From assembly GCF_000170755.1 (NCBI RefSeq), contig NZ_ABCK01000006.1, positions 186,001 to 250,000 of the forward strand: a DNA stretch of 64,000 nucleotides, read 5' to 3'. The position numbers and the translations under genes were made by a program. Of this stretch, positions 1 to 64,000 are shown in pieces. The notes under the pieces are model-generated. The model saw nothing but the letters and a program-made list of their open reading frames with translations. It did no database searches and had not been told where the DNA came from. This DNA comes from Lentisphaera araneosa HTCC2155 (lineage in GTDB: Bacteria; Verrucomicrobiota; Lentisphaeria; Lentisphaerales; Lentisphaeraceae). Position 1 is the stretch's first letter, and each line of letters opens with the position of its first letter.

Positions 1-2097
1 TATTTCTGCTTCAATAAAGGCAATATCCTTTTGGTCCAATTTGTCTTTCGTTACTAATGCCTCGAGTCCTGTCATCTTTAAGCCGAGCTTGAAGTCACGT
101 CTCTGAATTCCCACACTTTGTAAGGATGAAAGCATGGAGACAATCTGCTGATCTTGAAGACGAGACATATTTTTTTCTATGCATGACTTAACTTTTTCAG
201 ACCCAGCCCAAAGATCTTTCCTCATATACGGGATTTTAGTTTGCGGGCGGGTACTCCACCAATGTTGACGCCATTCAACTTTTTCGATATCTTCCATGTA
301 GTAGAGTCTAAAGAGAGTGGGCAGGTAGCGGGGGAGATCTTCAGGGGAGGCCTCATTACAGAGCTTTGTGATCCCAGCGACCACTTCCGGGGTATAAATA
401 TTTTTTAAGACGCGCAAGGCCATTTCCGATTTGGGGCCTCGAGTTTTGGCGACTGAAAGTAAGTAGGGAACATCGGCGAGCTCAAGGAGCACTCGAAAAG
501 CCGTGTGGGGAATTCTCGGGTTGAGTTGGGCTCTATCGGGAAGTTGATCACTTTTGTAATCATATGGCTTTGCTCCAAGGGCCATGATGTATTGACTCGT
601 TCCTGGAGCTTTGAGGCGGCCTAGGCTAATGATGGCTTGGCTGCGCACTCGGGCATTGGGATCTTTGAGGAAATTAATGAAGAATTGTGGATCGAGACCC
701 TTGACTTGTGTGGAGCGATCCGTGAGTGCTTTGAGAGCATTTTCGCGGAGGTCTTTATCCTTGGTGAAAGACTTCAAGGCCTCATGGGCTTGAGTTCCAA
801 AAATTTGTTTTAGAGCAAAGAGAGCCGAAGTACGTCCATAGAGGCTTTTCGAGGAATTTTGTACGTAAATTGTGAGTTTTTTGGCGGTTTTGATATCCGC
901 TTTACGACTAATGATTTCGCGCTGACTCGTCATGCGTAGGTTTTCAGAATCACTATTGAGATTGTTGATGAGTTGATCAATGGACTGTTTTTTTAACTCG
1001 GGAAAATTTTTAGCTTGATGATTTGTTGGTTTGAGTTTAAAAATACTGCCGCGCTCTTTATCAAAGTTGGCGTAATTGTTAGCGCCTTTCCAGTTCATGA
1101 CGTAGATATTGCCAGCGGCATCCGCATCGATATCCATGGCTTTATCAGGTTTAAAGAAAGTTTTTTGTTCAATGATATAGGTTTCTTCGAATCGCTTCAT
1201 ATCGTGAATAGAAATACCCGTTCCACCCCAGTCACAGCTGTAGACTTTATTATTCCATTGCCTGGGTATACCGGGTTCTTGGATAAAGCGCATTCCCGTA
1301 CCACTGCCGCCACCATAGTCTGCGAGAGGGGCTTGGGTTTCGTCGGGATTACTCAGATATTTACGAGGATAACCGGCATCCATAAATTGACTAAAGTAGT
1401 GAAAACGAACGTTCCAACCCCCACCATCATTGGTGTTGTCACGGGAGAAGAGCTCCATTTGTGGAGTAATAGCGACACCATAAATATTACGTGTATTTGA
1501 AGTGAAAATTTCCAGTTCTGAACCATCGGGACGGCAGCGCAGAACTCCCCCACCCCAAAGCTGAACAGAGGAGCCATCGCTACCTTTGCCATTGGGAATG
1601 GCGTAATCACCAATCGCCATGTAAAGCCAACCGTCAGCACCCATGCGCACGCCATTGGAAGTATGATCACCACCACGCCAATCTAAAGAAAAGCCGATGC
1701 CAGTAAGAAGATTTTTCTTTTGGTCCGCCACACCATCATTATCACTGTCTTTGAAGGCTGTGAGGTAGGGTGGATTGATGACATAGAGTGTGTCGTGAAT
1801 AAAATGGATGCCGCGCGGTTGATCAATATCGGCAACAAATTTGGTGAATTTATCGGCTTTGCCATCGCCATCGGTATCTTCCATACGGGTAATGGAGCCA
1901 TTATGAGGGTTTTTGCCCCATGCACCATTCAAATCTTGGGCAGCATAAACTACGCCTTCGGGGCTGACAGATAGGCCAGTGAGACTTTTAATTTCGGGGT
2001 AACCGGCAAAGCGCGTTTCGCTAAAGCCTTCGGGTGTGTTGGCTTGAACAAAAAGAACAGTAGATAATAAGCTAAAGAATAGGCTAGTTTTATTCAT
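1..2097 (-). CDS. PVC-type secreted haem/dehydrogenase-like protein, 3' end outside window
   Basis: The reading frame runs open from an ATG at 2097 to the window edge (699 codons), so the C-terminus is missing. Residues 1-19 form a signal peptide ending VQA-N. About residues 20-330 look like the beta-propeller of PVC membrane-bound dehydrogenases, with Asp/Gly-rich blade turns such as DTDGDGKAD and SDNDGVADQ. From about residue 370 the sequence turns into HEAT-like helical repeats. Full-length family members usually end in a cytochrome c domain (CxxCH), which would lie beyond the edge. AGGAG precedes the start. It is the last visible gene of an operon with the sigma factor and FecR protein at 2176-4133, which probably control it. 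Family call is good; substrate unknown. Confidence 0.8.
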   Translation of the reverse strand, partial: MNKTSLFFSLLSTVLFVQANTPEGFSETRFAGYPEIKSLTGLSVSPEGVVYAAQDLNGAWGKNPHNGSITRMEDTDGDGKADKFTKFVADIDQPRGIHFIHDTLYVINPPYLTAFKDSDNDGVADQKKNLLTGIGFSLDWRGGDHTSNGVRMGADGWLYMAIGDYAIPNGKGSDGSSVQLWGGGVLRCRPDGSELEIFTSNTRNIYGVAITPQMELFSRDNTNDGGGWNVRFHYFSQFMDAGYPRKYLSNPDETQAPLADYGGGSGTGMRFIQEPGIPRQWNNKVYSCDWGGTGISIHDMKRFEETYIIEQKTFFKPDKAMDIDADAAGNIYVMNWKGANNYANFDKERGSIFKLKPTNHQAKNFPELKKQSIDQLINNLNSDSENLRMTSQREIISRKADIKTAKKLTIYVQNSSKSLYGRTSALFALKQIFGTQAHEALKSFTKDKDLRENALKALTDRSTQVKGLDPQFFINFLKDPNARVRSQAIISLGRLKAPGTSQYIMALGAKPYDYKSDQLPDRAQLNPRIPHTAFRVLLELADVPYLLSVAKTRGPKSEMALRVLKNIYTPEVVAGITKLCNEASPEDLPRYLPTLFRLYYMEDIEKVEWRQHWWSTRPQTKIPYMRKDLWAGSEKVKSCIEKNMSRLQDQQIVSMLSSLQSVGIQRRDFKLGLKMTGLEALVTKDKLDQKDIAFIEAEI

Positions 2098-2175
2098 TGG
2101 ACTCCTAGTAATAATTATTGATTTAATTGTTTATGAAAAGGTTTTTCTTAACAGCTTTGCTCAAGCGGTCAAAAA

Positions 2176-3624
2176 TCATGGCTTGCCGATTTCGTACATC
2201 TCTCGTATTTCGGAAGCACTGAGGGCGCGTTTGAAGATGCCCACTTCGTCCATCCAACCCTCGAAATCACGATGATGTGACCGGTCGTTGTTGGTGCCAA
2301 TATCGACGCGTTTATTTGGGGTAACATTGATTTGTCCTTCCACTTGGTGAATAGCGTCAATTTCACCGTCGATATAGAGTCTCATCTCTTTGCCGTCGTA
2401 GGTGGCAGTGATGAGATGCCATTGATTATCGTCTATGCTCGTTTTGCCTCGAACGACGTAGGGGGAGTTCGTGTCACAGGCGAATTCGATAGAGTTTTTA
2501 CTGCCATTGCGAGCAATGCGCCAGCTATGATCACCTCGGGCAACAATAGCCTGGAAATGACGAGTAAATTTTTTGACTTTGACCCAAGCAAATAGAGTGA
2601 CGGCTTCTTTAAAATTAAAATGGGAATCAGAGCCGCAGTCCACATAGCTATAAGTCGAGTAGTAGAGGGCGTCTTTCTGAGGCCAGCGCCCCTTCGTCCA
2701 TTGAGGGTCAGTAATGCGACCATCTCTCAGATGAGCTGAGTCACTTTGAGCTAAATTTTTTAAAACATAAGGGAACTCGCCTTTGAAGTGATCGTAATAA
2801 GCGACGAGGTCGGGATCTTTTTGAAGTTGATTTGAGTAGCTTTGCCACTGAGTAAAGCGTTCGAAGTCTTTGTCCAATTGATTGGAGTGAATGGATTCGG
2901 CAATGACCGCTTGCTTTGGCGAGGCAGAGGCCTTCTCTCCCGTTTGAACGAGATCAGAACTTCCCGTGCGGTTCTGGAAGTGAATTTTGCCATGGAGAAC
3001 TTCTAGATCAGATTTTTCCGGCTCACTAGAGAGATTAAACTTGGTTCCAAGGATTTCAGCTTTTGCCGATCCCGTTTCAATCAACATGGGGCCGAGTTCT
3101 TGTTTTTGAATATCGCCGTACATCTGCCCTTGGTTGAGGTAGACTAACTTTGAGTCGCCTTTGCGATTAAAGCTGAATTCAGCTTCCTTGGTGAATTCCA
3201 AAATGGATTTGTCGAGGTACTGAACGCGCAGTAAATCTCCTTCAGAGATCTTATAAAACCGACCGAGTTCAAGGATTTGGCCCTTTTGCAAGCCTTGCTT
3301 GGATTTTACACTGATGACTTTGGGGCTGAAGTCGAGGTTCTGTTGACTAGGGACCTGAAAGAAAAAAGCGAATAAAGCAGCACTTGCCATGAGGACGCCG
3401 GCAATCAGGTAAAAAGATTTTTTTGAAGGCTTGGCTTCGCTAGGTTCATGACCAGTGATGGAGAGTTCGTTGAGCGCGTCTTTCATGAGGCTCTCATCCA
3501 TTAAAAAATCGGTGTAGAGCTTGGAGAAGTCTGCGTCATTTTGAAGGCCTTGATCAAAAGCTTGCAGGTCCTGAGAACTCAGTTTCTTTTGGTGAAACTT
3601 GTGGATATATTCTAAATCATTCAT
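2176..3624 (-). CDS. FecR-like membrane protein with C-terminal LamG domain
   Basis: About 482 residues from the ATG at 3624, which overlaps the stop of the upstream sigma factor gene as ATGA; an in-frame ATG at 3651 would intrude on that gene without a better ribosome site. The N-terminal ~55 residues are cytoplasmic and helical, one membrane segment follows (start SFYLIAGVLM), then a FecR domain containing the VYLNQGQMYGDIQ and AEILGTKFNL motifs. The last ~170 residues are a concanavalin-like LamG jelly roll (ALYYSTYSYVDCG, EAVTLFAWVKVK, LYIDGEID). FecR proteins transmit an outside signal to their partner sigma factor. The LamG domain suggests that the signal is a glycan or a surface ligand; this is inference. 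Confidence 0.85.
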   Translation of the reverse strand: MNDLEYIHKFHQKKLSSQDLQAFDQGLQNDADFSKLYTDFLMDESLMKDALNELSITGHEPSEAKPSKKSFYLIAGVLMASAALFAFFFQVPSQQNLDFSPKVISVKSKQGLQKGQILELGRFYKISEGDLLRVQYLDKSILEFTKEAEFSFNRKGDSKLVYLNQGQMYGDIQKQELGPMLIETGSAKAEILGTKFNLSSEPEKSDLEVLHGKIHFQNRTGSSDLVQTGEKASASPKQAVIAESIHSNQLDKDFERFTQWQSYSNQLQKDPDLVAYYDHFKGEFPYVLKNLAQSDSAHLRDGRITDPQWTKGRWPQKDALYYSTYSYVDCGSDSHFNFKEAVTLFAWVKVKKFTRHFQAIVARGDHSWRIARNGSKNSIEFACDTNSPYVVRGKTSIDDNQWHLITATYDGKEMRLYIDGEIDAIHQVEGQINVTPNKRVDIGTNNDRSHHRDFEGWMDEVGIFKRALSASEIREMYEIGKP

Positions 3625-4133
3625 GAGTTGATCGCCTTTGAAATGATGCATTTTTGCAGGCTCAAACGCAGGCGCTGCAAGAGTGAGTGGGTGGCGGTTT
3701 CACTACGGCCAATTGATTGGGCAATTTGGCGAGCCGATTCACCCTTGATATACTTCATTTTTAAAATTTGATAATTTTCACCGCTGATTTTCCCCAGGCA
3801 GGATTTGAGTGATTGCAGCCGAGATTCGAGAACTTCGTCTTGGTAATTTTCGCAGATTTGCTTTTCGATGATATCCAGACTATCCTCGGAGAGGTCGAGC
3901 TTGTCCAGCTTCTTTTTTTGCGAAGCCCGCAAAGCCTGAATACGGGTAATACCAATTGCCCAAGGAAGAAAAGCTCTCTCCGAATCAAAGTCATCAGCCT
4001 TCTTAATGAGTGTGATAGAGACTTCTTGCAGGATGTCATCACACAAGTGATAATCATGGCAAATGGAATAAGCCATAGCCCATAGCCTACGGTGTTCCTT
4101 ACTAAAATTTGCGATGATTTCTTCTGGCTTCAT
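3621..4133 (-). CDS. Short sigma-70 family (ECF-like) RNA polymerase sigma factor
   Basis: 170 residues. Region 2 covers about residues 10-75 (LWAMAYSICHDYHLCDDILQEV), with the LPWAIGITR segment typical of the Rhodopirellula/Verrucomicrobium sigma group. Region 4 covers about residues 105-160, with the helix-turn-helix ESARQIAQSIGRSETATHSL. There is no region 3. The gene overlaps the FecR-LamG gene by 4 nt (ATGA), so translation is probably coupled and the FecR protein is the likely regulator. The downstream secreted protein at 1-2097 is a probable member of the same transcript. The target promoters cannot be read from the sequence. Confidence 0.88.
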   Translation of the reverse strand: MKPEEIIANFSKEHRRLWAMAYSICHDYHLCDDILQEVSITLIKKADDFDSERAFLPWAIGITRIQALRASQKKKLDKLDLSEDSLDIIEKQICENYQDEVLESRLQSLKSCLGKISGENYQILKMKYIKGESARQIAQSIGRSETATHSLLQRLRLSLQKCIISKAINS

Positions 4134-4594
4134 TAACTAAAATTCTCAATCTTTATTAGGTATCCACCTCACAATACTGAATTCATCGGCGAAAAGAAAC
4201 AAAAAATGCAATTTTTTTATTTTTGAATTCAAAAAAATGTAAAATACCTTACAATCGCCATGAGTTGAAGCTTTATGTGCTCTCACCCAGTTGTTAAGGC
4301 AAGTCGGTTTTTACCAATTAGGTTTGAATAGTACTTATTTATATCGAGGATGTAAAAACTAATTATCGTGAGGATAATTTTAATAAACTTTAATAGAGAT
4401 ACTATTATTGAACTTTAGGGCTGCTGTAAAGATTACAAATTATAGGACACTATATCTGTTTTTAGGGCACATTATATTTAAGAGGGAAAATGAGTTAATA
4501 AGCAATATATATCTGAATAGGAATCATCTGTATTCAGAGTGAAGCAACTTTATAGAAAAAGCTGATTGATCAGGTGTCTGTTTAGGAAAGAAGT
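4134..4594. other. Gene-free interval upstream of the sigma factor operon
   Basis: About 460 AT-rich bases with no supportable coding frame on either strand. It must hold the promoter of the sigma-FecR operon (4133 leftwards), but I could not pick a convincing -35/-10 pair. No repeat, tRNA or hairpin stood out. Confidence 0.5.
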
Positions 4595-4832
4595 ATGAAA
4601 AAAGAGCAGCTACAAATCTTTGAAGATAGTTCCATCCGTACTGAGTGTGATAGCGAAGTGGAGAAGTGGTATGATTTAGATCATCGATGTCATTGCGATC
4701 TTGACTGAGAAAAATGATTATCAATCAGCTAGGAATTATTGGAAATTTTTAAAACATAGGCCTTTAATAGAAGGAAATGAAACGGTTACAAACTGTAAAC
4801 AGTTGAAAATGCCTGAGTCTGATGGGAAGTAG
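4595..4832 (+). pseudogene. Remnant of a BRO-N / RhuM-like antirepressor gene
   Basis: An ATG at 4595 opens a 37-residue frame beginning MKKEQLQIFEDSSIR and reaching EKWY, then it stops at 4706. The family's continuation is found in another frame from about 4680 to 4829: IIDVIAILTEKNDYQSARNY, followed by a segment with ETVTNC, LKMPESDGK. A TAG at 4677 and another at 4830 also interrupt this frame. The joined reading is characteristic of the N-terminal BRO domain of phage antirepressors and RhuM-type virulence proteins. The rest of the gene is absent. It is a frameshifted, truncated remnant, presumably from a prophage or integrated element. Confidence 0.75.
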
Positions 4833-4910
4833 CTGAAATAAGCTTTATTGAAAAGGCTATGGAAATTGAGGATGGAAACTTAGTTAAGAATTGAGAATGG
4901 GATTTAGAAA

Positions 4911-6704
4911 ATGAATGAACAAAATTTATGGACGGAAGAATTTATAAAAGAAAGCTTTGCCAAGAAAGCTAAGTTTCAGGTATGGGCTCTAGAGATTGCC
5001 GTGGCGCTTTATCCGCATTTGGTGGATGATTTTGCCTATGAACTCATTAATGGTGAGGATAAATCAAAGCGTGGTCAAACACTACGGATCATTCAGGACT
5101 TAGCAAAAAAAGCAATCTTAGCCCAGCGTTTAGTTGATGACCTAGAAAAAGATAAAATTCCCCATTGGGAGGTTTATCAATTTTTATCGACTTGTGATGA
5201 CGTTGATGTATTCGAATATGTAGAGAATCGTAAGCTTTATCATCAAGCTAAACACCTGGAGGATATGATAGGCATATTCGATATCATTGAACATTTTCCT
5301 CGTCCCATGGCTTATGTGAATATCAATCAATGTTATAAGACTGGCGAAGAAGGTTTTATGATAGATTTTGTTAGGAGGGCACTCCTAAAGGTCGCTCCCT
5401 TAAGTCAGCGAGAAGAGCTTTTTGAAAAAATTTATGATGAGGATGCTTACAGTTGTAAATTAACTGAATTGGTCTGCGAGGCTTACATTTATCAAAATTT
5501 ACGTGATAAAGCTGATGAATTAAAAAACTTTGAGTTTGGAGCACTGAATGAAGCCTTAAGTCGCTGCCTAAAAGCTTACGACTTTGATGAAAAACTTTTG
5601 ATCCAAGCAGTGCAAGGCAATAGCTCAAAAGTTTTTAAAGATGATTTGCTGAGACTGGCAGAAGAAAGCGCGTGGGATATTGAAAGTTGGGAGAAGTCTT
5701 GGGACGAAGGTCTGAAAATGCCGGAGTTTCAAAAGATCTTTTTATGGGGCTTGGACCTACTGACTTTCTTTGCCAAGAAAAAGCAATGTACGAATATAAA
5801 AGTAAAGTCCTACCTCATTTTTAATGCCTGTGCTAGCTTGCAGAATCAGCCCGCTTTACTTGCTCAAGCGGATGATAAAGCGGCTTGCGCGCTACAATTA
5901 TTGCAGCAAAATCAATCTTATTTAGACACGCAATGTATTGATGCTTTGGTGAAAGCTGATCCCGCTATTTACGAGGAGCCGCTCTTACAAATTCTCGAAG
6001 AAGATAAACGCTATGTATCCATAGCCAATGCCTGTCAGGTTTTTAAAGGGTGGTGCTCGATAAAACCCGACGATTGCTTTAGGTCAGTTGAGCGTTTGAT
6101 TGATTGTTTAACAGAAGATCAAGGCGATTTTATATTAGAGGATATAAGTACCTGCTTGCGTTTGCTTGGTGCTCGTACCGTAAAGGAAATTCGACCACAG
6201 ATCAAAGAAGATGACTCGGCAAGATCAATTTACCTGCGTGGCGCACTTGGCGATATTCCCACAGCGGAATCTTTGCAGGCTTTGATGGAGGTATCTTTAA
6301 CAGATGGTGTGCTATATGATGATGAGGTAGATCCCTTTAGTAAGTTTCTCCATGTGGATTTATTAAACTTTTTGGGAAATCATGAAGTCACTGGCGAGAC
6401 GGCTGAACTCATTGACGCAGTTTGTGAATTACATGAGATCGATCATCCCTTGCTTGAAGAGGTTTCAGGAATGATTGCAGAGCAGCGTCGTCGGCGTGAG
6501 AATTTTATGAACCCTTTCGATAATCTATATAATGAAATGCATAGTCTGGAGGAAGATTTAGATGAATCATTGTTAGAGCTTGAGGCAATAAAAGAAAAGA
6601 ACAAACAACAAGTTCGAGAGCAGCAGCTCAAAAAGAAGAAGGCCGAGGCCCGTGCCAAGGCCAAGGCCAAGAAGAAGGCCAAGAAAAAACAGCGTAAAAA
6701 ATAG
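4911..6704 (+). CDS. Large helical protein of unknown function with basic tail
   Basis: 597 residues, not recognised as a named family. The sequence is almost entirely predicted helix, with short Leu/Ala-rich repeating segments that resemble HEAT or TPR solenoids. There is no signal peptide or membrane segment, so it is probably cytoplasmic. Residues ~545-580 are an acidic coiled coil, and the last ~30 residues are nearly all Lys/Arg/Ala (KKKKAEARAKAKAKKK), which could bind nucleic acid or ribosomes. It is the first of three genes separated by 6 and 12 nt (with 6711 and 8061), so the three are probably translated from one transcript. No clear Shine-Dalgarno precedes the ATG. Confidence 0.7.
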   Translation: MNEQNLWTEEFIKESFAKKAKFQVWALEIAVALYPHLVDDFAYELINGEDKSKRGQTLRIIQDLAKKAILAQRLVDDLEKDKIPHWEVYQFLSTCDDVDVFEYVENRKLYHQAKHLEDMIGIFDIIEHFPRPMAYVNINQCYKTGEEGFMIDFVRRALLKVAPLSQREELFEKIYDEDAYSCKLTELVCEAYIYQNLRDKADELKNFEFGALNEALSRCLKAYDFDEKLLIQAVQGNSSKVFKDDLLRLAEESAWDIESWEKSWDEGLKMPEFQKIFLWGLDLLTFFAKKKQCTNIKVKSYLIFNACASLQNQPALLAQADDKAACALQLLQQNQSYLDTQCIDALVKADPAIYEEPLLQILEEDKRYVSIANACQVFKGWCSIKPDDCFRSVERLIDCLTEDQGDFILEDISTCLRLLGARTVKEIRPQIKEDDSARSIYLRGALGDIPTAESLQALMEVSLTDGVLYDDEVDPFSKFLHVDLLNFLGNHEVTGETAELIDAVCELHEIDHPLLEEVSGMIAEQRRRRENFMNPFDNLYNEMHSLEEDLDESLLELEAIKEKNKQQVREQQLKKKKAEARAKAKAKKKAKKKQRKK

Positions 6705-6710
6705 CTTGCT

Positions 6711-8048
6711 ATGAATAAGAAAAAACAATTAGTGAAGTTGGGAGCGGAAAAGCTGGCGGATTTATTGCTCGATGTCATGGATCATTCTGATTACGCGAAT
6801 GACTTGATCAGTCGTACTATCGCTACCCCAAAAAGAAATTTGTTGCGATTTCAGCAAAAATTAAATGATCTTCTAGATGGCCTATGCTTTATTTATTGGA
6901 AGCAAAGTTTTGACTTTGCAGATGAATTAAGGCTGATTTTACAGGACTTGAAAGCAACCCAGATCAGTCCTGAGCAAGGCCTGGAAGAAATTGCTCATTT
7001 TTATCGAAGCGATGCTTCAGTAATGAATAATGCGGATGATTCCAGTGGCTGTATTGGCGATGTCTATAATTCGGATGCTCAAGAGATGTTTTTAGCATAC
7101 ACTCAGGCCTGCACTAATAAGCGGCGTGTAGCAGAATACATTTTGGATTTAAGTACGAATGATGAATACGGTTTAAGAGATACAGTGATTGAGTGTGCCA
7201 ATAGTTTACCCGTAGAACAACAGCAATGGATGGTCAAAGAACTTGAAGATATGGCTGTCATTAAACAAGATGATTACAAAAAGCGAAGGTACTTATACCT
7301 GGTCATGACTTTGGCAAAGCAAATAGGGGATGCAGATCTTTACAGTAGAACTTATGAGGCCGCCCACGGCGAAATAGGTTCCGCAGCCAAAATTGATTTA
7401 GCAAAGATTTATTTTGAGAAAAATGATCTGGACGAGGCATTAAAAACCTTAGAAACGATTCCGAATGATGATTTTTTCGTACAGCATGATAAACAAAATT
7501 TACTTATCGAGATTTATCAAGCGCAGGGTGAGCCAGGAAAAGTTGAAATGATTCTCCGTAGTCAATTTCGTGCCTGTCGAACAGTACATAGTTTGGAGTC
7601 ACTTTTAAACTGCAATCCCGAATTAGATAAGGAAGTCATTCTTAAGGAGGAGTCTGAGCTGATGTTGGAATCTGAGTCCTTTTATGAGCACGAGGCCTTA
7701 TTTTTAATCCATTGTGAATTAATTGATAAGGCTGAGGCATATGTACTTAGACATCATGATAAACTAAATGGAAATGCCTACGGTGCTTTATTAGAGCTAG
7801 TTGAATCCTTTGAAAAGGCTGAGAAGTATTTGGTGTCGAGCTTAGTTTACCGGTCTTTATTAATGTCAATCCTTGACCGGGGCTATACAAAAGCCTATAG
7901 ACATGGTGCCAAATATTTGAAAAAAATAGTAAAGTTTGAGACTGAGATTAGTGATTGGTCACCCTATGAGCATCATGAAGAATTTTATAAAAAAATGTCT
8001 GAAACACATAAACGCAAAAGAAGTTTTTGGGCACAGTATAATGATTAA
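6711..8048 (+). CDS. DUF6880-like helical protein
   Basis: 445 residues. The N-terminal part (LGAEKLADLLLDV, then FIYWKQSFDFADELRLILQD and NADDSSGCIGDVY) matches my memory of DUF6880 proteins, which share a leading LG-x-x-x-LA-x-LL motif and a conserved DDSSG segment. The rest is tetratricopeptide-like helical hairpins (IYFEKNDLDEALKTLETI). There is no signal peptide, so a cytoplasmic scaffold is likely. The function of the family is not known. It starts 6 nt after the preceding gene and ends 12 nt before the DUF6398 gene, forming an apparent three-gene unit. Confidence 0.72.
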   Translation: MNKKKQLVKLGAEKLADLLLDVMDHSDYANDLISRTIATPKRNLLRFQQKLNDLLDGLCFIYWKQSFDFADELRLILQDLKATQISPEQGLEEIAHFYRSDASVMNNADDSSGCIGDVYNSDAQEMFLAYTQACTNKRRVAEYILDLSTNDEYGLRDTVIECANSLPVEQQQWMVKELEDMAVIKQDDYKKRRYLYLVMTLAKQIGDADLYSRTYEAAHGEIGSAAKIDLAKIYFEKNDLDEALKTLETIPNDDFFVQHDKQNLLIEIYQAQGEPGKVEMILRSQFRACRTVHSLESLLNCNPELDKEVILKEESELMLESESFYEHEALFLIHCELIDKAEAYVLRHHDKLNGNAYGALLELVESFEKAEKYLVSSLVYRSLLMSILDRGYTKAYRHGAKYLKKIVKFETEISDWSPYEHHEEFYKKMSETHKRKRSFWAQYND

Positions 8049-8060
8049 GAATGTGATAAG

Positions 8061-8744
8061 ATGAATAAGGATAATGAAAGAGCCGAAGTTATTAAAGAGC
8101 TCATTGGGAGTTTTGCTTTGGAGTACTTTAATGAGGAAATCCTTAGTCTCTGCTGGCAGTTAACAAATATGCTCCACGAGGAGGATCTCATGGACCTCAA
8201 TCGTGGTAAGAAAGAAGTTTGGGCGGGGAGTATTATTTATGTGATAGCTCGAGTGAACTACCTCTTTGATAAGAGTAAGGATCATTTTATCGAGAGCAAA
8301 GATCTGGCCAATTATTTTAATGTTAGTTCGGCAACTCTGGGCAATAAAGCAAGTAAAATTATGGAAGAAAATGATATCTCCTGGCATGGTGGAGAATTTG
8401 CAGGTTTTGAAATTCAGCAAAGTTTCCCAATGGTCCTTGAAACAGAAGAGGGCTTTCTTATTCCAGTCTATCCCGATAGAGAAAATGAAGAAATACCCAT
8501 TTACCCGGAAGACAAAGGAGCGAAACTTTACTTCTCCAATCATTCGCCAAAGGGAGAACTTAGCCTACAGAAAATTCGCAATGAAGAACTGAGAGCTGAG
8601 GCCGAAAGAAAACAATTAAAAAAAGATGAAGCCAAACGCGCAAAGCAGGATGAGCGAGAAAGAAAGCAAGAAGAACGCGAAAGGGAACAAAAATTACAGC
8701 AAGAAGAATTCGATAGAATGAATCCCAGTCTTTTCGATTTTTAA
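8061..8744 (+). CDS. DUF6398 domain protein with charged C-terminal coiled coil
   Basis: 227 residues. Residues ~10-110 match the DUF6398 pattern: an N-terminal helix pair, then GKKEVWAGSIIYVIARVNYL and a helix-turn-helix-like end DLANYFNVSSATLGNKASKI. The fold resembles a cyclin-box/HTH module, which suggests nucleic-acid or protein binding, but no biochemical role is established. The C-terminal ~60 residues are an E/K/R-rich coiled coil. It is the last gene of the 4911-8744 unit. Translation start is the ATG 12 nt after the previous stop. Confidence 0.75.
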   Translation: MNKDNERAEVIKELIGSFALEYFNEEILSLCWQLTNMLHEEDLMDLNRGKKEVWAGSIIYVIARVNYLFDKSKDHFIESKDLANYFNVSSATLGNKASKIMEENDISWHGGEFAGFEIQQSFPMVLETEEGFLIPVYPDRENEEIPIYPEDKGAKLYFSNHSPKGELSLQKIRNEELRAEAERKQLKKDEAKRAKQDERERKQEEREREQKLQQEEFDRMNPSLFDF

Positions 8745-8848
8745 GATGTGTTTTTAAGTAAAAATTTACATATAAATTACATTTAATATCTATTTAGGTG
8801 ACTTTTATTTATTCTGTGGCTTGAAATTCATTTCTCCTGCCTTTATTA

Positions 8849-8857
8849 TGGTATAAT
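8849..8857 (+). promoter_or_regulatory. Extended -10 promoter element of the sugar operon
   Basis: TGGTATAAT fits the TGnTATAAT extended -10 consensus. It lies 18 nt before the ATG of the PfkB kinase, which would give a very short leader with the AAAGGAAC ribosome site. No good -35 hexamer is seen at 16-18 nt, as is common for extended -10 promoters. Confidence 0.45.
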
Positions 8858-8875
8858 TAATTTAAAGGAACTTAG

Positions 8876-9727
8876 ATGAAAACATTGTGTATTGGCGAAA
8901 TTTTGTGGGATGTATTTCCTGATAAAAAGGTCTGGGGTGGTGCACCTGCAAATTTCATTTTTCATACGGTGCAAATGGGCGCGGAAGCCGCTGCGTATTC
9001 CGCAGTTGGTGACGATGAATTGGGCAGGGAAATCACCCGAGCCATAAAAGACTGTGGCATCAATCTAAAGGCTCCTACTACAGATCATCCTACCGGCGTG
9101 GTAGATATCACTTTAAATAAAGATGGGAGTGCCAATTATCAATTCAATGCCGATTGTGCCTGGGATCACATAGCTCTTAGTTCGGAACTGATTAATTTAA
9201 GTTCCAATGCCGATCTAATTGCTTTTGGTAGCTTAGCTCAGCGCTCAGAGCAAAGTCGGCAGACAATTTACGAAGCTCTGCGTCACCGTAAGTCTTGTTG
9301 CAAGGTTCTTTTTGATATAAACCTCCGCCAAAACTTCTATTCTGAAGAAGTCATTCTAAAGTCTTTAAATGAATGCGACTTTCTCAAGCTCAATGAAGAA
9401 GAGCTGCCCATCATTTGCGACTTACTCAATATCGAAGAAGCAGAGCTTTCAGATAGCTTTAATCTGGAACTTATCATACTCACTTTAGGTGAAGAAGGGA
9501 GTACAATAATTTCGCAAAATGAAACGAGTATAATGTCGGCCAGCCCATGCGAACTCGTCGATACCGTCGGAGCTGGAGACTCGTTTACAGCTTGTTTCAT
9601 TATTAATTATTTGCAGGGTATGCCAATTAAAGATGCTCAAAAACAGGCTTCAGATATGGCAGCTTATGTTTGTAGTCATAGTGGAGCCACGGTTGAATTA
9701 CCAGCTAAGCTTAAACTCACTCCGTAG
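8876..9727 (+). CDS. PfkB-family carbohydrate kinase, probable fructokinase
   Basis: 283 residues. It begins with the family signature (KTLCIGEILWDVFPD), followed by GGAPANFIFH, which fits fructokinases with a sugar-binding N-terminus. The C-terminal PfkB signature DTVGAGDSFTACFI carries the catalytic Asp of the GAGD anion hole. It phosphorylates a sugar with ATP in the cytoplasm. Because an RbsBAC/FrcBAC-type uptake system follows and a GH32 fructan hydrolase lies at 21.3-25.3 kb, fructose is the best guess for the substrate. AAAGGAAC gives the ribosome site. A 105-nt gap separates it from the binding-protein gene. Confidence 0.85.
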   Translation: MKTLCIGEILWDVFPDKKVWGGAPANFIFHTVQMGAEAAAYSAVGDDELGREITRAIKDCGINLKAPTTDHPTGVVDITLNKDGSANYQFNADCAWDHIALSSELINLSSNADLIAFGSLAQRSEQSRQTIYEALRHRKSCCKVLFDINLRQNFYSEEVILKSLNECDFLKLNEEELPIICDLLNIEEAELSDSFNLELIILTLGEEGSTIISQNETSIMSASPCELVDTVGAGDSFTACFIINYLQGMPIKDAQKQASDMAAYVCSHSGATVELPAKLKLTP

Positions 9728-9832
9728 TTCTAAGTATTTTTTGTAAAATCAGTTACAAATAAGTAATAAACTAAATTCAGAGAATTTCATATATGGATAA
9801 TTCAGAAAGTAATCAATAAATAGGAGAAGTAA

Positions 9833-10813
9833 ATGAAAAAATTATTAAACGCTCTAATGCTCTTAGCCTGCCTCGGCTTATTCAGCAGTTGTGGTGAAAG
9901 TGACTCAGCAAGCAGCAATGAGCCTCTACAGAAAAATAAAAAGCTGCTTGGCATCACCGTGATGACTTTAGCAAATCCCTTTTTTGTGGAACTTGCGGAG
10001 GCCGCAAAAGCTGAAGCGGAAAAGCATGGTTACGAAGTCATTATTCTCTCTGGTGATGATGCGGAAAAACAAGCTAAGCAAATGAAAGATTTTATTTCTC
10101 AAAAAGTCGATGCCATTATTGTGGCACCTAAAAATACATTGGCGATTGGCGAGCCTATCAAAGCGGCCAATGCGGCTGAGATTCCCGTATTTACGGCGGA
10201 TACGGGTTGCACCGATCCAGGAGCCAAAGTGGTCTGCAATGTGATGACAGATAATTTCGGTGGCGGTAAGCTCGCAGCACAAGCCATGATTGACGTACTT
10301 CCCAATGGCGGGAAAGTGCTTATTCTCGATTTCAAAAAAGCTCAATCTTGCCTCTTGCGCGTGGATGGCTTTAAAGAAGTTATTGCCGAGCACAATGAAG
10401 CTCATCCAGACAAGAAAATCGTCATTGTAGCGGAACTCGATGGCGCAGCAGCTGAAGAACCCAGTAAAAAAGCAACTGAAGATCAACTCAATGCAACGCC
10501 AGATCTTAAAGGCGTTTTTGCCATTAATGATTTATCAGCTCTTGGTGCGGTCGTAGCTCTCAAAAAAGCGAACAAACTTCAAGATGTTAAAATCATTGGT
10601 TTTGATGGTCTGCGTATCGGTAAAGAAGCCATCTTACGTGGTGAAATTCATGCCGATCCTATTCAGTTCCCTTCAGAAATTGGCAAACTGACTGTTCAGC
10701 AAATTTTGGCCTATAAAAATGGTGATGAAGTGAAGCCTGAGATTCTTATTGCTACTAAGCTCTACTACCAAGAAGATGCTAAAAATGATCCATCACTAAA
10801 AACGGCTAAGTAA
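9833..10813 (+). CDS. Sugar ABC transporter substrate-binding lipoprotein (RbsB/FrcB-like)
   Basis: 326 residues. The N-terminus is a lipoprotein signal peptide with lipobox LFSSC, so the mature protein is anchored to a membrane in the periplasm. The body is a Peripla_BP_4 two-lobed binding protein (TVMTLANPFFVELAEAAK, then QMKDFISQKVDAIIVAPKN, GFDGLRIGKEAILRG). It captures a monosaccharide and delivers it to the permease at 12316. AGGAG lies 8 nt before the ATG. The ATPase gene begins 2 nt after its stop, showing a single transcript. Fructose or ribose are the likeliest ligands; neither is proven. Confidence 0.88.
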   Translation: MKKLLNALMLLACLGLFSSCGESDSASSNEPLQKNKKLLGITVMTLANPFFVELAEAAKAEAEKHGYEVIILSGDDAEKQAKQMKDFISQKVDAIIVAPKNTLAIGEPIKAANAAEIPVFTADTGCTDPGAKVVCNVMTDNFGGGKLAAQAMIDVLPNGGKVLILDFKKAQSCLLRVDGFKEVIAEHNEAHPDKKIVIVAELDGAAAEEPSKKATEDQLNATPDLKGVFAINDLSALGAVVALKKANKLQDVKIIGFDGLRIGKEAILRGEIHADPIQFPSEIGKLTVQQILAYKNGDEVKPEILIATKLYYQEDAKNDPSLKTAK

Positions 10814-10815
10814 GC

Positions 10816-12306
10816 ATGTCTGATAAGCAAGAACTTCTTTTACAAATGCGGGGGATTCATAAACGGTTCCCTGGCGTGCATGCCATTAAAGGGATCGACA
10901 TGGCCCTCTATAAGGGAGAAGTTCTGGCGCTCATGGGGGAAAATGGAGCGGGTAAAAGTACTCTGATCAAAATGCTTGGGGGTGCTCACCAACCTACCGA
11001 GGGGATCATAGAACTCAAAGGGGAAAAAATTGAGATTGAAAATCCACAGGTATCCCAAGACTTAGGCATTGGCATAATCTATCAAGAATTTAATCTCATT
11101 CCTCATCTGACCGTTCGCGAAAATATTTTCCTTGGTAAACCCAAAAGTAAAAAGGGTGTTATCTCAAAAAAAGAGGAACATCAACACGCTCTGGAACTCT
11201 TTCAGAAAATTGGAATAGATATCGACCCGGAGACTTTGTGCTGTAAATTAAGTACTGCTGAACAGCAAATCGTTGAAATCGTTAAGGCTCTTTCCTCTGA
11301 ATTGAGTTTGCTGGTCATGGATGAACCCAGTGCGACGCTCACACCTCAGGAAGTCGAAGGCTTATTCAAAATTATCCGCGACCTCCAAAAACAGGGGATT
11401 GGCATCATTTATATTAGTCACCGACTCGATGAGATTTTTGATATTGCCAACCGAGTCACGGTTATGCGGGATGGCGAGTACATTGGAACGAAGGAGATTG
11501 AGGAAATTACCCGTCAGGAAATGATCGAAATGATGGTGGGTCGCAAAGTCGAAAACGAATTTCCAAAACACTATCACAAGATTGGTGCTCCAGTATTAGA
11601 AGTCAGTGAAATGAATTCAGCTGATGTTAAAAATGCCTCATTTACGGTTCATGCAGGAGAGGTATTAGGTTTCACTGGCTTAGTTGGTGCCGGGCGAACA
11701 GAGCTTATGCGACTTATCTTTGGCGCGGACAAAAAGCGTAGCGGAACAGTGAAACTCCACGGCAAAGAACTCGATATCAAATCTCCTGGAGATGCCATTG
11801 CGAAGGGCATTGGCTTACTCACGGAAGACCGCAAAGGTCAAGGTCTCGTCTTGATGCATTCCGTTCGCGAAAATTTTGGCCTGCCCAATCTTGGACTCTT
11901 CTCGAAAAAAGGCGTCATCAATGCCTTTGAAGAAAAGAAGCGTTTCGCAAAGCATATCGAAAGCATGAAGATAAAAATTCCCCATCAGGAACAACTCGCC
12001 AAAAATCTCTCTGGTGGCAATCAGCAAAAAGTCGTGCTCGCCAAATGGCTTGAGCAGGACTGCGAAGTCATCATCATTGATGAGCCCACACGAGGCATCG
12101 ACGTGGGGGCTAAATACGAAATCTACATGCTTATTAATCAACTCGCTGAACAAGGCAAAGCCATCATTATGATTAGCTCCGAACTTCCCGAAGTCATTGG
12201 CATGTCCGATCGCATTGTTGTTATGCGTAGTGGACATATTTCCGCCGTCGTTGAAGACGTGCAAAACACCACTCAAGAAATTTTACTCGATCACGCAATT
12301 CACTAA
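10816..12306 (+). CDS. Sugar ABC transporter ATPase with two nucleotide-binding domains (RbsA/FrcA-like)
   Basis: 496 residues with two fused ABC domains as in RbsA, MglA and AraG. Domain 1 has Walker A GENGAGKSTLIK, a degenerate signature LSTAEQQIVEI and Walker B LLVMDEPSATL. Domain 2 (from ~residue 260) lacks a normal Walker A but has the signature LSGGNQQKVVLAKWL and Walker B VIIIDEPTRGID. This asymmetry is normal for the family. It powers uptake through the 12316 permease at the inner membrane. Start ATG is 2 nt downstream of the binding-protein stop. Confidence 0.92.
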   Translation: MSDKQELLLQMRGIHKRFPGVHAIKGIDMALYKGEVLALMGENGAGKSTLIKMLGGAHQPTEGIIELKGEKIEIENPQVSQDLGIGIIYQEFNLIPHLTVRENIFLGKPKSKKGVISKKEEHQHALELFQKIGIDIDPETLCCKLSTAEQQIVEIVKALSSELSLLVMDEPSATLTPQEVEGLFKIIRDLQKQGIGIIYISHRLDEIFDIANRVTVMRDGEYIGTKEIEEITRQEMIEMMVGRKVENEFPKHYHKIGAPVLEVSEMNSADVKNASFTVHAGEVLGFTGLVGAGRTELMRLIFGADKKRSGTVKLHGKELDIKSPGDAIAKGIGLLTEDRKGQGLVLMHSVRENFGLPNLGLFSKKGVINAFEEKKRFAKHIESMKIKIPHQEQLAKNLSGGNQQKVVLAKWLEQDCEVIIIDEPTRGIDVGAKYEIYMLINQLAEQGKAIIMISSELPEVIGMSDRIVVMRSGHISAVVEDVQNTTQEILLDHAIH

Positions 12307-12315
12307 GGTATTCTC

Positions 12316-13596
12316 ATGAAACAAAAACTCTCATCCCTGCTATCGGACTACGGCATGATCCTGGTTCTGGCCCTCCTCTTTGTCATTTTTTCTTTGACCA
12401 CATTCAAAGAACAAACCGCAGAAGGCTATGGCGCTGGTCTGCAATTAGCTGAAAAAACGCTTAATTCGGGGAAAACCGAGCTCGTACTTATTGTCGGGAC
12501 TTCCTCCGATGATCAACAGGTCAAACAAGGTGTGGAAGAAGCCCTGAAAGGCAAAGGCATAGACTTGCATATTATTGAAACTGCTGAGCCATCCAAGGCT
12601 AAAAAAGCTTTGAAAGAATTGGTTTCTGCGGTTCCCGCAAATACTTTAATTGCCTGTAGTAAAAAGACGGGGAACTGGACCTTCTACAATAGTGTTGATC
12701 ACTTTAAATCTAGTGAAGTTCTCATCCCGAAAAGCGAAACGGTCTCGACCTTTCTCAAAGCGAGCAATTTAAAAACTCTTCCCGATAAAACAGCAAAAAC
12801 TGCCATCATTGCCATCGGTATGACGATGATCATTATTACTGCAGGTATTGATCTTTCCGTCGGCTCATTAGTCGCTTTGGCAACTGTCGTAGCGACCATG
12901 ACCCTACAAAATGGTTTTGGTAATTCCTCTAGTCCGGTAATGATTGGCTGTTCTTTTCTTGCGGGAATCGCAGCTGCAGGTTTTTGTGGCTTTATCAATG
13001 GAACTTTGACCACCATTTTTAAAGTTCCCTCCTTTATAGTGACCCTCGCCATGATGCTTATTGCCCGTGGTTTAGCACTAAACCTTACGGGTAATCAAAC
13101 CATAAAAGTCGGGCTTCCTGATATCTCTTGGTTGGGTCAGACACCTAATCCGATCATTCTCATGTTGCTACTTTATGGTCTTGCTTACTTCGTCATGCAC
13201 AAAACAATTTTCGGTCGGCAGATTTACGCCATTGGTGGTAATGAAGAAGCCGCCCGCCTCTCTGGGGTGCCAGTCAAACGCGTCTTAATTTCAGTGTACA
13301 CTATATCGGGAATCATGGCGGGTATCGCCGGGATCGTCATGGCCTCAGAACTCAATTCCGGCAGTGGTGAATTTGGTCAAACTTGGGAACTTAACGTGAT
13401 TGCCGCTGTTGTCGTTGGTGGTACTAGTCTTATGGGGGGACAAGGAAAAATTATCGGAACTCTCATTGGTTGCGCCATCATCGAAGTCATTAATAATGGC
13501 ATGAACCTCATGGCGATTAGTTCCAACACACAGCAAATCGTATTGGGCTGTGTGATCTTAGCCGCAATCATTATTGATAAAATAAAAAAGAAATAA
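12316..13596 (+). CDS. Sugar ABC permease (RbsC-like) with extra periplasmic domain
   Basis: 426 residues, about 100 more than usual RbsC proteins. Membrane segment 1 is at ~12-30. The next ~125 residues are soluble (for example KTELVLIVGTSSDDQQVKQG and NTLIACSKKTGNWTFYNSVD) and alternate strands and helices like one lobe of a periplasmic binding protein. The usual permease follows from ~residue 155 (AIIAIGMTMIIITAGIDLSVGS) with the remaining membrane segments and the LSGVPVKR coupling region. Family and role are clear; the inserted domain has no known function. It sits between the ATPase (9 nt) and the shikimate-dehydrogenase-like gene (11 nt). Confidence 0.88.
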   Translation: MKQKLSSLLSDYGMILVLALLFVIFSLTTFKEQTAEGYGAGLQLAEKTLNSGKTELVLIVGTSSDDQQVKQGVEEALKGKGIDLHIIETAEPSKAKKALKELVSAVPANTLIACSKKTGNWTFYNSVDHFKSSEVLIPKSETVSTFLKASNLKTLPDKTAKTAIIAIGMTMIIITAGIDLSVGSLVALATVVATMTLQNGFGNSSSPVMIGCSFLAGIAAAGFCGFINGTLTTIFKVPSFIVTLAMMLIARGLALNLTGNQTIKVGLPDISWLGQTPNPIILMLLLYGLAYFVMHKTIFGRQIYAIGGNEEAARLSGVPVKRVLISVYTISGIMAGIAGIVMASELNSGSGEFGQTWELNVIAAVVVGGTSLMGGQGKIIGTLIGCAIIEVINNGMNLMAISSNTQQIVLGCVILAAIIIDKIKKK

Positions 13597-13607
13597 AGGA
13601 GTCCATT

Positions 13608-14459
13608 ATGTCAGCAATAGTCGACTGTCAAAGTACTTTAATTGCCAATTTTGGTATGCCCGTTTGGGAGAATCCAACTGAGTTCATGATGGAAGCCGTT
13701 TTTAAGCACGAAGGCATGAAGTACCGTTACATCTCAAGAGAAATCCCCAAAGACAAACTCGAAGTTTCTTTTGAGGGCGTCAAAGCCATGGGCTTCAAAG
13801 GCTTCAATTGCACCTTGCCTCACAAGCAGAATATCATTCCACTTCTTGATGGACTCGGAGAATCTGCAGAACTCATGGGCGCAGTGAATTGTGTGGTTGA
13901 GCGCGATGGTAAATACATTGGTGAAAACACCGATGGCAAAGGCTACACTGAGTCTCTTAAAGAGCTCACTAGTATCGAGGGTAAAACTCTTCTCATTTTA
14001 GGTGCCGGTGGTGCTGCTCGTGCCATTGCGATTGAATGTGCCCTAGAAAAGGCCGCTAAAATTATTATTGTCAACCGTACGGGAAAAACCGCTAAAGAGC
14101 TAGCCGAGCTCGTCAATAAAAATACGGATTCAGTCGGCGAAGCTATCACCTTAGAGGGTGAAGTTGCGATTCCCGCAAATGTGGACATCGTCATCAATGC
14201 GACAAATATTGGTCTCTATCCCGACACGACAAAAGTTCCCATTGATATGAGCACTTTAAAATCAAATATGATTGTTTCTGACGTGATCCCGAACCCTCCC
14301 CAAACGCCTTTTATTCAAGACGCCGCCGCTCGTGGTTGCACGACAATTGACGGCCTGGGAATGCTGGTGAATCAAGGAAAGATTGCTATCAAATATTGGT
14401 CTGATAAAGATGTCAACGCCGATGTGATGCGTGAAGCACTCGTCGATTTATTTAGCTAA
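13608..14459 (+). CDS. Shikimate dehydrogenase-like NAD(P) oxidoreductase, atypical substrate site
   Basis: 283 residues. The fold is recognised from NCTLPHKQNIIPLLD (catalytic Lys73), GENTDGKGYTESL (catalytic Asp109) and the nucleotide-binding loop LILGAGGAARAIAIE. The substrate-binding S-x-S-P motif near residues 14-20 of true AroE proteins is absent; the sequence there is GMPVWENPTEFMM. With the gene embedded in a sugar uptake operon, this suggests a catabolic enzyme acting on a sugar- or polyol-derived compound rather than aromatic biosynthesis. AAAGGAG precedes the ATG. Family assignment is firm, substrate unknown; I give no gene symbol for that reason. Confidence 0.82.
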   Translation: MSAIVDCQSTLIANFGMPVWENPTEFMMEAVFKHEGMKYRYISREIPKDKLEVSFEGVKAMGFKGFNCTLPHKQNIIPLLDGLGESAELMGAVNCVVERDGKYIGENTDGKGYTESLKELTSIEGKTLLILGAGGAARAIAIECALEKAAKIIIVNRTGKTAKELAELVNKNTDSVGEAITLEGEVAIPANVDIVINATNIGLYPDTTKVPIDMSTLKSNMIVSDVIPNPPQTPFIQDAAARGCTTIDGLGMLVNQGKIAIKYWSDKDVNADVMREALVDLFS

Positions 14460-14474
14460 ACATGGGACAAAAGA

Positions 14475-15695
14475 ATGAAAAATATTTTAATGGGCCTTTG
14501 TGCCTTAGCTACAGCTACATCCTGTCAAATGCATAGAGCTGCCGACAGCCAAATCACCTTGAGTTCTGTCGAGAAAAACATCGCGATCAGTGATGCAAAG
14601 TTGACTGCAGCTGACTTCGGATTGAGCTCCGATATAGATTGGTCCGTAAGCAAGAAAACACTTCACGGAGGTATGCAAGAAGGTGTTGAACTGGTCACCA
14701 TCAATAATGGTGAAATTGAAATCGACATCATTCCGACTCGTGGAATGAATGTCATGAGTGTGCGTTCGAAAGATATCACCCTCGGTTGGGATTCTCCCGT
14801 CAAAGAAATTGTGCATCCACGCAACGTCAATCTCAATTATAATGGTGGACTCGGTTGGCTCGATTCCTTTAATGAGTGGATGGTGCGTTGCGGACTCGAA
14901 TATTCGGGTCATCCAGGTGATGATAATGGCCGCCTCATGACTTTGCATGGACGTATTGCCCATATTCCTGCTTCTGAACTCAAAGTAGAAGTCGATAAAC
15001 TCCCACCTCATCGCATCAGCGTGACGGGGATCGTAAACGAAGTTTGGTTTAAAGGCGCTAATTTCACTCTAGAAACAACTATTTCTACGCTTCCCGGTTC
15101 AAACACTTTCCGTTTCGATGACGTAGTAACAAATAATTCTTCTCAAGATAAAGAATTTCAAGTTCTCTATCATGCGAACTTCGCAAAAGAACTACTTGAG
15201 AAAGGTTCACGTATGGAAGGCACAATTGCCGAAGTTCAACCCTTTAACGATTACGCCGCTAAGAGCCTTGATAGTTATGAGACTTATGATGCGCCAGCTA
15301 GTGTTTGGGCGGATGAGAAAGTTTATCAAATCACTCCTTTTGCAGACAAAAATGGCTTTGCTCACTTCATGCTCCACAATCAAAAGGCGGACAAAGCGGT
15401 TTCATTTAGCTTCAATACGGATGCCCTTCCTTATCTGACGCAGTGGAAAAATGAAGACAGTAGAGAAAATGGCTATGTGACGGGTCTTGAGCCAGGAAAT
15501 ACCTTTCCTGCCAATCGCGCACATGAACGTAAAATGGGACGTTTGCCGAAGATCAAAGCTGGTGAAAGTATCAATTATCATTTAGTCTACAGCCTTCATT
15601 CAGGTAAAAGTTCGGTTGAAAAAGCTCAATCAAAAATTATTCAGCTCAATAAGGGACACAAGGTTAAATTCATTAAGACACCTGAAAACAAATAA
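14475..15695 (+). CDS. DUF4432 family aldose-epimerase-like protein, exported
   Basis: 406 residues. The first ~17 residues are a signal peptide with a possible lipobox (ATSC), so it may be a periplasmic lipoprotein, although the residue at -3 is Ala rather than Leu. The rest follows the DUF4432 pattern: EIDIIPTRGMNVMSVRSKDI near the N-terminus, NEWMVRCGLEYSG, LHGRIAHIPAS and EFQVLYHANF, a beta-sandwich related to aldose 1-epimerases. It could equilibrate sugar anomers before uptake. It is the last gene of the 8876-15695 operon and is followed by a hairpin terminator. Confidence 0.82.
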   Translation: MKNILMGLCALATATSCQMHRAADSQITLSSVEKNIAISDAKLTAADFGLSSDIDWSVSKKTLHGGMQEGVELVTINNGEIEIDIIPTRGMNVMSVRSKDITLGWDSPVKEIVHPRNVNLNYNGGLGWLDSFNEWMVRCGLEYSGHPGDDNGRLMTLHGRIAHIPASELKVEVDKLPPHRISVTGIVNEVWFKGANFTLETTISTLPGSNTFRFDDVVTNNSSQDKEFQVLYHANFAKELLEKGSRMEGTIAEVQPFNDYAAKSLDSYETYDAPASVWADEKVYQITPFADKNGFAHFMLHNQKADKAVSFSFNTDALPYLTQWKNEDSRENGYVTGLEPGNTFPANRAHERKMGRLPKIKAGESINYHLVYSLHSGKSSVEKAQSKIIQLNKGHKVKFIKTPENK

Positions 15696-15728
15696 TTGAT
15701 TTAAAGGACTTTTAAAATAAATTTAAGT

Positions 15729-15753
15729 AGGCGGGCGCGGTGTCCGCCTTTTA
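15729..15753 (+). terminator. Rho-independent terminator of the sugar operon
   Basis: Stem AGGCGG (15729-15734) pairs with CCGCCT (15744-15749) around a 9-nt loop, and the T-run TTTTAT follows directly. It lies 33 nt after the stop of the DUF4432 gene. Confidence 0.6.
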
Positions 15754-15881
15754 TCGAGGCTTGTTTTTACATTTATATAACAAATATATTATAATTAATT
15801 AACTTTCGAACAATAAAGCTGTAACTATTGCGTATTAGGTTCGGTTATTATAAAATAAAGAAACTTAAGAGAATTTATTCG

Positions 15882-18800
15882 ATGACAAAAACTTCTACAT
15901 TATTAAGTGTTCTAATCTGCGGGGGCAATTTATTTGCCAACCAGGGTTATGAATTCTTTGAAAAAAATATACGCCCTGTACTAGCTGAAAGTTGTTATGA
16001 TTGCCACAATAGCTTGAGTAAAAAAGAGGGTGGTAAAAAGAAAAGCGGCTTAGCCCTTGACTGGAAAGAACCTTTTCTCAAGGGTGGGGATATGGGCGAC
16101 ACACTGATTCCGGGCAATTCTAAAGACAGTTTTCTGATGGCAACCATTCGCCATGAAGAGGAAGATATGGAGATGCCTGCCAAAGCGCCAAAGCTGTCTC
16201 CAGAAGTGATTGCGAACTTCGCAAAGTGGATCGACATGGGAGCACCTGATCCGAGAACAACGAAACCCACTAAGAAAGACTTAGAAAATGCAATTCCTTG
16301 GTCAACAGTTCGAGATAAGCGCGCTAAATGGTGGTCGTTTAAGGAAGTCGAGAATCACCCCGTGCCCAAAGTGAAAAATACGCGTTTTCAAAAACAGCCA
16401 ATTGATGCCTTTATTGCTGAAAAACAGGAAGATAATCAACTTAAGCCTTTAGGAAAAGCTCAACCAGAAACACTCATTCGCCGAACTTCCTTGGTTTTAC
16501 TTGGCCTCCCTCCCGATTACAAAGACGTCCTCGAATTCAAAAAGAATCCCAGTCAGGAAAACTTTGAAAAGTATGTCGATAAACTTTTGAGTTCACCTAA
16601 ATTTGGTGAGCGCTGGGCGCGTCACTGGATGGATTGGTACCGTTTCGCCAATACTCACGGTTCAGAAGGCGATCCCAATATACCCTATGCAGGGGTTTAT
16701 AGAGATTATTTGATAAGAGCACTGAATGAGGATATCCCCTACAATCAGCTTTTAACCGAGCATATTGCGGGAGACTTACTCAAAAATCCCCGTATCAATA
16801 AAGATTTAAAAATCAACGAATCCGCGATTGGCCCAGCTCATTTTCGCATGAATCCCTACGGTTTTGGCGTGACAGATGCTTATGCGGAACAAGTCACTTC
16901 AACCGACAATCAAATTGACGTAGTTTCTAAAGCCATGCTCGGCATTACAGTTTCTTGTGCGCGTTGCCACCATCATAAATTTGACCCCATTAGTCAGGAT
17001 GACTTCCATCGTTTCTTCGGTATCCTGGATTCTACTAAAATGGGTAATGTACTCATTAGTACACCCGATCAACTAGAGATTAATAAAAAAGAAATAGCTG
17101 AGCTCAAAAAAGAAATTCATAAAGAACTAGCGGATTACTGGATCAGTCAGGATCACGATTTTGCAGCTCTACACAAACGAGCTAATGAGGTCATCGATAT
17201 TACCAAAGAAATGCGTAAAATACCTCACAATAAAAGAACGGAAGAGCAACAAGTCCTTTTTGACCGCGACCGTGAGTTGAGAGATTTTTTGAATAAATCA
17301 CAGACCTTTTATCTCTTTAGAGCAAAAAATGGTAAAGACTTAGAAAATAAGATTAACGGCCTTAGAGATGAGATTAAAAAGAATAAATCATTTAATGATG
17401 AACTCAGAAAATCAGCTGATTTATATTTAGATTTCCGTCAGCAAAGTGACTTAGATAAGTTAAAGATTTCCGGTAACTCTACTGCAAACAAAGTAAGTCC
17501 ATCCGGGAGCTTTGCTCTCTTCGGAGAAAATGAATATGCAGTCAATGGTATTTATCCCAGAGGTGTTTATTCCCATCTCATTTCGGATAAACATGCGGCT
17601 GTCTTGATGACGAATAATTTTAGAGCAACTCAAAAAGGCATGTGGTTAAATGGTCTAGGTGCTCATGCAAATATGAAAGCGCCTGTAAGAAATTACCCAT
17701 TAAGCCATGGTCTTTTACATCCTACTCATGAGTTCCACGCGAATCAAAACTGGAAGTGGAATAAACCAAACCATAAATGGGATTACTGGAGAGATGAGCG
17801 TTTGCATTTCGAGATCAGAACGGCGAAAGATGCGGTTCACGGTCGAAGAAACTCAGATCGCAGCTGGTTTGGTATGACTGAACTCATAATTGCCAAAGAG
17901 GAGCCTCGTGTCATTCCTGTTAACTTTATTGAGGTACTTGGTGAAGACCTAGAAATAAGCAATCAGCAGCAATTGATGTCTGCCTTCAAAAATGCCCTTA
18001 AGCAGTCCTTGCAGGCTTGGAAGCAGGGGACAATGACTGATGCTGAGGCAAAATATGTGGATCTCATGCTCAAACAAGGTATTCTCAATAATGAGCTGGC
18101 TTCTATGCCGCAACGATTACAGAAAATTATTAACAAATATAGAGAGCTGGAAAAGGAAATTATTATTCCAAAAAGAGCTCCAGGCCTGCACGAAAGTGAA
18201 GTGCTTAATTCCAAGCTCTTTGTTCGCGGTGACCATAAAAAAGAGAGTCATGAAGTTCCTCGGTCATTTTTAGAGGTTTTCTCTGATAAGGAATACACAT
18301 CAGAAAACTCCGGAAGACTTCAATTGGCTAAGGATATCACCTCAGATACCAATCCACTCAAATCACGAGTACTGGTAAATCGTCTATGGAATTACGTCTT
18401 CGGCAACGGAATTGTTCCTTCTACAGATAATTTTGGCCTGCTTGGTAAAAAGCCTACTCATCCCGAGCTGTTGGATTACCTGGCCTTGGATTTCGAAAAA
18501 AATAATTGGTCCATCAAGACAGCCATTCGCAAGATGATGATTTCCGAAACCTTTCAATTATCTTCTGAACCATCGCAGGAAAATTTAGATCAGGATATCA
18601 CCAATACTTACCTGAGTTATTACACACCTCGCAGGCTTGATGCCGAAGCCATCAAAGACAGCTTACACTTTGTTGGCACTAAGAATTACAGAAGTATGAG
18701 ACACGATATTATTCGAAACCGCTTGGATAAATTTAACGAAAGTTTCGATTTTCCCGTTCCCATGACCACAATGAGTAAACGAAACATCACCAATGTTCCA

Positions 18801-19049
18801 GCTCAGGCTCTGTTATTGATGAATGGTCCAATAGCAAAAAATATGAGTAACCACCTCACTGGGCATGTTGAGAATAGGACTAAAGGCAAAGGACCTGAAG
18901 CTTTTATTATTGGACTTTATAAGCGCTTGTATGCTCGCAACCCTGAACAAGCCGAAATTGCGGCATGCCTGGAATATTTAAAGAATCACAAAAATAACGA
19001 ACTTGCTCTAGCACTGCTCAACTCAAAGGAGTTTATCTATGTCTACTAA
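15882..19049 (+). CDS. Planctomycete-type cytochrome c, DUF1549/DUF1553 secreted protein
   Basis: 1055 residues from the ATG at 15882; an upstream in-frame ATG at 15828 would add a charged leader that spoils the signal peptide (TLLSVLICGGNLFA). Residues ~20-130 are the PSC1 cytochrome-like domain with haem motif CYDCH. DUF1549 follows (RFQKQPIDAFIAEKQ, WARHWMDWYRFA) with a second CARCHHHKFDPIS motif. The C-terminal DUF1553 part contains LVNRLWNYVFGNGIVP and RRLDAEAIKDSL. The middle section (~560-700) could be a carbohydrate-binding insertion. These proteins occur with DUF1501 partners in PVC bacteria and are found near polysaccharide genes; the exact activity is unknown. Confidence 0.88.
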   Translation: MTKTSTLLSVLICGGNLFANQGYEFFEKNIRPVLAESCYDCHNSLSKKEGGKKKSGLALDWKEPFLKGGDMGDTLIPGNSKDSFLMATIRHEEEDMEMPAKAPKLSPEVIANFAKWIDMGAPDPRTTKPTKKDLENAIPWSTVRDKRAKWWSFKEVENHPVPKVKNTRFQKQPIDAFIAEKQEDNQLKPLGKAQPETLIRRTSLVLLGLPPDYKDVLEFKKNPSQENFEKYVDKLLSSPKFGERWARHWMDWYRFANTHGSEGDPNIPYAGVYRDYLIRALNEDIPYNQLLTEHIAGDLLKNPRINKDLKINESAIGPAHFRMNPYGFGVTDAYAEQVTSTDNQIDVVSKAMLGITVSCARCHHHKFDPISQDDFHRFFGILDSTKMGNVLISTPDQLEINKKEIAELKKEIHKELADYWISQDHDFAALHKRANEVIDITKEMRKIPHNKRTEEQQVLFDRDRELRDFLNKSQTFYLFRAKNGKDLENKINGLRDEIKKNKSFNDELRKSADLYLDFRQQSDLDKLKISGNSTANKVSPSGSFALFGENEYAVNGIYPRGVYSHLISDKHAAVLMTNNFRATQKGMWLNGLGAHANMKAPVRNYPLSHGLLHPTHEFHANQNWKWNKPNHKWDYWRDERLHFEIRTAKDAVHGRRNSDRSWFGMTELIIAKEEPRVIPVNFIEVLGEDLEISNQQQLMSAFKNALKQSLQAWKQGTMTDAEAKYVDLMLKQGILNNELASMPQRLQKIINKYRELEKEIIIPKRAPGLHESEVLNSKLFVRGDHKKESHEVPRSFLEVFSDKEYTSENSGRLQLAKDITSDTNPLKSRVLVNRLWNYVFGNGIVPSTDNFGLLGKKPTHPELLDYLALDFEKNNWSIKTAIRKMMISETFQLSSEPSQENLDQDITNTYLSYYTPRRLDAEAIKDSLHFVGTKNYRSMRHDIIRNRLDKFNESFDFPVPMTTMSKRNITNVPAQALLLMNGPIAKNMSNHLTGHVENRTKGKGPEAFIIGLYKRLYARNPEQAEIAACLEYLKNHKNNELALALLNSKEFIYVY

Positions 19050-20451
19050 TATCAATCGTCGAGACTTCATGAAACTCACCTCAATGGGCGTGAGTGCCAC
19101 AGCTTTGTCCGGAATGATAAATTCTGCGGAAGCCGCAGAATATAAACCCAAATTTCATCATAAAGCCAAAGCTAAATCCGTAATTTTCCTCTACATGTCT
19201 GGAGGCGTTTCCCACGTCGATTCTTTTGATCCTAAGCCGCTGCTTAAAAAGATGCATGGCAAGCCCATGCCCACCAAGGTGCAAAAAACTCAGTTTGATA
19301 ATAATGGCAATATTTTTCAAAGTCCTTGGGAAAGTAAAAAGTATGGTCAATCGGGGATTGAACTCACCAATCTCTTTCCTAAAATAAACGAAAAGATTGA
19401 TGATATTGCCGTGGTTCGTTCCATGACCGCAAAATTCTCTGAGCACGCCCAAGGGAATTTCTTTATGCACACGGGCTTCCCCTTCCTTGGTTATCCCTCT
19501 GCGGGAGCTTGGGTGAGTTATGGCTGTGGATCAATGAACAAAAATTTACCTTCTTATGTGGTTTTAAAAACCAAGAATGCCGGCATTCCGCATGGTGGTG
19601 TGAGTGTATTTGGCAATGCCTTCCTTCCAGCCGTTCATCAGGGTTCAATCTTCAATATCTCTGGCGATCGCGCCGTTCCTAATATTAAGCCTTGGATGCA
19701 AAATAAGAAGCAAACAGAAATGCTTTCCCTGGTTAAAAACCTCGATCAGCGCTTCTCTAAAAAAATTGCTTACGAAGAGGCTATTGTCTCCTCAGTGAAA
19801 AATACTGAGACCGCTTATGAAATGCAGGAGTCCGTCCCTGAGCTTACAGATATCTCTAAAGAGTCTCAAGCGACTCTCGATGCCTACGGGGTGAATGATC
19901 AAGATAAAAACAAATCAGAATACGCAAAGCAGTGTCTCATGGCTCGTCGCTTAGTTGAGCGTGGTGTGCGCTTTGTCGAGTTATCTTGCTGCCGAGCTGC
20001 GGGCGCAGGTGGTGGTGGAGCCGCCAACCCTTGGGATCAGCACGGTAATTTGCCAAAGGGTCATAAACAAATGGCGGACCACGTGGATCAACCCATTGCT
20101 GCGCTTTTAACTGATCTAAAAGAACGTGGTTTACTCGATGAAACTCTCGTGGTCTTCACTGGTGAGTTTGGTCGTACACCCTTCTCGCAAGGCTCCAATG
20201 GACGTGACCATAACCCCTATGGCTTCTCACTCTGGATGGCGGGTGGTGGCGTCAAAGGTGGCACCGTTTACGGCGCCACTGATGAACTCGGTTATTACGC
20301 TGTAGATAAAATTTCCACTGTTTACGACCTCTGGGCAACAGTTCTCCACCAGCTCGGCATCAATCACGAGAAACTCACTTACCGCTTCTCAGGTCGCGAT
20401 ATTCGCCTCACCGATGTCCACGGCCACGTCTGGAAGGATATACTTGTTTAA
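19039..20451 (+). CDS. DUF1501 family protein with Tat-like signal
   Basis: 470 residues. The start NRRDFMKL followed by a hydrophobic stretch and AEAAEYKP fits a twin-arginine signal, so folded export is likely. The body shows DUF1501 (sulfatase/alkaline-phosphatase fold) motifs: VIFLYMSGGVSHVDSFDPK, ARRLVERGVRFVEL and VVFTGEFGRTP. The gene overlaps the preceding DUF1549/1553 gene by 11 nt, the usual paired arrangement in Planctomycetes and Lentisphaerae. The two probably act together in the periplasm. No sulfatase cysteine motif is present. Confidence 0.9.
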   Translation: MSTNINRRDFMKLTSMGVSATALSGMINSAEAAEYKPKFHHKAKAKSVIFLYMSGGVSHVDSFDPKPLLKKMHGKPMPTKVQKTQFDNNGNIFQSPWESKKYGQSGIELTNLFPKINEKIDDIAVVRSMTAKFSEHAQGNFFMHTGFPFLGYPSAGAWVSYGCGSMNKNLPSYVVLKTKNAGIPHGGVSVFGNAFLPAVHQGSIFNISGDRAVPNIKPWMQNKKQTEMLSLVKNLDQRFSKKIAYEEAIVSSVKNTETAYEMQESVPELTDISKESQATLDAYGVNDQDKNKSEYAKQCLMARRLVERGVRFVELSCCRAAGAGGGGAANPWDQHGNLPKGHKQMADHVDQPIAALLTDLKERGLLDETLVVFTGEFGRTPFSQGSNGRDHNPYGFSLWMAGGGVKGGTVYGATDELGYYAVDKISTVYDLWATVLHQLGINHEKLTYRFSGRDIRLTDVHGHVWKDILV

Positions 20452-21185
20452 TAAAGAAGATCGCTTCGCTTGCAGTCGTCAGAGTATGTAGTCCACGGTT
20501 TACCGTGCGAGAGAGCAATTCAGACAAAGTGTATGTAGTCCACGATTCATAATATGTAAGAAAAATCATCCACAGATTTGCAAGGTTTACTCAAATCAAA
20601 AACTTAGAGTCTTGACGCCTTGGCGAGAGCAAAAAATTCTCACTAATGAGGTGCACTTTACCGTGATTACTCAAAAAGCATTATAAAAGTATGCGGATCC
20701 CATAAAATAATATTTCTCGCCAAGACGGAAAGACGCCAAGTGATCGACTATAATATAGGGTTTCACATGGGATTAAACATTTTGAGAAAGAACTTATAAA
20801 ACTTACACTGAAAGCAATAAATCAATCCACAGATTAACACGGATGAACACCGATTAAAAACTTATAGTCTTGGCGCCTTGGCGAGAAATAAAAAGTCCAT
20901 AGATCGGCTTCGCCTGCAATTGTCAGCGTATGTAGTCCACGATTCATAATATGTAAGAAAAATCATCCACAAAGTTCGCAAGATTTACTCAGATTAAAAA
21001 CTTAGAGTCTTGGCGCCTTGGAGAGAGATGAAAAGTCCATAGATCGCTGCGCTTGCGGATCGTTCGCAAGCTCACAGTAGATCGGCCTTCGGGCGGTAGT
21101 TGTCAGTGTCTTTAGTTCACGATTTATCGTGTAAGGAGAAAATATTTAATAAGTATAAACGAACTGCTTCGATGACTCGCGTAAA
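20452..21185. repeat. Intergenic repeat block, copy 1
   Basis: About 730 gene-free bases made of interspersed repeats. Recurring units are ATCCACAGATTAACACGG, CTTGGCGCCTTGGCGAGA and the near-reverse form CGCCAAGACGGAAAGACGCC, plus short palindromes such as CCACGGTTTACCGTG. Roughly 20564-20964 aligns with 31019-31414 with few changes, and a third partial copy occupies 20940-21135. The block ends with CTTCGATGACTCGCG, resembling the 3' end of the regulator gene at 31417. No coding function is supported. Confidence 0.8.
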
Positions 21186-21198
21186 ATTAATTTTCAGG

Positions 21199-21237
21199 AG
21201 TCCATGTCACGGATTGCAAAGAATGGTGACATGGACT
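21199..21237. terminator. 12-bp perfect hairpin at the 3' side of the GH32 remnant
   Basis: AGTCCATGTCAC (21199-21210) pairs perfectly with GTGACATGGACT (21226-21237) around a 15-nt loop. It lies about 50 nt beyond the stop of the GH32 C-terminal part. There is no clear T-run on either strand, so it may be a terminator, an RNA-stabilising hairpin or a transposon end. Confidence 0.4.
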
Positions 21238-21287
21238 AAGGATTTAATTTAAATGAATTTTAGTAGCTCTAGGAGAAGAAGTTTCTG

Positions 21288-22119
21288 TTACTCCTGCCAA
21301 ATTGAAGCAATTTCATTCACTTCAATGGAATTGAACTCGGTGTTACCGGAGATGTGTATTTTGCGATTGGCGGGATCTGGTACAACGACAAAGCTGGCGG
21401 CTGCTTGTCCATCATTTACAAAAATTTCTAATGAAGCACGATCCACTAGGACGCGTATTTTGACCTTGCCGTCAATGCTTGGAGTAGGGATTTCGCGGAT
21501 GCCATTATCACGATAGGGATGTTTTTTACGTTTACCTAAGGCATGGGCGGCTTTTTCGCCTTCGACGCGCTTACTATTGAAAAAACGAAGGACTTGTTTT
21601 TCTTTGTCATAGCTGATTTTTAATCCACGGACATGAAAGTCAATGTTTTGAGTTGCTTTTAAATTAAAGGTGGCATCAATGAGTTCTAGGTCAAGTTGAG
21701 CTAGTTTAGCGTTAGCTTGATCTGTGCTGATCTTTTCAAATCTGTGAGATTTTATATACATCTCTGCAATCTCTGCAACTGGGTTGCGATACATGCGAAT
21801 ACCTTCTGATGTACTTTTAAGGGTGATTTCAGCGGGGATAGACATTTGTTGTGTGAAGGGCATGCCAGCATCTAAAAAGGGACGGTAGCCACTTTGCTTG
21901 CTACTCAGCCAGCCAATATGAACAACGCGACCATCTGGGCCTTGGTTAAACACCTGTGCAGCATAATAACTATCACCATAATCGAATTTAAGTCTATCTT
22001 TTTTCTTATCACTTTTGCTATTTGGTGATCTATCTCCAAAACCTTTCCAGTTTCTTCCATCAAAATCACCTACTTCGTAGTATGTTCCAGCATCGGCAAT
22101 GACCCATTTCATGTTATTT
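21288..22119 (-). pseudogene. GH32 fructan hydrolase, C-terminal part (gene split by insertion)
   Basis: This is the 3' portion of a glycoside hydrolase family 32 gene whose 5' portion is at 24001-25310. It reads KWVIADAGTYYEVGDFDG (the end of the five-bladed propeller), then a GH32C beta-sandwich with VKIRVLVDRASLEIFVNDG. The first ATG (22112) is only an internal Met and has no ribosome site. Removing the inserted element and one copy of the 6-bp duplication restores the in-frame join NPNNMKWVIA, which is the expected GH32 sequence. No internal stops have built up, so the insertion seems recent. Confidence 0.85.
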
Positions 22120-22127
22120 ACGATTCA

Positions 22128-22139
22128 GTCATTTGTCCG
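22128..22139 (+). repeat. Left terminal inverted repeat of the DUF1670 element
   Basis: GTCATTTGTCCG; its exact complement is at 23988-23999. A small palindrome GTATCGCTAGATAC and the inner repeat TGTCCCCTTA (22171-22180) follow within 45 nt. Confidence 0.75.
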
Positions 22140-22223
22140 GTAAGTATCGCTAGATACTAAAAAAGTGTAGTGTCCCCTTATAAATTGTTCTACCAAAAAG
22201 CAAAAAATAAGGAGCACTACACC

Positions 22224-23102
22224 ATGAGTATACAAATAGCGAACTCTCAAGAAAATCAAAGTCGTCGCTTATCTTTAAAAACAATGAACCAGCAAATGAG
22301 TCACTTGGCGGTTCATGGAGCGGGCCTAAGTCCCTGGGAAGCCAAAGAACTGGTTCGCATGATAGATGAGGTCTATTTTTCCTATAGCCAAAAGGAACTT
22401 AAAGAAGGTCAACTCAAGTACAACTGCGTCTCGACCAAGGAAGGTGCAGGTAAGGCACTCAAAGACTGTGAAATGATAAGCGTCACTCTAAGTGTATTCA
22501 GTGATTTTGACGAAGAAGAGTTGCCCAATAGAAAAAATAAACAACGGCAAGTTGTTCGCCGTCAGCGTAGGTTAATACGTTTGAGCGAAGAGGCTCGCGA
22601 TCAAGGAGGTCTATTAAGCCAGGAGGATTTGGCCAAGCTGTTGATGTGCGATACAAAAACGATCCGACGTGATATCAAACACTTACAAGAGGAAGGTATT
22701 GTCATTCCGACGCGTGGCCAACAAAAAGATATTGGTCCTGGAGTTACACACCGTGAATTGGTCATTCGTCATTGGGTGGAAGGCAAAGAAGAAGTTGAAG
22801 TTGCGAGTGCTACAAAACATTCGATGGGCGCCGTTGAGAGTTACCTTCAAAAGTTTAAAGTTGCGGTTTACTTACGGGTAGGGAAGAGCTTCACTGACCA
22901 TGAAATCGCGGTAGTTGCAGGAATCTCACAACGCGGCGTGAAGACATTCCTTAAGATTTACGACGAGTTTAAGAATAAAGATATGTTCAAACATCGTCTG
23001 GATGAAATCCTGCTTACAGGAGATGAATACTATAAGGAAGTTGGCGAAAAAAAAGACTCACTACTGTCGAATCTATCAAATCCCGTATGGAGCAGAGCAT
23101 GA
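22224..23102 (+). CDS. DUF1670 family protein A of the insertion element
   Basis: 292 residues from the ATG at 22224, which has AAGGAG 10 nt upstream; an in-frame ATG at 22170 lies in the terminal region and lacks a ribosome site. DUF1670 pattern: GLSPWEAKELVRMIDEVYF, GQLKYNCVSTKEGAGKAL, then a helix-turn-helix (GGLLSQEDLAKLLMCDTKTI, RRDIKHLQEEGI), the conserved TRGQQKDIGPGVTHRELVIR and a second HTH near the C-terminus. It probably binds DNA, perhaps the element ends. A role in transposition is inferred only from its position. Its stop overlaps the next start as ATGA. Confidence 0.85.
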   Translation: MSIQIANSQENQSRRLSLKTMNQQMSHLAVHGAGLSPWEAKELVRMIDEVYFSYSQKELKEGQLKYNCVSTKEGAGKALKDCEMISVTLSVFSDFDEEELPNRKNKQRQVVRRQRRLIRLSEEARDQGGLLSQEDLAKLLMCDTKTIRRDIKHLQEEGIVIPTRGQQKDIGPGVTHRELVIRHWVEGKEEVEVASATKHSMGAVESYLQKFKVAVYLRVGKSFTDHEIAVVAGISQRGVKTFLKIYDEFKNKDMFKHRLDEILLTGDEYYKEVGEKKDSLLSNLSNPVWSRA

Positions 23103-23955
23103 AGACGCATATTTCAGCGAATGAAGCAACTTACGGACCACAACAATATAAAACTTTTGCTGGAGCTTTAACAGCTTTTTCTCAGAGGAGTGTCCGCAAC
23201 TGGGAGGAATGAGGACTCGGCAAGTTTTGAGCTCAACTATTATCTCTATGGTCAATAAATTCTATCCCGAAACTTCTCATTTAAAACAGGGTCAGACGCC
23301 ATGGGTGACCACTGACAAAAATGCGACTAAATCATACGGAAAAAAGATCAATCAAACACCTTTAGTGAGTGTTATCCTAGATTTAGTACGAGCAGAAGAT
23401 ATTCAAGAGCGCAAAGACGGTAAGAAGCTCAGAGACATAAAAAAGGAAGCTGTTGCAAGGATGCTCAAACAAAGTTATAAGCAAGGTGGCTGTATGACCT
23501 CGGTTGAATTAGCCATTCTTTTAAAGATCTCTCCACCAACTGTGGGTAAGTATATTAAAGAATGGGAACTGGAACACAATGAGGTCTTACCTCGAAGAGG
23601 TTCAATACATGATATGGGGCCAACTCTCACGCACAAAAAAATTATAATTGAAAAACTTTTCATAAAGAAACTCAGCGTTCAACAAGTAAGTCGTGAGACT
23701 TATCATTCATTCCAGGCTATCCAGCGTTATATCAGCAAATTTAAACAGGTTCTTATCTGTTATAAGAAGGGCATGAATATCAATGAGATCGCCAAAGTTA
23801 TTGGAAATACACCCCGGTTAATCAAAGAATATGAAGCTATCATCTTGGAGTACAAAGACCGAGGGTTTGTTTTAGAGCAAATCATCAATACGGACGCAAA
23901 GGTGGACTCACAATACGAAACCATCGTCAATGACTTGAACTCTCAGAAAAACTAA
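23099..23955 (+). CDS. DUF1670-related protein B, two frames joined by a possible -1 frameshift
   Basis: The ATG at 23099 overlaps the stop of protein A. Its frame reads MKTHISANEATYGPQQYK and on to LTAF, then ends at 23212. A -1 slip in the T-run of GCTTTTTC would continue as FFSEECPQLGGMRTRQV into the long frame that also has an ATG at 23209 (248 residues). The long part has HTH motifs (MTSVELAILLKISPPTVGKY and a second near INEIAKVIGNTPRLIKEY) and the shared RRGSIHDMGPTLTHKKIIIE signature. Either a programmed frameshift, a mutation, or re-initiation at the ATGA explains the layout. It probably acts with protein A on the element DNA. Confidence 0.75.
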
Positions 23956-23987
23956 ATATCTGTACGTAAGGGGACAAATACACCTCA

Positions 23988-23999
23988 CGGACAAATGAC
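23988..23999 (-). repeat. Right terminal inverted repeat of the DUF1670 element
   Basis: CGGACAAATGAC, complement of 22128-22139; the inner repeat TAAGGGGACA is at 23967-23976. The flanking duplication TTATTT starts at 24001. Confidence 0.75.
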
Positions 24000-24000
24000 C

Positions 24001-25310
24001 TTATTTGGGTTGCCATCGACCGCCACTGTGTACATATCGATGCATTCTGCGGCTTTGTTGGGTATGTCACTCATAAATTCCCAATTGAGTAAGTCCTCCG
24101 ATTTCCAAAGACGAACGGCCCGGTCCTTGCCGCCAATCATCATGATTGTCACGTAATAACCGCCCAGCTCATAGTAAAAGATACGTGGATCGCGTTGGCT
24201 GCCTGAGCGTCCTTTTTGATGAGGAATAACGGGTTTTCCATCATTAATGATTGTCCAAGTACGCCCTTTGTCAGTTGAGTACATACCTCCTTGAAAAAAC
24301 TCTACTTGTTTTTCTTTATTGCTGTGAGTCGCGGTGTAGAGGGCAAATAATGTTTTTGTGTCAGCTTTTTGTTTTCCTAAAGCATTATTAATGTCAACGA
24401 CAGCTGAACCGGACCAAATAGCGTGTTTATTACCACCTTCCCACATGACGTTATCATAGGGGTTAATAGCATGGTCGAACTGTTTCCAGTTCATAAGATT
24501 TGTACTTACAGAGCTTCCCCAAGATTTAGGCCCGTTGGCGTTGCCTTTTGAATAATGTTGGAAGTACATAAACCACTCTCCATCAGAGTAAACCATGCCA
24601 TTGGGGTCATTAAGCCAACCTATACGAGAAGTAAAGTGGAATTGTGGTCGTAATGTTTGATCATAGCCCACGCGTTTATATTCCGGGAAAGTAGCCCACT
24701 CATTTTTGAGTTTTGGTTTTTTAATAGGAATAAAAACAGTCTTATTAGCTTGCTTGCTAGCCTGGAAGTCATCCACAGACACAAAACCAAAATGCCCTTG
24801 ATCTTGATCTTGATCAAAAATGACTATTTGGGCTTTTTTACCCTGATACTTGCGAACATCAAGACTTATGGGGGACATTGTCTCACCCCGATTTAGACTT
24901 GAGGTTCCCATGAGTTCTTGACCGTCTATTATTAGGTTAACTCCAACGCCATTATGGTCATCGCTTCCTGCAATACGAAAATTTATGTAAGGTTTGGATA
25001 TTGTGAATTCTTTAGACACTAAACGTCCCATTGGAGCATTACCTTGTTTCATGGCTGGTCGACCTTTCTTGCCGGTGTATTTCTCGTCTGTGCCAATCCA
25101 GTATTCACCTTGAATGTTTGTGGATCCCTGTTTGCGGGCTTGCATTTGATCACCTTTAGTAGGTTGCATAATCATAGCATCTCCCTCGGCCGTCCAGTTA
25201 GTTAGATCTCCTTTTTCAAAATCACTGTTTTCAAAAAGTGGTTGAGATCCTGCATTTGCGAATCCAGCAAGGCAGGTGAATAAAGTTAAAATTTTACTTG
25301 CGTAGTTCAT
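24001..25310 (-). pseudogene. GH32 fructan hydrolase, signal peptide and catalytic part (gene split by insertion)
   Basis: The ATG at 25310 opens a signal peptide (ILTLFTCLAGFANAG). Residues ~22-185 form a CBM-like beta-sandwich seen in bacterial levanases. The GH32 propeller follows with WLNDPNGMVYS (nucleophile Asp), RDPRIFYYE (transition-state Asp) and ECIDMYTVAVDGN, whose Glu is the acid/base of the usual EC-P/I-D motif. All three catalytic groups are intact, but the frame runs into the element after DGNPN and stops at 23985, so the last blade and the C-terminal sandwich are lost. The intact enzyme would have hydrolysed levan, inulin or sucrose outside the cell. Confidence 0.88.
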
Positions 25311-25371
25311 TAGGTATTTCCATATTTTTAAAATTAGTTTGTTAAGATCTTATATTTAATGTTTTTATTTT

Positions 25372-26022
25372 CTATGGTATCCAAGTTTCAGATTGCCAAT
25401 AACTCTTTTGGATGAGATAGTTAACAGTCAAAGCCTTGGCATGTCCGTCTAAAAATGAGGCATTGGCTTTATTGTTGTGTCGAGGTATGCGTGTGTTTTT
25501 TTCAGGAATAAACAAGTTATTTGATAATGTCTGCCACCTGTAGACGACACTAAAACTTCCATTGTTTACGGTATCCATAATTAAAATTGTTTCGGTCGGA
25601 TGTGAACTTTTAATATCGGCAGGGTTGGTGCTTGGATCGCGCCAACCAATATGGTCGTTGGGGCCAAAGCCAGAGGACCAATGATTTAAAATGGGATTTG
25701 CGGAGGGGCAGGAAAGGTTGTCGGTGTCGGCGGCGTTTGACATATATCCAGTGGCATCAAGACGGTCATACCATTGGTCCCAAGGTGCCATGCTTTCTTT
25801 TGTGGTGTGTGGGATCATTTGCTCGAAGTCAAGCGCATACGTTAAGCTGGCTAGGCTGTATTGTTTTATTTTGTTGAGGCAGACAACTTGTTTGGCGTTT
25901 TGTCTAGATTTGCCGAGCATAGGCAAGAGTAGGCTGGCGAGTATACCTATAATAGCAACAACCACCAAAAGTTCGATGAGTGTAAAGGGCGCATAGGTGC
26001 AGCGAGGGGGTCTTTTTTTCAT
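25372..26022 (-). CDS. Prepilin-like protein with H-X9-DG C-terminal domain
   Basis: 216 residues. The short basic leader and FTLIELLVVVAIIGILASLL are a type IV prepilin/pseudopilin signal, with Glu5 of the mature helix present. The C-terminus carries HNNKANASFLDGHAKAL, the H-X9-DG motif of the large DUF1559-related pseudopilin family of PVC bacteria. The protein is expected to sit in the inner membrane with its head outside. It lies 62 nt upstream of the GH32 gene on the same strand, so it may have been cotranscribed. Such proteins occur near glycosidases in Lentisphaera; their task is unknown. Confidence 0.88.
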   Translation of the reverse strand: MKKRPPRCTYAPFTLIELLVVVAIIGILASLLLPMLGKSRQNAKQVVCLNKIKQYSLASLTYALDFEQMIPHTTKESMAPWDQWYDRLDATGYMSNAADTDNLSCPSANPILNHWSSGFGPNDHIGWRDPSTNPADIKSSHPTETILIMDTVNNGSFSVVYRWQTLSNNLFIPEKNTRIPRHNNKANASFLDGHAKALTVNYLIQKSYWQSETWIP

Positions 26023-26570
26023 GGTCTATCCTTATAATTTCATTAGTTACCATAAACACTACGATCTGAGTTTCTTTTATATAACAATTAATTTATATTT
26101 ACATTACTTTTTTATATCATTATGTTTATCGGGTGATGTAAAAGGGTTGCTAAGGCGTGATTATATACTATTTATTCGGTGTCATTAATGAACTGTAATA
26201 GTTAAAGCTTATATCGACTCATAGAACAGAATTAAGGAGCTTTTCTTGAATACTGTACTCAGTTCAGGTCGAAGTTATCAATTATGATGAATGATTTGTG
26301 CCTAATTATTAGGCTTTAAAAGTAATGTGTTAAAAGGGTCAAAACATAACACCATTATAATCTTTCTGATTCAGATCGGATTTTTTTAATGGAGGACGCT
26401 ACTGTTAAACAGCCCTTGAAGCGCTTTTAATTGTAGTTGGAAAACAAAAAGTAAGATTTATCAAAGTCGCATAGAAGTGCTAAATCAGTTTATGGAAAAA
26501 GGCGGTAAAGCTTTTTTTAAATTCCTTCACGTATCCTTTGAGGGTTCGAACTCAATATTAATCATTAATC
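26023..26570. other. Gene-free interval between prepilin-like gene and regulator
   Basis: About 550 bases, AT-rich, without a supportable gene. It contains the promoter side of the 26022 gene and the 3' side of the regulator at 26571. A short in-frame stretch near 26460-26570 resembles no family I know. I see no strong hairpin or repeat. Confidence 0.4.
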
Positions 26571-27665
26571 TTACTTAGAAGATTCTCTGATAATCAGTTC
26601 GCCGTGGAGCAAAACTTTTCTAGCCGTCATGCCGGGGTTTTGAATTCTGGACATCATGATTTCTACGGCAGTGGAGCCAATATCACGACAAGGCTGCCGA
26701 TAAGTCGTTAGCGGTGTCTTGAGAAGCTTGGCATATTTTACATCATCGAAAGAACAGATTTTGATATCATCCGGAATATTTATGCCGAGATCATTGAGAG
26801 CCATGCTGAGCTCAGCGGCGGCGGCATCATTGTAAACGGCGAGGGCATCAAAATCTTTGGGAGCAATAATCTTTGCGAGCTCCGCAATATCATCATCGAC
26901 CATGATTTCTTCGACAGAGTCGTGCGAGAGCTTGGCCTGAAGTATGGCTTCGCGCAAACCCATGAGTCGCATGTGAACGGTACTAGCGATATTAGGGCGA
27001 GTAATAAAGGCAATGGATTGACATTTGCGTTCAATCAAATGTGAACCGATAAGAAATCCGGCTTCAACATTATTGATACCAATTAGGTCGTATTCACTTT
27101 TTAGCGGAGCTTTGGCCACATCACGATCGAGAAGGATGACGGGGATATGAGCCTTTTTAAAGAGCTCGAGGATACGTGCGTTAACTTCGTCGGAGTCATC
27201 GTGCAGTTCCAGTGGCGTGAAAAAAACACCGTCGACTTCTTCCTGGACGTATTTATAAGCGAGTTTTTCTGCCACAGCAGTGCTATTATTGAGGCTTGAG
27301 CCGGCATTTCCCCACAGGAGGTTGAAGTTATGCGAGTCAGCCAGGCTGGCAATTTGCGCGCAGATGGGTTCAAAAATCTCTGTTTCGCCAAGAGAGGGAA
27401 TGAGTAAGCCAAGAGTAATCTGCTCATTACTACCGGCGGTTTGCGGTTTATTTTTCAGATATGTCCCAAAGCCAGCTTTTCGACCAAGAACATTTTCTTC
27501 GACGAGTCTTTGTACGGCTTTGGCAACAGTAGGGCGACTGGTACTGAATTTTTCTGAGATTTGCAGATCAGTGGGGAGCAGCTCGCCCATTTCATAGGTG
27601 CCTGCTTCGATTTCCTTCTTGAGGAACTCGTAGATTTCCTGTGTTTTGTTTTTTCGACTTTTCAT
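26571..27665 (-). CDS. GntR/LacI-type (AraR-like) transcriptional regulator, copy 1
   Basis: 364 residues. Residues ~8-70 are a GntR winged helix (IYEFLKKEIEAGTYEMGELL, LQISEKFSTSRPTVAKAVQ). The remainder is a LacI-type periplasmic-binding-protein effector domain (TLGLLIPSLGETEIFEP, DGVFFTPLELHDDSDEV, KICSFDDVKYAKLLKTPLTT). This architecture is that of AraR repressors, whose effector is a sugar. A near-identical paralogue is at 31417-32514. The two share the sequence in front of the start codon, which suggests common autoregulation. Neighbouring GH32 and GH127 genes make control of plant or algal glycan use likely. Confidence 0.9.
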   Translation of the reverse strand: MKSRKNKTQEIYEFLKKEIEAGTYEMGELLPTDLQISEKFSTSRPTVAKAVQRLVEENVLGRKAGFGTYLKNKPQTAGSNEQITLGLLIPSLGETEIFEPICAQIASLADSHNFNLLWGNAGSSLNNSTAVAEKLAYKYVQEEVDGVFFTPLELHDDSDEVNARILELFKKAHIPVILLDRDVAKAPLKSEYDLIGINNVEAGFLIGSHLIERKCQSIAFITRPNIASTVHMRLMGLREAILQAKLSHDSVEEIMVDDDIAELAKIIAPKDFDALAVYNDAAAAELSMALNDLGINIPDDIKICSFDDVKYAKLLKTPLTTYRQPCRDIGSTAVEIMMSRIQNPGMTARKVLLHGELIIRESSK

Positions 27666-27689
27666 AAGTGAATGTTACTTAAATGTCAA
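27666..27689 (-). promoter_or_regulatory. Conserved operator/promoter-like box before regulator copy 1
   Basis: Read on the minus strand, TTGACA is followed by a 17-nt spacer containing the imperfect palindrome AAGTAACATTCACTT and then TATGAA, which overlaps the start codon. The same block precedes the paralogue at 32514. It is probably an autoregulatory operator. If TTGACA/TATGAA were the real promoter, transcription would start inside the gene, so either the operator reading is right or translation starts elsewhere. Confidence 0.55.
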
Positions 27690-27824
27690 CTTAATCAAGT
27701 CGTCTTATGATTTTTGCTCTAAGCTACACAGGTTTTTAAATAAAATGGCATCTCAATCTGTAGGTAAAATTGCTTTCAAATTTGGATTGTTATATATTTC
27801 TTCGAATTAGGAAAGGAGTTAATT

Positions 27825-28826
27825 ATGGCTCACAATCGTGTGAAAGAAAGTTGTTCGGATCAGGCAGTTTATTATCTTGTGACTAATCGCATTGCTGGTG
27901 GTCGCATGTTATTCAAAGATCTAGAAAAACATAAGCTCAAGGAACTGCTTTTTGCGGGCTCCGCTAAGCTCAGTTATCAGGTGATTGATTATGTTTTTAT
28001 GGATAATCATTTTCATTTGTTGATTAAGATCCCCCCTACTTCGAACATGGATGATGTGGAATTATTACAGCGTTATCGGCTTTATATGGATAATGAAGAA
28101 ATTGAATTTATTAATTCCGCTCAGAGGGATGATTTCAGGGAGAAGATCCATGATATTTCTTTTGTGATTGGCAATTTTGAACAGCGATTCGTTCAGTGGT
28201 TTAATCGAGAGCATCAGTCTTGGGGACGTCTCTTTGGTCAGCGTTTTGATTCAGAAATGATTGAGGTCTCGGCTCAATCTGATTCTTTGCTTCGAGTGAT
28301 GGCGTATATCTCATTGAATCCAGTTCGAGCCGGAATTGTTACTGACCCAAAAGATTTCTTTTTCTGTGGTTATGCTGATCGCCTCGCGGGTGGAAGTGTT
28401 GGAGATTCAGATCAAGACTTTTTTGATCTCTTTTGTCGTGGCATCAAGGCTGAGGACTACTGCCGTAGGGGCGGATATTTCTTTGCAGAAAATGAGAAGC
28501 AAAAGCATTTTAGGGAGGTTTTTAGAGCTTATATGCTTGGCTTGCGTCGTTATAAGAATGCTGATTCAAAAACTGTAGCAGAATATCTTCAGATAAAAAT
28601 GAACACGCCCCCGGAGGCTCTCCGGTGGGATGATTTGTTCATTCATAAGTGCAGATTCTTCACTAAATGTCTGGTCATCGGCTCTGAGGCTTTCGTTCGG
28701 GAGAAGTTGGCCAAGTTCTCAGAAAAGATGAAATGGAAACGAGTTCATGAGCCTTACACTGAGGATGAATGGAATGATATTTATTCCCTCAAGCCTAGGA
28801 AAAAAGCTCGAGCCGCACCCAATTAA
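27825..28826 (+). CDS. REP-associated tyrosine transposase (RAYT, IS200/IS605-like Y1)
   Basis: 333 residues. The Y1 HUH motif is HFHLLIKIP after VIDYVFMDN, and the nucleophile Tyr lies in the segment MAYISLNPVRAG. The segment QSWGRLFGQRFDSEMIE between them is typical of RAYT proteins. AAAGGAG lies 11 nt before the ATG. Members cut and join single-stranded DNA at hairpin (REP) sequences, and a hairpin-rich repeat array follows directly at 28962-29432. It is closest to stand-alone RAYT genes rather than to IS200 insertion sequences. The gene is intact. Confidence 0.85.
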   Translation: MAHNRVKESCSDQAVYYLVTNRIAGGRMLFKDLEKHKLKELLFAGSAKLSYQVIDYVFMDNHFHLLIKIPPTSNMDDVELLQRYRLYMDNEEIEFINSAQRDDFREKIHDISFVIGNFEQRFVQWFNREHQSWGRLFGQRFDSEMIEVSAQSDSLLRVMAYISLNPVRAGIVTDPKDFFFCGYADRLAGGSVGDSDQDFFDLFCRGIKAEDYCRRGGYFFAENEKQKHFREVFRAYMLGLRRYKNADSKTVAEYLQIKMNTPPEALRWDDLFIHKCRFFTKCLVIGSEAFVREKLAKFSEKMKWKRVHEPYTEDEWNDIYSLKPRKKARAAPN

Positions 28827-28860
28827 AATATCAGCTCAGAACTTCATAAAAACAGAATTT

Positions 28861-28899
28861 GAACTCAAGATGATTTAAAACCGTCTTGAGTTCTTCGTT
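28861..28899 (+). terminator. Terminator of the RAYT gene
   Basis: GAACTCAAGA (28861-28870) pairs perfectly with TCTTGAGTTC (28884-28893), followed by TTCGTTTTTC. A second 7-bp hairpin (TAGCCGA at 28907, TCGGCTA at 28926) comes directly after. Confidence 0.65.
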
Positions 28900-28961
28900 T
28901 TTCTTTTAGCCGAGTTTGTACTCTATCGGCTAAATTTTTACTTCGATCTCTGCGCTTTTAA

Positions 28962-29432
28962 TCGACTAAAAGAAAAAGTGGCACTTTTGCATCAAGCTTG
29001 ACCTCCTAAATACGAAAAAAGAGCCCCAATTTGGAGCTCTTTTCGATCAGCCCTTTTCTAAGGCCTGTCCTTCAATTTTTCTTCAATTTTCGATCGACTA
29101 AAAGAAAAAGTGGCACTTTTGCATCAAGCTTGACCTCCTAAATACGAAAAAAGAGCCCCAATTTGGAGCTCTTTTCGATCAGCCCTTTTCTAAGGCCTGT
29201 CCTTCAATTTTCGTAAGGCCTGTCCTTCAATTTTCGTCCTTCAATTTTCGTCGATCAGCCCTTTTCTAAGGCCTGTCCTTCAATTTTCGTCCTTCAATTT
29301 TCTGTCCTTCAATTTTCTTTTTCTAAGGCCTGTCCTTCAATTTTCTTTCTTTTTCTAAGGCCTGTCCTTCAATTTTCTTTCAATTTTCTGTCCTTCAATT
29401 TTCTTTTTCTAAGGCCTGTCCTTCAATTTTCT
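28962..29432. repeat. Tandem repeat array decaying into short units, next to RAYT
   Basis: A 132-bp unit starting TCGACTAAAAG is present at 28962 and again at 29094. It contains a strong hairpin (AAAAAAGAGCCCC, AATT, then GGAGCTCTTTTC) and ends in AGGCCTGTCCTTCAATTTT. From about 29212 the array breaks into irregular partial copies of the last ~25 bases (TTTTCTAAGGCCTGTCCTTC), each cut at a different point. No spacer structure or cas gene exists, so it is not CRISPR. Replication slippage, RAYT activity or an assembly artefact could have produced the pattern. Confidence 0.85.
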
Positions 29433-29461
29433 CTGAGTGCACTTGCAAGTAGAATACGAGA

Positions 29462-30721
29462 TTAATTAACGAATTTCTGAAACCATGCAGGTCGTCTTTG
29501 CGCCAATACTTCTAGATAGGTCTTTTCATTATATGGAGTTCTCGTTTTCCAGCAGCGATACATGATACGAATCCATTTGTAGGCCAAAGCTCTAAGTATA
29601 GTGAAATGAGGTATGTTAAGAGCTTTCTTATGATAATAAAATTCATGTGCCCATATTGACGATCTTATGGAATTATTTGCGAACTCCACAAAACTAAGTT
29701 GAGTGAACCTATCACATAAAAAACGTCTTCGGACAATATTCATTTTTCCACTCTGAATTGTCACAGGAGCTATTTCACTAATTTTAAGAACCTCATTTAC
29801 AGACTTAAATTTATCTCGATCGCCCCCAAAGAAAGCCATAAGACGTGGGCCGATACTAGGGCCTGCTCCTGGGAAAGATTGAAACATTTCATAGTCCTCA
29901 TTACTGCGATAAGCTTGCTCAATTTTTTCGTCATAAGCTTTAATGACCTTATTTAAACTCCTGATTCTGTGGCAGAATTGTTGTATCTCAAATATGTAGT
30001 AATCCAACTCATCTTCATCATTAACAACAATTATGGAGGAGCGTAATATTTGAACTCTCTCTTTTGTTTTACTATGCTTGGTACTGCGTTTGTTAAAGAA
30101 TTTGGTAATGCCGATTTGATGAGCATTAATGACATCCTGCGGGCTTGGATATTTATCTAAAAAGTCTAGAAACATATCTGCATATAAATGATTGCCCACG
30201 ACTTTGAGGGCGTTTGGGTAATAAATCTTCAATAACGCAGTTAATTGATTAGTTAAACGAGTTCTATCACCTACTAAATCACGCCTTTTTATATTAAGTC
30301 GCTTCAGTTTCCCCTTTGAAAAAGATGAGTCTACTTTTTGAACTTTATCAGGATGTTTTAAATACAGTTCAAGTAATGATTTAGTATCTGCTCGGTCACT
30401 TTTAGCACCACTCAAATGAAATGTTTTAGCAAACTTTGAAGCAGTCGTAGGATGAACCACATAGATATCAAACTCCGTGAATGATATTAATAAATTCATC
30501 AGTGCAGATTGGCAGCTCTCGATGACAATGGCAATGGAACCATTAACAGTTTCAAGTATGAGTGTATCAAAGAAGTTTTTGAGAGTAAGTAAATCACTAC
30601 TGATAACTTTACATTCTTCTTCACAATCCTTAAGAATTCGTAGGTCATGCTTTTGATCCGCCCAGTCGATCGCAATAATAACTTGATATTCAGATGGTTT
30701 TTTAGTTCTTGTATTATACAT
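29462..30721 (-). CDS. IS110-family recombinase (DEDD transposase)
   Basis: 419 residues from the ATG at 30721, which has AGGAG 6 nt upstream; the in-frame ATG at 30760 has none. The N-terminal RuvC-like DEDD domain shows the Asp of IIAIDWADQKHD, Glu of IVIESCQSALMN and the pair in GAKSDRADTKSLLE. A helical middle follows, then the Transposase_20 domain with FPGAGPSIGPRLMAFFGG. IS110 recombinases are guided by a bridge RNA made from the non-coding end of the element. The reading frame is complete, so the element may be active. Confidence 0.9.
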   Translation of the reverse strand: MYNTRTKKPSEYQVIIAIDWADQKHDLRILKDCEEECKVISSDLLTLKNFFDTLILETVNGSIAIVIESCQSALMNLLISFTEFDIYVVHPTTASKFAKTFHLSGAKSDRADTKSLLELYLKHPDKVQKVDSSFSKGKLKRLNIKRRDLVGDRTRLTNQLTALLKIYYPNALKVVGNHLYADMFLDFLDKYPSPQDVINAHQIGITKFFNKRSTKHSKTKERVQILRSSIIVVNDEDELDYYIFEIQQFCHRIRSLNKVIKAYDEKIEQAYRSNEDYEMFQSFPGAGPSIGPRLMAFFGGDRDKFKSVNEVLKISEIAPVTIQSGKMNIVRRRFLCDRFTQLSFVEFANNSIRSSIWAHEFYYHKKALNIPHFTILRALAYKWIRIMYRCWKTRTPYNEKTYLEVLAQRRPAWFQKFVN

Positions 30722-30789
30722 TTTTACTCCTAGGGAATATATAGATTTAAAAAACAGCATGCGAAATTCCTATAGCATTTGTGGTGGAA

Positions 30790-30860
30790 GCTTTCTGAGT
30801 ATTCGTCCCGCTGAAAAACATTCCCGGTCGAAATGCCCAGAAAGTCTTTTTAAAGACAGG
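30790..30860 (-). ncRNA. Candidate bridge RNA of the IS110 element
   Basis: The non-coding DNA upstream of the recombinase can fold on the recombinase strand into a small hairpin GTCTT-TAAA-AAGAC (30845-30858) followed by a long stem. In the latter, CTTTCTG (at 30844-30838) pairs with CAGAAAG (at 30797-30791). Inside it, ATTTCG pairs with CGAAT across unequal internal loops, leaving a G/C-rich terminal loop. A stem with internal loops at this site is what IS110 bridge RNAs look like. Full extent and loop-target pairing were not determined. Confidence 0.5.
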
Positions 30861-31018
30861 AGCACCAATTCGTACCGAGAATGATTAAATTTATATGTTC
30901 CTTTTTTAATTCTAAAATTTCTCCCCCAGACCCCCTCATTATATTTATCTATTTAATTACTTGGACTACTATAGGAGCTCCGCATTCCATGCGGAATCAA
31001 TTGCTAGTTCCGTAAAAA

Positions 31019-31414
31019 GAATCATCCACAGATTAACACGGATGAACACCGATCAAAAACTCAGATTCTTGGCGCCTTGGTGAGAGCAAAAAATTCTCAC
31101 TAATGAGATGCACTTTGCCGTGATTACTCAAAAAGCATTGGGATACATTATAAAAGTATGCGGATCCCATAAAATAATATTTCTCGCTAAGACGGAAAGA
31201 CGCCAAGTGATAGACTATAATATAGGGTTTCACATGGGATTAAACTTATTGAGAAAGAACTTATAAAACTCACACTGAAAGCACTAAATTCATCCACAGA
31301 TTAACACAGATCAAAAACTTAGAGTCTTGGCGCCTTGGCGAGAAATAAAAAGTCCATAGATCGCGTCGCCTGCAGTAGTCAGCGTATGTAGTCCACGGTT
31401 TACCGTGCGAGAGA
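31019..31414. repeat. Intergenic repeat block, copy 2
   Basis: Nearly the same sequence as 20564-20964, including ATCCACAGATTAACACGG, CTTGGCGCCTTGG, the long shared stretch around GTATGCGGATCCCATAAAAT and the terminal palindrome CCACGGTTTACCGTG. It contains one small insertion (GGGATACA near 31140) relative to copy 1. It runs directly up to the 3' end of regulator copy 2. No gene is supported inside. Confidence 0.8.
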
Positions 31415-31416
31415 AA

Positions 31417-32514
31417 TTACTTCGACGACTCGCGGATAATGAGCTCCCCGTGAAGTAAGACTTTCCTTGCGGAGAGGCTCGGGTTTTTGATGCGAGAAAT
31501 CATGATTTCTACTGCTGTGGCGCCAATATCACGACAAGGTTGACGGTAAGTCGTTAGGGGAGTTTTAAGCAGTTTTGCATATTTTACATCATCAAAAGCA
31601 CAGATTTTAATATCTTGAGGGATATTCACCCCAAGCTGATCGAGGGCAATGCTGAGCTCAGCTGCGGCAGCATCGTTATAAATAGCTAAGGCATCAAATC
31701 TTTTTTCTGAGCTAATTTGGCGAGCGAGATTATCAATATCCTCTTCCACAATGAGTTCTTCGACTGAGTCATGAGGTAGGCCTGCTTGGAGGATGGCTTC
31801 ACGCAAACCCATGAGTCGCATGTGAACAGTGCTCGCTATATGGGGACGAGTGATAAAGGCAATGGATCGACATTTTTTTTCGACGAGGTGTGAGCCAATG
31901 AGGTAGCCAGCTTCAATATTGTTGATGCCAATGAGGTCGTATTCACTTTTGAGTGGAGCTTGGACGACGTCACGATCAAGTAAGGTGACGGGGATATGGG
32001 CATTTTTGAAGAGCTCAAGAATGCGTGCGTTTATGACTTCAGAATCTTGGTGTAACTCGATAGGCGTGAAAAATACACCATCAACAGCTTCCTTGATGTA
32101 TTTATGAGCGAGTTGCTCAGCTGCGGCAGCACTTTTATCTAAGCTCGAACCCGTGTTGCCCCAAAGGAGGTTGAAATTATAAGAGTCGGCTAAACTAGCA
32201 ATTTGACCACATATAGGTTCAAAAATTTCCGTTTCACCCAAGGAAGGGATCAGTAGGCCCAAGGTGATTTTGTCATCACTGCCACCAACTTGTGGTTTGT
32301 TTTTTAGGTAAGTGCCAAAGCCAGCTTTTCGAGCCAAGACGTTTTCATCAACCAGCCTTTGTACGGCTTTGGCCACTGTGGGGCGACTCGTTTTGAATTT
32401 TTCTGATATTTGCAAATCCGTGGGCAGTAATTCACCCATTTCATAAGCACCGGATTCGATTTCCTGTTTGAGGAATTCGTAAATTTCTTGAGTTTTATTT
32501 TTTCGACTTTTCAT
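31417..32514 (-). CDS. GntR/LacI-type (AraR-like) transcriptional regulator, copy 2
   Basis: 365 residues, aligned from end to end with the regulator at 26571 with mostly conservative changes and one extra residue (EKRF near 255). GntR winged helix at ~8-70 (LQISEKFKTSRPTVAKAVQ), LacI-like sugar-binding domain after it (DGVFFTPIELHQDSEVI, KICAFDDVKYAKLL). It follows the GH127 gene on the same strand, separated by a terminator. The AraR-like layout plus an arabinofuranosidase neighbour makes an L-arabinose-type effector plausible. Same upstream palindrome box as copy 1. Confidence 0.9.
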   Translation of the reverse strand: MKSRKNKTQEIYEFLKQEIESGAYEMGELLPTDLQISEKFKTSRPTVAKAVQRLVDENVLARKAGFGTYLKNKPQVGGSDDKITLGLLIPSLGETEIFEPICGQIASLADSYNFNLLWGNTGSSLDKSAAAAEQLAHKYIKEAVDGVFFTPIELHQDSEVINARILELFKNAHIPVTLLDRDVVQAPLKSEYDLIGINNIEAGYLIGSHLVEKKCRSIAFITRPHIASTVHMRLMGLREAILQAGLPHDSVEELIVEEDIDNLARQISSEKRFDALAIYNDAAAAELSIALDQLGVNIPQDIKICAFDDVKYAKLLKTPLTTYRQPCRDIGATAVEIMISRIKNPSLSARKVLLHGELIIRESSK

Positions 32515-32538
32515 AAGTAAATGTTACTTAAATGTCAA
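32515..32538 (-). promoter_or_regulatory. Conserved operator/promoter-like box before regulator copy 2
   Basis: On the minus strand TTGACA is followed by TTT and the perfect palindrome AAGTAACATTTACTT (AAGTAA-CAT-TTACTT), ending at the start codon. It is the same as the box before copy 1 except for one base in the palindrome; flanking sequence outside it differs. A regulator-binding site is the likely meaning. Confidence 0.6.
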
Positions 32539-32705
32539 TAGAGTCAAGGTGAGCTAAGTCAATTCATCAATGATTAGACCTAATGTCTAGCGTTTATTGA
32601 TAATGAGTATCCACCATGTGATATGTAAGAGAAATAAAAAAAGGCCCCCGTTCGACTCGTCACCACAAAGAGAAGAAAGGGAGCCCAAGGAGAGCTTTTA
32701 GAAAG

Positions 32706-32734
32706 CCTCGGCTCCTCTTAAGAAAGAGCCGAGG
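32706..32734 (-). terminator. Terminator of the GH127 operon
   Basis: CCTCGGCTC (32706-32714) pairs perfectly with GAGCCGAGG (32726-32734). On the minus strand the hairpin is followed by CTTTCTAAAAG. It sits 9 nt beyond the stop of the GH127 gene and separates the operon from the regulator. Confidence 0.6.
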
Positions 32735-32742
32735 TAGATAAT

Positions 32743-35142
32743 TTAGTCGTTCATGAGATCCAAGTCGAGGAGGCCAAGGGCTTTGCCGGCTTGAGCTTTG
32801 ATCTTGAGTTTGATGCCTTCGCAATGAAGGGCAGCAGCAGGGTGCACCACCACATACATATTGAGATCCGTGCCGAAGAAATCGGTAACGTAGCGCTCGA
32901 AAGGCAACCACTGACCCTCTTTTTTGTATTCCATTGTCCAAGATTCTGGAGCGGCAATCGAATCCATTTCCGCCCAGTAGACGCCGACGGACTCAATTTT
33001 TTGTGTTCCAGAGAAGTTGAACTCAATTTCTTGATCTTGTCCTTCTTGTCCCATGGAAGACCATTTTGGTAGGCTGCGATCACTTGCCGATTGCGGACGG
33101 CGACCATCACGGAGTGCTTCGATTGTATCACAATTAGCGGTATGAGTCGCGGTGATTTCACCGTAGTGCTCACTGCTAAACTGCATGGAATCGAGAGATT
33201 TTTGTGCGAGCGATTCAATATTTGGGAACCAAACATTCATCGAGCAGTTGCCACGGTTATTCCAAGCAAAATAGGGGATGAGCTTCATAGAACTTTCGCC
33301 CTTGCCAATTTCTTTACAGGGAACGGTGAGAATGGGCATGCCTGCGAGGTTACCCTCTTGGATAGTTTCTTGCTCAAAGTTACCGACTTCTTTTTCGAGG
33401 AAGAAGCGCTGGACAGCACCCTCATTATCGACTTCTTCAGCAGCGAGGACGAGTGGGCCACGTGTGAGGGCAATTCTTCCCACATTTGCATCGACGCGAG
33501 TATCGCAAACCGAGCTCATGATAGGCATTGGCAAATCGAGTTCAACGACATCGCCTTTTGACCAAGTGCGTCGAATAGAAGCAAAACCACGATCGAGTGT
33601 GCACTGAACGGCAGCACCATTGATTTTTACGGTCCAGTTCTCGTTAGGTTTCGAAATATATTTGTAGAGTGCGCCTGGAAGGAAGTTGTCGCGAGCCCAA
33701 GAAGGGATACGCAATTTAAAAGTGAATTCTGAATCTTCGTCCATGTCGAGGTCAAATTTAACTTTACCTTCGAAGGGGTACTCAGTTTCTTGTTTGAGGC
33801 TCACTTTACCGTTGGCTAAATCAAGGCTCACATCTGATCCCGCATAGAGGAGTGAGAAAATTTCATCTTCACTCGTTGCGTACATGTAGCCACTAACCTG
33901 CGGCATGAGACGGGCAATATTTGAAGGGCAGCAAGCGCAGTCAAACCAGTGTGAACGACCGGCGTTACCATGGTTAAAAAGGCGTTGGCCATCAGCTTCC
34001 AGCGGATTCACGTAGAAGAATTTGTCGCCTTCCATATTTACGCCTGCAAGGGAGTTATTGAGGAGAGAGACTTCGGCAACGTCGAAGTAAGAAGCATCTC
34101 TATGAAGCAAGAACATGCGGTAGTTGAAAAAGACATTTGCGATTGCCGCACAAGTTTCGTTATAAGCTTCTTTGTTCGGCAAATCAAAATCATCGCCAAA
34201 ACCTTCGATCCCGTGAATAGCACCGAGTCCACCCGTGATATGCATTTTCATATCTACGAGGTTGTGCCAGATCTTGTTGAGAGCATTGGTGTAATCGTGG
34301 CGATCCTGCAACATGTCAACTTCGGCCATAGAAGCATACATATAGGCGGCACGAACGGCGTGACCTACGGCGCTATCTTGATCCGTGAGGGCGACGTGCT
34401 GCTGAGCGTAGTCAGGAGCATTAACGCCATCGCCATCGGGAATAAAAGTGACGCCGCGAATTTCGAGGAAATGTTTAGCGAGTTCGAGATAGACTTTGTT
34501 ACCAGTAACCATATAGAGTTTACAGAGGCCGAGTTCGATTTCCTGATGACCAGGAGCCTGATTGACCGGCTTACCATCGTTATAGTTGGGATCGCCTTCC
34601 ACAAAAACTTTGTAGACGTGTTGAGCTGATTTTTCAGCAACTTTAAGCCAAGCATTTTTACCAGTTGCTTGGTAGTATGCGACGGCACCTTCGTAGAGGT
34701 GGCCCACATTGTAGAGTTCGTGGGAGTGAATCACAAAGCTGTAGGGCTTAGTACCCATTTCATCCACATTAAATGTATCGGTAATGTGATTGACGTAGAG
34801 GTAGCCATCGTCCTGCTGAGCACCGGCAATGATGTCGATAATTTCATCGATTTGAGCTTCGAGTTCGGCATCGCGATTGAGCATGAGTAGGAAAGCAGCG
34901 CCTTCCATAACCTTGTAGAGGTCAGAAGAAACGAAGCGGTGAGTGAAAGGCTTTTCGTCGGGAATGCCCTTGAGGAAGTTAGCGCAACGCTTGAGGTTAG
35001 CGACGGCGTGTTCAGTTTTGTGGAGGGCAAAGGGAAGAGTCGTTTTTTTCTGAGTCTCTAATCTAGGCAACCAAAAGCTATCATTGAGTTTTACTTGGTT
35101 AAAAGTAATCGGGTTAATTTCTTTATGTTTTACTATAGGCAT
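32743..35142 (-). CDS. GH127-like (DUF1680) beta-L-arabinofuranosidase
   Basis: 799 residues from the ATG at 35142; its Shine-Dalgarno GGAG lies within the end of the permease gene, whereas the in-frame ATG at 35166 lies deep inside that gene. The (alpha/alpha)6 domain carries LNDSFWLPRLETQKKT, AYNETCAAIANVFFNYRMF and FDCACCPSNIARLMPQV; the Glu in the ETCA segment and the Cys pair in CACCPSN are the GH127 zinc/nucleophile region. Beta-sandwich domains follow (VARIALTRGPLVLA-like segment near 610; F5/8-like C-terminus). No signal peptide, so it acts in the cytoplasm on imported oligosaccharides. Family firm, arabinose specificity by analogy. Confidence 0.87.
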   Translation of the reverse strand: MPIVKHKEINPITFNQVKLNDSFWLPRLETQKKTTLPFALHKTEHAVANLKRCANFLKGIPDEKPFTHRFVSSDLYKVMEGAAFLLMLNRDAELEAQIDEIIDIIAGAQQDDGYLYVNHITDTFNVDEMGTKPYSFVIHSHELYNVGHLYEGAVAYYQATGKNAWLKVAEKSAQHVYKVFVEGDPNYNDGKPVNQAPGHQEIELGLCKLYMVTGNKVYLELAKHFLEIRGVTFIPDGDGVNAPDYAQQHVALTDQDSAVGHAVRAAYMYASMAEVDMLQDRHDYTNALNKIWHNLVDMKMHITGGLGAIHGIEGFGDDFDLPNKEAYNETCAAIANVFFNYRMFLLHRDASYFDVAEVSLLNNSLAGVNMEGDKFFYVNPLEADGQRLFNHGNAGRSHWFDCACCPSNIARLMPQVSGYMYATSEDEIFSLLYAGSDVSLDLANGKVSLKQETEYPFEGKVKFDLDMDEDSEFTFKLRIPSWARDNFLPGALYKYISKPNENWTVKINGAAVQCTLDRGFASIRRTWSKGDVVELDLPMPIMSSVCDTRVDANVGRIALTRGPLVLAAEEVDNEGAVQRFFLEKEVGNFEQETIQEGNLAGMPILTVPCKEIGKGESSMKLIPYFAWNNRGNCSMNVWFPNIESLAQKSLDSMQFSSEHYGEITATHTANCDTIEALRDGRRPQSASDRSLPKWSSMGQEGQDQEIEFNFSGTQKIESVGVYWAEMDSIAAPESWTMEYKKEGQWLPFERYVTDFFGTDLNMYVVVHPAAALHCEGIKLKIKAQAGKALGLLDLDLMND

Positions 35143-35143
35143 A

Positions 35144-36949
35144 TTATTTCTCCGTTGGAACGACAATTCCTTTTATAATTAAATTCTGACAAAAAATGAA
35201 AATGAGTAGGGTGGGGACCGCAGCGACTAAGAGTGAGGCAAAAACCACTCCTTGCGATGAAAATTGTTGGAGTTGGTAGAGCCAGACCATGAGGGTCCAC
35301 ATTTCGCGGTCTTGGCAAAGAATGAAGGCAAACATGAAGTTCGAATAAGCGCCGTTGAAGGCTCCGAGTGCGATTACCGCAAGAATCGGTTTCGAGAGGT
35401 TCATGGTAATCATCCAAAATTTATTCCACTCACTCGCCCCATCGATATCGGCGGCTTCATAGAGTTCCCGAGGCAAGGAATCAAAGAAGCCCTTGAGCAG
35501 GAAGATCGAATAACCATTCGCCATGGAAGGTAATAAGAGGGCGGCAAAAGTATTGAGAAGCCCAAGATCACGTAGGAGCAGGAAGTTGGGGATCATGGTG
35601 ACCACTGCCGGGAAAGCCATGGTGGCAATGAGGAAGAGCAAGATTTTGAACTGACTCTGAAGCTTGTAGCGCGAGAGTGCGTAAGCTGCAATTGGATTCA
35701 CCAAGAGTGAAAGCACGATCGAGAGCAGACAATAAACCACCGTGTTAGAAAGGCCTTTACCATAGAGCAAGACGTATTCGAAAACCATCGTGAAGTTACG
35801 TGTGAGGAAATTTGATTTCACATCGGATTTATTTTTAATCACCATAGCATAATCAAACTCTTTTTGCGGCATGCGAACTTCTTGTATTGAGGAAAAATCA
35901 CGATCATGAGCGGCGTTGATTTTTTCTAAGGAGCCATACTTTTTGATCAAGAATTCTTGCCAGGTGAATTCTGGTGTGGTCAAGGAAATGAACTCAGCGG
36001 GAGAATTCTTCTTGTCAGAAATAAAGAGCATGTAATCAGTAACTTGCGGGCTGGAGTAGATTCTATCTGTTGGCAAAGGGACCTCATCAAATGATTCATA
36101 AGTCGTGTTGTAGAGTTTGTTGAGGAACTCGACTTTTTGATATTTTTGAACGAGGAATTTATTCCAGTGACTTAAACCATCGGAGGAAAAGTTAACGAAT
36201 TGGGGATGCAAGATCGTGCGCACCCAACGCTCCATACTCGGAGAAGTGATTTTTTTCTTGAGGACTTCGGCTTCGGCACCAGTTTGTTTGAGGAACTTGC
36301 TATAAGCACCCATGGCGGACATAAAAATGCGATCTTCACTCTTGATTTTTGACTTAAACTCATAGAAATTCTTAAATAATTCAGTTCGATTGAGTAAGAA
36401 GGTTCGATCCAAGAGACGCTCAGACTGAAACTTTAGAAAAAACCAGTTTTCTAGTGGCTCGCCAAAACGCGTGCTGAATTCAGTTAAATCATTATTACAG
36501 ACTTCTTTGATATAATTGCGGAATTCGCGTTCATTGCGCTGAATGATTTTGCCATCGCCCGTGGGACCATAGCCAATGACGAACCAAGAGAGTGGGAGGT
36601 TAGTTTGATTAAACTCGATCCAGTCAGTAACTAAAGCAGGTTTATGAGCAGTTGGCATCTCGATATTTCTGAAGTTAAAAACTTGATCACCATTGCTCTG
36701 AAGATAGAGCTGAAGGTTTTCGTTGTATTTAGATTCGATCTGCTTGCGGAAGAGCATTGATTCATCGTGCAGATAAGTGGGAACAATATTGAATTCGTTT
36801 TCATCGATACGACTTTTCATTGAGCCTGATACCATGAGTAGGAAGGGGTAGACCATGGAAAGAGCGCCAACGGCAAGTATTAAATACATGCAAGCGTAAA
36901 GAATTCGGATAGAGAAGTTTTTCTTCTCGGTAAGTAGGATAATACTCAT
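35144..36949 (-). CDS. ABC sugar permease (MalG-like) with ~340-residue periplasmic insertion
   Basis: 601 residues, about twice the usual MalG length. Membrane segment 1 lies at ~17-41 (LYACMYLILAVGALSMVYP). Residues ~45-385 are soluble and should lie outside the inner membrane. The ordinary permease core follows (GLSNTVVYCLLSIVLSLLV) with EAA motif LYEAADIDGASEWNKFW. The insertion holds two copies of a W-x-x-FL-x-KY-x-x-x-E-x-x-N repeat followed by S-[FI]-x-EV-x-[LM]-P (near ~255 and ~320). Start ATG overlaps the upstream stop as TAATG. It forms a heterodimer with the 36949-39417 protein. Confidence 0.85.
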   Translation of the reverse strand: MSIILLTEKKNFSIRILYACMYLILAVGALSMVYPFLLMVSGSMKSRIDENEFNIVPTYLHDESMLFRKQIESKYNENLQLYLQSNGDQVFNFRNIEMPTAHKPALVTDWIEFNQTNLPLSWFVIGYGPTGDGKIIQRNEREFRNYIKEVCNNDLTEFSTRFGEPLENWFFLKFQSERLLDRTFLLNRTELFKNFYEFKSKIKSEDRIFMSAMGAYSKFLKQTGAEAEVLKKKITSPSMERWVRTILHPQFVNFSSDGLSHWNKFLVQKYQKVEFLNKLYNTTYESFDEVPLPTDRIYSSPQVTDYMLFISDKKNSPAEFISLTTPEFTWQEFLIKKYGSLEKINAAHDRDFSSIQEVRMPQKEFDYAMVIKNKSDVKSNFLTRNFTMVFEYVLLYGKGLSNTVVYCLLSIVLSLLVNPIAAYALSRYKLQSQFKILLFLIATMAFPAVVTMIPNFLLLRDLGLLNTFAALLLPSMANGYSIFLLKGFFDSLPRELYEAADIDGASEWNKFWMITMNLSKPILAVIALGAFNGAYSNFMFAFILCQDREMWTLMVWLYQLQQFSSQGVVFASLLVAAVPTLLIFIFCQNLIIKGIVVPTEK

Positions 36950-39417
36950 TAGTCGTTATCTCCTGCAGTAAAGCTCATATTAGAAATGCGTTTCATTTGG
37001 AACATGGTGAGGCCGATGAGTAGGAAGCCAAGTATCCATGCCATAGCAATGGCAGTTCCGAATTTAAGGTAAACGTAAGCATTATAGAAAATTTCTAAGC
37101 CGATGACGTTTGTTGCGTCGCCAGGACCACCACCAGTCATTACCAAGACATTATCTGCCGATTGGAATGAGCCAATGAGTACAAAGATTAATTGAATCAG
37201 TACTAGTGGGCGAATAGTGGGGATAGTCACATACCAAATGCGTTTGAAAAATCCTGCACCGTCAATTGCTGTGGCTTCATAGAGGTCTTCGGGTACAGTT
37301 TTTAATGCAGCTAAGTAGATCAGTGAGCCAGGACCAATTCCTGCCCAAGCAACTGGGAGTAAGATCGAGATCATTGCCAAAGAGCTATCTTGCAACCATT
37401 TTTGTGGGCCGATGCCAATGATATCGAGTACTTGGTTGAACATACCGCTGGAGCTCGGTTCGAAGAACATTTTCCACATGAGCATTACAACGAGGCCAGA
37501 GACAACTGCCGGCAAATAGTAAACGATACGGAAGAAAATTTTACCTTGAGGGATCTCGGAGAGGATGAGTGCAAGTACAATTGGTGAGAGGAAAACGAGG
37601 ATCAGTGACCAAAAGACATACTCAAAAGTTCTCAGCATAGAGATCCAAAAAGTGGAGTCAAACAAGATGGCGGCAAAGTTATCTACGCCAACAAAATCTG
37701 AACCGCCAGCACCTGCAATGACATTGTAGTCGAGGAAGGCCATATAAGAACCATAAATCAGTGGGTAGTAATTGAAGATTGCGATGGTTCCAATGGCTGG
37801 TGTGAGCAAGAGGTAAGCGGGTAAGTTTTTGGTCCACTTGGTTTTTTTGGCATATTCATTTTTTGGTGGAGTGAAAATTTTCCAGATATAGATAAACATG
37901 GCAATGAAGCCTATAGCAATGGTAATAATGACTGCGAGAGCGACTTTTCGACGGAATTCCATAGTTTCCTCAGGAACGTAACCGAGCATTTTTTCGTTCG
38001 TTTCAACCACGGCTTTATCGTAGAGCACCTGGAGCTTTTTGAGGCGTACTTCTTTGTCTTGAATACGGGGAATCTCGGCAGTGAGTGCAGCTTCGAGGGG
38101 TTTAGAGGCACGTAAGATGAAGACCTGGCAGTTTTTGCCATAGGGTTCAGGGTAAGAGTCCTCTAGACTCTGCTTGAGTGTGGCAGCCCATTGTTTTGGT
38201 ACCGTGTGAAGGTACTCGGTGTAGCCAAATTCTTTGAGTTTTTCGGGATTGATGTAGGAGCCGTAACCATTTTCGATATAGACGCGAACAATTTCTTTTT
38301 GAGCTTCAGCAGAACCAGCGAAACGGATGAAGCGCCAGGTAGCTAAGAGTTTTTCCTTAGGCGTCGTAGCACAGATACCTAGACCACGAACGTGAAGTTC
38401 AGTCGTTTTCTCACCAGAAGGAGCAGTGGGGATGGGTACAATTCCGAGTTCTTCCGGGTTGAGTGCCGAGAGGTTGGTGTCGGCATTGATGAGTAGGTCA
38501 TTGATGTAGAGAAAAACCATGCCCACACGACCTTTATTCCATAGTGGCCAAGCTGCTTCGGTACGACCAACGCCATAGAGCTCTTCACCCTTGTCGTTTT
38601 TCCAAGCACCATCCACGAGTTGGAGGTAGAAATCGGCAGCTTCAACCGCACCTTTGTCGTTAAAAGTGGCACGCCATTCGCCAGACTCTTTATCGCGTTC
38701 AATGAATTTTGAACCATTGGCGTAAAAGAGGGGAAGAGCAATCCATGAAGCTCCACCAGAAGTATCCACGAGCATGCCGTAAGAATTGTTTTCTGGTTTG
38801 TGGAGTTTTTTGGCAGTTGTGAGCATCTCGTCCCAAGTTTTTGGGTATCCATTTTCAGGATCGAGACCATTTTCGAGGAAGAGGTTTTTTGAGTAAGCTA
38901 AAGCGCGAGCCCAATAAGAATAAGGTAGGAAATAAAAGTGCTTTTTGCCATCGGGTCCAACGCGGTAGACGGCGTCTTTTGCCTGACCCTTAACTCGTTC
39001 GTTGAATTCATCTTTGTACATGATGTCTTCATTAAAGATCCCTTGAGCTTTCGCTTCTTCTTCAGTGATCTCGATATTGATGAATTGATCGAGAGGAGTG
39101 AGGAATTCACGTTGGACAAACGAACCTGACTGACGGCCATTGACAGCAAAAACATCAGGAGCAGTTTCACCTGCAATGGACATGAGTAAGGGAGCCTCTC
39201 CAGCCGCACCCTCGAACTTGAGTCCCATGGGATTGCCCTCGGGAACAATATTGGGATACTTTTTACGAAAAGCGTGGTAGACTGCGAGGTTTGCTTTGCC
39301 TTCAATACTGAAAGCCGAGTCGGGTGCAGGAGCGAAGTCCGTGGTTTTGAAATGGATTTTCTCCTCTGCGGACAGCGCAAAAAGCAGTGCGAAAAGTATG
39401 GAGGCTAAGCGCTTCAA
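36949..39417 (-). CDS. Fusion of extracellular sugar-binding protein and ABC permease (MalF-like)
   Basis: 822 residues. The start codon is TTG at 39417, immediately after the upstream TAA, with AAGGAC as ribosome site. Residues 1-17 are a signal sequence. Residues ~20-450 are an SBP_bac_1 binding domain (MSIAGETAPDVFAVNGRQSG, YPKTWDEMLTTAKKL, ATWRFIRFAGSAEAQKEI). From ~485 there is a membrane segment, then a MalF-type permease (LPAYLLLTPAIGTIAIFNYY; EAA loop LYEATAIDGAGFFKRIW). Binding protein and channel are thus one chain. No ATPase gene is in the operon, so a shared MsmK-type ATPase is needed. The frame is continuous through the junction. Confidence 0.87.
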   Translation of the reverse strand: MKRLASILFALLFALSAEEKIHFKTTDFAPAPDSAFSIEGKANLAVYHAFRKKYPNIVPEGNPMGLKFEGAAGEAPLLMSIAGETAPDVFAVNGRQSGSFVQREFLTPLDQFINIEITEEEAKAQGIFNEDIMYKDEFNERVKGQAKDAVYRVGPDGKKHFYFLPYSYWARALAYSKNLFLENGLDPENGYPKTWDEMLTTAKKLHKPENNSYGMLVDTSGGASWIALPLFYANGSKFIERDKESGEWRATFNDKGAVEAADFYLQLVDGAWKNDKGEELYGVGRTEAAWPLWNKGRVGMVFLYINDLLINADTNLSALNPEELGIVPIPTAPSGEKTTELHVRGLGICATTPKEKLLATWRFIRFAGSAEAQKEIVRVYIENGYGSYINPEKLKEFGYTEYLHTVPKQWAATLKQSLEDSYPEPYGKNCQVFILRASKPLEAALTAEIPRIQDKEVRLKKLQVLYDKAVVETNEKMLGYVPEETMEFRRKVALAVIITIAIGFIAMFIYIWKIFTPPKNEYAKKTKWTKNLPAYLLLTPAIGTIAIFNYYPLIYGSYMAFLDYNVIAGAGGSDFVGVDNFAAILFDSTFWISMLRTFEYVFWSLILVFLSPIVLALILSEIPQGKIFFRIVYYLPAVVSGLVVMLMWKMFFEPSSSGMFNQVLDIIGIGPQKWLQDSSLAMISILLPVAWAGIGPGSLIYLAALKTVPEDLYEATAIDGAGFFKRIWYVTIPTIRPLVLIQLIFVLIGSFQSADNVLVMTGGGPGDATNVIGLEIFYNAYVYLKFGTAIAMAWILGFLLIGLTMFQMKRISNMSFTAGDND

Positions 39418-42375
39418 TTATTTGTCCTTGCGAAAGAATTGTTTGAGTTCAACTTCCTGCATTTCACTTCCATCAACGGAGTACATGATCTCTAAAGACT
39501 TATTGATTTTGTATTGGAAGTAATCGATTTGAATCGGGTGGAGACCCGCTTTGAGTGGGATACTACCTTTCGATTCCCAAGGGTCACGATCCGAGAGGAT
39601 ATTGAGCTCGACAATTTGCTGACCAGCAATTGTGAGGCGTGAGCCATCATCACTCTTGAGGTTAAAAGTATAGAGACCCGTTTTAGGGACTTTGATGTAA
39701 CCGAAGAGCTGCATGCCGAATTCATCGTGCATTTTAGCGACTTTGTGGGGCTCAATAACTTGAGTGGACCCTTGAGCGGAAGCCGTGAGTTTTTCGAACT
39801 CAGGGATGCGTCGGAAAGAGCCTTTAAAGATCTTGTAGTCGAGTCCTTGAGCCACTTTGGTACTTACCGGTTCTACAGCTTCTTGACGCTCGAATTCGAG
39901 AGTTGACGTTTCGTAAGCTTTACCCCATTTGTCCCAAGCACGCATCTTGAGCTGACAAGTTTTGTCGAGTGTGAGTGGCTTAGTATAGATAGGTGAGCTC
40001 TCGTTAGGAACTGAACCATCGAGTGTGTAGCGCAAAGTTGTTTCTTGGTTGAGGTTCTGAAGTGTGATTTCCATGGGGCGGTAGAACTTGCGATCAACAG
40101 GAGAAACCGTGACGAACGTTTTTGGTGTCTTGGCTTTCTTGCCGAGTTTTACTGAAACTTTACCCTGTGATGTTTGAAGCTTTTGGCGCGTTGTGTAAGT
40201 CTCGCGAGAATCAGTCCACGCTTTGATGTCGAGTTTAGCGAGGGGATTGTTTTTTACCTCAATATTTTTAGTGAGTCCATCTTTAGTGTGCATTTGGTCA
40301 ACTTTGACGTGAACCCAAGTGGTTTTTCCATCTTTAGTGACAGGAATATAAGTCTCGAGCCAATCCCAGTTTTCTGGGAGGTGTTCCGTCACAGTGAAAG
40401 TATTAGTCTTCAATGAGAAGTCGATACCCGCAATACGTTTGATCAGAAGGTCAACAATTGGCACATCCCAGTTGTAGTAGAGTGAACCCCAAGGGCCGAA
40501 TTTTTCTGGTTCCCAGCATTCTGGTGCCACAGGGAAACCGTGAGTTTTGTTCATGCCATTGATGTGACTGAGAGTGGCAAATACACCTTCGCGACCACGG
40601 TTGTGACGGAAGAGACCTTCTGTGGCTAACCAAGTTGAGATCGAAGATACAGTGAAAACACCATTGGGGGGATCTGTCATGGGACGAATGAGGAAAGAAA
40701 CAGGACCGAGGAAACCATCTTCAGGATTCATAACCCAACGTTCAGTCATAGCGTCAGCCCATTCCTGAGGCATTTCGCGATTCATGAGTGAGATGATATT
40801 CCAGATATCTTTCCAAGGTGCGCCTTTCGCTGCGTAAAAAGAGGGTGCGTAAGCTTCCCAATGCTGGGACCAGTTTTTGTACATTCTTGGATGCATGGCT
40901 TCCCAATGCTTGACGTCTTCGTCCATACCAAGTTCTTTGGCCATTTTGATGAGGTCAGCAAGAGCATTGAGTTCTTCGCCCATGGAAGCTTGAGGACCAG
41001 CGTGATCCCAGTAGAGTGGCTTCCAAAGTTCAGTGTAGAGTTCTTTGAGGAATTTTTTGTCGCCTGATTTACGGTACATATCCCAAGAGAATTCAACTGA
41101 ACCCACGAGGTTCATCCAAACTTCTGGCGAGTACCAAGTAGTACCAAAGTTATCGGGGAGGCCGTTAGCTTTATTTTTGAAAGGAACCATGTGCTTCCAA
41201 GAGAGAACATTGCCGTAACCCCATTTCCACTTGTCGACTGTCCAAGCGCCAACGGCAGTGTAAGCCCATGAATCCCAAAGGTGAAGACCCATGAAATTGT
41301 TGATTGCCGTTTGTGTGTGTGGGTACTCTTCAAAACCTTCGCCGATGTCAGTGTAGTACATGAAGTAAAGTGCCCAGAGGTAGTAGTAAGTCTTTACAGC
41401 AGTCTTATCTGAAGCGTCGAAATAAGGGATCTGATTATTGAGGATATCGTTAAAGTAAGTGAATTTATTGTTGAGAGCTTTTGCGGGATCCGCAAGAAGT
41501 TTTTTGCTATTGTCGAGAGCAACTGAGTATTTGTCGTCTTGAGCGTAAGTAAGAGTTTCGCTTTTGCCCGCGTTGATATTGATAGTGAAAGTATAAACTT
41601 GACGACCCTTATTATCTCTGGTGAGTTTAACGCTATCGCCAAATGAAGCTGTTGAACTAAGCGCAATGCTCATGCCATCATACATGATTTTGCCCACTTT
41701 AGTTTCTTTCCAACCAGACTTAGTAAGAGTTGTTCCACCCTCGCTTACGTGGATGGTGTTGCTGCCTTTATCGTAGCGACTTGTCGCCGTTTGTGACTGA
41801 GTAAATTTTTGACCGGCAGCATCGCCATCCCAAGTGGGGAATTCGGCATCATTAACAAAGCTATAGCCTGTAAACTCAATCTGAATGTCTTTATCCGAGC
41901 TAATGATTGTGGCGAGAACATCATTGTTATCAATGAACTTCACTTCTGTAATATTAGCACCACCCACTTGGTAGACGCATGTGACGCGATCCGGACGCCA
42001 GAGCATTTTGAGTGGTTTGGGGCGTTTGAAGCGTTTGCCATCAATAATGACTGTGCCCTCAGCGCCTTTTACATGATTCCAGAATTCCCAACCGAATTTA
42101 TCGTGTCCCTTGCCACCTTGACCTTCGACGATGCCGTAACCACGAGCGCGACCATCGCGAAACATGGGGTGAGTGAAGCCAATTGTTTCGGAGTGCACTG
42201 GCTTCCAGTACTCATCGACTTTACCGCCGATGTAATACATTTTGTTGCCAGCCATAAAGGAATAGAGTTTATCTTGAATATCACGTTCGATCAAAGCGCA
42301 AAAGTCTTTGTGGGGTTTTTCAGCAAAGAGGTTGATGCTGAGGAAAAAGGTGAGGACGGATAAAAATGTTTTCAT
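39418..42375 (-). CDS. Large secreted glycosidase-like protein with PA14 domain
   Basis: 985 residues, signal peptide 1-18 (FLSVLTFFLSINLFA). About residues 25-300 are a beta-sandwich. About 310-690 form an (alpha/alpha)6-barrel like GH63/GH37-type enzymes (LHLWDSWAYTAVGAWTVDKW, MGEELNALADLIKMAKELGM, MNPEDGFLGPVSFLIRPMTD). Then come a chitobiase C-terminal-like beta domain (~765-840, LRYTLDGSVPNESSPIYTK) and a PA14 domain (~845-985, FGYIKVPKTGLYTFNLKSDDG). CAZy family not settled. It is the first gene of the transporter-GH127 operon and should release the oligosaccharides that the operon imports. AGGAG precedes the ATG. Confidence 0.8.
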   Translation of the reverse strand: MKTFLSVLTFFLSINLFAEKPHKDFCALIERDIQDKLYSFMAGNKMYYIGGKVDEYWKPVHSETIGFTHPMFRDGRARGYGIVEGQGGKGHDKFGWEFWNHVKGAEGTVIIDGKRFKRPKPLKMLWRPDRVTCVYQVGGANITEVKFIDNNDVLATIISSDKDIQIEFTGYSFVNDAEFPTWDGDAAGQKFTQSQTATSRYDKGSNTIHVSEGGTTLTKSGWKETKVGKIMYDGMSIALSSTASFGDSVKLTRDNKGRQVYTFTININAGKSETLTYAQDDKYSVALDNSKKLLADPAKALNNKFTYFNDILNNQIPYFDASDKTAVKTYYYLWALYFMYYTDIGEGFEEYPHTQTAINNFMGLHLWDSWAYTAVGAWTVDKWKWGYGNVLSWKHMVPFKNKANGLPDNFGTTWYSPEVWMNLVGSVEFSWDMYRKSGDKKFLKELYTELWKPLYWDHAGPQASMGEELNALADLIKMAKELGMDEDVKHWEAMHPRMYKNWSQHWEAYAPSFYAAKGAPWKDIWNIISLMNREMPQEWADAMTERWVMNPEDGFLGPVSFLIRPMTDPPNGVFTVSSISTWLATEGLFRHNRGREGVFATLSHINGMNKTHGFPVAPECWEPEKFGPWGSLYYNWDVPIVDLLIKRIAGIDFSLKTNTFTVTEHLPENWDWLETYIPVTKDGKTTWVHVKVDQMHTKDGLTKNIEVKNNPLAKLDIKAWTDSRETYTTRQKLQTSQGKVSVKLGKKAKTPKTFVTVSPVDRKFYRPMEITLQNLNQETTLRYTLDGSVPNESSPIYTKPLTLDKTCQLKMRAWDKWGKAYETSTLEFERQEAVEPVSTKVAQGLDYKIFKGSFRRIPEFEKLTASAQGSTQVIEPHKVAKMHDEFGMQLFGYIKVPKTGLYTFNLKSDDGSRLTIAGQQIVELNILSDRDPWESKGSIPLKAGLHPIQIDYFQYKINKSLEIMYSVDGSEMQEVELKQFFRKDK

Positions 42376-42602
42376 TGAGTTGAGCTCCTGATGGTTTAGA
42401 CTAATCAGTATATTAGAGATTGGTTCGATTAACTTGTTTCATTCTAATGTCCGAGGAAATGCATTACAATTTCTGATTACGCCATTAATTTATCTGATTG
42501 CGCCATGTCTTATGGCTTCAATTTAGTATTTTGAGTTGAAAAAGTGAAATTTCTGTCTTAGTTTTTAATTATAAAAATAATAAATCATGCCAGGAGGTAA
42601 TT

Positions 42603-43457
42603 GTGGCCATCTTAAAAGACTACGCTTGTATTTCAGTTGATTCCCGCGATCAACATTTGCCCATGGTTCCCAAATTTGCCGAGCCTTTTCGTCAGAAAAA
42701 GATTCGCGGTGTTGGTATCCACGAAGTTAAAGTTCCCTATGAGATTCAACGAGTTTCAGCTCCTTGGCACATAGCACTGATCACAATTTCTGGCTCGGCG
42801 CGTTACAGTTGCAAAGGCAGAAGTGGCTTGATTAAAGAGAATACCATTTGGATTGGTCCAGCAGATACTTCCTATCAATACAAAGCCACGGGTGACTGGA
42901 AGTTTATATCGGCAGCGCTGATTAAGTCTAACAACCGCGAGCACATCGAAGGCTCAATTACATGTAAAATGATGCAAAATGATGTCAGTCACCTCGTCAA
43001 TGCAGTGGAAGCCTATTTATCCGAGTCGACCCATTGCCAAGATGGCATGTCCCAGGAAGCACGAGCCCTGGCCTCATATATAAGTCTCTGTATAGATCGC
43101 GAGATTGCCTCTGATTTAGAAAATGATTATTCCCGCAATGCCCTCACCCTAGCAAAAGTCTGGGAAGAAGTGAATGCTTCTCCAGAAGCGAGCTGGAGTG
43201 TTTCGGAATTGGCCTATAAAGCGAAAGTGTCCGTGCGTCAATTTCAGCGCGTTATGAAAAAGAATTACGAAACCACTGCAGAAGGCATGCTCACTAAGAT
43301 TCGCATGCAGCGTTCGCAAGAACTCTTGCTCTCCACTGACCTCACCCTCGATGCCATCGCCGATCGCGTGGGCTATAGCTCGGTCTACTCCTTCTCCAAA
43401 GCCTTCAAAAATTACTGCAGCATCCCACCCGGGACTTTCCGCACACAGAATAGTTAA
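42603..43457 (+). CDS. AraC-family transcriptional regulator
   Basis: 284 residues starting at GTG 42603, with the strong ribosome site AGGAGG 9 nt upstream. The N-terminal cupin-like ligand domain (~1-150) reads HIALITISGSARYSCKGRSG. The C-terminal double helix-turn-helix (~185-280) has WSVSELAYKAKVSVRQFQRVM and LTLDAIADRVGYSSVYSFSKAFK. It is transcribed away from the 985-residue glycosidase gene; the 227-nt shared intergenic region probably holds both promoters and the binding site. It likely activates the glycan operon and perhaps the sulfatase that follows. Confidence 0.9.
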   Translation: MAILKDYACISVDSRDQHLPMVPKFAEPFRQKKIRGVGIHEVKVPYEIQRVSAPWHIALITISGSARYSCKGRSGLIKENTIWIGPADTSYQYKATGDWKFISAALIKSNNREHIEGSITCKMMQNDVSHLVNAVEAYLSESTHCQDGMSQEARALASYISLCIDREIASDLENDYSRNALTLAKVWEEVNASPEASWSVSELAYKAKVSVRQFQRVMKKNYETTAEGMLTKIRMQRSQELLLSTDLTLDAIADRVGYSSVYSFSKAFKNYCSIPPGTFRTQNS

Positions 43458-43489
43458 AAAAAAGAAGCGAACTGACCACTTCTTTTTTT
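43457..43489 (+). terminator. Terminator of the AraC gene
   Basis: AAAAAAAGAAG (43457-43467) pairs perfectly with CTTCTTTTTTT (43479-43489); the right arm doubles as the T-run. It begins on the stop codon. Confidence 0.7.
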
Positions 43490-43622
43490 CGAACTGAATA
43501 CTTGGATAAATCTGTTGATACAGCACTCCTGTCGTAATGCGATAAATTTTTGTCTTGCTGAGATATTTAGATTTTGCGTTGAGCCCCTTAATTAAGTTAA
43601 ACTTATAAGGAGTTCCCAATTT

Positions 43623-45194
43623 ATGAAACAAATTCTCATTAGTCTTTTTTTATTTAGCTTTTGCCTGCAGGCCAAGAGTCCCAATTTTATTATGATTTAT
43701 TTTGATGATCTCGGCTGGGCCGATACTGCCGTCGAGATGATTCCTGGGGATGCGGGCAGTCGCAGTGATTTCTATCAAACTCCCAACATCGTTAAACTCG
43801 CCGAGGGTGGCATGGTGTTTTCGAGTGCCTATGCACCTTCACCCGTGTGTACGCCTTCTCGCAATAGTGTGCAGCATGGGATGACCCCAGCTCGCATGCT
43901 CAATGCAGTGCTTCACTCAGAAGCCGCATCGAAAGAATATCGTGGAGTGATCACTATTCCGCAGGCCTTAAAAAAGGCTAACCCCAATTACATAAGTGCC
44001 CATTTCGGCAAGTGGCACATTCCTTCATTGACCCCTACAAAGGCGGGTTATGAAGTCACTGATGGACCGACGGGCAATGGTGAAGGCGATTATTTGGATG
44101 ATATGAGAACGCATCTTCCTGAAGATGACCCCAAGCGCATGGTGTCCTTAACTGATAAAACGATTAAGTTCATTGAAGATCAAAATAAAGCGGATAAGCC
44201 TTTCTTCGTACAGCTCTCACATTACGCAGTTCATATTTGGCATGATTCATTTGCTGAGACGCGTGAAAAATATAAAAAATTAGCTAAATCAAATCGAGCG
44301 GAAGCACACGATTATTTCCCCGATTCAGAAATCACCGAGAGTATGTATAAGCACAATTGGATTATTAACTATGCTTCTATGGTAGATGATATGGACGCAC
44401 AATTAGGTCGTATTCTCGAGCGTTTGGATGAATTGAAAATCGCGGATAATACCTATGTGATCATCACTGGTGATAATGGTGGCGGAATGAGAAATAACGG
44501 GCGCTTATCGGGCTCAAAAGGAGACTTGACTGAGGGCGGGATTCGCGTTCCCTTTATTGTTAGAGGGCCAAAAGTAAAAGCGAATGCCTACACTTCAGTA
44601 CCCACTGCGGGTTGGGATATCCTCGCGACTTTTTATGATCTTGCAGGAGGTACAGAAGCTTTGCCGCCAGAAGTTGAAGGTGGAAGTTTAAAGAATGTAT
44701 TAGCGAAAGGAGATAAGGCCTCAGTAGAGCGTAATCTACGCGACTTCGTCTTTTATTTCCCTTGGTATAATGGTGAGCCCGAGAGTGCGTTGATCTCAGG
44801 GAAGTACAAAATTCTCAAGAATCTCGATACTAAAGTCGTGCAGCTCTTTGACCTCAGTAAAGATGTTTCAGAAGGCAATGATATTGCCAATCAAATGCCT
44901 GAGAAAACAGTTGAAATGGAAAAGACACTGGATAATTACATCAAAAAAGTAAAGGCAGAAGATCTCATGGATTTGCGCATTGGTTACCTTGATCGCATGA
45001 CCAAGTTATGGATCCCCAATACGGATAGAGAAATTATTGAGAACAAGAAGCTCATGGAGCAGGGCGATGCGCGTGGTAAAAAGGAATACGAACGCCTAAC
45101 GGGTTACCGTAAATGGATGGAAGGCGAAATTAAATTCACTGTCGAACGTGCGAAAATGCACGGTAAAGATCTAAGTCATTATTTAAAACTCTAG
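43623..45194 (+). CDS. Secreted S1-family sulfatase
   Basis: 523 residues, signal peptide 1-17 (ILISLFLFSFCLQA). Metal-site residues are in IYFDDLGWADT and the formylglycine motif is VCTPSRNSVQHG, with Cys76 to be converted to formylglycine by an anaerobic or FGE-type maturase that is not in this window. Further landmarks are HFGKWHIP, VQLSHYAVHIWH and VIITGDNGGGMRN. It removes sulfate esters from a sulfated glycan in the periplasm or outside. AAGGAG precedes the ATG. Presence beside an AraC gene and a glycan operon points to marine sulfated polysaccharide use. Confidence 0.92.
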   Translation: MKQILISLFLFSFCLQAKSPNFIMIYFDDLGWADTAVEMIPGDAGSRSDFYQTPNIVKLAEGGMVFSSAYAPSPVCTPSRNSVQHGMTPARMLNAVLHSEAASKEYRGVITIPQALKKANPNYISAHFGKWHIPSLTPTKAGYEVTDGPTGNGEGDYLDDMRTHLPEDDPKRMVSLTDKTIKFIEDQNKADKPFFVQLSHYAVHIWHDSFAETREKYKKLAKSNRAEAHDYFPDSEITESMYKHNWIINYASMVDDMDAQLGRILERLDELKIADNTYVIITGDNGGGMRNNGRLSGSKGDLTEGGIRVPFIVRGPKVKANAYTSVPTAGWDILATFYDLAGGTEALPPEVEGGSLKNVLAKGDKASVERNLRDFVFYFPWYNGEPESALISGKYKILKNLDTKVVQLFDLSKDVSEGNDIANQMPEKTVEMEKTLDNYIKKVKAEDLMDLRIGYLDRMTKLWIPNTDREIIENKKLMEQGDARGKKEYERLTGYRKWMEGEIKFTVERAKMHGKDLSHYLKL

Positions 45195-45270
45195 TGACAC
45201 GGCCATTTCAGCAATCTGTAGAGATCTTGCGAGTGATCTGCAAGTTCGCAGGCCGATATACTAACTTTAC

Positions 45271-45299
45271 TTCTCGCTAAGGCGCTAAGACTTAGAGAC
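45271..45299. repeat. Short copy of the CGC-TAAG intergenic repeat
   Basis: TTCTCGCTAAGGCGCTAAG and the following CTTAGAGAC belong to the same degenerate family as the units in 20452-21185 and 53171-53367. Confidence 0.55.
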
Positions 45300-45311
45300 A
45301 TATTTTATGCC

Positions 45312-45346
45312 AAAGCCCATCAATTTTTGATGGGCTTTTTTGTTTT
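45312..45346 (+). terminator. Terminator of the sulfatase gene
   Basis: AAAGCCCATCAA (45312-45323) pairs perfectly with TTGATGGGCTTT (45327-45338) around a 3-nt loop, followed by TTTTGTTTTTTA. It is about 120 nt after the sulfatase stop. Confidence 0.8.
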
Positions 45347-45465
45347 TTATTTTCATACTAGCAAATACAGGAAAATTCACTAATAATTTGAATGCTTAAA
45401 CTGTAAGTTTTCATACTTAGTTTATTGTTCACTAATAGATAAAATAATGATTTAGCAGAATAAGG

Positions 45466-45576
45466 GCATGATGCTTTGCATACGAGAGGAATCCTTCCCC
45501 TCGAGCTCCCCTAGCAAGGATTTGCCAATCCTTGACCAGGCGACTGAGCTTTGCTCCTCTTTATGCTTAATCATGT
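45466..45576 (+). ncRNA. Candidate structured leader RNA before the SLC12-like transporter
   Basis: A closing stem pairs CATGAT (45467-45472) with ATCATG (45570-45575) and, after an internal loop, GCATA (45478-45482) with TATGC (45562-45566). It encloses three hairpins. H1 is CGAGAGGAA/TTCCCCTCG with one mismatch (45483-45503). H2 is CAAGGATT-TGCC-AATCCTTG, 8 bp perfect (45515-45534). H3 is GAGC-TTT-GCTC (45546-45556). The closing stem ends 12 nt before the ribosome site GAGAAGGA. It does not match tRNA, M-box or c-di-AMP riboswitch consensus as I know them. Cis-regulatory role is inferred. Confidence 0.45.
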
Positions 45577-45597
45577 GTAAATTTAGAGAAGGAAATT

Positions 45598-47850
45598 ATG
45601 TCGACTCAGAACGAAGTACAGACTTCAGTTGATTCCCCAACGGGGAAGGTTGACAATGGGGCGCAAGCCGAACTCTTTGGGACTTTTCACGGTGTTCTGA
45701 AACCGACTTTACTGACGATTATTGGTGTGATGCTCTACATTCGTGAGGGCTGGCTTGTTGGCCATGCGGGCTTACTAGGAGCTCTTGGCGTCATTGTTCT
45801 AGCCTATGTGATTACCGGGACAGCGGCTTTATCTATTTCATCGATTACCAGTAATGTGCGTATGGAAAAAGGCGGTGTATTTACTTTAGTGGGGCAGACA
45901 CTGGGCCTCGAGATTGGCGGTGCGATAGGGATCCCACTGTATTTTGCGCAGGCGATGTCGGCCGCGATGTACTTACACGGGATGAAAGAGGGCTGGTTAT
46001 CCTTGTTCCCAGCAGAAAGAATGCAAGACACTTTTATGGCGCCGATTGTTGAAGCAGGAATCTACGAAAGCTTCATGGTAGTAGCTTTTTTCTTTTGTGC
46101 CATTGGGCTGACGCTCATCAGTACTCGGGTGGCTTTTAAGGTTCAGAATTTAGTCATGGTATTTATTGTTGTGGCCCTGAGCAGTATGTTTTTGGGCTTG
46201 AGTGTGCACGAATGGCAGACGCCGCAACTCATTGGCGATTTTGCCGATGGCAATAGCTTCAAATCCTTATTTGCTGTTTTCTTCCCTGCAGCCACAGGCG
46301 TCATGGTCGGGGCGAGTATGTCGGGGAGTTTAAAGGATCCGCGTAGAAGTATTACTAAGGGGACTTTGGGGGCTTGGGGGATTTCCTTTGTGGTTTACGC
46401 CTCAGTTGCAGTATTGGCCGCTTTTTTAGTTCCAACTCCAGAATTGATTAGCAACACCACCTCTTTGATTGATTATGCCCGCTGGCCTTTGCTCGTTCAG
46501 TGCGGCCTCATTGCCTCCTGTTTCACTGCGACTTTGAGTTCGCTAGCGGCGGCTCCAAGAGTTTTGCAGGCCTTGGGTGAATATCGCATTGTTCCGCGCG
46601 GTGATTTACTCGAGCAAGAAAATAAAGGCGAGCCTCGCAAAGCTTTGATTTACACGGGTATAAAAGTTTTTATTGTGGTTCTCTTGGGTGACTTGAATGC
46701 GATTGCCATGATTTTGACAATGTTTTTTATCTTAGCTTATTTCACCATCAATACGGTCCTATGCATCGAAAAGTCGATGAATTTGATTAGTTTTCGCCCC
46801 GTATTTTCGATCCCTTTCCTAGTACCTTTCTTAGGCTCTTTTTGTTGTCTTGGTGCGATGTTTGTGATTAATCCTCTTATGTCGCTCGTTTCCCTGGGGA
46901 TTATTTTGGCGATTTACATTATTTTGGATCGAAAAAAACTGGAGAAGCCTTGGGAGACAGTGCACTCGGGACTGTTCGGAATTATTGCCAACTGGGCTGC
47001 CAAAAAAGTTTTCCGCACGGGGTACTTTGAACAGAAACGTGCTTGGAAACCCGACTTAATTATGCCGGTGGAAAAGGGTTCTCAACTCGAAGGTGTTTCG
47101 CCAATTTTAAAAGCCATCACTTACCCGCAAGGTTCACTGCAAGTGGTGGCCTTAAGTTATGAAGATAAGGCGAGTACTGAGCAGTTGCGCGGTGTCAATC
47201 AAATTGTTAAAGATCTCAACACGAAAGGGATTTTTGCCACCAGTTCACTTGTGGAAGCGCGGCGCTTTAGTGGTGCGGTGAAGACCGCAGTTTCAGTGAT
47301 GCGTGGATCATTTTTTAAACCGAACGTTTTGTTTTTGCCAATCGAAGATCGCAGTGATGAAGAGCTGCGAGATTCGGCACTTACGGCTAAATCGGGCAGG
47401 ATGTCCTTGGTCTTGATGAGCCTGCATCAAGAAAATGTTTTTGGACAGCAAAAGAGTGTTAATATTTGGGTGCGCGATCAATCGCCAGATTGGAATTTAG
47501 GTCTCTATATGACCAACGTCGATATGCTTGCATTGACGGCTTACAAAATTGCGGGCAACTGGAAGGGAAAAATTTGCCTCTGTTGCGCAGTTAGCAAAGA
47601 AGAGTATAAACGCCCCACGAGAAAGTTTTTCAAAAACCTCACTAGCTTAGCTCGTTTGGGCTCAAATGTGGAGATATTTGTCACAGATGAGAGCTTTTCA
47701 AATGCGCTTCATTCGGTTGATAAAGCTGACCTCAATATCTTCGGCCATAGCGATGAATTGACCAAGCAGGCCATGGAAGACCTGACCAAAAACTTAGGAA
47801 CAACTTGCTTCTTTGTTAGAGGTTCCGGCATCGAAAGTATTATGGCTTAA
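45598..47850 (+). CDS. SLC12-like (APC superfamily) cation-chloride or amino-acid transporter
   Basis: 750 residues. The first ~450 hold about 12 membrane segments with the APC/SLC12 pattern (LKPTLLTIIGVMLYIREGWLVG; SSITSNVRMEKGGVFTLVGQ; GVMVGASMSGSLKDPRRSI). The last ~270 residues are a soluble cytoplasmic domain as in eukaryotic and bacterial cation-chloride cotransporters (VVALSYEDKAS, SVMRGSFFKPNVLFLPIED). Transport of K or Na with chloride is the family expectation; amino acids remain possible. It stands alone in its own transcription unit, after a structured leader. Start ATG has GAGAAGGA upstream. Confidence 0.82.
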   Translation: MSTQNEVQTSVDSPTGKVDNGAQAELFGTFHGVLKPTLLTIIGVMLYIREGWLVGHAGLLGALGVIVLAYVITGTAALSISSITSNVRMEKGGVFTLVGQTLGLEIGGAIGIPLYFAQAMSAAMYLHGMKEGWLSLFPAERMQDTFMAPIVEAGIYESFMVVAFFFCAIGLTLISTRVAFKVQNLVMVFIVVALSSMFLGLSVHEWQTPQLIGDFADGNSFKSLFAVFFPAATGVMVGASMSGSLKDPRRSITKGTLGAWGISFVVYASVAVLAAFLVPTPELISNTTSLIDYARWPLLVQCGLIASCFTATLSSLAAAPRVLQALGEYRIVPRGDLLEQENKGEPRKALIYTGIKVFIVVLLGDLNAIAMILTMFFILAYFTINTVLCIEKSMNLISFRPVFSIPFLVPFLGSFCCLGAMFVINPLMSLVSLGIILAIYIILDRKKLEKPWETVHSGLFGIIANWAAKKVFRTGYFEQKRAWKPDLIMPVEKGSQLEGVSPILKAITYPQGSLQVVALSYEDKASTEQLRGVNQIVKDLNTKGIFATSSLVEARRFSGAVKTAVSVMRGSFFKPNVLFLPIEDRSDEELRDSALTAKSGRMSLVLMSLHQENVFGQQKSVNIWVRDQSPDWNLGLYMTNVDMLALTAYKIAGNWKGKICLCCAVSKEEYKRPTRKFFKNLTSLARLGSNVEIFVTDESFSNALHSVDKADLNIFGHSDELTKQAMEDLTKNLGTTCFFVRGSGIESIMA

Positions 47851-47955
47851 AAATAAGCCCGCCTAGAGACTCATTAAAATTATTTATTAAAATTGGCGCA
47901 TGAGAGTCAAACTGATTGCAGATGAACTGAGTACTCGTATATTCAGCGGAATTGA

Positions 47956-48825
<870 letters not shown>

Positions 48826-48946
48826 ATAATTGATTAAGAGCATATTAATATCTTTGAAATCCTTTTCTTGATGATTTTTAGTGAGATGGGACAGGTTTTT
48901 CTTTGTCCACTTTATTTCTAAATATCAAAGACTCATGGAGGATAGG

Positions 48947-49483
48947 ATGAGCTTAACGCATAAAGAAGATCCAATAGATTACTTTTTAAACGCCTGTGAT
49001 AAAGCACAAATTGTATATAAGATTGCAGATCAATTGGGAGAGCGCTTTGGTTCGCAGTCAAACTTATTAAGGGCTGACTTGCAGCAAGTGCTTCAATTAG
49101 GTCGGCAAGCACTTATTAATTATCATTTAATGCCTGATGATTGTCAAAAATCCAAACTCGAGTTGCTTAATGTTTTACAGCTCACAATGGATGAATTACG
49201 TGATGAAGTGAGCGATTTTTTGGAGCTTAAGCGCTACTCAAAATGGAAATGTAATTCAGCTCAAGTCTCCTTTGTTTATAATTTATCAATTATGGAAGAT
49301 TATTCCTACAAATCTTATAGTAGTTTTATCGAGAAAAATAATATTGATAAGGTAGCCAACTTATTGATTTGTGTGATCGACCAAACTTCTGATGAATTAA
49401 GGCACGAAATTCACGTATTAGAACGCAGTATTAAACGATCAATGAGCATTACCAAAATTAAGGATAAATTGAGTCGTGCTTAA
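48947..49483 (+). CDS. Small helical protein of unknown function
   Basis: 178 residues from the ATG at 48947, which has a perfect GGAGG 5 nt upstream; upstream in-frame starts have none. I do not recognise it. The sequence is mainly helical (ADLQQVLQLGRQALINYHLM, KSKLELLNVLQLTMDELRDE), has no membrane segment or signal peptide, and could be a four-helix bundle. Its stop is 11 nt before the membrane-protein gene at 49495, so it is probably cotranscribed with it and with the radical SAM gene. Confidence 0.7.
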   Translation: MSLTHKEDPIDYFLNACDKAQIVYKIADQLGERFGSQSNLLRADLQQVLQLGRQALINYHLMPDDCQKSKLELLNVLQLTMDELRDEVSDFLELKRYSKWKCNSAQVSFVYNLSIMEDYSYKSYSSFIEKNNIDKVANLLICVIDQTSDELRHEIHVLERSIKRSMSITKIKDKLSRA

Positions 49484-49494
49484 ATGGGAGTTTT

Positions 49495-50841
49495 ATGAGC
49501 GAGCGATTGAATCGAGAAGAAATTGATTCGCAGGAAAATGATCTTGAAGTTGCTGACTTAAAGGGACAGGTCGACAGCCATTACAATTTACAAGTAAAAG
49601 ATATGCTCTTTTATTTATTGGGACGTAGAGAGGCCATTTTAAAAGTGGCTCGCAACAGCTCGAGTTTGTGGTATGGCATACTCTTTGTTTTTTTTGCGGG
49701 TATTGCAAGAGAGTATGACCAAGAACTCATTAGCAAAAACTTAGAGATTTATTTTATTCCTTTTGCGGCCTCTGCAATTATGATCCTATGGATAATGTTG
49801 TGGTTTCAAATCAATACGCGAACTCTCAGTATACTGCTTAAGCAGCGTCAGATGCGGTCATTCTTTACGCTGTTTTGGATGACGGGGCCATTAGCCTTTC
49901 TCTACGCATTCCCCGTGGAGGAATTCTTCACCTCTATGGTTGCAGTGAATATTAATCTCAGCCTCTTAACTTTAGTCGCATTGTGGCGTGTATTTTTGTT
50001 TGGTCGCGTGCTTCACATTTGTACGGGAGTTAATTTTTATGCACCACTAATCACTGCTTGCTGTGTGGTAGCTTATCCGAGTCTGATGTTCAAATATGTT
50101 TCGATTGTGGGCGTTATGAGTGGTTCGGTCTTGAGTCCGGAGCAGGAAGTACTGCGCAACTTCACAGGGGGCAGTATGGGAGTGGTTTCTATATCATTTT
50201 TTGTTTCCCTACCGGTGACTTTGTGGCAATTTGTGATGTTTAAAAAAGCGGAAAGTGGACCAGTAGTCTTTCCAAACATTGATCAAAAGGGACGAGTCAG
50301 CTGGGTATTTATAGTTTTGGCTAGTCTCATTTCTTGTCTTGCTTTGATGTACTTTCAGCCCAAATTGAATATTCATCACAAGTTCACCTCTTTAGTTCGC
50401 CAGGATAAGTATGATGAGGCGCTTGATTTTACTCAAGATTTGAACCGCGATGACTTTGTAAAAACACGTCCACTGATTATCAAGTATACCCATGACGAAG
50501 GGATTTATCTCATGGTGGGACTCCAAGATACACATCCACTTTGGTTAAAAGAAGTTGTTTACAACTGGGCGTTAAAGAATATGAGTGAAGGATGGAGTAA
50601 AGACGAAGCCCTATTGGCTTTGCTTAATAAAAGGCCCTTATTAGAAAGTGATCTCGAATTTCTAAAATCGAATAAAGAAGTTTTTAACGAGTTCCTTTTT
50701 GATACCTTACCAAATACTAAAGCGAAATCCTATGAGAAAAAGAAAGGAAGTCAGTTAATTGAAGCTGTATCAAATTTTGTTCAATATGGAATTATTTCCG
50801 ATATAAACCTCGAACATTTAAAGCAAGTTCAAAATCAATGA
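49495..50841 (+). CDS. Multi-pass membrane protein of unknown function
   Basis: 448 residues. An N-terminal ~55-residue cytoplasmic stretch is followed by about seven hydrophobic segments between ~60 and ~300 (WYGILFVFFAGIAREY, FAASAIMILWIMLWFQIN, LTLVALWRVFLFGRVL, WVFIVLASLISCLALMYF). The last ~130 residues are soluble and helical. The early layout resembles Yip1/YIF-type membrane proteins, but I cannot name the family. It overlaps the radical SAM start by 4 nt (ATGA), a sign of coupled translation. GGGAG precedes its ATG. Confidence 0.75.
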   Translation: MSERLNREEIDSQENDLEVADLKGQVDSHYNLQVKDMLFYLLGRREAILKVARNSSSLWYGILFVFFAGIAREYDQELISKNLEIYFIPFAASAIMILWIMLWFQINTRTLSILLKQRQMRSFFTLFWMTGPLAFLYAFPVEEFFTSMVAVNINLSLLTLVALWRVFLFGRVLHICTGVNFYAPLITACCVVAYPSLMFKYVSIVGVMSGSVLSPEQEVLRNFTGGSMGVVSISFFVSLPVTLWQFVMFKKAESGPVVFPNIDQKGRVSWVFIVLASLISCLALMYFQPKLNIHHKFTSLVRQDKYDEALDFTQDLNRDDFVKTRPLIIKYTHDEGIYLMVGLQDTHPLWLKEVVYNWALKNMSEGWSKDEALLALLNKRPLLESDLEFLKSNKEVFNEFLFDTLPNTKAKSYEKKKGSQLIEAVSNFVQYGIISDINLEHLKQVQNQ

Positions 50842-52151
50842 AAATTGCTTTTGTGGCGATGAGTGGGGTGCGAGTTCAAGATGAGGACTTGTTGCGCGAG
50901 GGCTTAACGCTTCCGGGTTTTGTGGAGCGTAGTGAAGTCATTGCCTCACTCCCCAGTTTAGGCTTGTTGACTTTGGCGGGGCTAACTCCAGGCTACCATG
51001 AGAAAGCCTATTTTGAGGTGAAACAATTTGAGGGCATAGATTTTCTCTCTGCTGATTTTGATCTAGTTGTGATTTCTTCTTTTAGCGCGCAAATTTTCGA
51101 AGCCTATGACTTGGCCAAGGCTTGTCGCATTCAGGGCATGAAGGTGATCATGGGAGGTCTTCACGTGAGTCTAAATCCTCATGAGGCGATGAATCATTGT
51201 GACGCCATATGTCTTGGTGAAGGAGAAATCCTATGGGCGCAGATTTTAGGCGACTTTGAAAAAGACGAAGTCAAAAAAGTTTACGATGCGTCAGGACAAG
51301 AATATTGTCTCCAGAACTCTCCAATGCCGGCCTATGAATTATTAGATCCAAGTTTTTATAATCGTCTCACCATTCAAACGAGTCGTGGCTGTCCGCATAG
51401 CTGTGAGTTTTGCGCAGGATCCATTTTACTAACGTCTAAGTACAAGCAGAAGCCAGCTGAGAAAATATTAGCTGAACTTGATAGGATATGTGAATTGTGG
51501 GATCGACCCTTTATTGAATTCGCCGATGATAATAGCTTTGTCAATAAAAAGTTTTGGAGAGAATTATTGCCCGAGATTCAAAAGCGCAATATTCGTTGGT
51601 TTACCGAGGCGGATATTGCAGTTGGCGATGATGAAGATTTTTTGGACTTGCTCTTTCAGTCAGGATGTAAGGAACTCTTGATTGGTTTAGAGAGTCCCGT
51701 TTTGAACGGTTTAGATGGAATCGAATTGCGCAATAATTGGAAAGCTAAAAGGATTGAGACATATAAAGAAAACCTTTTGCGAATCCAGCAAAAAGGCATC
51801 CGAGTGAATGCCTGCTTTATCATTGGTTTGGATTCACATGACGAAAGAATTTTTGACGCTGTTTATGATTTTTGCGATGAGTGCAATGTCTATGATGTAC
51901 AAGTGACTTTACCGACGCCTTTTCCAGGGACGGAGCTCTACAAGCGACTAAAGAAATCAGGGCGATTACTAGAAGATCAAGCTTGGGATAAATGCACTTT
52001 ATTTGACCTCAATTTTGAACCCATTCATTTTACTTACGATGAGTTAAGAGATGGGTTTCGAGGCTTGGTGAAGCGCCTTTATGCAAAGGAATTCACAAAC
52101 AAGCGCCGAGAGCATTTTAAGCGTCAATGGAAGCTAGCGCGAACGGTTTAA
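50838..52151 (+). CDS. B12-binding-type radical SAM protein
   Basis: 437 residues. Residues ~65-145 form a B12-binding-like Rossmann domain (MKVIMGGLHVSLNPHEAMNH, CLGEGEILW) but without a clear D-x-H-x-x-G cobalamin motif. The radical SAM core starts at TSRGCPHSCEFC, with cluster ligands Cys185, Cys189 and Cys192, and continues with EFADDNSFVNKKF and LLIGLESPVLNGL. Proteins of this layout methylate or rearrange lipids, hopanoids or peptides. The partner membrane protein immediately upstream suggests a membrane-associated substrate. The 3' end overlaps the opposite DUF4136 gene by 4 nt. Confidence 0.88.
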   Translation: MKIAFVAMSGVRVQDEDLLREGLTLPGFVERSEVIASLPSLGLLTLAGLTPGYHEKAYFEVKQFEGIDFLSADFDLVVISSFSAQIFEAYDLAKACRIQGMKVIMGGLHVSLNPHEAMNHCDAICLGEGEILWAQILGDFEKDEVKKVYDASGQEYCLQNSPMPAYELLDPSFYNRLTIQTSRGCPHSCEFCAGSILLTSKYKQKPAEKILAELDRICELWDRPFIEFADDNSFVNKKFWRELLPEIQKRNIRWFTEADIAVGDDEDFLDLLFQSGCKELLIGLESPVLNGLDGIELRNNWKAKRIETYKENLLRIQQKGIRVNACFIIGLDSHDERIFDAVYDFCDECNVYDVQVTLPTPFPGTELYKRLKKSGRLLEDQAWDKCTLFDLNFEPIHFTYDELRDGFRGLVKRLYAKEFTNKRREHFKRQWKLARTV

Positions 52152-52729
52152 TTCTGCTTAGTGGGCTTATCTTTGGGATTTGGAGGAAAGTTTTTCATCA
52201 CTTCATTGACGGTCTCTTTCACGACTTCGTTGCGGCGTAAGCGATCCATGTTATTGGGGATGCGTCGAGTTCCCACACCACGCCAAATGAGTTTGTTAGT
52301 TTTGGCAGAAAGGATGTCGATGAAAATGGTGCCTTTGCGATAATTGCGAAGCTCAACGTTGCTGGCGTGATAACTCGGGTAATGATGACGTCCGTAATAA
52401 TGAGGGGAGTAGCCCGAGTAAGAAGTCACACTGCGGATCTCCTGCATCTCTTTGGCAACAACGACATAGTTGACGAGAAAGTGAACGGCCTCACCTTCTT
52501 TGGCAGGATGATAGCCATCGAAGTTGAGTTCTTGGTCGATATTGCGGGTTATGCGTCGGTGAAGGAGGTCATCAACTCCAGGAGGGTTTTTCTCGCGTTC
52601 ATACCATTTGTAAGCACGTAAAAGCCTGAAATCAGCGAACTCATCATAATCACTAGAAGTTTTGACGGGACTGATACTACATGAAGATAAGAAGAGGGTG
52701 AATAAAAGGGTGAGGCAAAGTTGTTTCAT
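52148..52729 (-). CDS. DUF4136 lipoprotein
   Basis: 193 residues. Signal peptide with lipobox LFLSSC, so it is a lipoprotein. The body has the DUF4136 layout: FADFRLLRAYKWYE, LLHRRITRNIDQELNFDGY, HFLVNYVVVAKE, KGTIFIDILSAKTNKLIWRG. Tyr/His-rich segment YSGYSPHYYGRHHYPSYH lies in the middle. DUF4136 proteins are periplasmic or outer-membrane lipoproteins of unknown function. Convergent with the radical SAM gene, 4-nt overlap at the 3' ends. Confidence 0.88.
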   Translation of the reverse strand: MKQLCLTLLFTLFLSSCSISPVKTSSDYDEFADFRLLRAYKWYEREKNPPGVDDLLHRRITRNIDQELNFDGYHPAKEGEAVHFLVNYVVVAKEMQEIRSVTSYSGYSPHYYGRHHYPSYHASNVELRNYRKGTIFIDILSAKTNKLIWRGVGTRRIPNNMDRLRRNEVVKETVNEVMKNFPPNPKDKPTKQN

Positions 52730-52801
52730 GTTGTGTCCTATTGATGAAAATAATACTATCTATTATGTGTTATCTAAAGTGAAATAAAAGTAAATAGGCA
52801 C

Positions 52802-52830
52802 AAAAAAACCCGCATGTAAAAATGCGGGTT
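52802..52830 (-). terminator. Terminator of the small basic protein gene
   Basis: On the minus strand AACCCGCAT (52830-52822) pairs with ATGCGGGTT (52815-52807) around a 6-nt loop and runs into TTTTT. It is 20 nt after the stop of the 34-residue gene. Confidence 0.85.
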
Positions 52831-52849
52831 GATCTGAAATCAAAAAGAA

Positions 52850-52954
52850 TTACTTCTTTGATTTTGCGATAGCTTCGCGAACAGCCTCTCTCTGACGCTT
52901 GTTGTATCTTTTGCGTGCAGCGCGCTTTGTTCTTTTACGTAGTTGCTGGCCCAT
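52850..52954 (-). CDS. 34-residue highly basic protein
   Basis: MGQQLRKRTKRAARKRYN and on to IAKSKK, 34 residues, about half Lys/Arg. It has an AGGAG ribosome site 8 nt before the ATG and a strong terminator just after the stop, so it is an independent transcription unit. The length and composition recall very small ribosomal or ribosome-associated proteins; I recall similar short proteins from other PVC genomes but cannot name the family. Cytoplasmic, RNA-binding role is inferred. Confidence 0.8.
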   Translation of the reverse strand: MGQQLRKRTKRAARKRYNKRQREAVREAIAKSKK

Positions 52955-53027
52955 AGTGGACTCCTTTTAAATTATGCTTTTCTATAAAAAGTAGGCTAAG
53001 TATAGTTCCACTCTTTTAAGTTTCTAG

Positions 53028-53440
53028 ATCATTTTAAATTTTTGAGGGAAGAAGATTTCAGTACGCAGTTATCAGCCGTCAGATTTTAACGAATTTTCGG
53101 AAATGGTTCAGTCGTCCGTATGAGGTTATCTATCAGTAACATTCTTATGCCAATTCAATTGAAGTAGAGACATAAGATTTCACGCCAAGGCGCTAAGTCG
53201 CCAAGAAAGACATAAATGGTAATTTTGAATGATTCATTATAAAATTTGAATTGATGATTCAGCAATAGGCTTGAGTTTGAAATGTAGGGATTCTGACCCC
53301 TGCCCTGCTACGGTGACTATCCATCGACTCTGCGTAAAACTTGGTGCCTTAGCGCCTTTGCGAGAGAAACCTGAGAGTAATTCCCTGCGTCAATTCAATT
53401 GAAATAGAGACATAAGATTTCACGCCAAGAAGCCAGTGCT
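53028..53440. repeat. Repeat-rich interval with a duplicated trpA 3' end
   Basis: ATCATTTTAAATTTTTGAGG at 53028-53047 is an exact copy of 53445-53464, the last codons of trpA, and similarity continues for about 20 more bases. Inside, a 39-bp sequence starting CAATTCAATTGAA and containing GACATAAGATTTCACGCC occurs at 53151 and 53391. CGCCAAGGCGCTAAGTCG (53182) and its near complement around CCTTAGCGCCTTTGC (53347) belong to the dispersed intergenic family. No gene is supported here. Confidence 0.8.
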
Positions 53441-53445
53441 CTAAA

Positions 53446-54216
53446 TCATTTTAAATTTTTGAGGAAGGTTTCCAGTTCGTCTTCGCCACCCTTTTCCCAA
53501 GCACGGAGTGAAGCGGTACCGACAATGGCCATGTCCGCTTTGCCCTTGAGGAAGTCAGTGTCTTCTTTAGAAGAGACGCCAAAACCCACCGCGAGTGGTA
53601 AGTCAGTGGCTTCTTTACAGCGACTAAGGAAATCTTCGAGCGCAGTACTCATTTGAGTTTTTGTGCCCGTTACTCCCTTGCGAGCGACTACGTAAATGAG
53701 GCCTTTTGCGGTTGCCGCAATTTTATGGAGACGTTCAGTTGGTGTCGTGGGAGTCATGAGCATAATGGGTGCGAGACCTTTCGTTTCTGCGAGTGCATGG
53801 AGTTCCTCACATTCTTCAACGGGAAGGTCGGGAAGAATAAAGCCAGTGGCACCAGCTTCTACAAGAGCGTCGGTGAATTTTTCATAACCCATTTTCCAAG
53901 CAGTATTGAGGTAGCCCATCATCAAGATTTTGAAGCTAAAACGTTCGCTAGCTTTTTTCATGAATGAAAGACAGTCGTGAACGGTCACGCCAGCTTCAAC
54001 AGCGGCTTGGTTCGCTTTTACAAAGAGAGGGCCATCAGCTGATGGTTCAGAAAAAGGGAATTGAAGTTCCACAATATCAGCACCATTTTCATCCATAAGT
54101 TCGAGCATGCGCCAGTTTTCTTCAAAAGAGGGGTAGCCACAGACCACGTGAGTCATGAGCATGAGGTCTTTTTCTTGAGCCGTTTCGCGGCAAAAAGTTT
54201 CGAGTTGATTAGTCAT
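53446..54216 (-). CDS. trpA: Tryptophan synthase alpha subunit
   Basis: 256 residues, TIM barrel. Catalytic Glu50 lies in DIVELQFPF and Asp61 in SEPSADGP; the phosphate-binding VGFGVSSKEDTDFL and GTASLRAWEK are at the end. It cleaves indole-3-glycerol phosphate and passes indole to TrpB. It is of the divergent type with Q-F for the usual G-I/V after the catalytic Glu. The start overlaps trpB by 8 nt, so the subunits are translationally coupled. The other trp genes are not in the window. Confidence 0.95.
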   Translation of the reverse strand: MTNQLETFCRETAQEKDLMLMTHVVCGYPSFEENWRMLELMDENGADIVELQFPFSEPSADGPLFVKANQAAVEAGVTVHDCLSFMKKASERFSFKILMMGYLNTAWKMGYEKFTDALVEAGATGFILPDLPVEECEELHALAETKGLAPIMLMTPTTPTERLHKIAATAKGLIYVVARKGVTGTKTQMSTALEDFLSRCKEATDLPLAVGFGVSSKEDTDFLKGKADMAIVGTASLRAWEKGGEDELETFLKNLK

Positions 54217-55456
54217 AGAGATCAGCCCTTTCTTTAATAAATGATTTCCATTTTGTGTCGTTTAAGGCTTCCGCAACAGTGAAGATATCTTTATCACCAC
54301 GTCCTGATTGATTGACGAGAATGACTTGATCTTTATTCATAGTTTTGGCTTCTTTCACGGCTGAAACAAAAGCATGGGTACTTTCTAATGCAGGGATAAG
54401 GCCTTCTATCGACATGAGTAATTTGAGTGTCTCGGTGACTTCCACATCAGTCGCAGCATCAAAGCGCACACGGCCTATATCAGCTAAGTGAGCAAGAATA
54501 GGTGAGACTCCGATATAATCGAGTCCTGCAGAGACGGAGTGAGTGTCGAGCATGTTGCCATCCGCGTTTTGCAGGTATTTAGTTTTATAGCCTTGGGCAA
54601 TACCTGTAGTAGCATCTGGATAAGCAATTCGAGCTGCGTGCTTGCCGATTCCCGGGCCATGACCACCAGCTTCGACGCCGACGAGTTCAACTGAATCATC
54701 ATTTAAGAAGCCTTGAAATATGCCCATGGCATTTGATCCGCCACCAACACAAGCAAAAACTTTATCAGGTAATTTTGCCCCATTTGCAAGTAACTGCTCA
54801 CGTGATTCTTTACCAACAATACTCTGGAAGTAAGAAACAATTTCGGGGAAGGGGTGAGGGCCGCATGCAGTTCCGAGAGCATAGTGGGTGTCTTCCATAT
54901 TTGAAACCCAGTCGCGCATGCATTCGTTAATTGCATCTTTAAGAGTTTGTTGACCATCAGTCACTGCAATAACTTCCGCACCAAGGTTTTCCATCCAGAA
55001 AACATTGGGTCGTTGGCGTGCCACATCGACTGCACCCATATAGACCTTGCAATCAAATCCCATGCGAGCTGACATGGTTGCTGTGGCGAAGCCATGCTGG
55101 CCAGCACCTGTTTCGGCAATAATACGTTTTTTACCTAGACGTTTACAGAGAAGTCCTTGGCCCATGACATTATTGATTTTGTGGGATCCCGTATGATTGA
55201 GGTCTTCACGCTTTACATAAATCTGTGCGCCGCCAAGGTGTTCGGAAAGATTTTTAAGGTAGGTGACTGGTGTGGGGCGACCCGAGTAATTATGCATTAA
55301 TTCGACAAATTCCTGCCAGAATTTGGGGTCTTTTTTTGCGTCGTTAAAGCAATCTTTGAGCTCCGTTACAGTGGAGTAGAGAATTTCGGGTATGAAGCAG
55401 CCGCCATATTCGCCGAAGTAACCTTCGCGACCGTCTTCGTAATCAAAGAGATTCAT
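54209..55456 (-). CDS. trpB: Tryptophan synthase beta subunit
   Basis: 415 residues, the usual length. PLP lysine Lys93 in NHTGSHKINN, phosphate-binding GGGSNAMGIFQGF, and the conserved GRPTPVTYLKNLSEHLG at the N-terminus. It joins indole and serine to tryptophan in complex with TrpA. The ATG at 55456 has the ribosome site AGGAAA. It is the first gene of a trpB-trpA pair. A short hairpin at 55513-55537 lies upstream; no Trp-rich leader peptide was seen. Confidence 0.96.
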   Translation of the reverse strand: MNLFDYEDGREGYFGEYGGCFIPEILYSTVTELKDCFNDAKKDPKFWQEFVELMHNYSGRPTPVTYLKNLSEHLGGAQIYVKREDLNHTGSHKINNVMGQGLLCKRLGKKRIIAETGAGQHGFATATMSARMGFDCKVYMGAVDVARQRPNVFWMENLGAEVIAVTDGQQTLKDAINECMRDWVSNMEDTHYALGTACGPHPFPEIVSYFQSIVGKESREQLLANGAKLPDKVFACVGGGSNAMGIFQGFLNDDSVELVGVEAGGHGPGIGKHAARIAYPDATTGIAQGYKTKYLQNADGNMLDTHSVSAGLDYIGVSPILAHLADIGRVRFDAATDVEVTETLKLLMSIEGLIPALESTHAFVSAVKEAKTMNKDQVILVNQSGRGDKDIFTVAEALNDTKWKSFIKERADLYD

Positions 55457-55512
55457 TATCTTTCCTAGGTTTAATCAAATTATAAAAAGTGGGTCAATAT
55501 AAACTCACTTAA

Positions 55513-55537
55513 GCTTTCGTCACTCTGTGCCGAAAGC
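55513..55537. terminator. Small hairpin between the kinase gene and trpB
   Basis: GCTTTCG (55513-55519) pairs with CGAAAGC (55531-55537) around an 11-nt loop. There is no good T-run on the minus strand, so termination after the kinase gene is only a possibility. Confidence 0.3.
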
Positions 55538-55567
55538 AATATAAATCAAGAATCTAAGCGGGGTTAA

Positions 55568-57652
55568 TTATGAGTCAGCTTGGATTGTTTTGTCGAAGCG
55601 ATCAAACTGGATTGTTTTGTCAAAAGAACTCGAAGAGCTAGTTCCTGAGCCATCGCTAGTTAGGAAGTACTCGGAATTTAAACTCCACCAATTTTTTGCT
55701 TTTTCCTGCGTCCAGGTTGCGAGGTCAAGAGAATCGAGTTTTTGGGCGAGTTCCATGACGTTTGTCGGACGATCTTTCGGGTCTTTCTCGAGGCACCAGA
55801 GTACAATGGCATCAAATTCTTCTGGGATAGGGAATTTGACGAGTTCAGTGGGTTTCATGGGTGTATCTTCGCGATGAGCGCGAAGAATATCTTCGACTGA
55901 TTCATCACAAGAAAAAGGGTATTGCCCTGTAAGCATGACTGAAATTAAAATACCAATTGCATAGATATCGATACTATCATTAAGTTCATTGCGAGAGCTC
56001 GAGGCTTCCGGAGCCATATAACGAGGAGTTCCAGAGACTTTGTGACCACTTTCATCATTGCTGTCGTGTACGAGGCCAAAATCAAGAACTTTGATGCTAT
56101 CAAAAATACCACCGCGATTACAAACGACAATGTTTTGTGCTTTGATGTCACGGTGAATGAGATTCATTGTATGAGCTTCGTGGAGTGATGCGCAGATTTG
56201 TTTAACAAAATGAATGACGCGCTCTGGAGCAATAGGGCCAGTTTTAGTGATGACTTCTTGGAGGTCAGAGCCTTCGAGGTATTCCATGGCGTAATAAAAG
56301 AGACCTTCGCGAGTTTTACCGTAATCATAAATACATATTGTATTAGGGTGTGTAAGTCGGCAAGTGATTCGCACTTCTTTTTCGAATTGAACGAGATCAA
56401 CTTCACGAGCCGCTTCGTTTTTGAGAACTTTTATGGCGGTTTCCCGCTGCATTAATTGGTGTTCAGCTCTGTAGACAACTCCCATGGCGCCTTCGCCAAG
56501 TTTTTCGATAATCTTGAATTGTCCCAGCTCACTAGCGGCTTCAAGAGCAGCGCTGCGGACTTTTTTCTTGAGTTGAATACTGTATAGCGCATAAGCAATG
56601 AGGCCTAAAGCGAGTAGGGAGGCAAGACCAAAAATAATGGCAAAGATTTTTCGAATAATTGAGAGCGATCTAAATGCCTCCTCTTTATCAATTTCACTGG
56701 TGATAGCAAAGTCATATTCTTTTAGGTAAGTCCAGGCACCGATGACTTCGTAATCACGATAATCTAGGTAGCCCTCTGAATTAACTTGGACTTGTGGATA
56801 AGTCGTATTTGGATTGGAGAATGCATCTTCCAAAACAGTTAAAGCTTTTCCTTCTTTGTCGATTAATTGAACTTCGAGAACAGATGATTGATCATCTTTT
56901 TCCAAAATGTTGAGCTCGCGAAGTTCTTCATCGAAGCGGCTATGGGAGATCATCCATCCATCTTTATTGATCGCATAAGTCTCGCTTGATTCACCCGTCT
57001 GGGCTGTGACCTCCATGATACTACTAAAGCCGTGACTAGGATTGACACTGAAGGCAAGGTAGGCGTAAGTTTCGCCATTTTTATTTTTCAAGGATGTGCC
57101 GACGTACATAAGTACAAATTCATGTCCTGTTACGGGATGAGTGGCTTTTTTTGGTAAGCAAACAAAGTTACCATCCTTATCCATGAGGCTCTGAATAGCA
57201 TCTGCAGTGTTGACTTGGTGGCCAAGGAGGGCGGCATTTTTCGAGGCAATCATGCGGCCGTGTTGATTGATGAGATAGTAATCTAGGAAACCATTATGGC
57301 TAAAAAAGCCGTTTAAAATGGATTCGAGTTTGGCTGTTTCACTTTTGAGTTGAGTTTCTTTGCTCTGAGCATAAAGCTCGGTAATTTGCAGAGTAGATTG
57401 TTTTATATGAGGGATTTTGCTGATGCCGCGAACGCGCTCCTTATAACCTCGGAGTAAAAGAGTCATGGCCTCGGCGTTACTGCGCAAAGTTTTCTCTAAG
57501 GAGTCACGGACAGAGTTTTCAATTTCAAATTTGAGCCGACGTTCTGTGAAGTAGCCCGTGAGTACGAGTAAAAGCAAAACAATAATAATGATGCTTCTAT
57601 TGCGAACTTCCATATTGTGGATGGACATCAATGATGAACGTGTTTTGGTCAA
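55568..57652 (-). CDS. Membrane Ser/Thr protein kinase with extracellular Cache domain
   Basis: 694 residues. Membrane segment 1 is at ~18-38 (IIIIVLLLLVLTGYF). About 40-330 are extracytoplasmic and read as a dCache sensor (FLDYYLINQHGRMIASK, ETYAINKDGWMISHS). Segment 2 at ~335-360 leads to a complete PknB-like kinase domain (~380-640): GEGAMGVVYRAE, AIKVL, catalytic HRDIKAQN, DFGLVHD and APEASSS. A Ser-rich tail with FDKTIQ repeated twice could be phosphorylated by the kinase itself. This is the reverse of a methyl-accepting sensor: a small-molecule Cache domain drives a Hanks kinase. Ligand and targets unknown. Confidence 0.9.
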   Translation of the reverse strand: MTKTRSSLMSIHNMEVRNRSIIIIVLLLLVLTGYFTERRLKFEIENSVRDSLEKTLRSNAEAMTLLLRGYKERVRGISKIPHIKQSTLQITELYAQSKETQLKSETAKLESILNGFFSHNGFLDYYLINQHGRMIASKNAALLGHQVNTADAIQSLMDKDGNFVCLPKKATHPVTGHEFVLMYVGTSLKNKNGETYAYLAFSVNPSHGFSSIMEVTAQTGESSETYAINKDGWMISHSRFDEELRELNILEKDDQSSVLEVQLIDKEGKALTVLEDAFSNPNTTYPQVQVNSEGYLDYRDYEVIGAWTYLKEYDFAITSEIDKEEAFRSLSIIRKIFAIIFGLASLLALGLIAYALYSIQLKKKVRSAALEAASELGQFKIIEKLGEGAMGVVYRAEHQLMQRETAIKVLKNEAAREVDLVQFEKEVRITCRLTHPNTICIYDYGKTREGLFYYAMEYLEGSDLQEVITKTGPIAPERVIHFVKQICASLHEAHTMNLIHRDIKAQNIVVCNRGGIFDSIKVLDFGLVHDSNDESGHKVSGTPRYMAPEASSSRNELNDSIDIYAIGILISVMLTGQYPFSCDESVEDILRAHREDTPMKPTELVKFPIPEEFDAIVLWCLEKDPKDRPTNVMELAQKLDSLDLATWTQEKAKNWWSLNSEYFLTSDGSGTSSSSSFDKTIQFDRFDKTIQADS

Positions 57653-57752
57653 AATTTTCTCCTAGGCGACTTCCTGAATACAAAATAAGCTTAGTAAGTC
57701 ATTTAGCAACTTAGTAAGCTTATTCTCAATGCTTTGATGAAGAACTTATACC

Positions 57753-58277
57753 TTAAAATTTCTGGGCGTATTCCATCATATTGTCTGCTAGTGCTTCAAG
57801 ACGTTCGCGGAGGTTTTCATCGATAAGTGCCCCGGATTTATCAAAGACTTTGTAGCAGCTCGCCACATTGACCATTTTTGGGTAAGTGTAGCAGCCTAAA
57901 TGAGCCGTAATGCTATTGAGGTGTTCAAGGGCTTTAAGAGCACCAAAAGGACTCGCTGCCACACCGAGGATGCCTACGGGTTTGCCACCGAGAGCAGAAG
58001 GGTAACCGAGATTATCAATAATGAGTTTAATCACAGAGCTGTAACTACCGTGATATTCTGGTGTCGCCATAATAACGATGTCTGCATCGCGTACGAGTTG
58101 AGTGATACGTTTGGTATCTTCCGTTTCAGTTGTAGCAGGGTTGTTGAGTTTAAGGTCGAGAGGGTCGAGCTGACTAACTTCTGCACCTAAATCAGTGAAT
58201 TTATTTTCAACGACTGTTAAAGCTTTTTTTGTGTTGCTGTAAGCACTGGCTGAACCGAGAATGGTTACGACTTTCAT
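57753..58277 (-). CDS. NADPH-dependent FMN reductase family flavoprotein
   Basis: 174 residues from the ATG at 58277, which has GGAG 9 nt upstream; the in-frame ATG at 58331 has none. Flavodoxin-like fold: KVVTILGSASAYSNTKKAL (FMN phosphate loop), DIVIMATPEYHGSYSSVIK (the conserved PEYHGS flavin motif) and GKPVGILGVAASPFGALKAL. It transfers electrons from NAD(P)H to FMN or quinone/azo compounds in the cytoplasm. It stands alone between the kinase gene and a terminator region. Confidence 0.9.
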   Translation of the reverse strand: MKVVTILGSASAYSNTKKALTVVENKFTDLGAEVSQLDPLDLKLNNPATTETEDTKRITQLVRDADIVIMATPEYHGSYSSVIKLIIDNLGYPSALGGKPVGILGVAASPFGALKALEHLNSITAHLGCYTYPKMVNVASCYKVFDKSGALIDENLRERLEALADNMMEYAQKF

Positions 58278-58390
58278 GTAAATCTCCAAAATTTGATTTT
58301 TATAAAGTGTCCTAATAAAAATGAATGGCAAGTATTATTCATTCGAAAATCGACTTGGATCAGTTGAGAAGGGGATTTAGGCAACAAAAA

Positions 58391-58409
58391 AGCCGCCAAA
58401 ATGGCGGCT
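58391..58409 (-). terminator. Rho-independent terminator downstream of the acetyltransferase gene
   Basis: AGCCGCCA (58391-58398) pairs with TGGCGGCT (58402-58409); on the minus strand the stem is followed by TTTTTTG. About 220 nt beyond the acetyltransferase stop. Confidence 0.75.
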
Positions 58410-58631
58410 CAATTGTTTTTCCTTTCCTCACAGATCACTAAGAACTTCCTCCAAAATTTTTAGTGAGACTCCATTTTTCGATGCCTCCTTTCCAAAGTCC
58501 ACATCGAAACTCCTCTCTCCATCACTTGTCTCCTTTCCCAAAGATCCATCAAGTGATTTCCTTTTCTCATTTAATAATACGGAGCTCAGAAGCTCTATCT
58601 GTCGTCACTTTAAAATTTTTTTCAATAATTT

Positions 58632-59192
58632 TTATTTTTCGTCAACTTTTCTGATGACGCGGCAGGGGTTTCCTGCGGCAACAACTCCTGGAGGAATGTC
58701 TTTTGTGACCACGCTAGCAGCACCGATGACGCTGCCCTCACCTATGTTGATTCCGGGACAAATCGTTGTATTGCCTCCAAGCCAAACATTATCTCTAATG
58801 CTTACAGGAGCGGCAGTTTCTTGCCATGTGGCTCTTTCTATGGGATTAATGGGGTGCTGTGCCGTGTATATGTGGACTCCAGGGCCAATCATTACATTAT
58901 CGCCAAGACTGACTTCGCAAGTGTCGAGAATGACGCAATCAAAATTGAGGAAGACTTTGTGACCAAATTTTATATTGTAGCCATAGTCGCATTTAAACGA
59001 AGGCTCAATCCATATACTGGAGTTCTCCGTCTGAAAGAGTTCCTTGAGGATCTTGACGCGAAGTTTCTTTTCAGTTTCAGTCGACTGATTAAACTGCCTG
59101 CAGAGCTTGCGAGCGACTTCTCTTTCGCGAGTGAGTTCTTTGTTAGCCGGGTTATAAAGTGTGCCGGAAAGCATTTTTTCTTTTTCAGTCAT
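58632..59192 (-). CDS. Maltose/galactoside O-acetyltransferase-like hexapeptide enzyme
   Basis: 186 residues. Left-handed beta-helix hexapeptide repeats run through ~75-175 (VFLNFDCVILDTCEVSLGDN, VMIGPGVHIYTAQHPINP, NVWLGGNTTICPGINIGEGS). The N-terminal Mac domain has MLSGTLYNPANKELTRERE. His in YTAQHPI is the catalytic base position. It transfers acetyl from acetyl-CoA to a sugar hydroxyl in the cytoplasm. Length and motif match Maa/LacA, but sugar specificity cannot be told. No operon partners on the same strand nearby. Confidence 0.93.
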   Translation of the reverse strand: MTEKEKMLSGTLYNPANKELTREREVARKLCRQFNQSTETEKKLRVKILKELFQTENSSIWIEPSFKCDYGYNIKFGHKVFLNFDCVILDTCEVSLGDNVMIGPGVHIYTAQHPINPIERATWQETAAPVSIRDNVWLGGNTTICPGINIGEGSVIGAASVVTKDIPPGVVAAGNPCRVIRKVDEK

Positions 59193-59379
59193 AGGTTCCT
59201 CATAGGTGTTAGCAGAGTGTCAATTCTTACTGGAATACTTGATGCGGACTTCGCAATTGTTTAAGAAGAGAAAATCGAAAAAACTCCTTACAATTGTGCC
59301 GATAAATCCCACTGGTTAAAAAATTAAGATGCAGTATTCTGTAAGCCTTAATAATCTCCCAAATATAAGGCATGTGTTG

Positions 59380-60273
59380 ATGCGACTCAATAAATTTATC
59401 AGTGACTCAGGTTTTTGTTCTCGACGCGAGGCCGATCGCTTGATTGAAGAGGGGCGCGTATTGATTAATGGGAGACGCTGTAAAACGGGTCAACAAGTTG
59501 AGGACAAAGACTTTGTGGAAGTGGATGGTCAACGCATTAAAGCCAAGCGTCAAAAAGAGCGCGTCTATTTGGCTTTCAATAAACCCGAAGGGATTACCTG
59601 TACAACGGAAGGCTCCGTAAAGGGGAATATAGTTGATTTTATCAATTATCCTGAAAAAATATTTCCGATCGGACGTCTCGATAAATTTTCCAATGGCTTG
59701 ATCTTTATGACTAATGATGGCGACATAGTCAATAAAATCCTACGTGCGGGCAATGCTCATGAAAAAGAGTATGTGGTCACCATTGATCGACCGGTGACGG
59801 ATGAGTTTTTGAGAAAGATGTCCAATGGGATTCCGATTTTAGATACAGTTACAAAAAAGTGTAAGGTCACGAAAGTAAGTAAGAATACTTTTCGAATTAT
59901 TTTGACTCAAGGCCTGAATCGCCAGATTCGTCGCATGTGCGAATATTTAGCTTGCCGCGTTTTGAGTCTCCAGCGGACAAGGATTATGAAAGTCGATTTA
60001 GGGAAATTAAAGCCCGGAACTTGGCGTCACCTCAATCCTAAAGAAATGGCTGAAATCAATCAAATGATTGAGAGCTCGAGCAATACGCAAGAGGCTTCAA
60101 AAGATTCGAATAAACAAGGTCGCAGATCGCTCCCAAAACGTCCAGTCGCTCGCCAAAATATGAAGACTTCAAGTCAGAGTCATAAGAAGTCGAGTCCTAA
60201 ACGTCGTGGACAAACGTCTGGTCGTCCTTCCAAACAAAATAGTAAATCACGACCTCAGCGCAAGCGCCGATAA
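59380..60273 (+). CDS. RluF-like 23S rRNA pseudouridine synthase
   Basis: 297 residues from the ATG at 59380; an upstream in-frame ATG at 59329 adds a non-conserved leader. S4 RNA-binding domain at ~1-55 (RLNKFISDSGFCSRREAD), then the RsuA/RluB/E/F catalytic domain with GRLDKFSNGLIFMTNDGD (catalytic Asp) and RQIRRMCEYLACRV. The motif LRAGNAHEKEYVVTID is closest to RluF. The last ~60 residues are a Lys/Arg/Ser-rich tail. It converts a uridine of large-subunit rRNA to pseudouridine. It is the only plus-strand gene in the last 11 kb. Confidence 0.9.
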   Translation: MRLNKFISDSGFCSRREADRLIEEGRVLINGRRCKTGQQVEDKDFVEVDGQRIKAKRQKERVYLAFNKPEGITCTTEGSVKGNIVDFINYPEKIFPIGRLDKFSNGLIFMTNDGDIVNKILRAGNAHEKEYVVTIDRPVTDEFLRKMSNGIPILDTVTKKCKVTKVSKNTFRIILTQGLNRQIRRMCEYLACRVLSLQRTRIMKVDLGKLKPGTWRHLNPKEMAEINQMIESSSNTQEASKDSNKQGRRSLPKRPVARQNMKTSSQSHKKSSPKRRGQTSGRPSKQNSKSRPQRKRR

Positions 60274-60274
60274 A

Positions 60275-60652
60275 TTACTCCTCTGGATCGATTTTACGGC
60301 GATTTTGTTTCTTTTGTTTCTGCACTTCGCGATACTTTCGTTCGCGAACTGAGACACTGCGTTTCTTCCTTGTTGCAACGCGTTTTTTGCGCTTTCTTCC
60401 CGCCATCACTAGGCTTTGACGTAGCTTTTTTAAACAGATTTCGCGATTGCGATGTTGGCTACGAGATTCAGATGATTGAACCACGAGGCCCGTGGGGAAA
60501 TGCACTAAGCGCACTGCGGAATCGGTGGTGTTGACGTGTTGACCACCGGCGCCCGAGGCGCGGAAGGCGGAAAACTGACATTCCCGAAAAAGAGCCTCAT
60601 CTTCCGTGGGAATGACGTAGCCGAAAGGCAGTTTTTCGAGGCGGTTATTCAC
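60275..60652 (-). CDS. Peptide chain release factor-like protein (GGQ domain only)
   Basis: 125 residues, from the GTG at 60652 that overlaps the stop of the CYTH gene by 8 nt and has GAGG upstream. A longer open frame to 60829 exists but lies on top of the CYTH gene. The RF-1 catalytic module is recognisable: [35 protein letters not shown], and a Lys/Arg-rich end ([13 protein letters not shown]). It lacks the codon-recognition domains, like the ArfB/YaeJ and C12orf65-type rescue factors, so it probably hydrolyses peptidyl-tRNA on stalled ribosomes. Confidence 0.87.
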
Positions 60653-61133
60653 GAGTGAATTCCTCGGAGAAATGGGGCCAAGGGAATTTCGAGAGTGCGG
60701 AGTTCGCAAAGCGGTGATCAAAAGTGACTTCGCGGTAAGCCCAGGTCGGGAGGGGGAACTCGGTTTCTTCTGAGGGGAGCTCAATTTCGGCGAGTACGAG
60801 ACCTTGATTATCACCATCAAAAACATCAATCGTCCATTCGAACCCTTGGTGTTCTAAAGTGTAGCGCTTTTTGCTGATGATAGTGGACGTGGCAAGCTCT
60901 GTGAGCATGAGGTTTGCGTCGTCTAATGGGATTGAATACTCACATTCGAGACGAGAAAAACTATTTTCTGGAGTTTGGCCCTTAATAGTTAACCAAGCTT
61001 GGTTTTGTGAAGTTCGCACACGAACAGTGGCTTTGCCTTCTTTAGCTATGTAGCCTTGACGCAAAAGCTGAAAAGGAGCCTCTAGCCAAGGTTGCCCTTG
61101 GACGAGGAACTTCTTTTCAATTTCAATAGACAT
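60645..61133 (-). CDS. CYTH domain protein (inorganic triphosphatase-like)
   Basis: 162 residues from the ATG at 61133, which overlaps the upstream stop as TAATG; an ATG further upstream lies inside the previous gene. The CYTH fold is recognised from the leading EIEKKFLV (the EXEXK motif), then [31 protein letters not shown] and [20 protein letters not shown]. Acidic and basic residues line a tunnel that binds triphosphate. Bacterial members hydrolyse tripolyphosphate or nucleoside triphosphates. It is cotranscribed with a nucleotidyltransferase and a release-factor-like gene. Confidence 0.9.
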
Positions 61134-62029
61134 TAAATATGGAGGCTTGGAGGGTAGATGTGCTGATCTACCGCTTCTTGCAAAGCGTCGATCACATCTT
61201 GTTTGTCCTCTTTGTAAGTAACACCAAACCATTTGCATGGACTCTCGATTATATCGCAGTCAGCTTGCTTGTTTTTGATAAGTTCGTCAATCACAGAAGG
61301 GATGTAGAATTCAGATTTTGGAGTGTTGAGCTGAGCGCTGAGGAACTCGATGAAAGCCGCTTCATAATGGGCCAGCATTGATGCGCTCATGCACCACATA
61401 TTCATTGAAACCGGAGTTTTGGCATCGAATTCATTGCCATCTTCGTCAACAATTTTATCGCCTTTTTGAACAAGACCATGAGTTTCGGTGATGTCGCTCA
61501 AAGTATTTTTAGAAGACTTCTTGCAAACGCCGCGTGAGACTGTGCCATTTTGAGACAGAGTTTGAGCGAGTTCAAAAGTGACAATGCCACATTTTTCTTC
61601 TTCGGAATCTTCCCATGAATCAATCATTGTCGATGCCAACTTAAAACTCTCTAAACCATAAAAGTCATCTGCATTGATGATGAGGAAAGGATTCTTGATG
61701 GTGTCGATTGTCGATAGCAAGGCGTGACCTGTACCCCAGGGCTTTTCGCGACCTTCCGGGCATTCGAAACCAGTAGGGAGGTGGTCGAGCTCTTGGTAGC
61801 AGTAAACGATTTCAGCGAGGTCATTGAATTTGGGGCCAATGAGCTCTTTGAATTCATCAGCAAAGTCACGGCGGATAATGAAGATGATTTTATTGAAACC
61901 AGCTCGTAGAGCATCGTAGACGGAGTACTCGAGGATAGCTTCGTCAGAAGGGCCGAGTTGATCAAGCTGCTTGAGTCCGCCATAGCGCGATCCCATTCCT
62001 GCAGCTAAGATAACGAGAGTTTTAGTCAT
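61133..62029 (-). CDS. Sugar-phosphate nucleotidyltransferase
   Basis: 298 residues. The N-terminal NTP_transferase signature LAAGMGSRYGGLKQLDQLGP contains the nucleotide-binding G-x-G-x-R region; later GTGHALLSTIDTIKNPFLII and NADDFYGLESF (metal/sugar site Asp) follow. The family makes nucleotide sugars such as UDP-glucose or GDP-sugars, in the cytoplasm. It could supply sugars for LPS or exopolysaccharide, as it lies 10 nt downstream of lpxA on the same strand. Specific sugar unknown. Confidence 0.87.
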   Translation of the reverse strand: MTKTLVILAAGMGSRYGGLKQLDQLGPSDEAILEYSVYDALRAGFNKIIFIIRRDFADEFKELIGPKFNDLAEIVYCYQELDHLPTGFECPEGREKPWGTGHALLSTIDTIKNPFLIINADDFYGLESFKLASTMIDSWEDSEEEKCGIVTFELAQTLSQNGTVSRGVCKKSSKNTLSDITETHGLVQKGDKIVDEDGNEFDAKTPVSMNMWCMSASMLAHYEAAFIEFLSAQLNTPKSEFYIPSVIDELIKNKQADCDIIESPCKWFGVTYKEDKQDVIDALQEAVDQHIYPPSLHI

Positions 62030-62038
62030 AGATTATCC

Positions 62039-62824
62039 TTATTTTGGGCGAGCTAAGCCGCGTTCAGATTTTTCACAAAAGTTGACAATGTTGTCGATAA
62101 CGGGACTATCTGAAAATTCCTCTTTGAGTAAAGTGATCGCTTGCTCAAGTGTGTTGCCTCTTTTGAAAAGAATTTTAAAGGCTTCATTAGCATTGCGAAT
62201 TTCGTCTTTGCTGTATCCGGCGCGGTCCATGCCAATTTTATTGACAATGCGGCAAGATCCGGGAGCTCCCTCGCAAATAGTGTAAGGTAAAACGTCTTGG
62301 ATCACACGAGCCATTCCAGCAATCATGGCGTTTTTACCAACATTACAGAATTGGTGAACGGCTGAGAGACCACCGATATTAGCGTGATCTGATACAGTTA
62401 CGTGACCTGCTAAAGTTGCGTTGTGACTGAGGACCACATGATCGCCGACGATGGTGTTGTGACCAACGTGAGACAGAGCGAGAAGAGCGCAGTTTGAACC
62501 CACTTTTGTAATCGTTCCATCATCAGTGCCCGAGTGAATCGTCACGTATTCGCGGATAATTGTGTTGGAGCCAACTTCAGTATAAGTGATATTGCCTTCT
62601 TTGAATTTTAAGTCCTGTGATTGTGAGCCAATCGATGCGAAAGCGTAAATTTTGCAATTGTCGCCAATTTTGGTACGACCATCAATGACGACGTGAGATT
62701 GTAGGTAGCAGTTATCGCCAATCTCTGCGTGTTCACTAATCGTGCAAAAAGGGCCGATTTCGCAGTTGTCACCCACTTTCGCATTGGGATGAACAAAGGC
62801 TTGGGGATGGATGTTCGAAGCCAT
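62039..62824 (-). CDS. lpxA: Acyl-[ACP]-UDP-N-acetylglucosamine O-acyltransferase
   Basis: 261 residues from the ATG at 62824, 1 nt after the FabZ stop; the ATG at 62851 lies inside fabZ. It catalyses the first step of lipid A synthesis, attaching a hydroxyacyl chain to UDP-GlcNAc. Left-handed beta-helix repeats run from residue ~5 to ~185 (AFVHPNAKVGDNCEIGPF), the catalytic His is in LSHVGHNTIVGDH, and the helical C-terminal domain includes GMDRAGYSKDEIRNANEA. It is the last of the lpxC-fabZ-lpxA trio. All catalytic features look intact. Confidence 0.95.
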   Translation of the reverse strand: MASNIHPQAFVHPNAKVGDNCEIGPFCTISEHAEIGDNCYLQSHVVIDGRTKIGDNCKIYAFASIGSQSQDLKFKEGNITYTEVGSNTIIREYVTIHSGTDDGTITKVGSNCALLALSHVGHNTIVGDHVVLSHNATLAGHVTVSDHANIGGLSAVHQFCNVGKNAMIAGMARVIQDVLPYTICEGAPGSCRIVNKIGMDRAGYSKDEIRNANEAFKILFKRGNTLEQAITLLKEEFSDSPVIDNIVNFCEKSERGLARPK

Positions 62825-62825
62825 T

Positions 62826-63755
62826 TTACGCTTCCTTTTCAACAAGAGCAAAAGCCATTGCGAGTTCAGCTAAGGGTTCAGAACCACAATAAACTTTACA
62901 AATACCGCGACCAAGGCGAGACTTGAGGAAATCGAGTTTGAAGTCGATTGTGAGGAGGTCGCCAGGAACAGCTGGGCGGAAGAATTCGGCATCTTCAATA
63001 GAGACGAAGAGCCCGATTTTGTTTTTGTTCTCAGGTTGTGCTAACATGTAAACACAGCCGAGTTGCGCGCAAGTTTCAGTGAGAACAGAAATAGGCAAAA
63101 CGGGTGAAGGGGGAATGTAGTTCTGAGAATAAGGTTCGTTAATACTGACGAGTTTCTCGCCGACGATATGCATATCTTCCATGTGAATGACATTGTCGAT
63201 AAACTGGAAAGGAAAGCGGTGAGGGATACTTGCGGAGATCGCATTTGTATCCATGACTTTTTCTTTGTACTCTGCGAATTCAGGAAGGGGCTCTGGGATG
63301 AGCGTTGTCGGCTCGAATGGCGTGCATTCAAGTGTGCCGAGAGTCAAAGTAACAATGCTGCAAACTTTGCCGTGACCATTTTTTGCGGTAGCACTGAGTT
63401 CGGCAGATTTTTCACTTACTTCTGAAATACTGAGCTCGATAATGAGTTGATCGCCTGGGAGGACAGGGTTTTTGAAACGCATTTTATTGATTTTTCTAAC
63501 CCAAGGAGTTCCTTTGCCGCCTTCAAGTTTGAAAGCAGCACTCGCAACTTGCGATACGGCGGCTAATTGCAATACACCAGGCATGATGGGGTTATTGGGG
63601 AAGTGACCCACAAAATAATGTTCGTTTACAGTGACGTTTTTGAGGGCACGGTATTTACCCGTTTCTTCACCGACTTCGATGCGGTCAACTAAGAGCGCAG
63701 GAAAACGTTGGGGGATGAGGTCGAAGAGTTCGGGGTAAGAAATGATTTTTGACAT
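62826..63755 (-). CDS. Double-hotdog FabZ-like 3-hydroxyacyl-ACP dehydratase fusion
   Basis: 309 residues, about twice the size of FabZ, made of two FabZ-type hotdog domains (about 1-150 and 165-309). Domain 1 keeps the catalytic His (His51, VGHFPNNPIMPG) but has Ala65 where FabZ has Glu. Domain 2 has Tyr213 at the His position but keeps Glu (Glu227, VLTETCAQL). In FabZ dimers, His and Glu of one site come from different subunits, so the fusion could form one complete site. The ATG is 2 nt after the lpxC stop, and lpxA follows directly. It probably dehydrates hydroxyacyl-ACP for fatty acid synthesis. Confidence 0.9.
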   Translation of the reverse strand: MSKIISYPELFDLIPQRFPALLVDRIEVGEETGKYRALKNVTVNEHYFVGHFPNNPIMPGVLQLAAVSQVASAAFKLEGGKGTPWVRKINKMRFKNPVLPGDQLIIELSISEVSEKSAELSATAKNGHGKVCSIVTLTLGTLECTPFEPTTLIPEPLPEFAEYKEKVMDTNAISASIPHRFPFQFIDNVIHMEDMHIVGEKLVSINEPYSQNYIPPSPVLPISVLTETCAQLGCVYMLAQPENKNKIGLFVSIEDAEFFRPAVPGDLLTIDFKLDFLKSRLGRGICKVYCGSEPLAELAMAFALVEKEA

Positions 63756-63757
63756 TG

Positions 63758-64000
63758 TTATTTTGATCCTGATGTAAGTTTAAGCATTTGTTGAACCATG
63801 GTCACGTTAGATGGGTGGCCAGGTTTTACGGCAATGATATGAGCTTTTAAAGGCTTGCCGAGTAAAGAGAAGTCTCCAACGATATCGAGCATTTTGTGAC
63901 GCACAAATTCGTCGTCATAGCGCAAGCCATCTTTAGAGTAAATGGTTCCGCCATGAATAACGGTAGCATTATCGAGGCTACCACCTTTAATGAGGCCCGC
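63758..64000 (-). CDS. lpxC: UDP-3-O-acyl-N-acetylglucosamine deacetylase, C-terminal end
   Basis: The last 80 codons of lpxC reach the window edge; the 5' part is outside. The C-terminal domain shows [35 protein letters not shown] (with the zinc-ligand His and Asp) and AVKPGHPSN, where the general acid/base His lies. It removes the acetyl group in the committed step of lipid A synthesis. It is the upstream member of the lpxC-fabZ-lpxA operon, an order that fits Gram-negative bacteria of the PVC and Bacteroidetes groups. Confidence 0.95.

Follow-up and report, generated by a model that had tools for sequence, protein, structure and literature searches.

The window, a stretch of 64,000 nucleotides from Lentisphaera araneosa HTCC2155 (positions 186,001 to 250,000 of contig NZ_ABCK01000006.1), carries on its minus strand a gene for a MalG-type permease with a periplasmic repeat array and, immediately upstream, a gene for a fusion of binding protein and MalF-type permease (Table 1). 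The two genes are interlocked; in the TAATG at 36951-36947 the ATG of the permease and the stop codon of its partner have one base in common. On the other side, the ATG of a GH127 gene lies one base past the stop codon of the permease and belongs to the same operon, and a GntR/LacI-type regulator ends the gene set. Directly upstream of the partner is a 985-aa protein with Fn3-associated and PA14 domains. Its large N-terminal part has no match in Pfam, in NCBIfam or, by sequence, among solved structures, and the protein is a probable glycan-active enzyme not assigned to a family.

Table 1. Features of the transporter locus. Positions are those of the window, except for the MalK-type ATPase, which lies on contig C5 (locus L168).
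Feature	Position	Strand	Basis
GntR/LacI-type regulator, end of gene set	31417..32514	-	Pfam
GH127 beta-L-arabinofuranosidase	32743..35142	-	Pfam, sequence
MalG-type permease with periplasmic repeat array, 601 aa	35144..36949	-	ORF, Pfam, structure alignment
MalG-type core with EAA motif, residues 399-594	35168..35755	-	sequence, Pfam
Periplasmic insertion, residues 44-385, five-unit array	35795..36820	-	profile, AlphaFold2
Unit 5, residues 326-373	35831..35974	-	profile, model
Unit 4, residues 256-323, Pfam Glyco_hydro_42 match	35981..36184	-	Pfam, profile, model
Unit 3, shortened, residues 212-254	36188..36316	-	AlphaFold2 model, sequence
Unit 2, residues 138-209	36323..36538	-	profile 143-201; helices and strand in model
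Unit 1, residues 63-125	36575..36763	-	profile 67-116; helices 63-74, 79-86, 104-114, strand 123-125
TM1, approx. residues 17-41	36827..36901	-	AlphaFold2 helix 12-41; alignment to MalG N-terminus
Partner: binding protein fused to MalF-type permease	36949..39417	-	Pfam, PDB sequence matches
985-aa protein with Fn3-associated and PA14 domains, directly upstream of partner	39418..42375	-	Pfam
MalK-type ATPase with OB_MalK domain	about 8643-9765	-	sole such in window genome

Results

A MalG-type permease and its fused partner

The membrane part of the permease has the features of type I (CUT1/MalFG-type) importers, a BPD_transp_1 match above the Pfam cut-off (residues 436-587, 4.7e-14), an EAA motif (EAADIDGA, residues 498-505) and a MalG-like membrane fold. 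Its best solved relatives in a phmmer search of the PDB are AlgM2 (2e-18) and MalG (1e-15), with SugB also found, and the model of the whole permease aligns with MalG (3puv_G; Z 19.3, rmsd 4.0 over 262 residues) and with AlgM2 (4tqv_B; Z 18.8) in VIA-align. MalG of the E. coli MalFGK2 complex, AlgM2 and SugB share with it the core fold, the EAA motif and the loop position; in contrast to MalG, its P1 loop is enlarged to 342 residues of repeats.

In the partner, the binding protein (approximately residues 20-470) is followed by an anchor helix and the MalF-type permease (approximately 485-822). This permease part aligns with the short proteins SugA and AlgM1, whereas its alignment to MalF begins past the P2 domain of the latter; therefore, the domain that usually holds MalE is absent from the partner. 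Unlike the MalF of MalFGK2, the partner is fused to its binding protein and lacks a P2 insertion. The remaining type I component is also present, such that the genome encodes a MalK-type ATPase along with the partner permease and the binding protein, and by sequence the window permease, its fused partner and the MalK encoded elsewhere form a predicted type I sugar importer. The genome has one MalK with an OB_MalK domain (C5:48868), away from the transporter genes, with no permease or binding protein near it in locus L168. Since this sole OB_MalK ATPase stands alone, it is probably common to several importers. Given that the binding domain of the partner resembles the arabino-oligosaccharide-binding protein 6rjy (E 2e-10) and that the operon encodes GH127, the cargo of the importer is likely an arabino-oligosaccharide.

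Farther along the window, a regulator gene at 26571-27665 is very similar to that at 31417-32514, about 4 kb apart from it, and transposase-like genes (27825-28826 and 29462-30760) lie between the two. The two similar GntR/LacI genes suggest a regulator duplication.

The insertion is an ordered array of five units

The 342 residues lie between TM1 and TM2, at the P1 position of MalG, and by homology to MalG this loop is predicted to be periplasmic. The AlphaFold2 model of the insertion alone (66 sequences in the alignment) has a mean pLDDT of 94.9 and a pTM of 0.91, and depicts a rigid, ordered arm of five tandem helical modules. The units are about 70 residues each and run, in the model, in the order helix A, helix B, helix C and short strand. 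Their profile, with the consensus FRKYLEAKYNGDIEALNRAYGTDYASFDEVPLPQEEPPANGALVADWEEFLRG, yields 416 matches in 85 homologous inserts and zero in ten residue-shuffles of each of these inserts. In the window permease, a profile built without the three Lentisphaera-type sequences finds four copies, at residues 67-116, 143-201, 262-312 and 330-373 (i-Evalues 5e-6 to 4e-15, Z=1), and a fifth, shortened unit at 212-254 is visible in the AlphaFold2 model. This third unit keeps helix A, helix C and the strand, and is missing helix B and its loop; according to the unit profile it is full-length in most homologues. The last helix of unit 5 runs, in the model, directly into the helix leading to TM2. Foldseek returned for the isolated insert no match with E < 0.001 and none spanning its full length; no known array fold was recognised, and single units alone match.

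A sequence-only reading of the gene had described a MalG-like permease with a long periplasmic insertion, which holds, and had seen in the insertion two copies of a W-x-x-FL-x-KY...N...EV-x-P pattern. Both copies are real (the matches at 262-312 and 330-373); the count was too low, as they are the last two of five. That reading had also named disorder of the insertion, or its general occurrence among MalG relatives, as outcomes that would speak against it. The predicted fold is ordered, and related genomes contain short MalGs, of about 280-300 residues, without the insertion.

The units are related to a helical module of glycosidases

Searched against the PDB, the unit profile matches GH42 9ta3 (E 9e-8), the Ignavibacterium beta-1,2-glucosyltransferase (6e-7), 6ptm (1e-5), GH14 3voc (4e-5), GH50 4bq4 (1e-4) and GH167 9whd (0.001). 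Likewise, VIA-align places the insert on residues 185-255 of 5gsm with an rmsd of 1.8 over 67 residues and Z 7.7; the glycosidase matches all have Z < 8, a level that can mean a common arrangement only. Structure comparison also aligns the insert with residues 300-371 of 6ptm (rmsd 1.6 over 64), 159-237 of GH42 5dfa (3.6 over 72) and 189-264 of GH14 1b90, the matches overall spanning an rmsd of 1.6-3.6 Å over 60-75 residues. Because sequence profile and structure choose identical residues, we regard the units as homologous to the glycosidase modules. The earlier remark that the helices of the insertion resemble those near the sugar site of glycosidases is thereby borne out, for GH42, GH50, GH14 and GH167.

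Pfam detects Glyco_hydro_42 in 64 of the 66 inserts tested. In the window protein the match lies above the cut-off and covers profile positions 148-215 of 376 only; what is found there is the helical module that follows the acid/base residue of GH42 enzymes, and the catalytic TIM barrel of GH42, with its acid/base and nucleophile glutamates, is absent from the model of the insert, a helical array. GH42 beta-galactosidases, GH50, GH14, GH167 and archaeal GlmA share helix A, helix B, the loop and helix C with the units. The glycosidases, however, have one copy of the module within a catalytic barrel, whereas the arrays have about five in tandem and no barrel. The loop differs as well. In BiBga42A, Trp-200 and Phe-221 at the tips of the long helices complete the sugar pocket of the neighbouring subunit (PMC10688820). 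The unit profile match in BiBga42A begins at residue 177; with the offset of the 9ta3 alignment (FWS), Trp-200 then corresponds to the loop position that follows Y24 in the unit. Tryptophan occupies this position in none of 411 units, and the GH42-type loop insertion is absent in all 411, such that the Trp-200-type loop of the GH42 module is missing from the array. Judged by these sequences, the array appears to retain the scaffold of the module and not its sugar-touching tip.

Long ORFs with one copy of the unit are common in 59 genomes of the phylum, and every ORF there with at least two copies is a permease of the array family. Of eight single-copy carriers checked, seven score above the Pfam GH42 cut-off (one of them barely), including one that is a GH50 agarase by PDB match; the eighth has no Pfam match. 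Two proteins of the window genome with one unit copy each, of 685 and 698 aa (L118 and L119, contigs C7 and C2), are probably GH50-like; Pfam barely recognises the one that was tested.

The array is probably old and accompanies the fusion

About 80 homologues of the array permease were found, spread over several phyla, in records labelled Lentisphaerota, Kiritimatiellota, Verrucomicrobiota, Planctomycetota, Armatimonadota, Cloacimonadota and others. Viral contigs were scanned as well and contain no relative. Five units are present in 60-63 of 85 arrays, depending on the threshold, with a range of 2-8. When units are compared between proteins, 84% of the best matches fall on the same ordinal, and the mean score is 83 against same-ordinal units and 26 against other units within the same protein. 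Since units match the same ordinal across proteins, the array was most likely built once, long ago, and then kept. A recent origin from a GH42 gene of the window genome was rejected, because GH42 hits in this genome are partial only and the units are conserved by ordinal across phyla.

The genome collection yielded 79 homologous loci, 70 of which could be judged for an upstream partner. In 67 of these 70, the fusion of binding protein and MalF stands immediately upstream on the same strand; of the other three, one has the fusion split between frames (L080) and two have no partner nearby (L064 and L103). Conversely, the MalGs near fusions are ORFs of at least 553 aa unless cut by the end of the stretch examined, and some fusions have no MalG within that stretch. 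Nine unfused MalF/MalG pairs in related genomes have MalGs without units, mostly of 281-311 aa.

Some loci deviate in arrangement. In some genomes, as in L172 (7450-17910) and L175 (2306-11640), array permease and fusion gene do not adjoin but are 4-6 kb apart. In the window genome, a second fusion is split over two frames just upstream of another array permease (L009, 2-2255, contig C4), which may be an assembly error or an inactivated gene.

In five loci (L160-L164) the fusion is followed by a MalG of 554-614 aa with a different insert between TM1 and TM2, as in the 594-aa ORF on the minus strand of L160. These inserts have no repeat units, the two tested have no Pfam match, and they are beta-rich in appearance. 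From sequence, they look like another type of P1 insertion, one that goes with the same kind of fusion as the array does.

Discussion

We propose that a glycosidase-related module has been multiplied into a rigid P1 arm of a sugar importer, to which the tethered binding domain docks, a reading that we hold to be somewhat more likely than not. The arm would stand beside the tethered binding domain and would dock or orient it over the translocation pore, thereby taking over the work that MalF-P2 and MalG-P1 perform for free MalE in E. coli. Given that the arm is almost confined to fusion loci, it probably holds the binding domain in place. Three further observations favour docking. The partner MalF has no P2. 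The enlarged loop is the P1 loop of MalG, for which contact with MalE has been reported (Daus 2007, a reference of PMC3150292). Finally, the array co-diverges with the binding domain although the latter is on the other chain. With both membrane domains controlled for, the partial rank correlation between array and binding domain divergence is 0.51 in a first estimate (permutation p 0.002), compared with 0.11 between array and MalF core (0.11-0.19 across the estimates), and it is 0.43-0.65 when the controls are variable columns of matching divergence; such co-divergence can reflect shared specificity or residual phylogeny instead of contact. The sequence-only reading had rightly placed a fused binding domain in the partner protein, and had left the segment a choice between contacting that domain and recognising oligosaccharides directly. 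The co-divergence and the P1 position favour the former; direct recognition through a GH42-type tryptophan does not agree with its absence from all 411 units.

Docking is thus the most likely role and glycan capture its main rival. The array could be a glycan-binding arm that works on the transporter as a carbohydrate-binding module does, capturing oligosaccharides and handing them to the binding domain. The related glycosidase modules adjoin the sugar site, as illustrated by the sugar contacts of BiBga42A, the co-divergence of array and binding domain would fit a shared specificity, and unit position 27 is aromatic (F, W or Y) in 88%. Yet the tryptophan-bearing loop of GH42 is gone, and the residues conserved among units are mostly common to the enzymes and look like helix packing; we consider glycan capture rather unlikely. 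Repeat arrays often act as spacers, and the arm might be a scaffold that spans the envelope, distancing the transporter from another envelope component or anchoring it there, with no part for the binding domain. A copy number from 2-3 to 8 is in keeping with a spacer. However, most members have exactly five units, each conserved by its position in the array, the linkage to the fusion is strong, and the array co-diverges with the binding domain, which makes this role improbable. A glycosidase domain, whether catalytic or degraded, might be suggested by the Pfam score above cut-off; this reading of the array can practically be dismissed, since the match is confined to a helical excursion of the enzyme and the model has no barrel. 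Since a stable arm that can be separated from the transporter is predicted, docking and glycan capture can be directly tested against each other.

Binding domains tethered to a membrane subunit are likewise described for GlnPQ and OpuA (PMC8025302, PMC11065425). Those are amino acid and betaine importers, whereas the window fusion joins the binding domain N-terminally to a MalF-type sugar permease and, unlike them, is paired with a MalG arm. The chances seem to us evenly balanced that these transporters constitute a distinct importer class, present in at least six phyla, in which a MalF-fused binding protein is clamped by a P1 arm made of a glycosidase module amplified about five-fold, with L160-L164 as a sister group carrying an unrelated insert at that loop position. 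Among the papers searched, mostly from the open literature, we found no description of this domain pairing, of MalG insertions or of Lentisphaerae fusions.

The arm suggests that a sugar importer has a second way, besides MalF-P2, to hold its binding protein, and tandem duplication has apparently turned a piece of an enzyme fold into a structural element of a transporter. A practical consequence is an annotation trap; domain searches label many permeases from these phyla as beta-galactosidase because their arm carries the glycosidase-related module.
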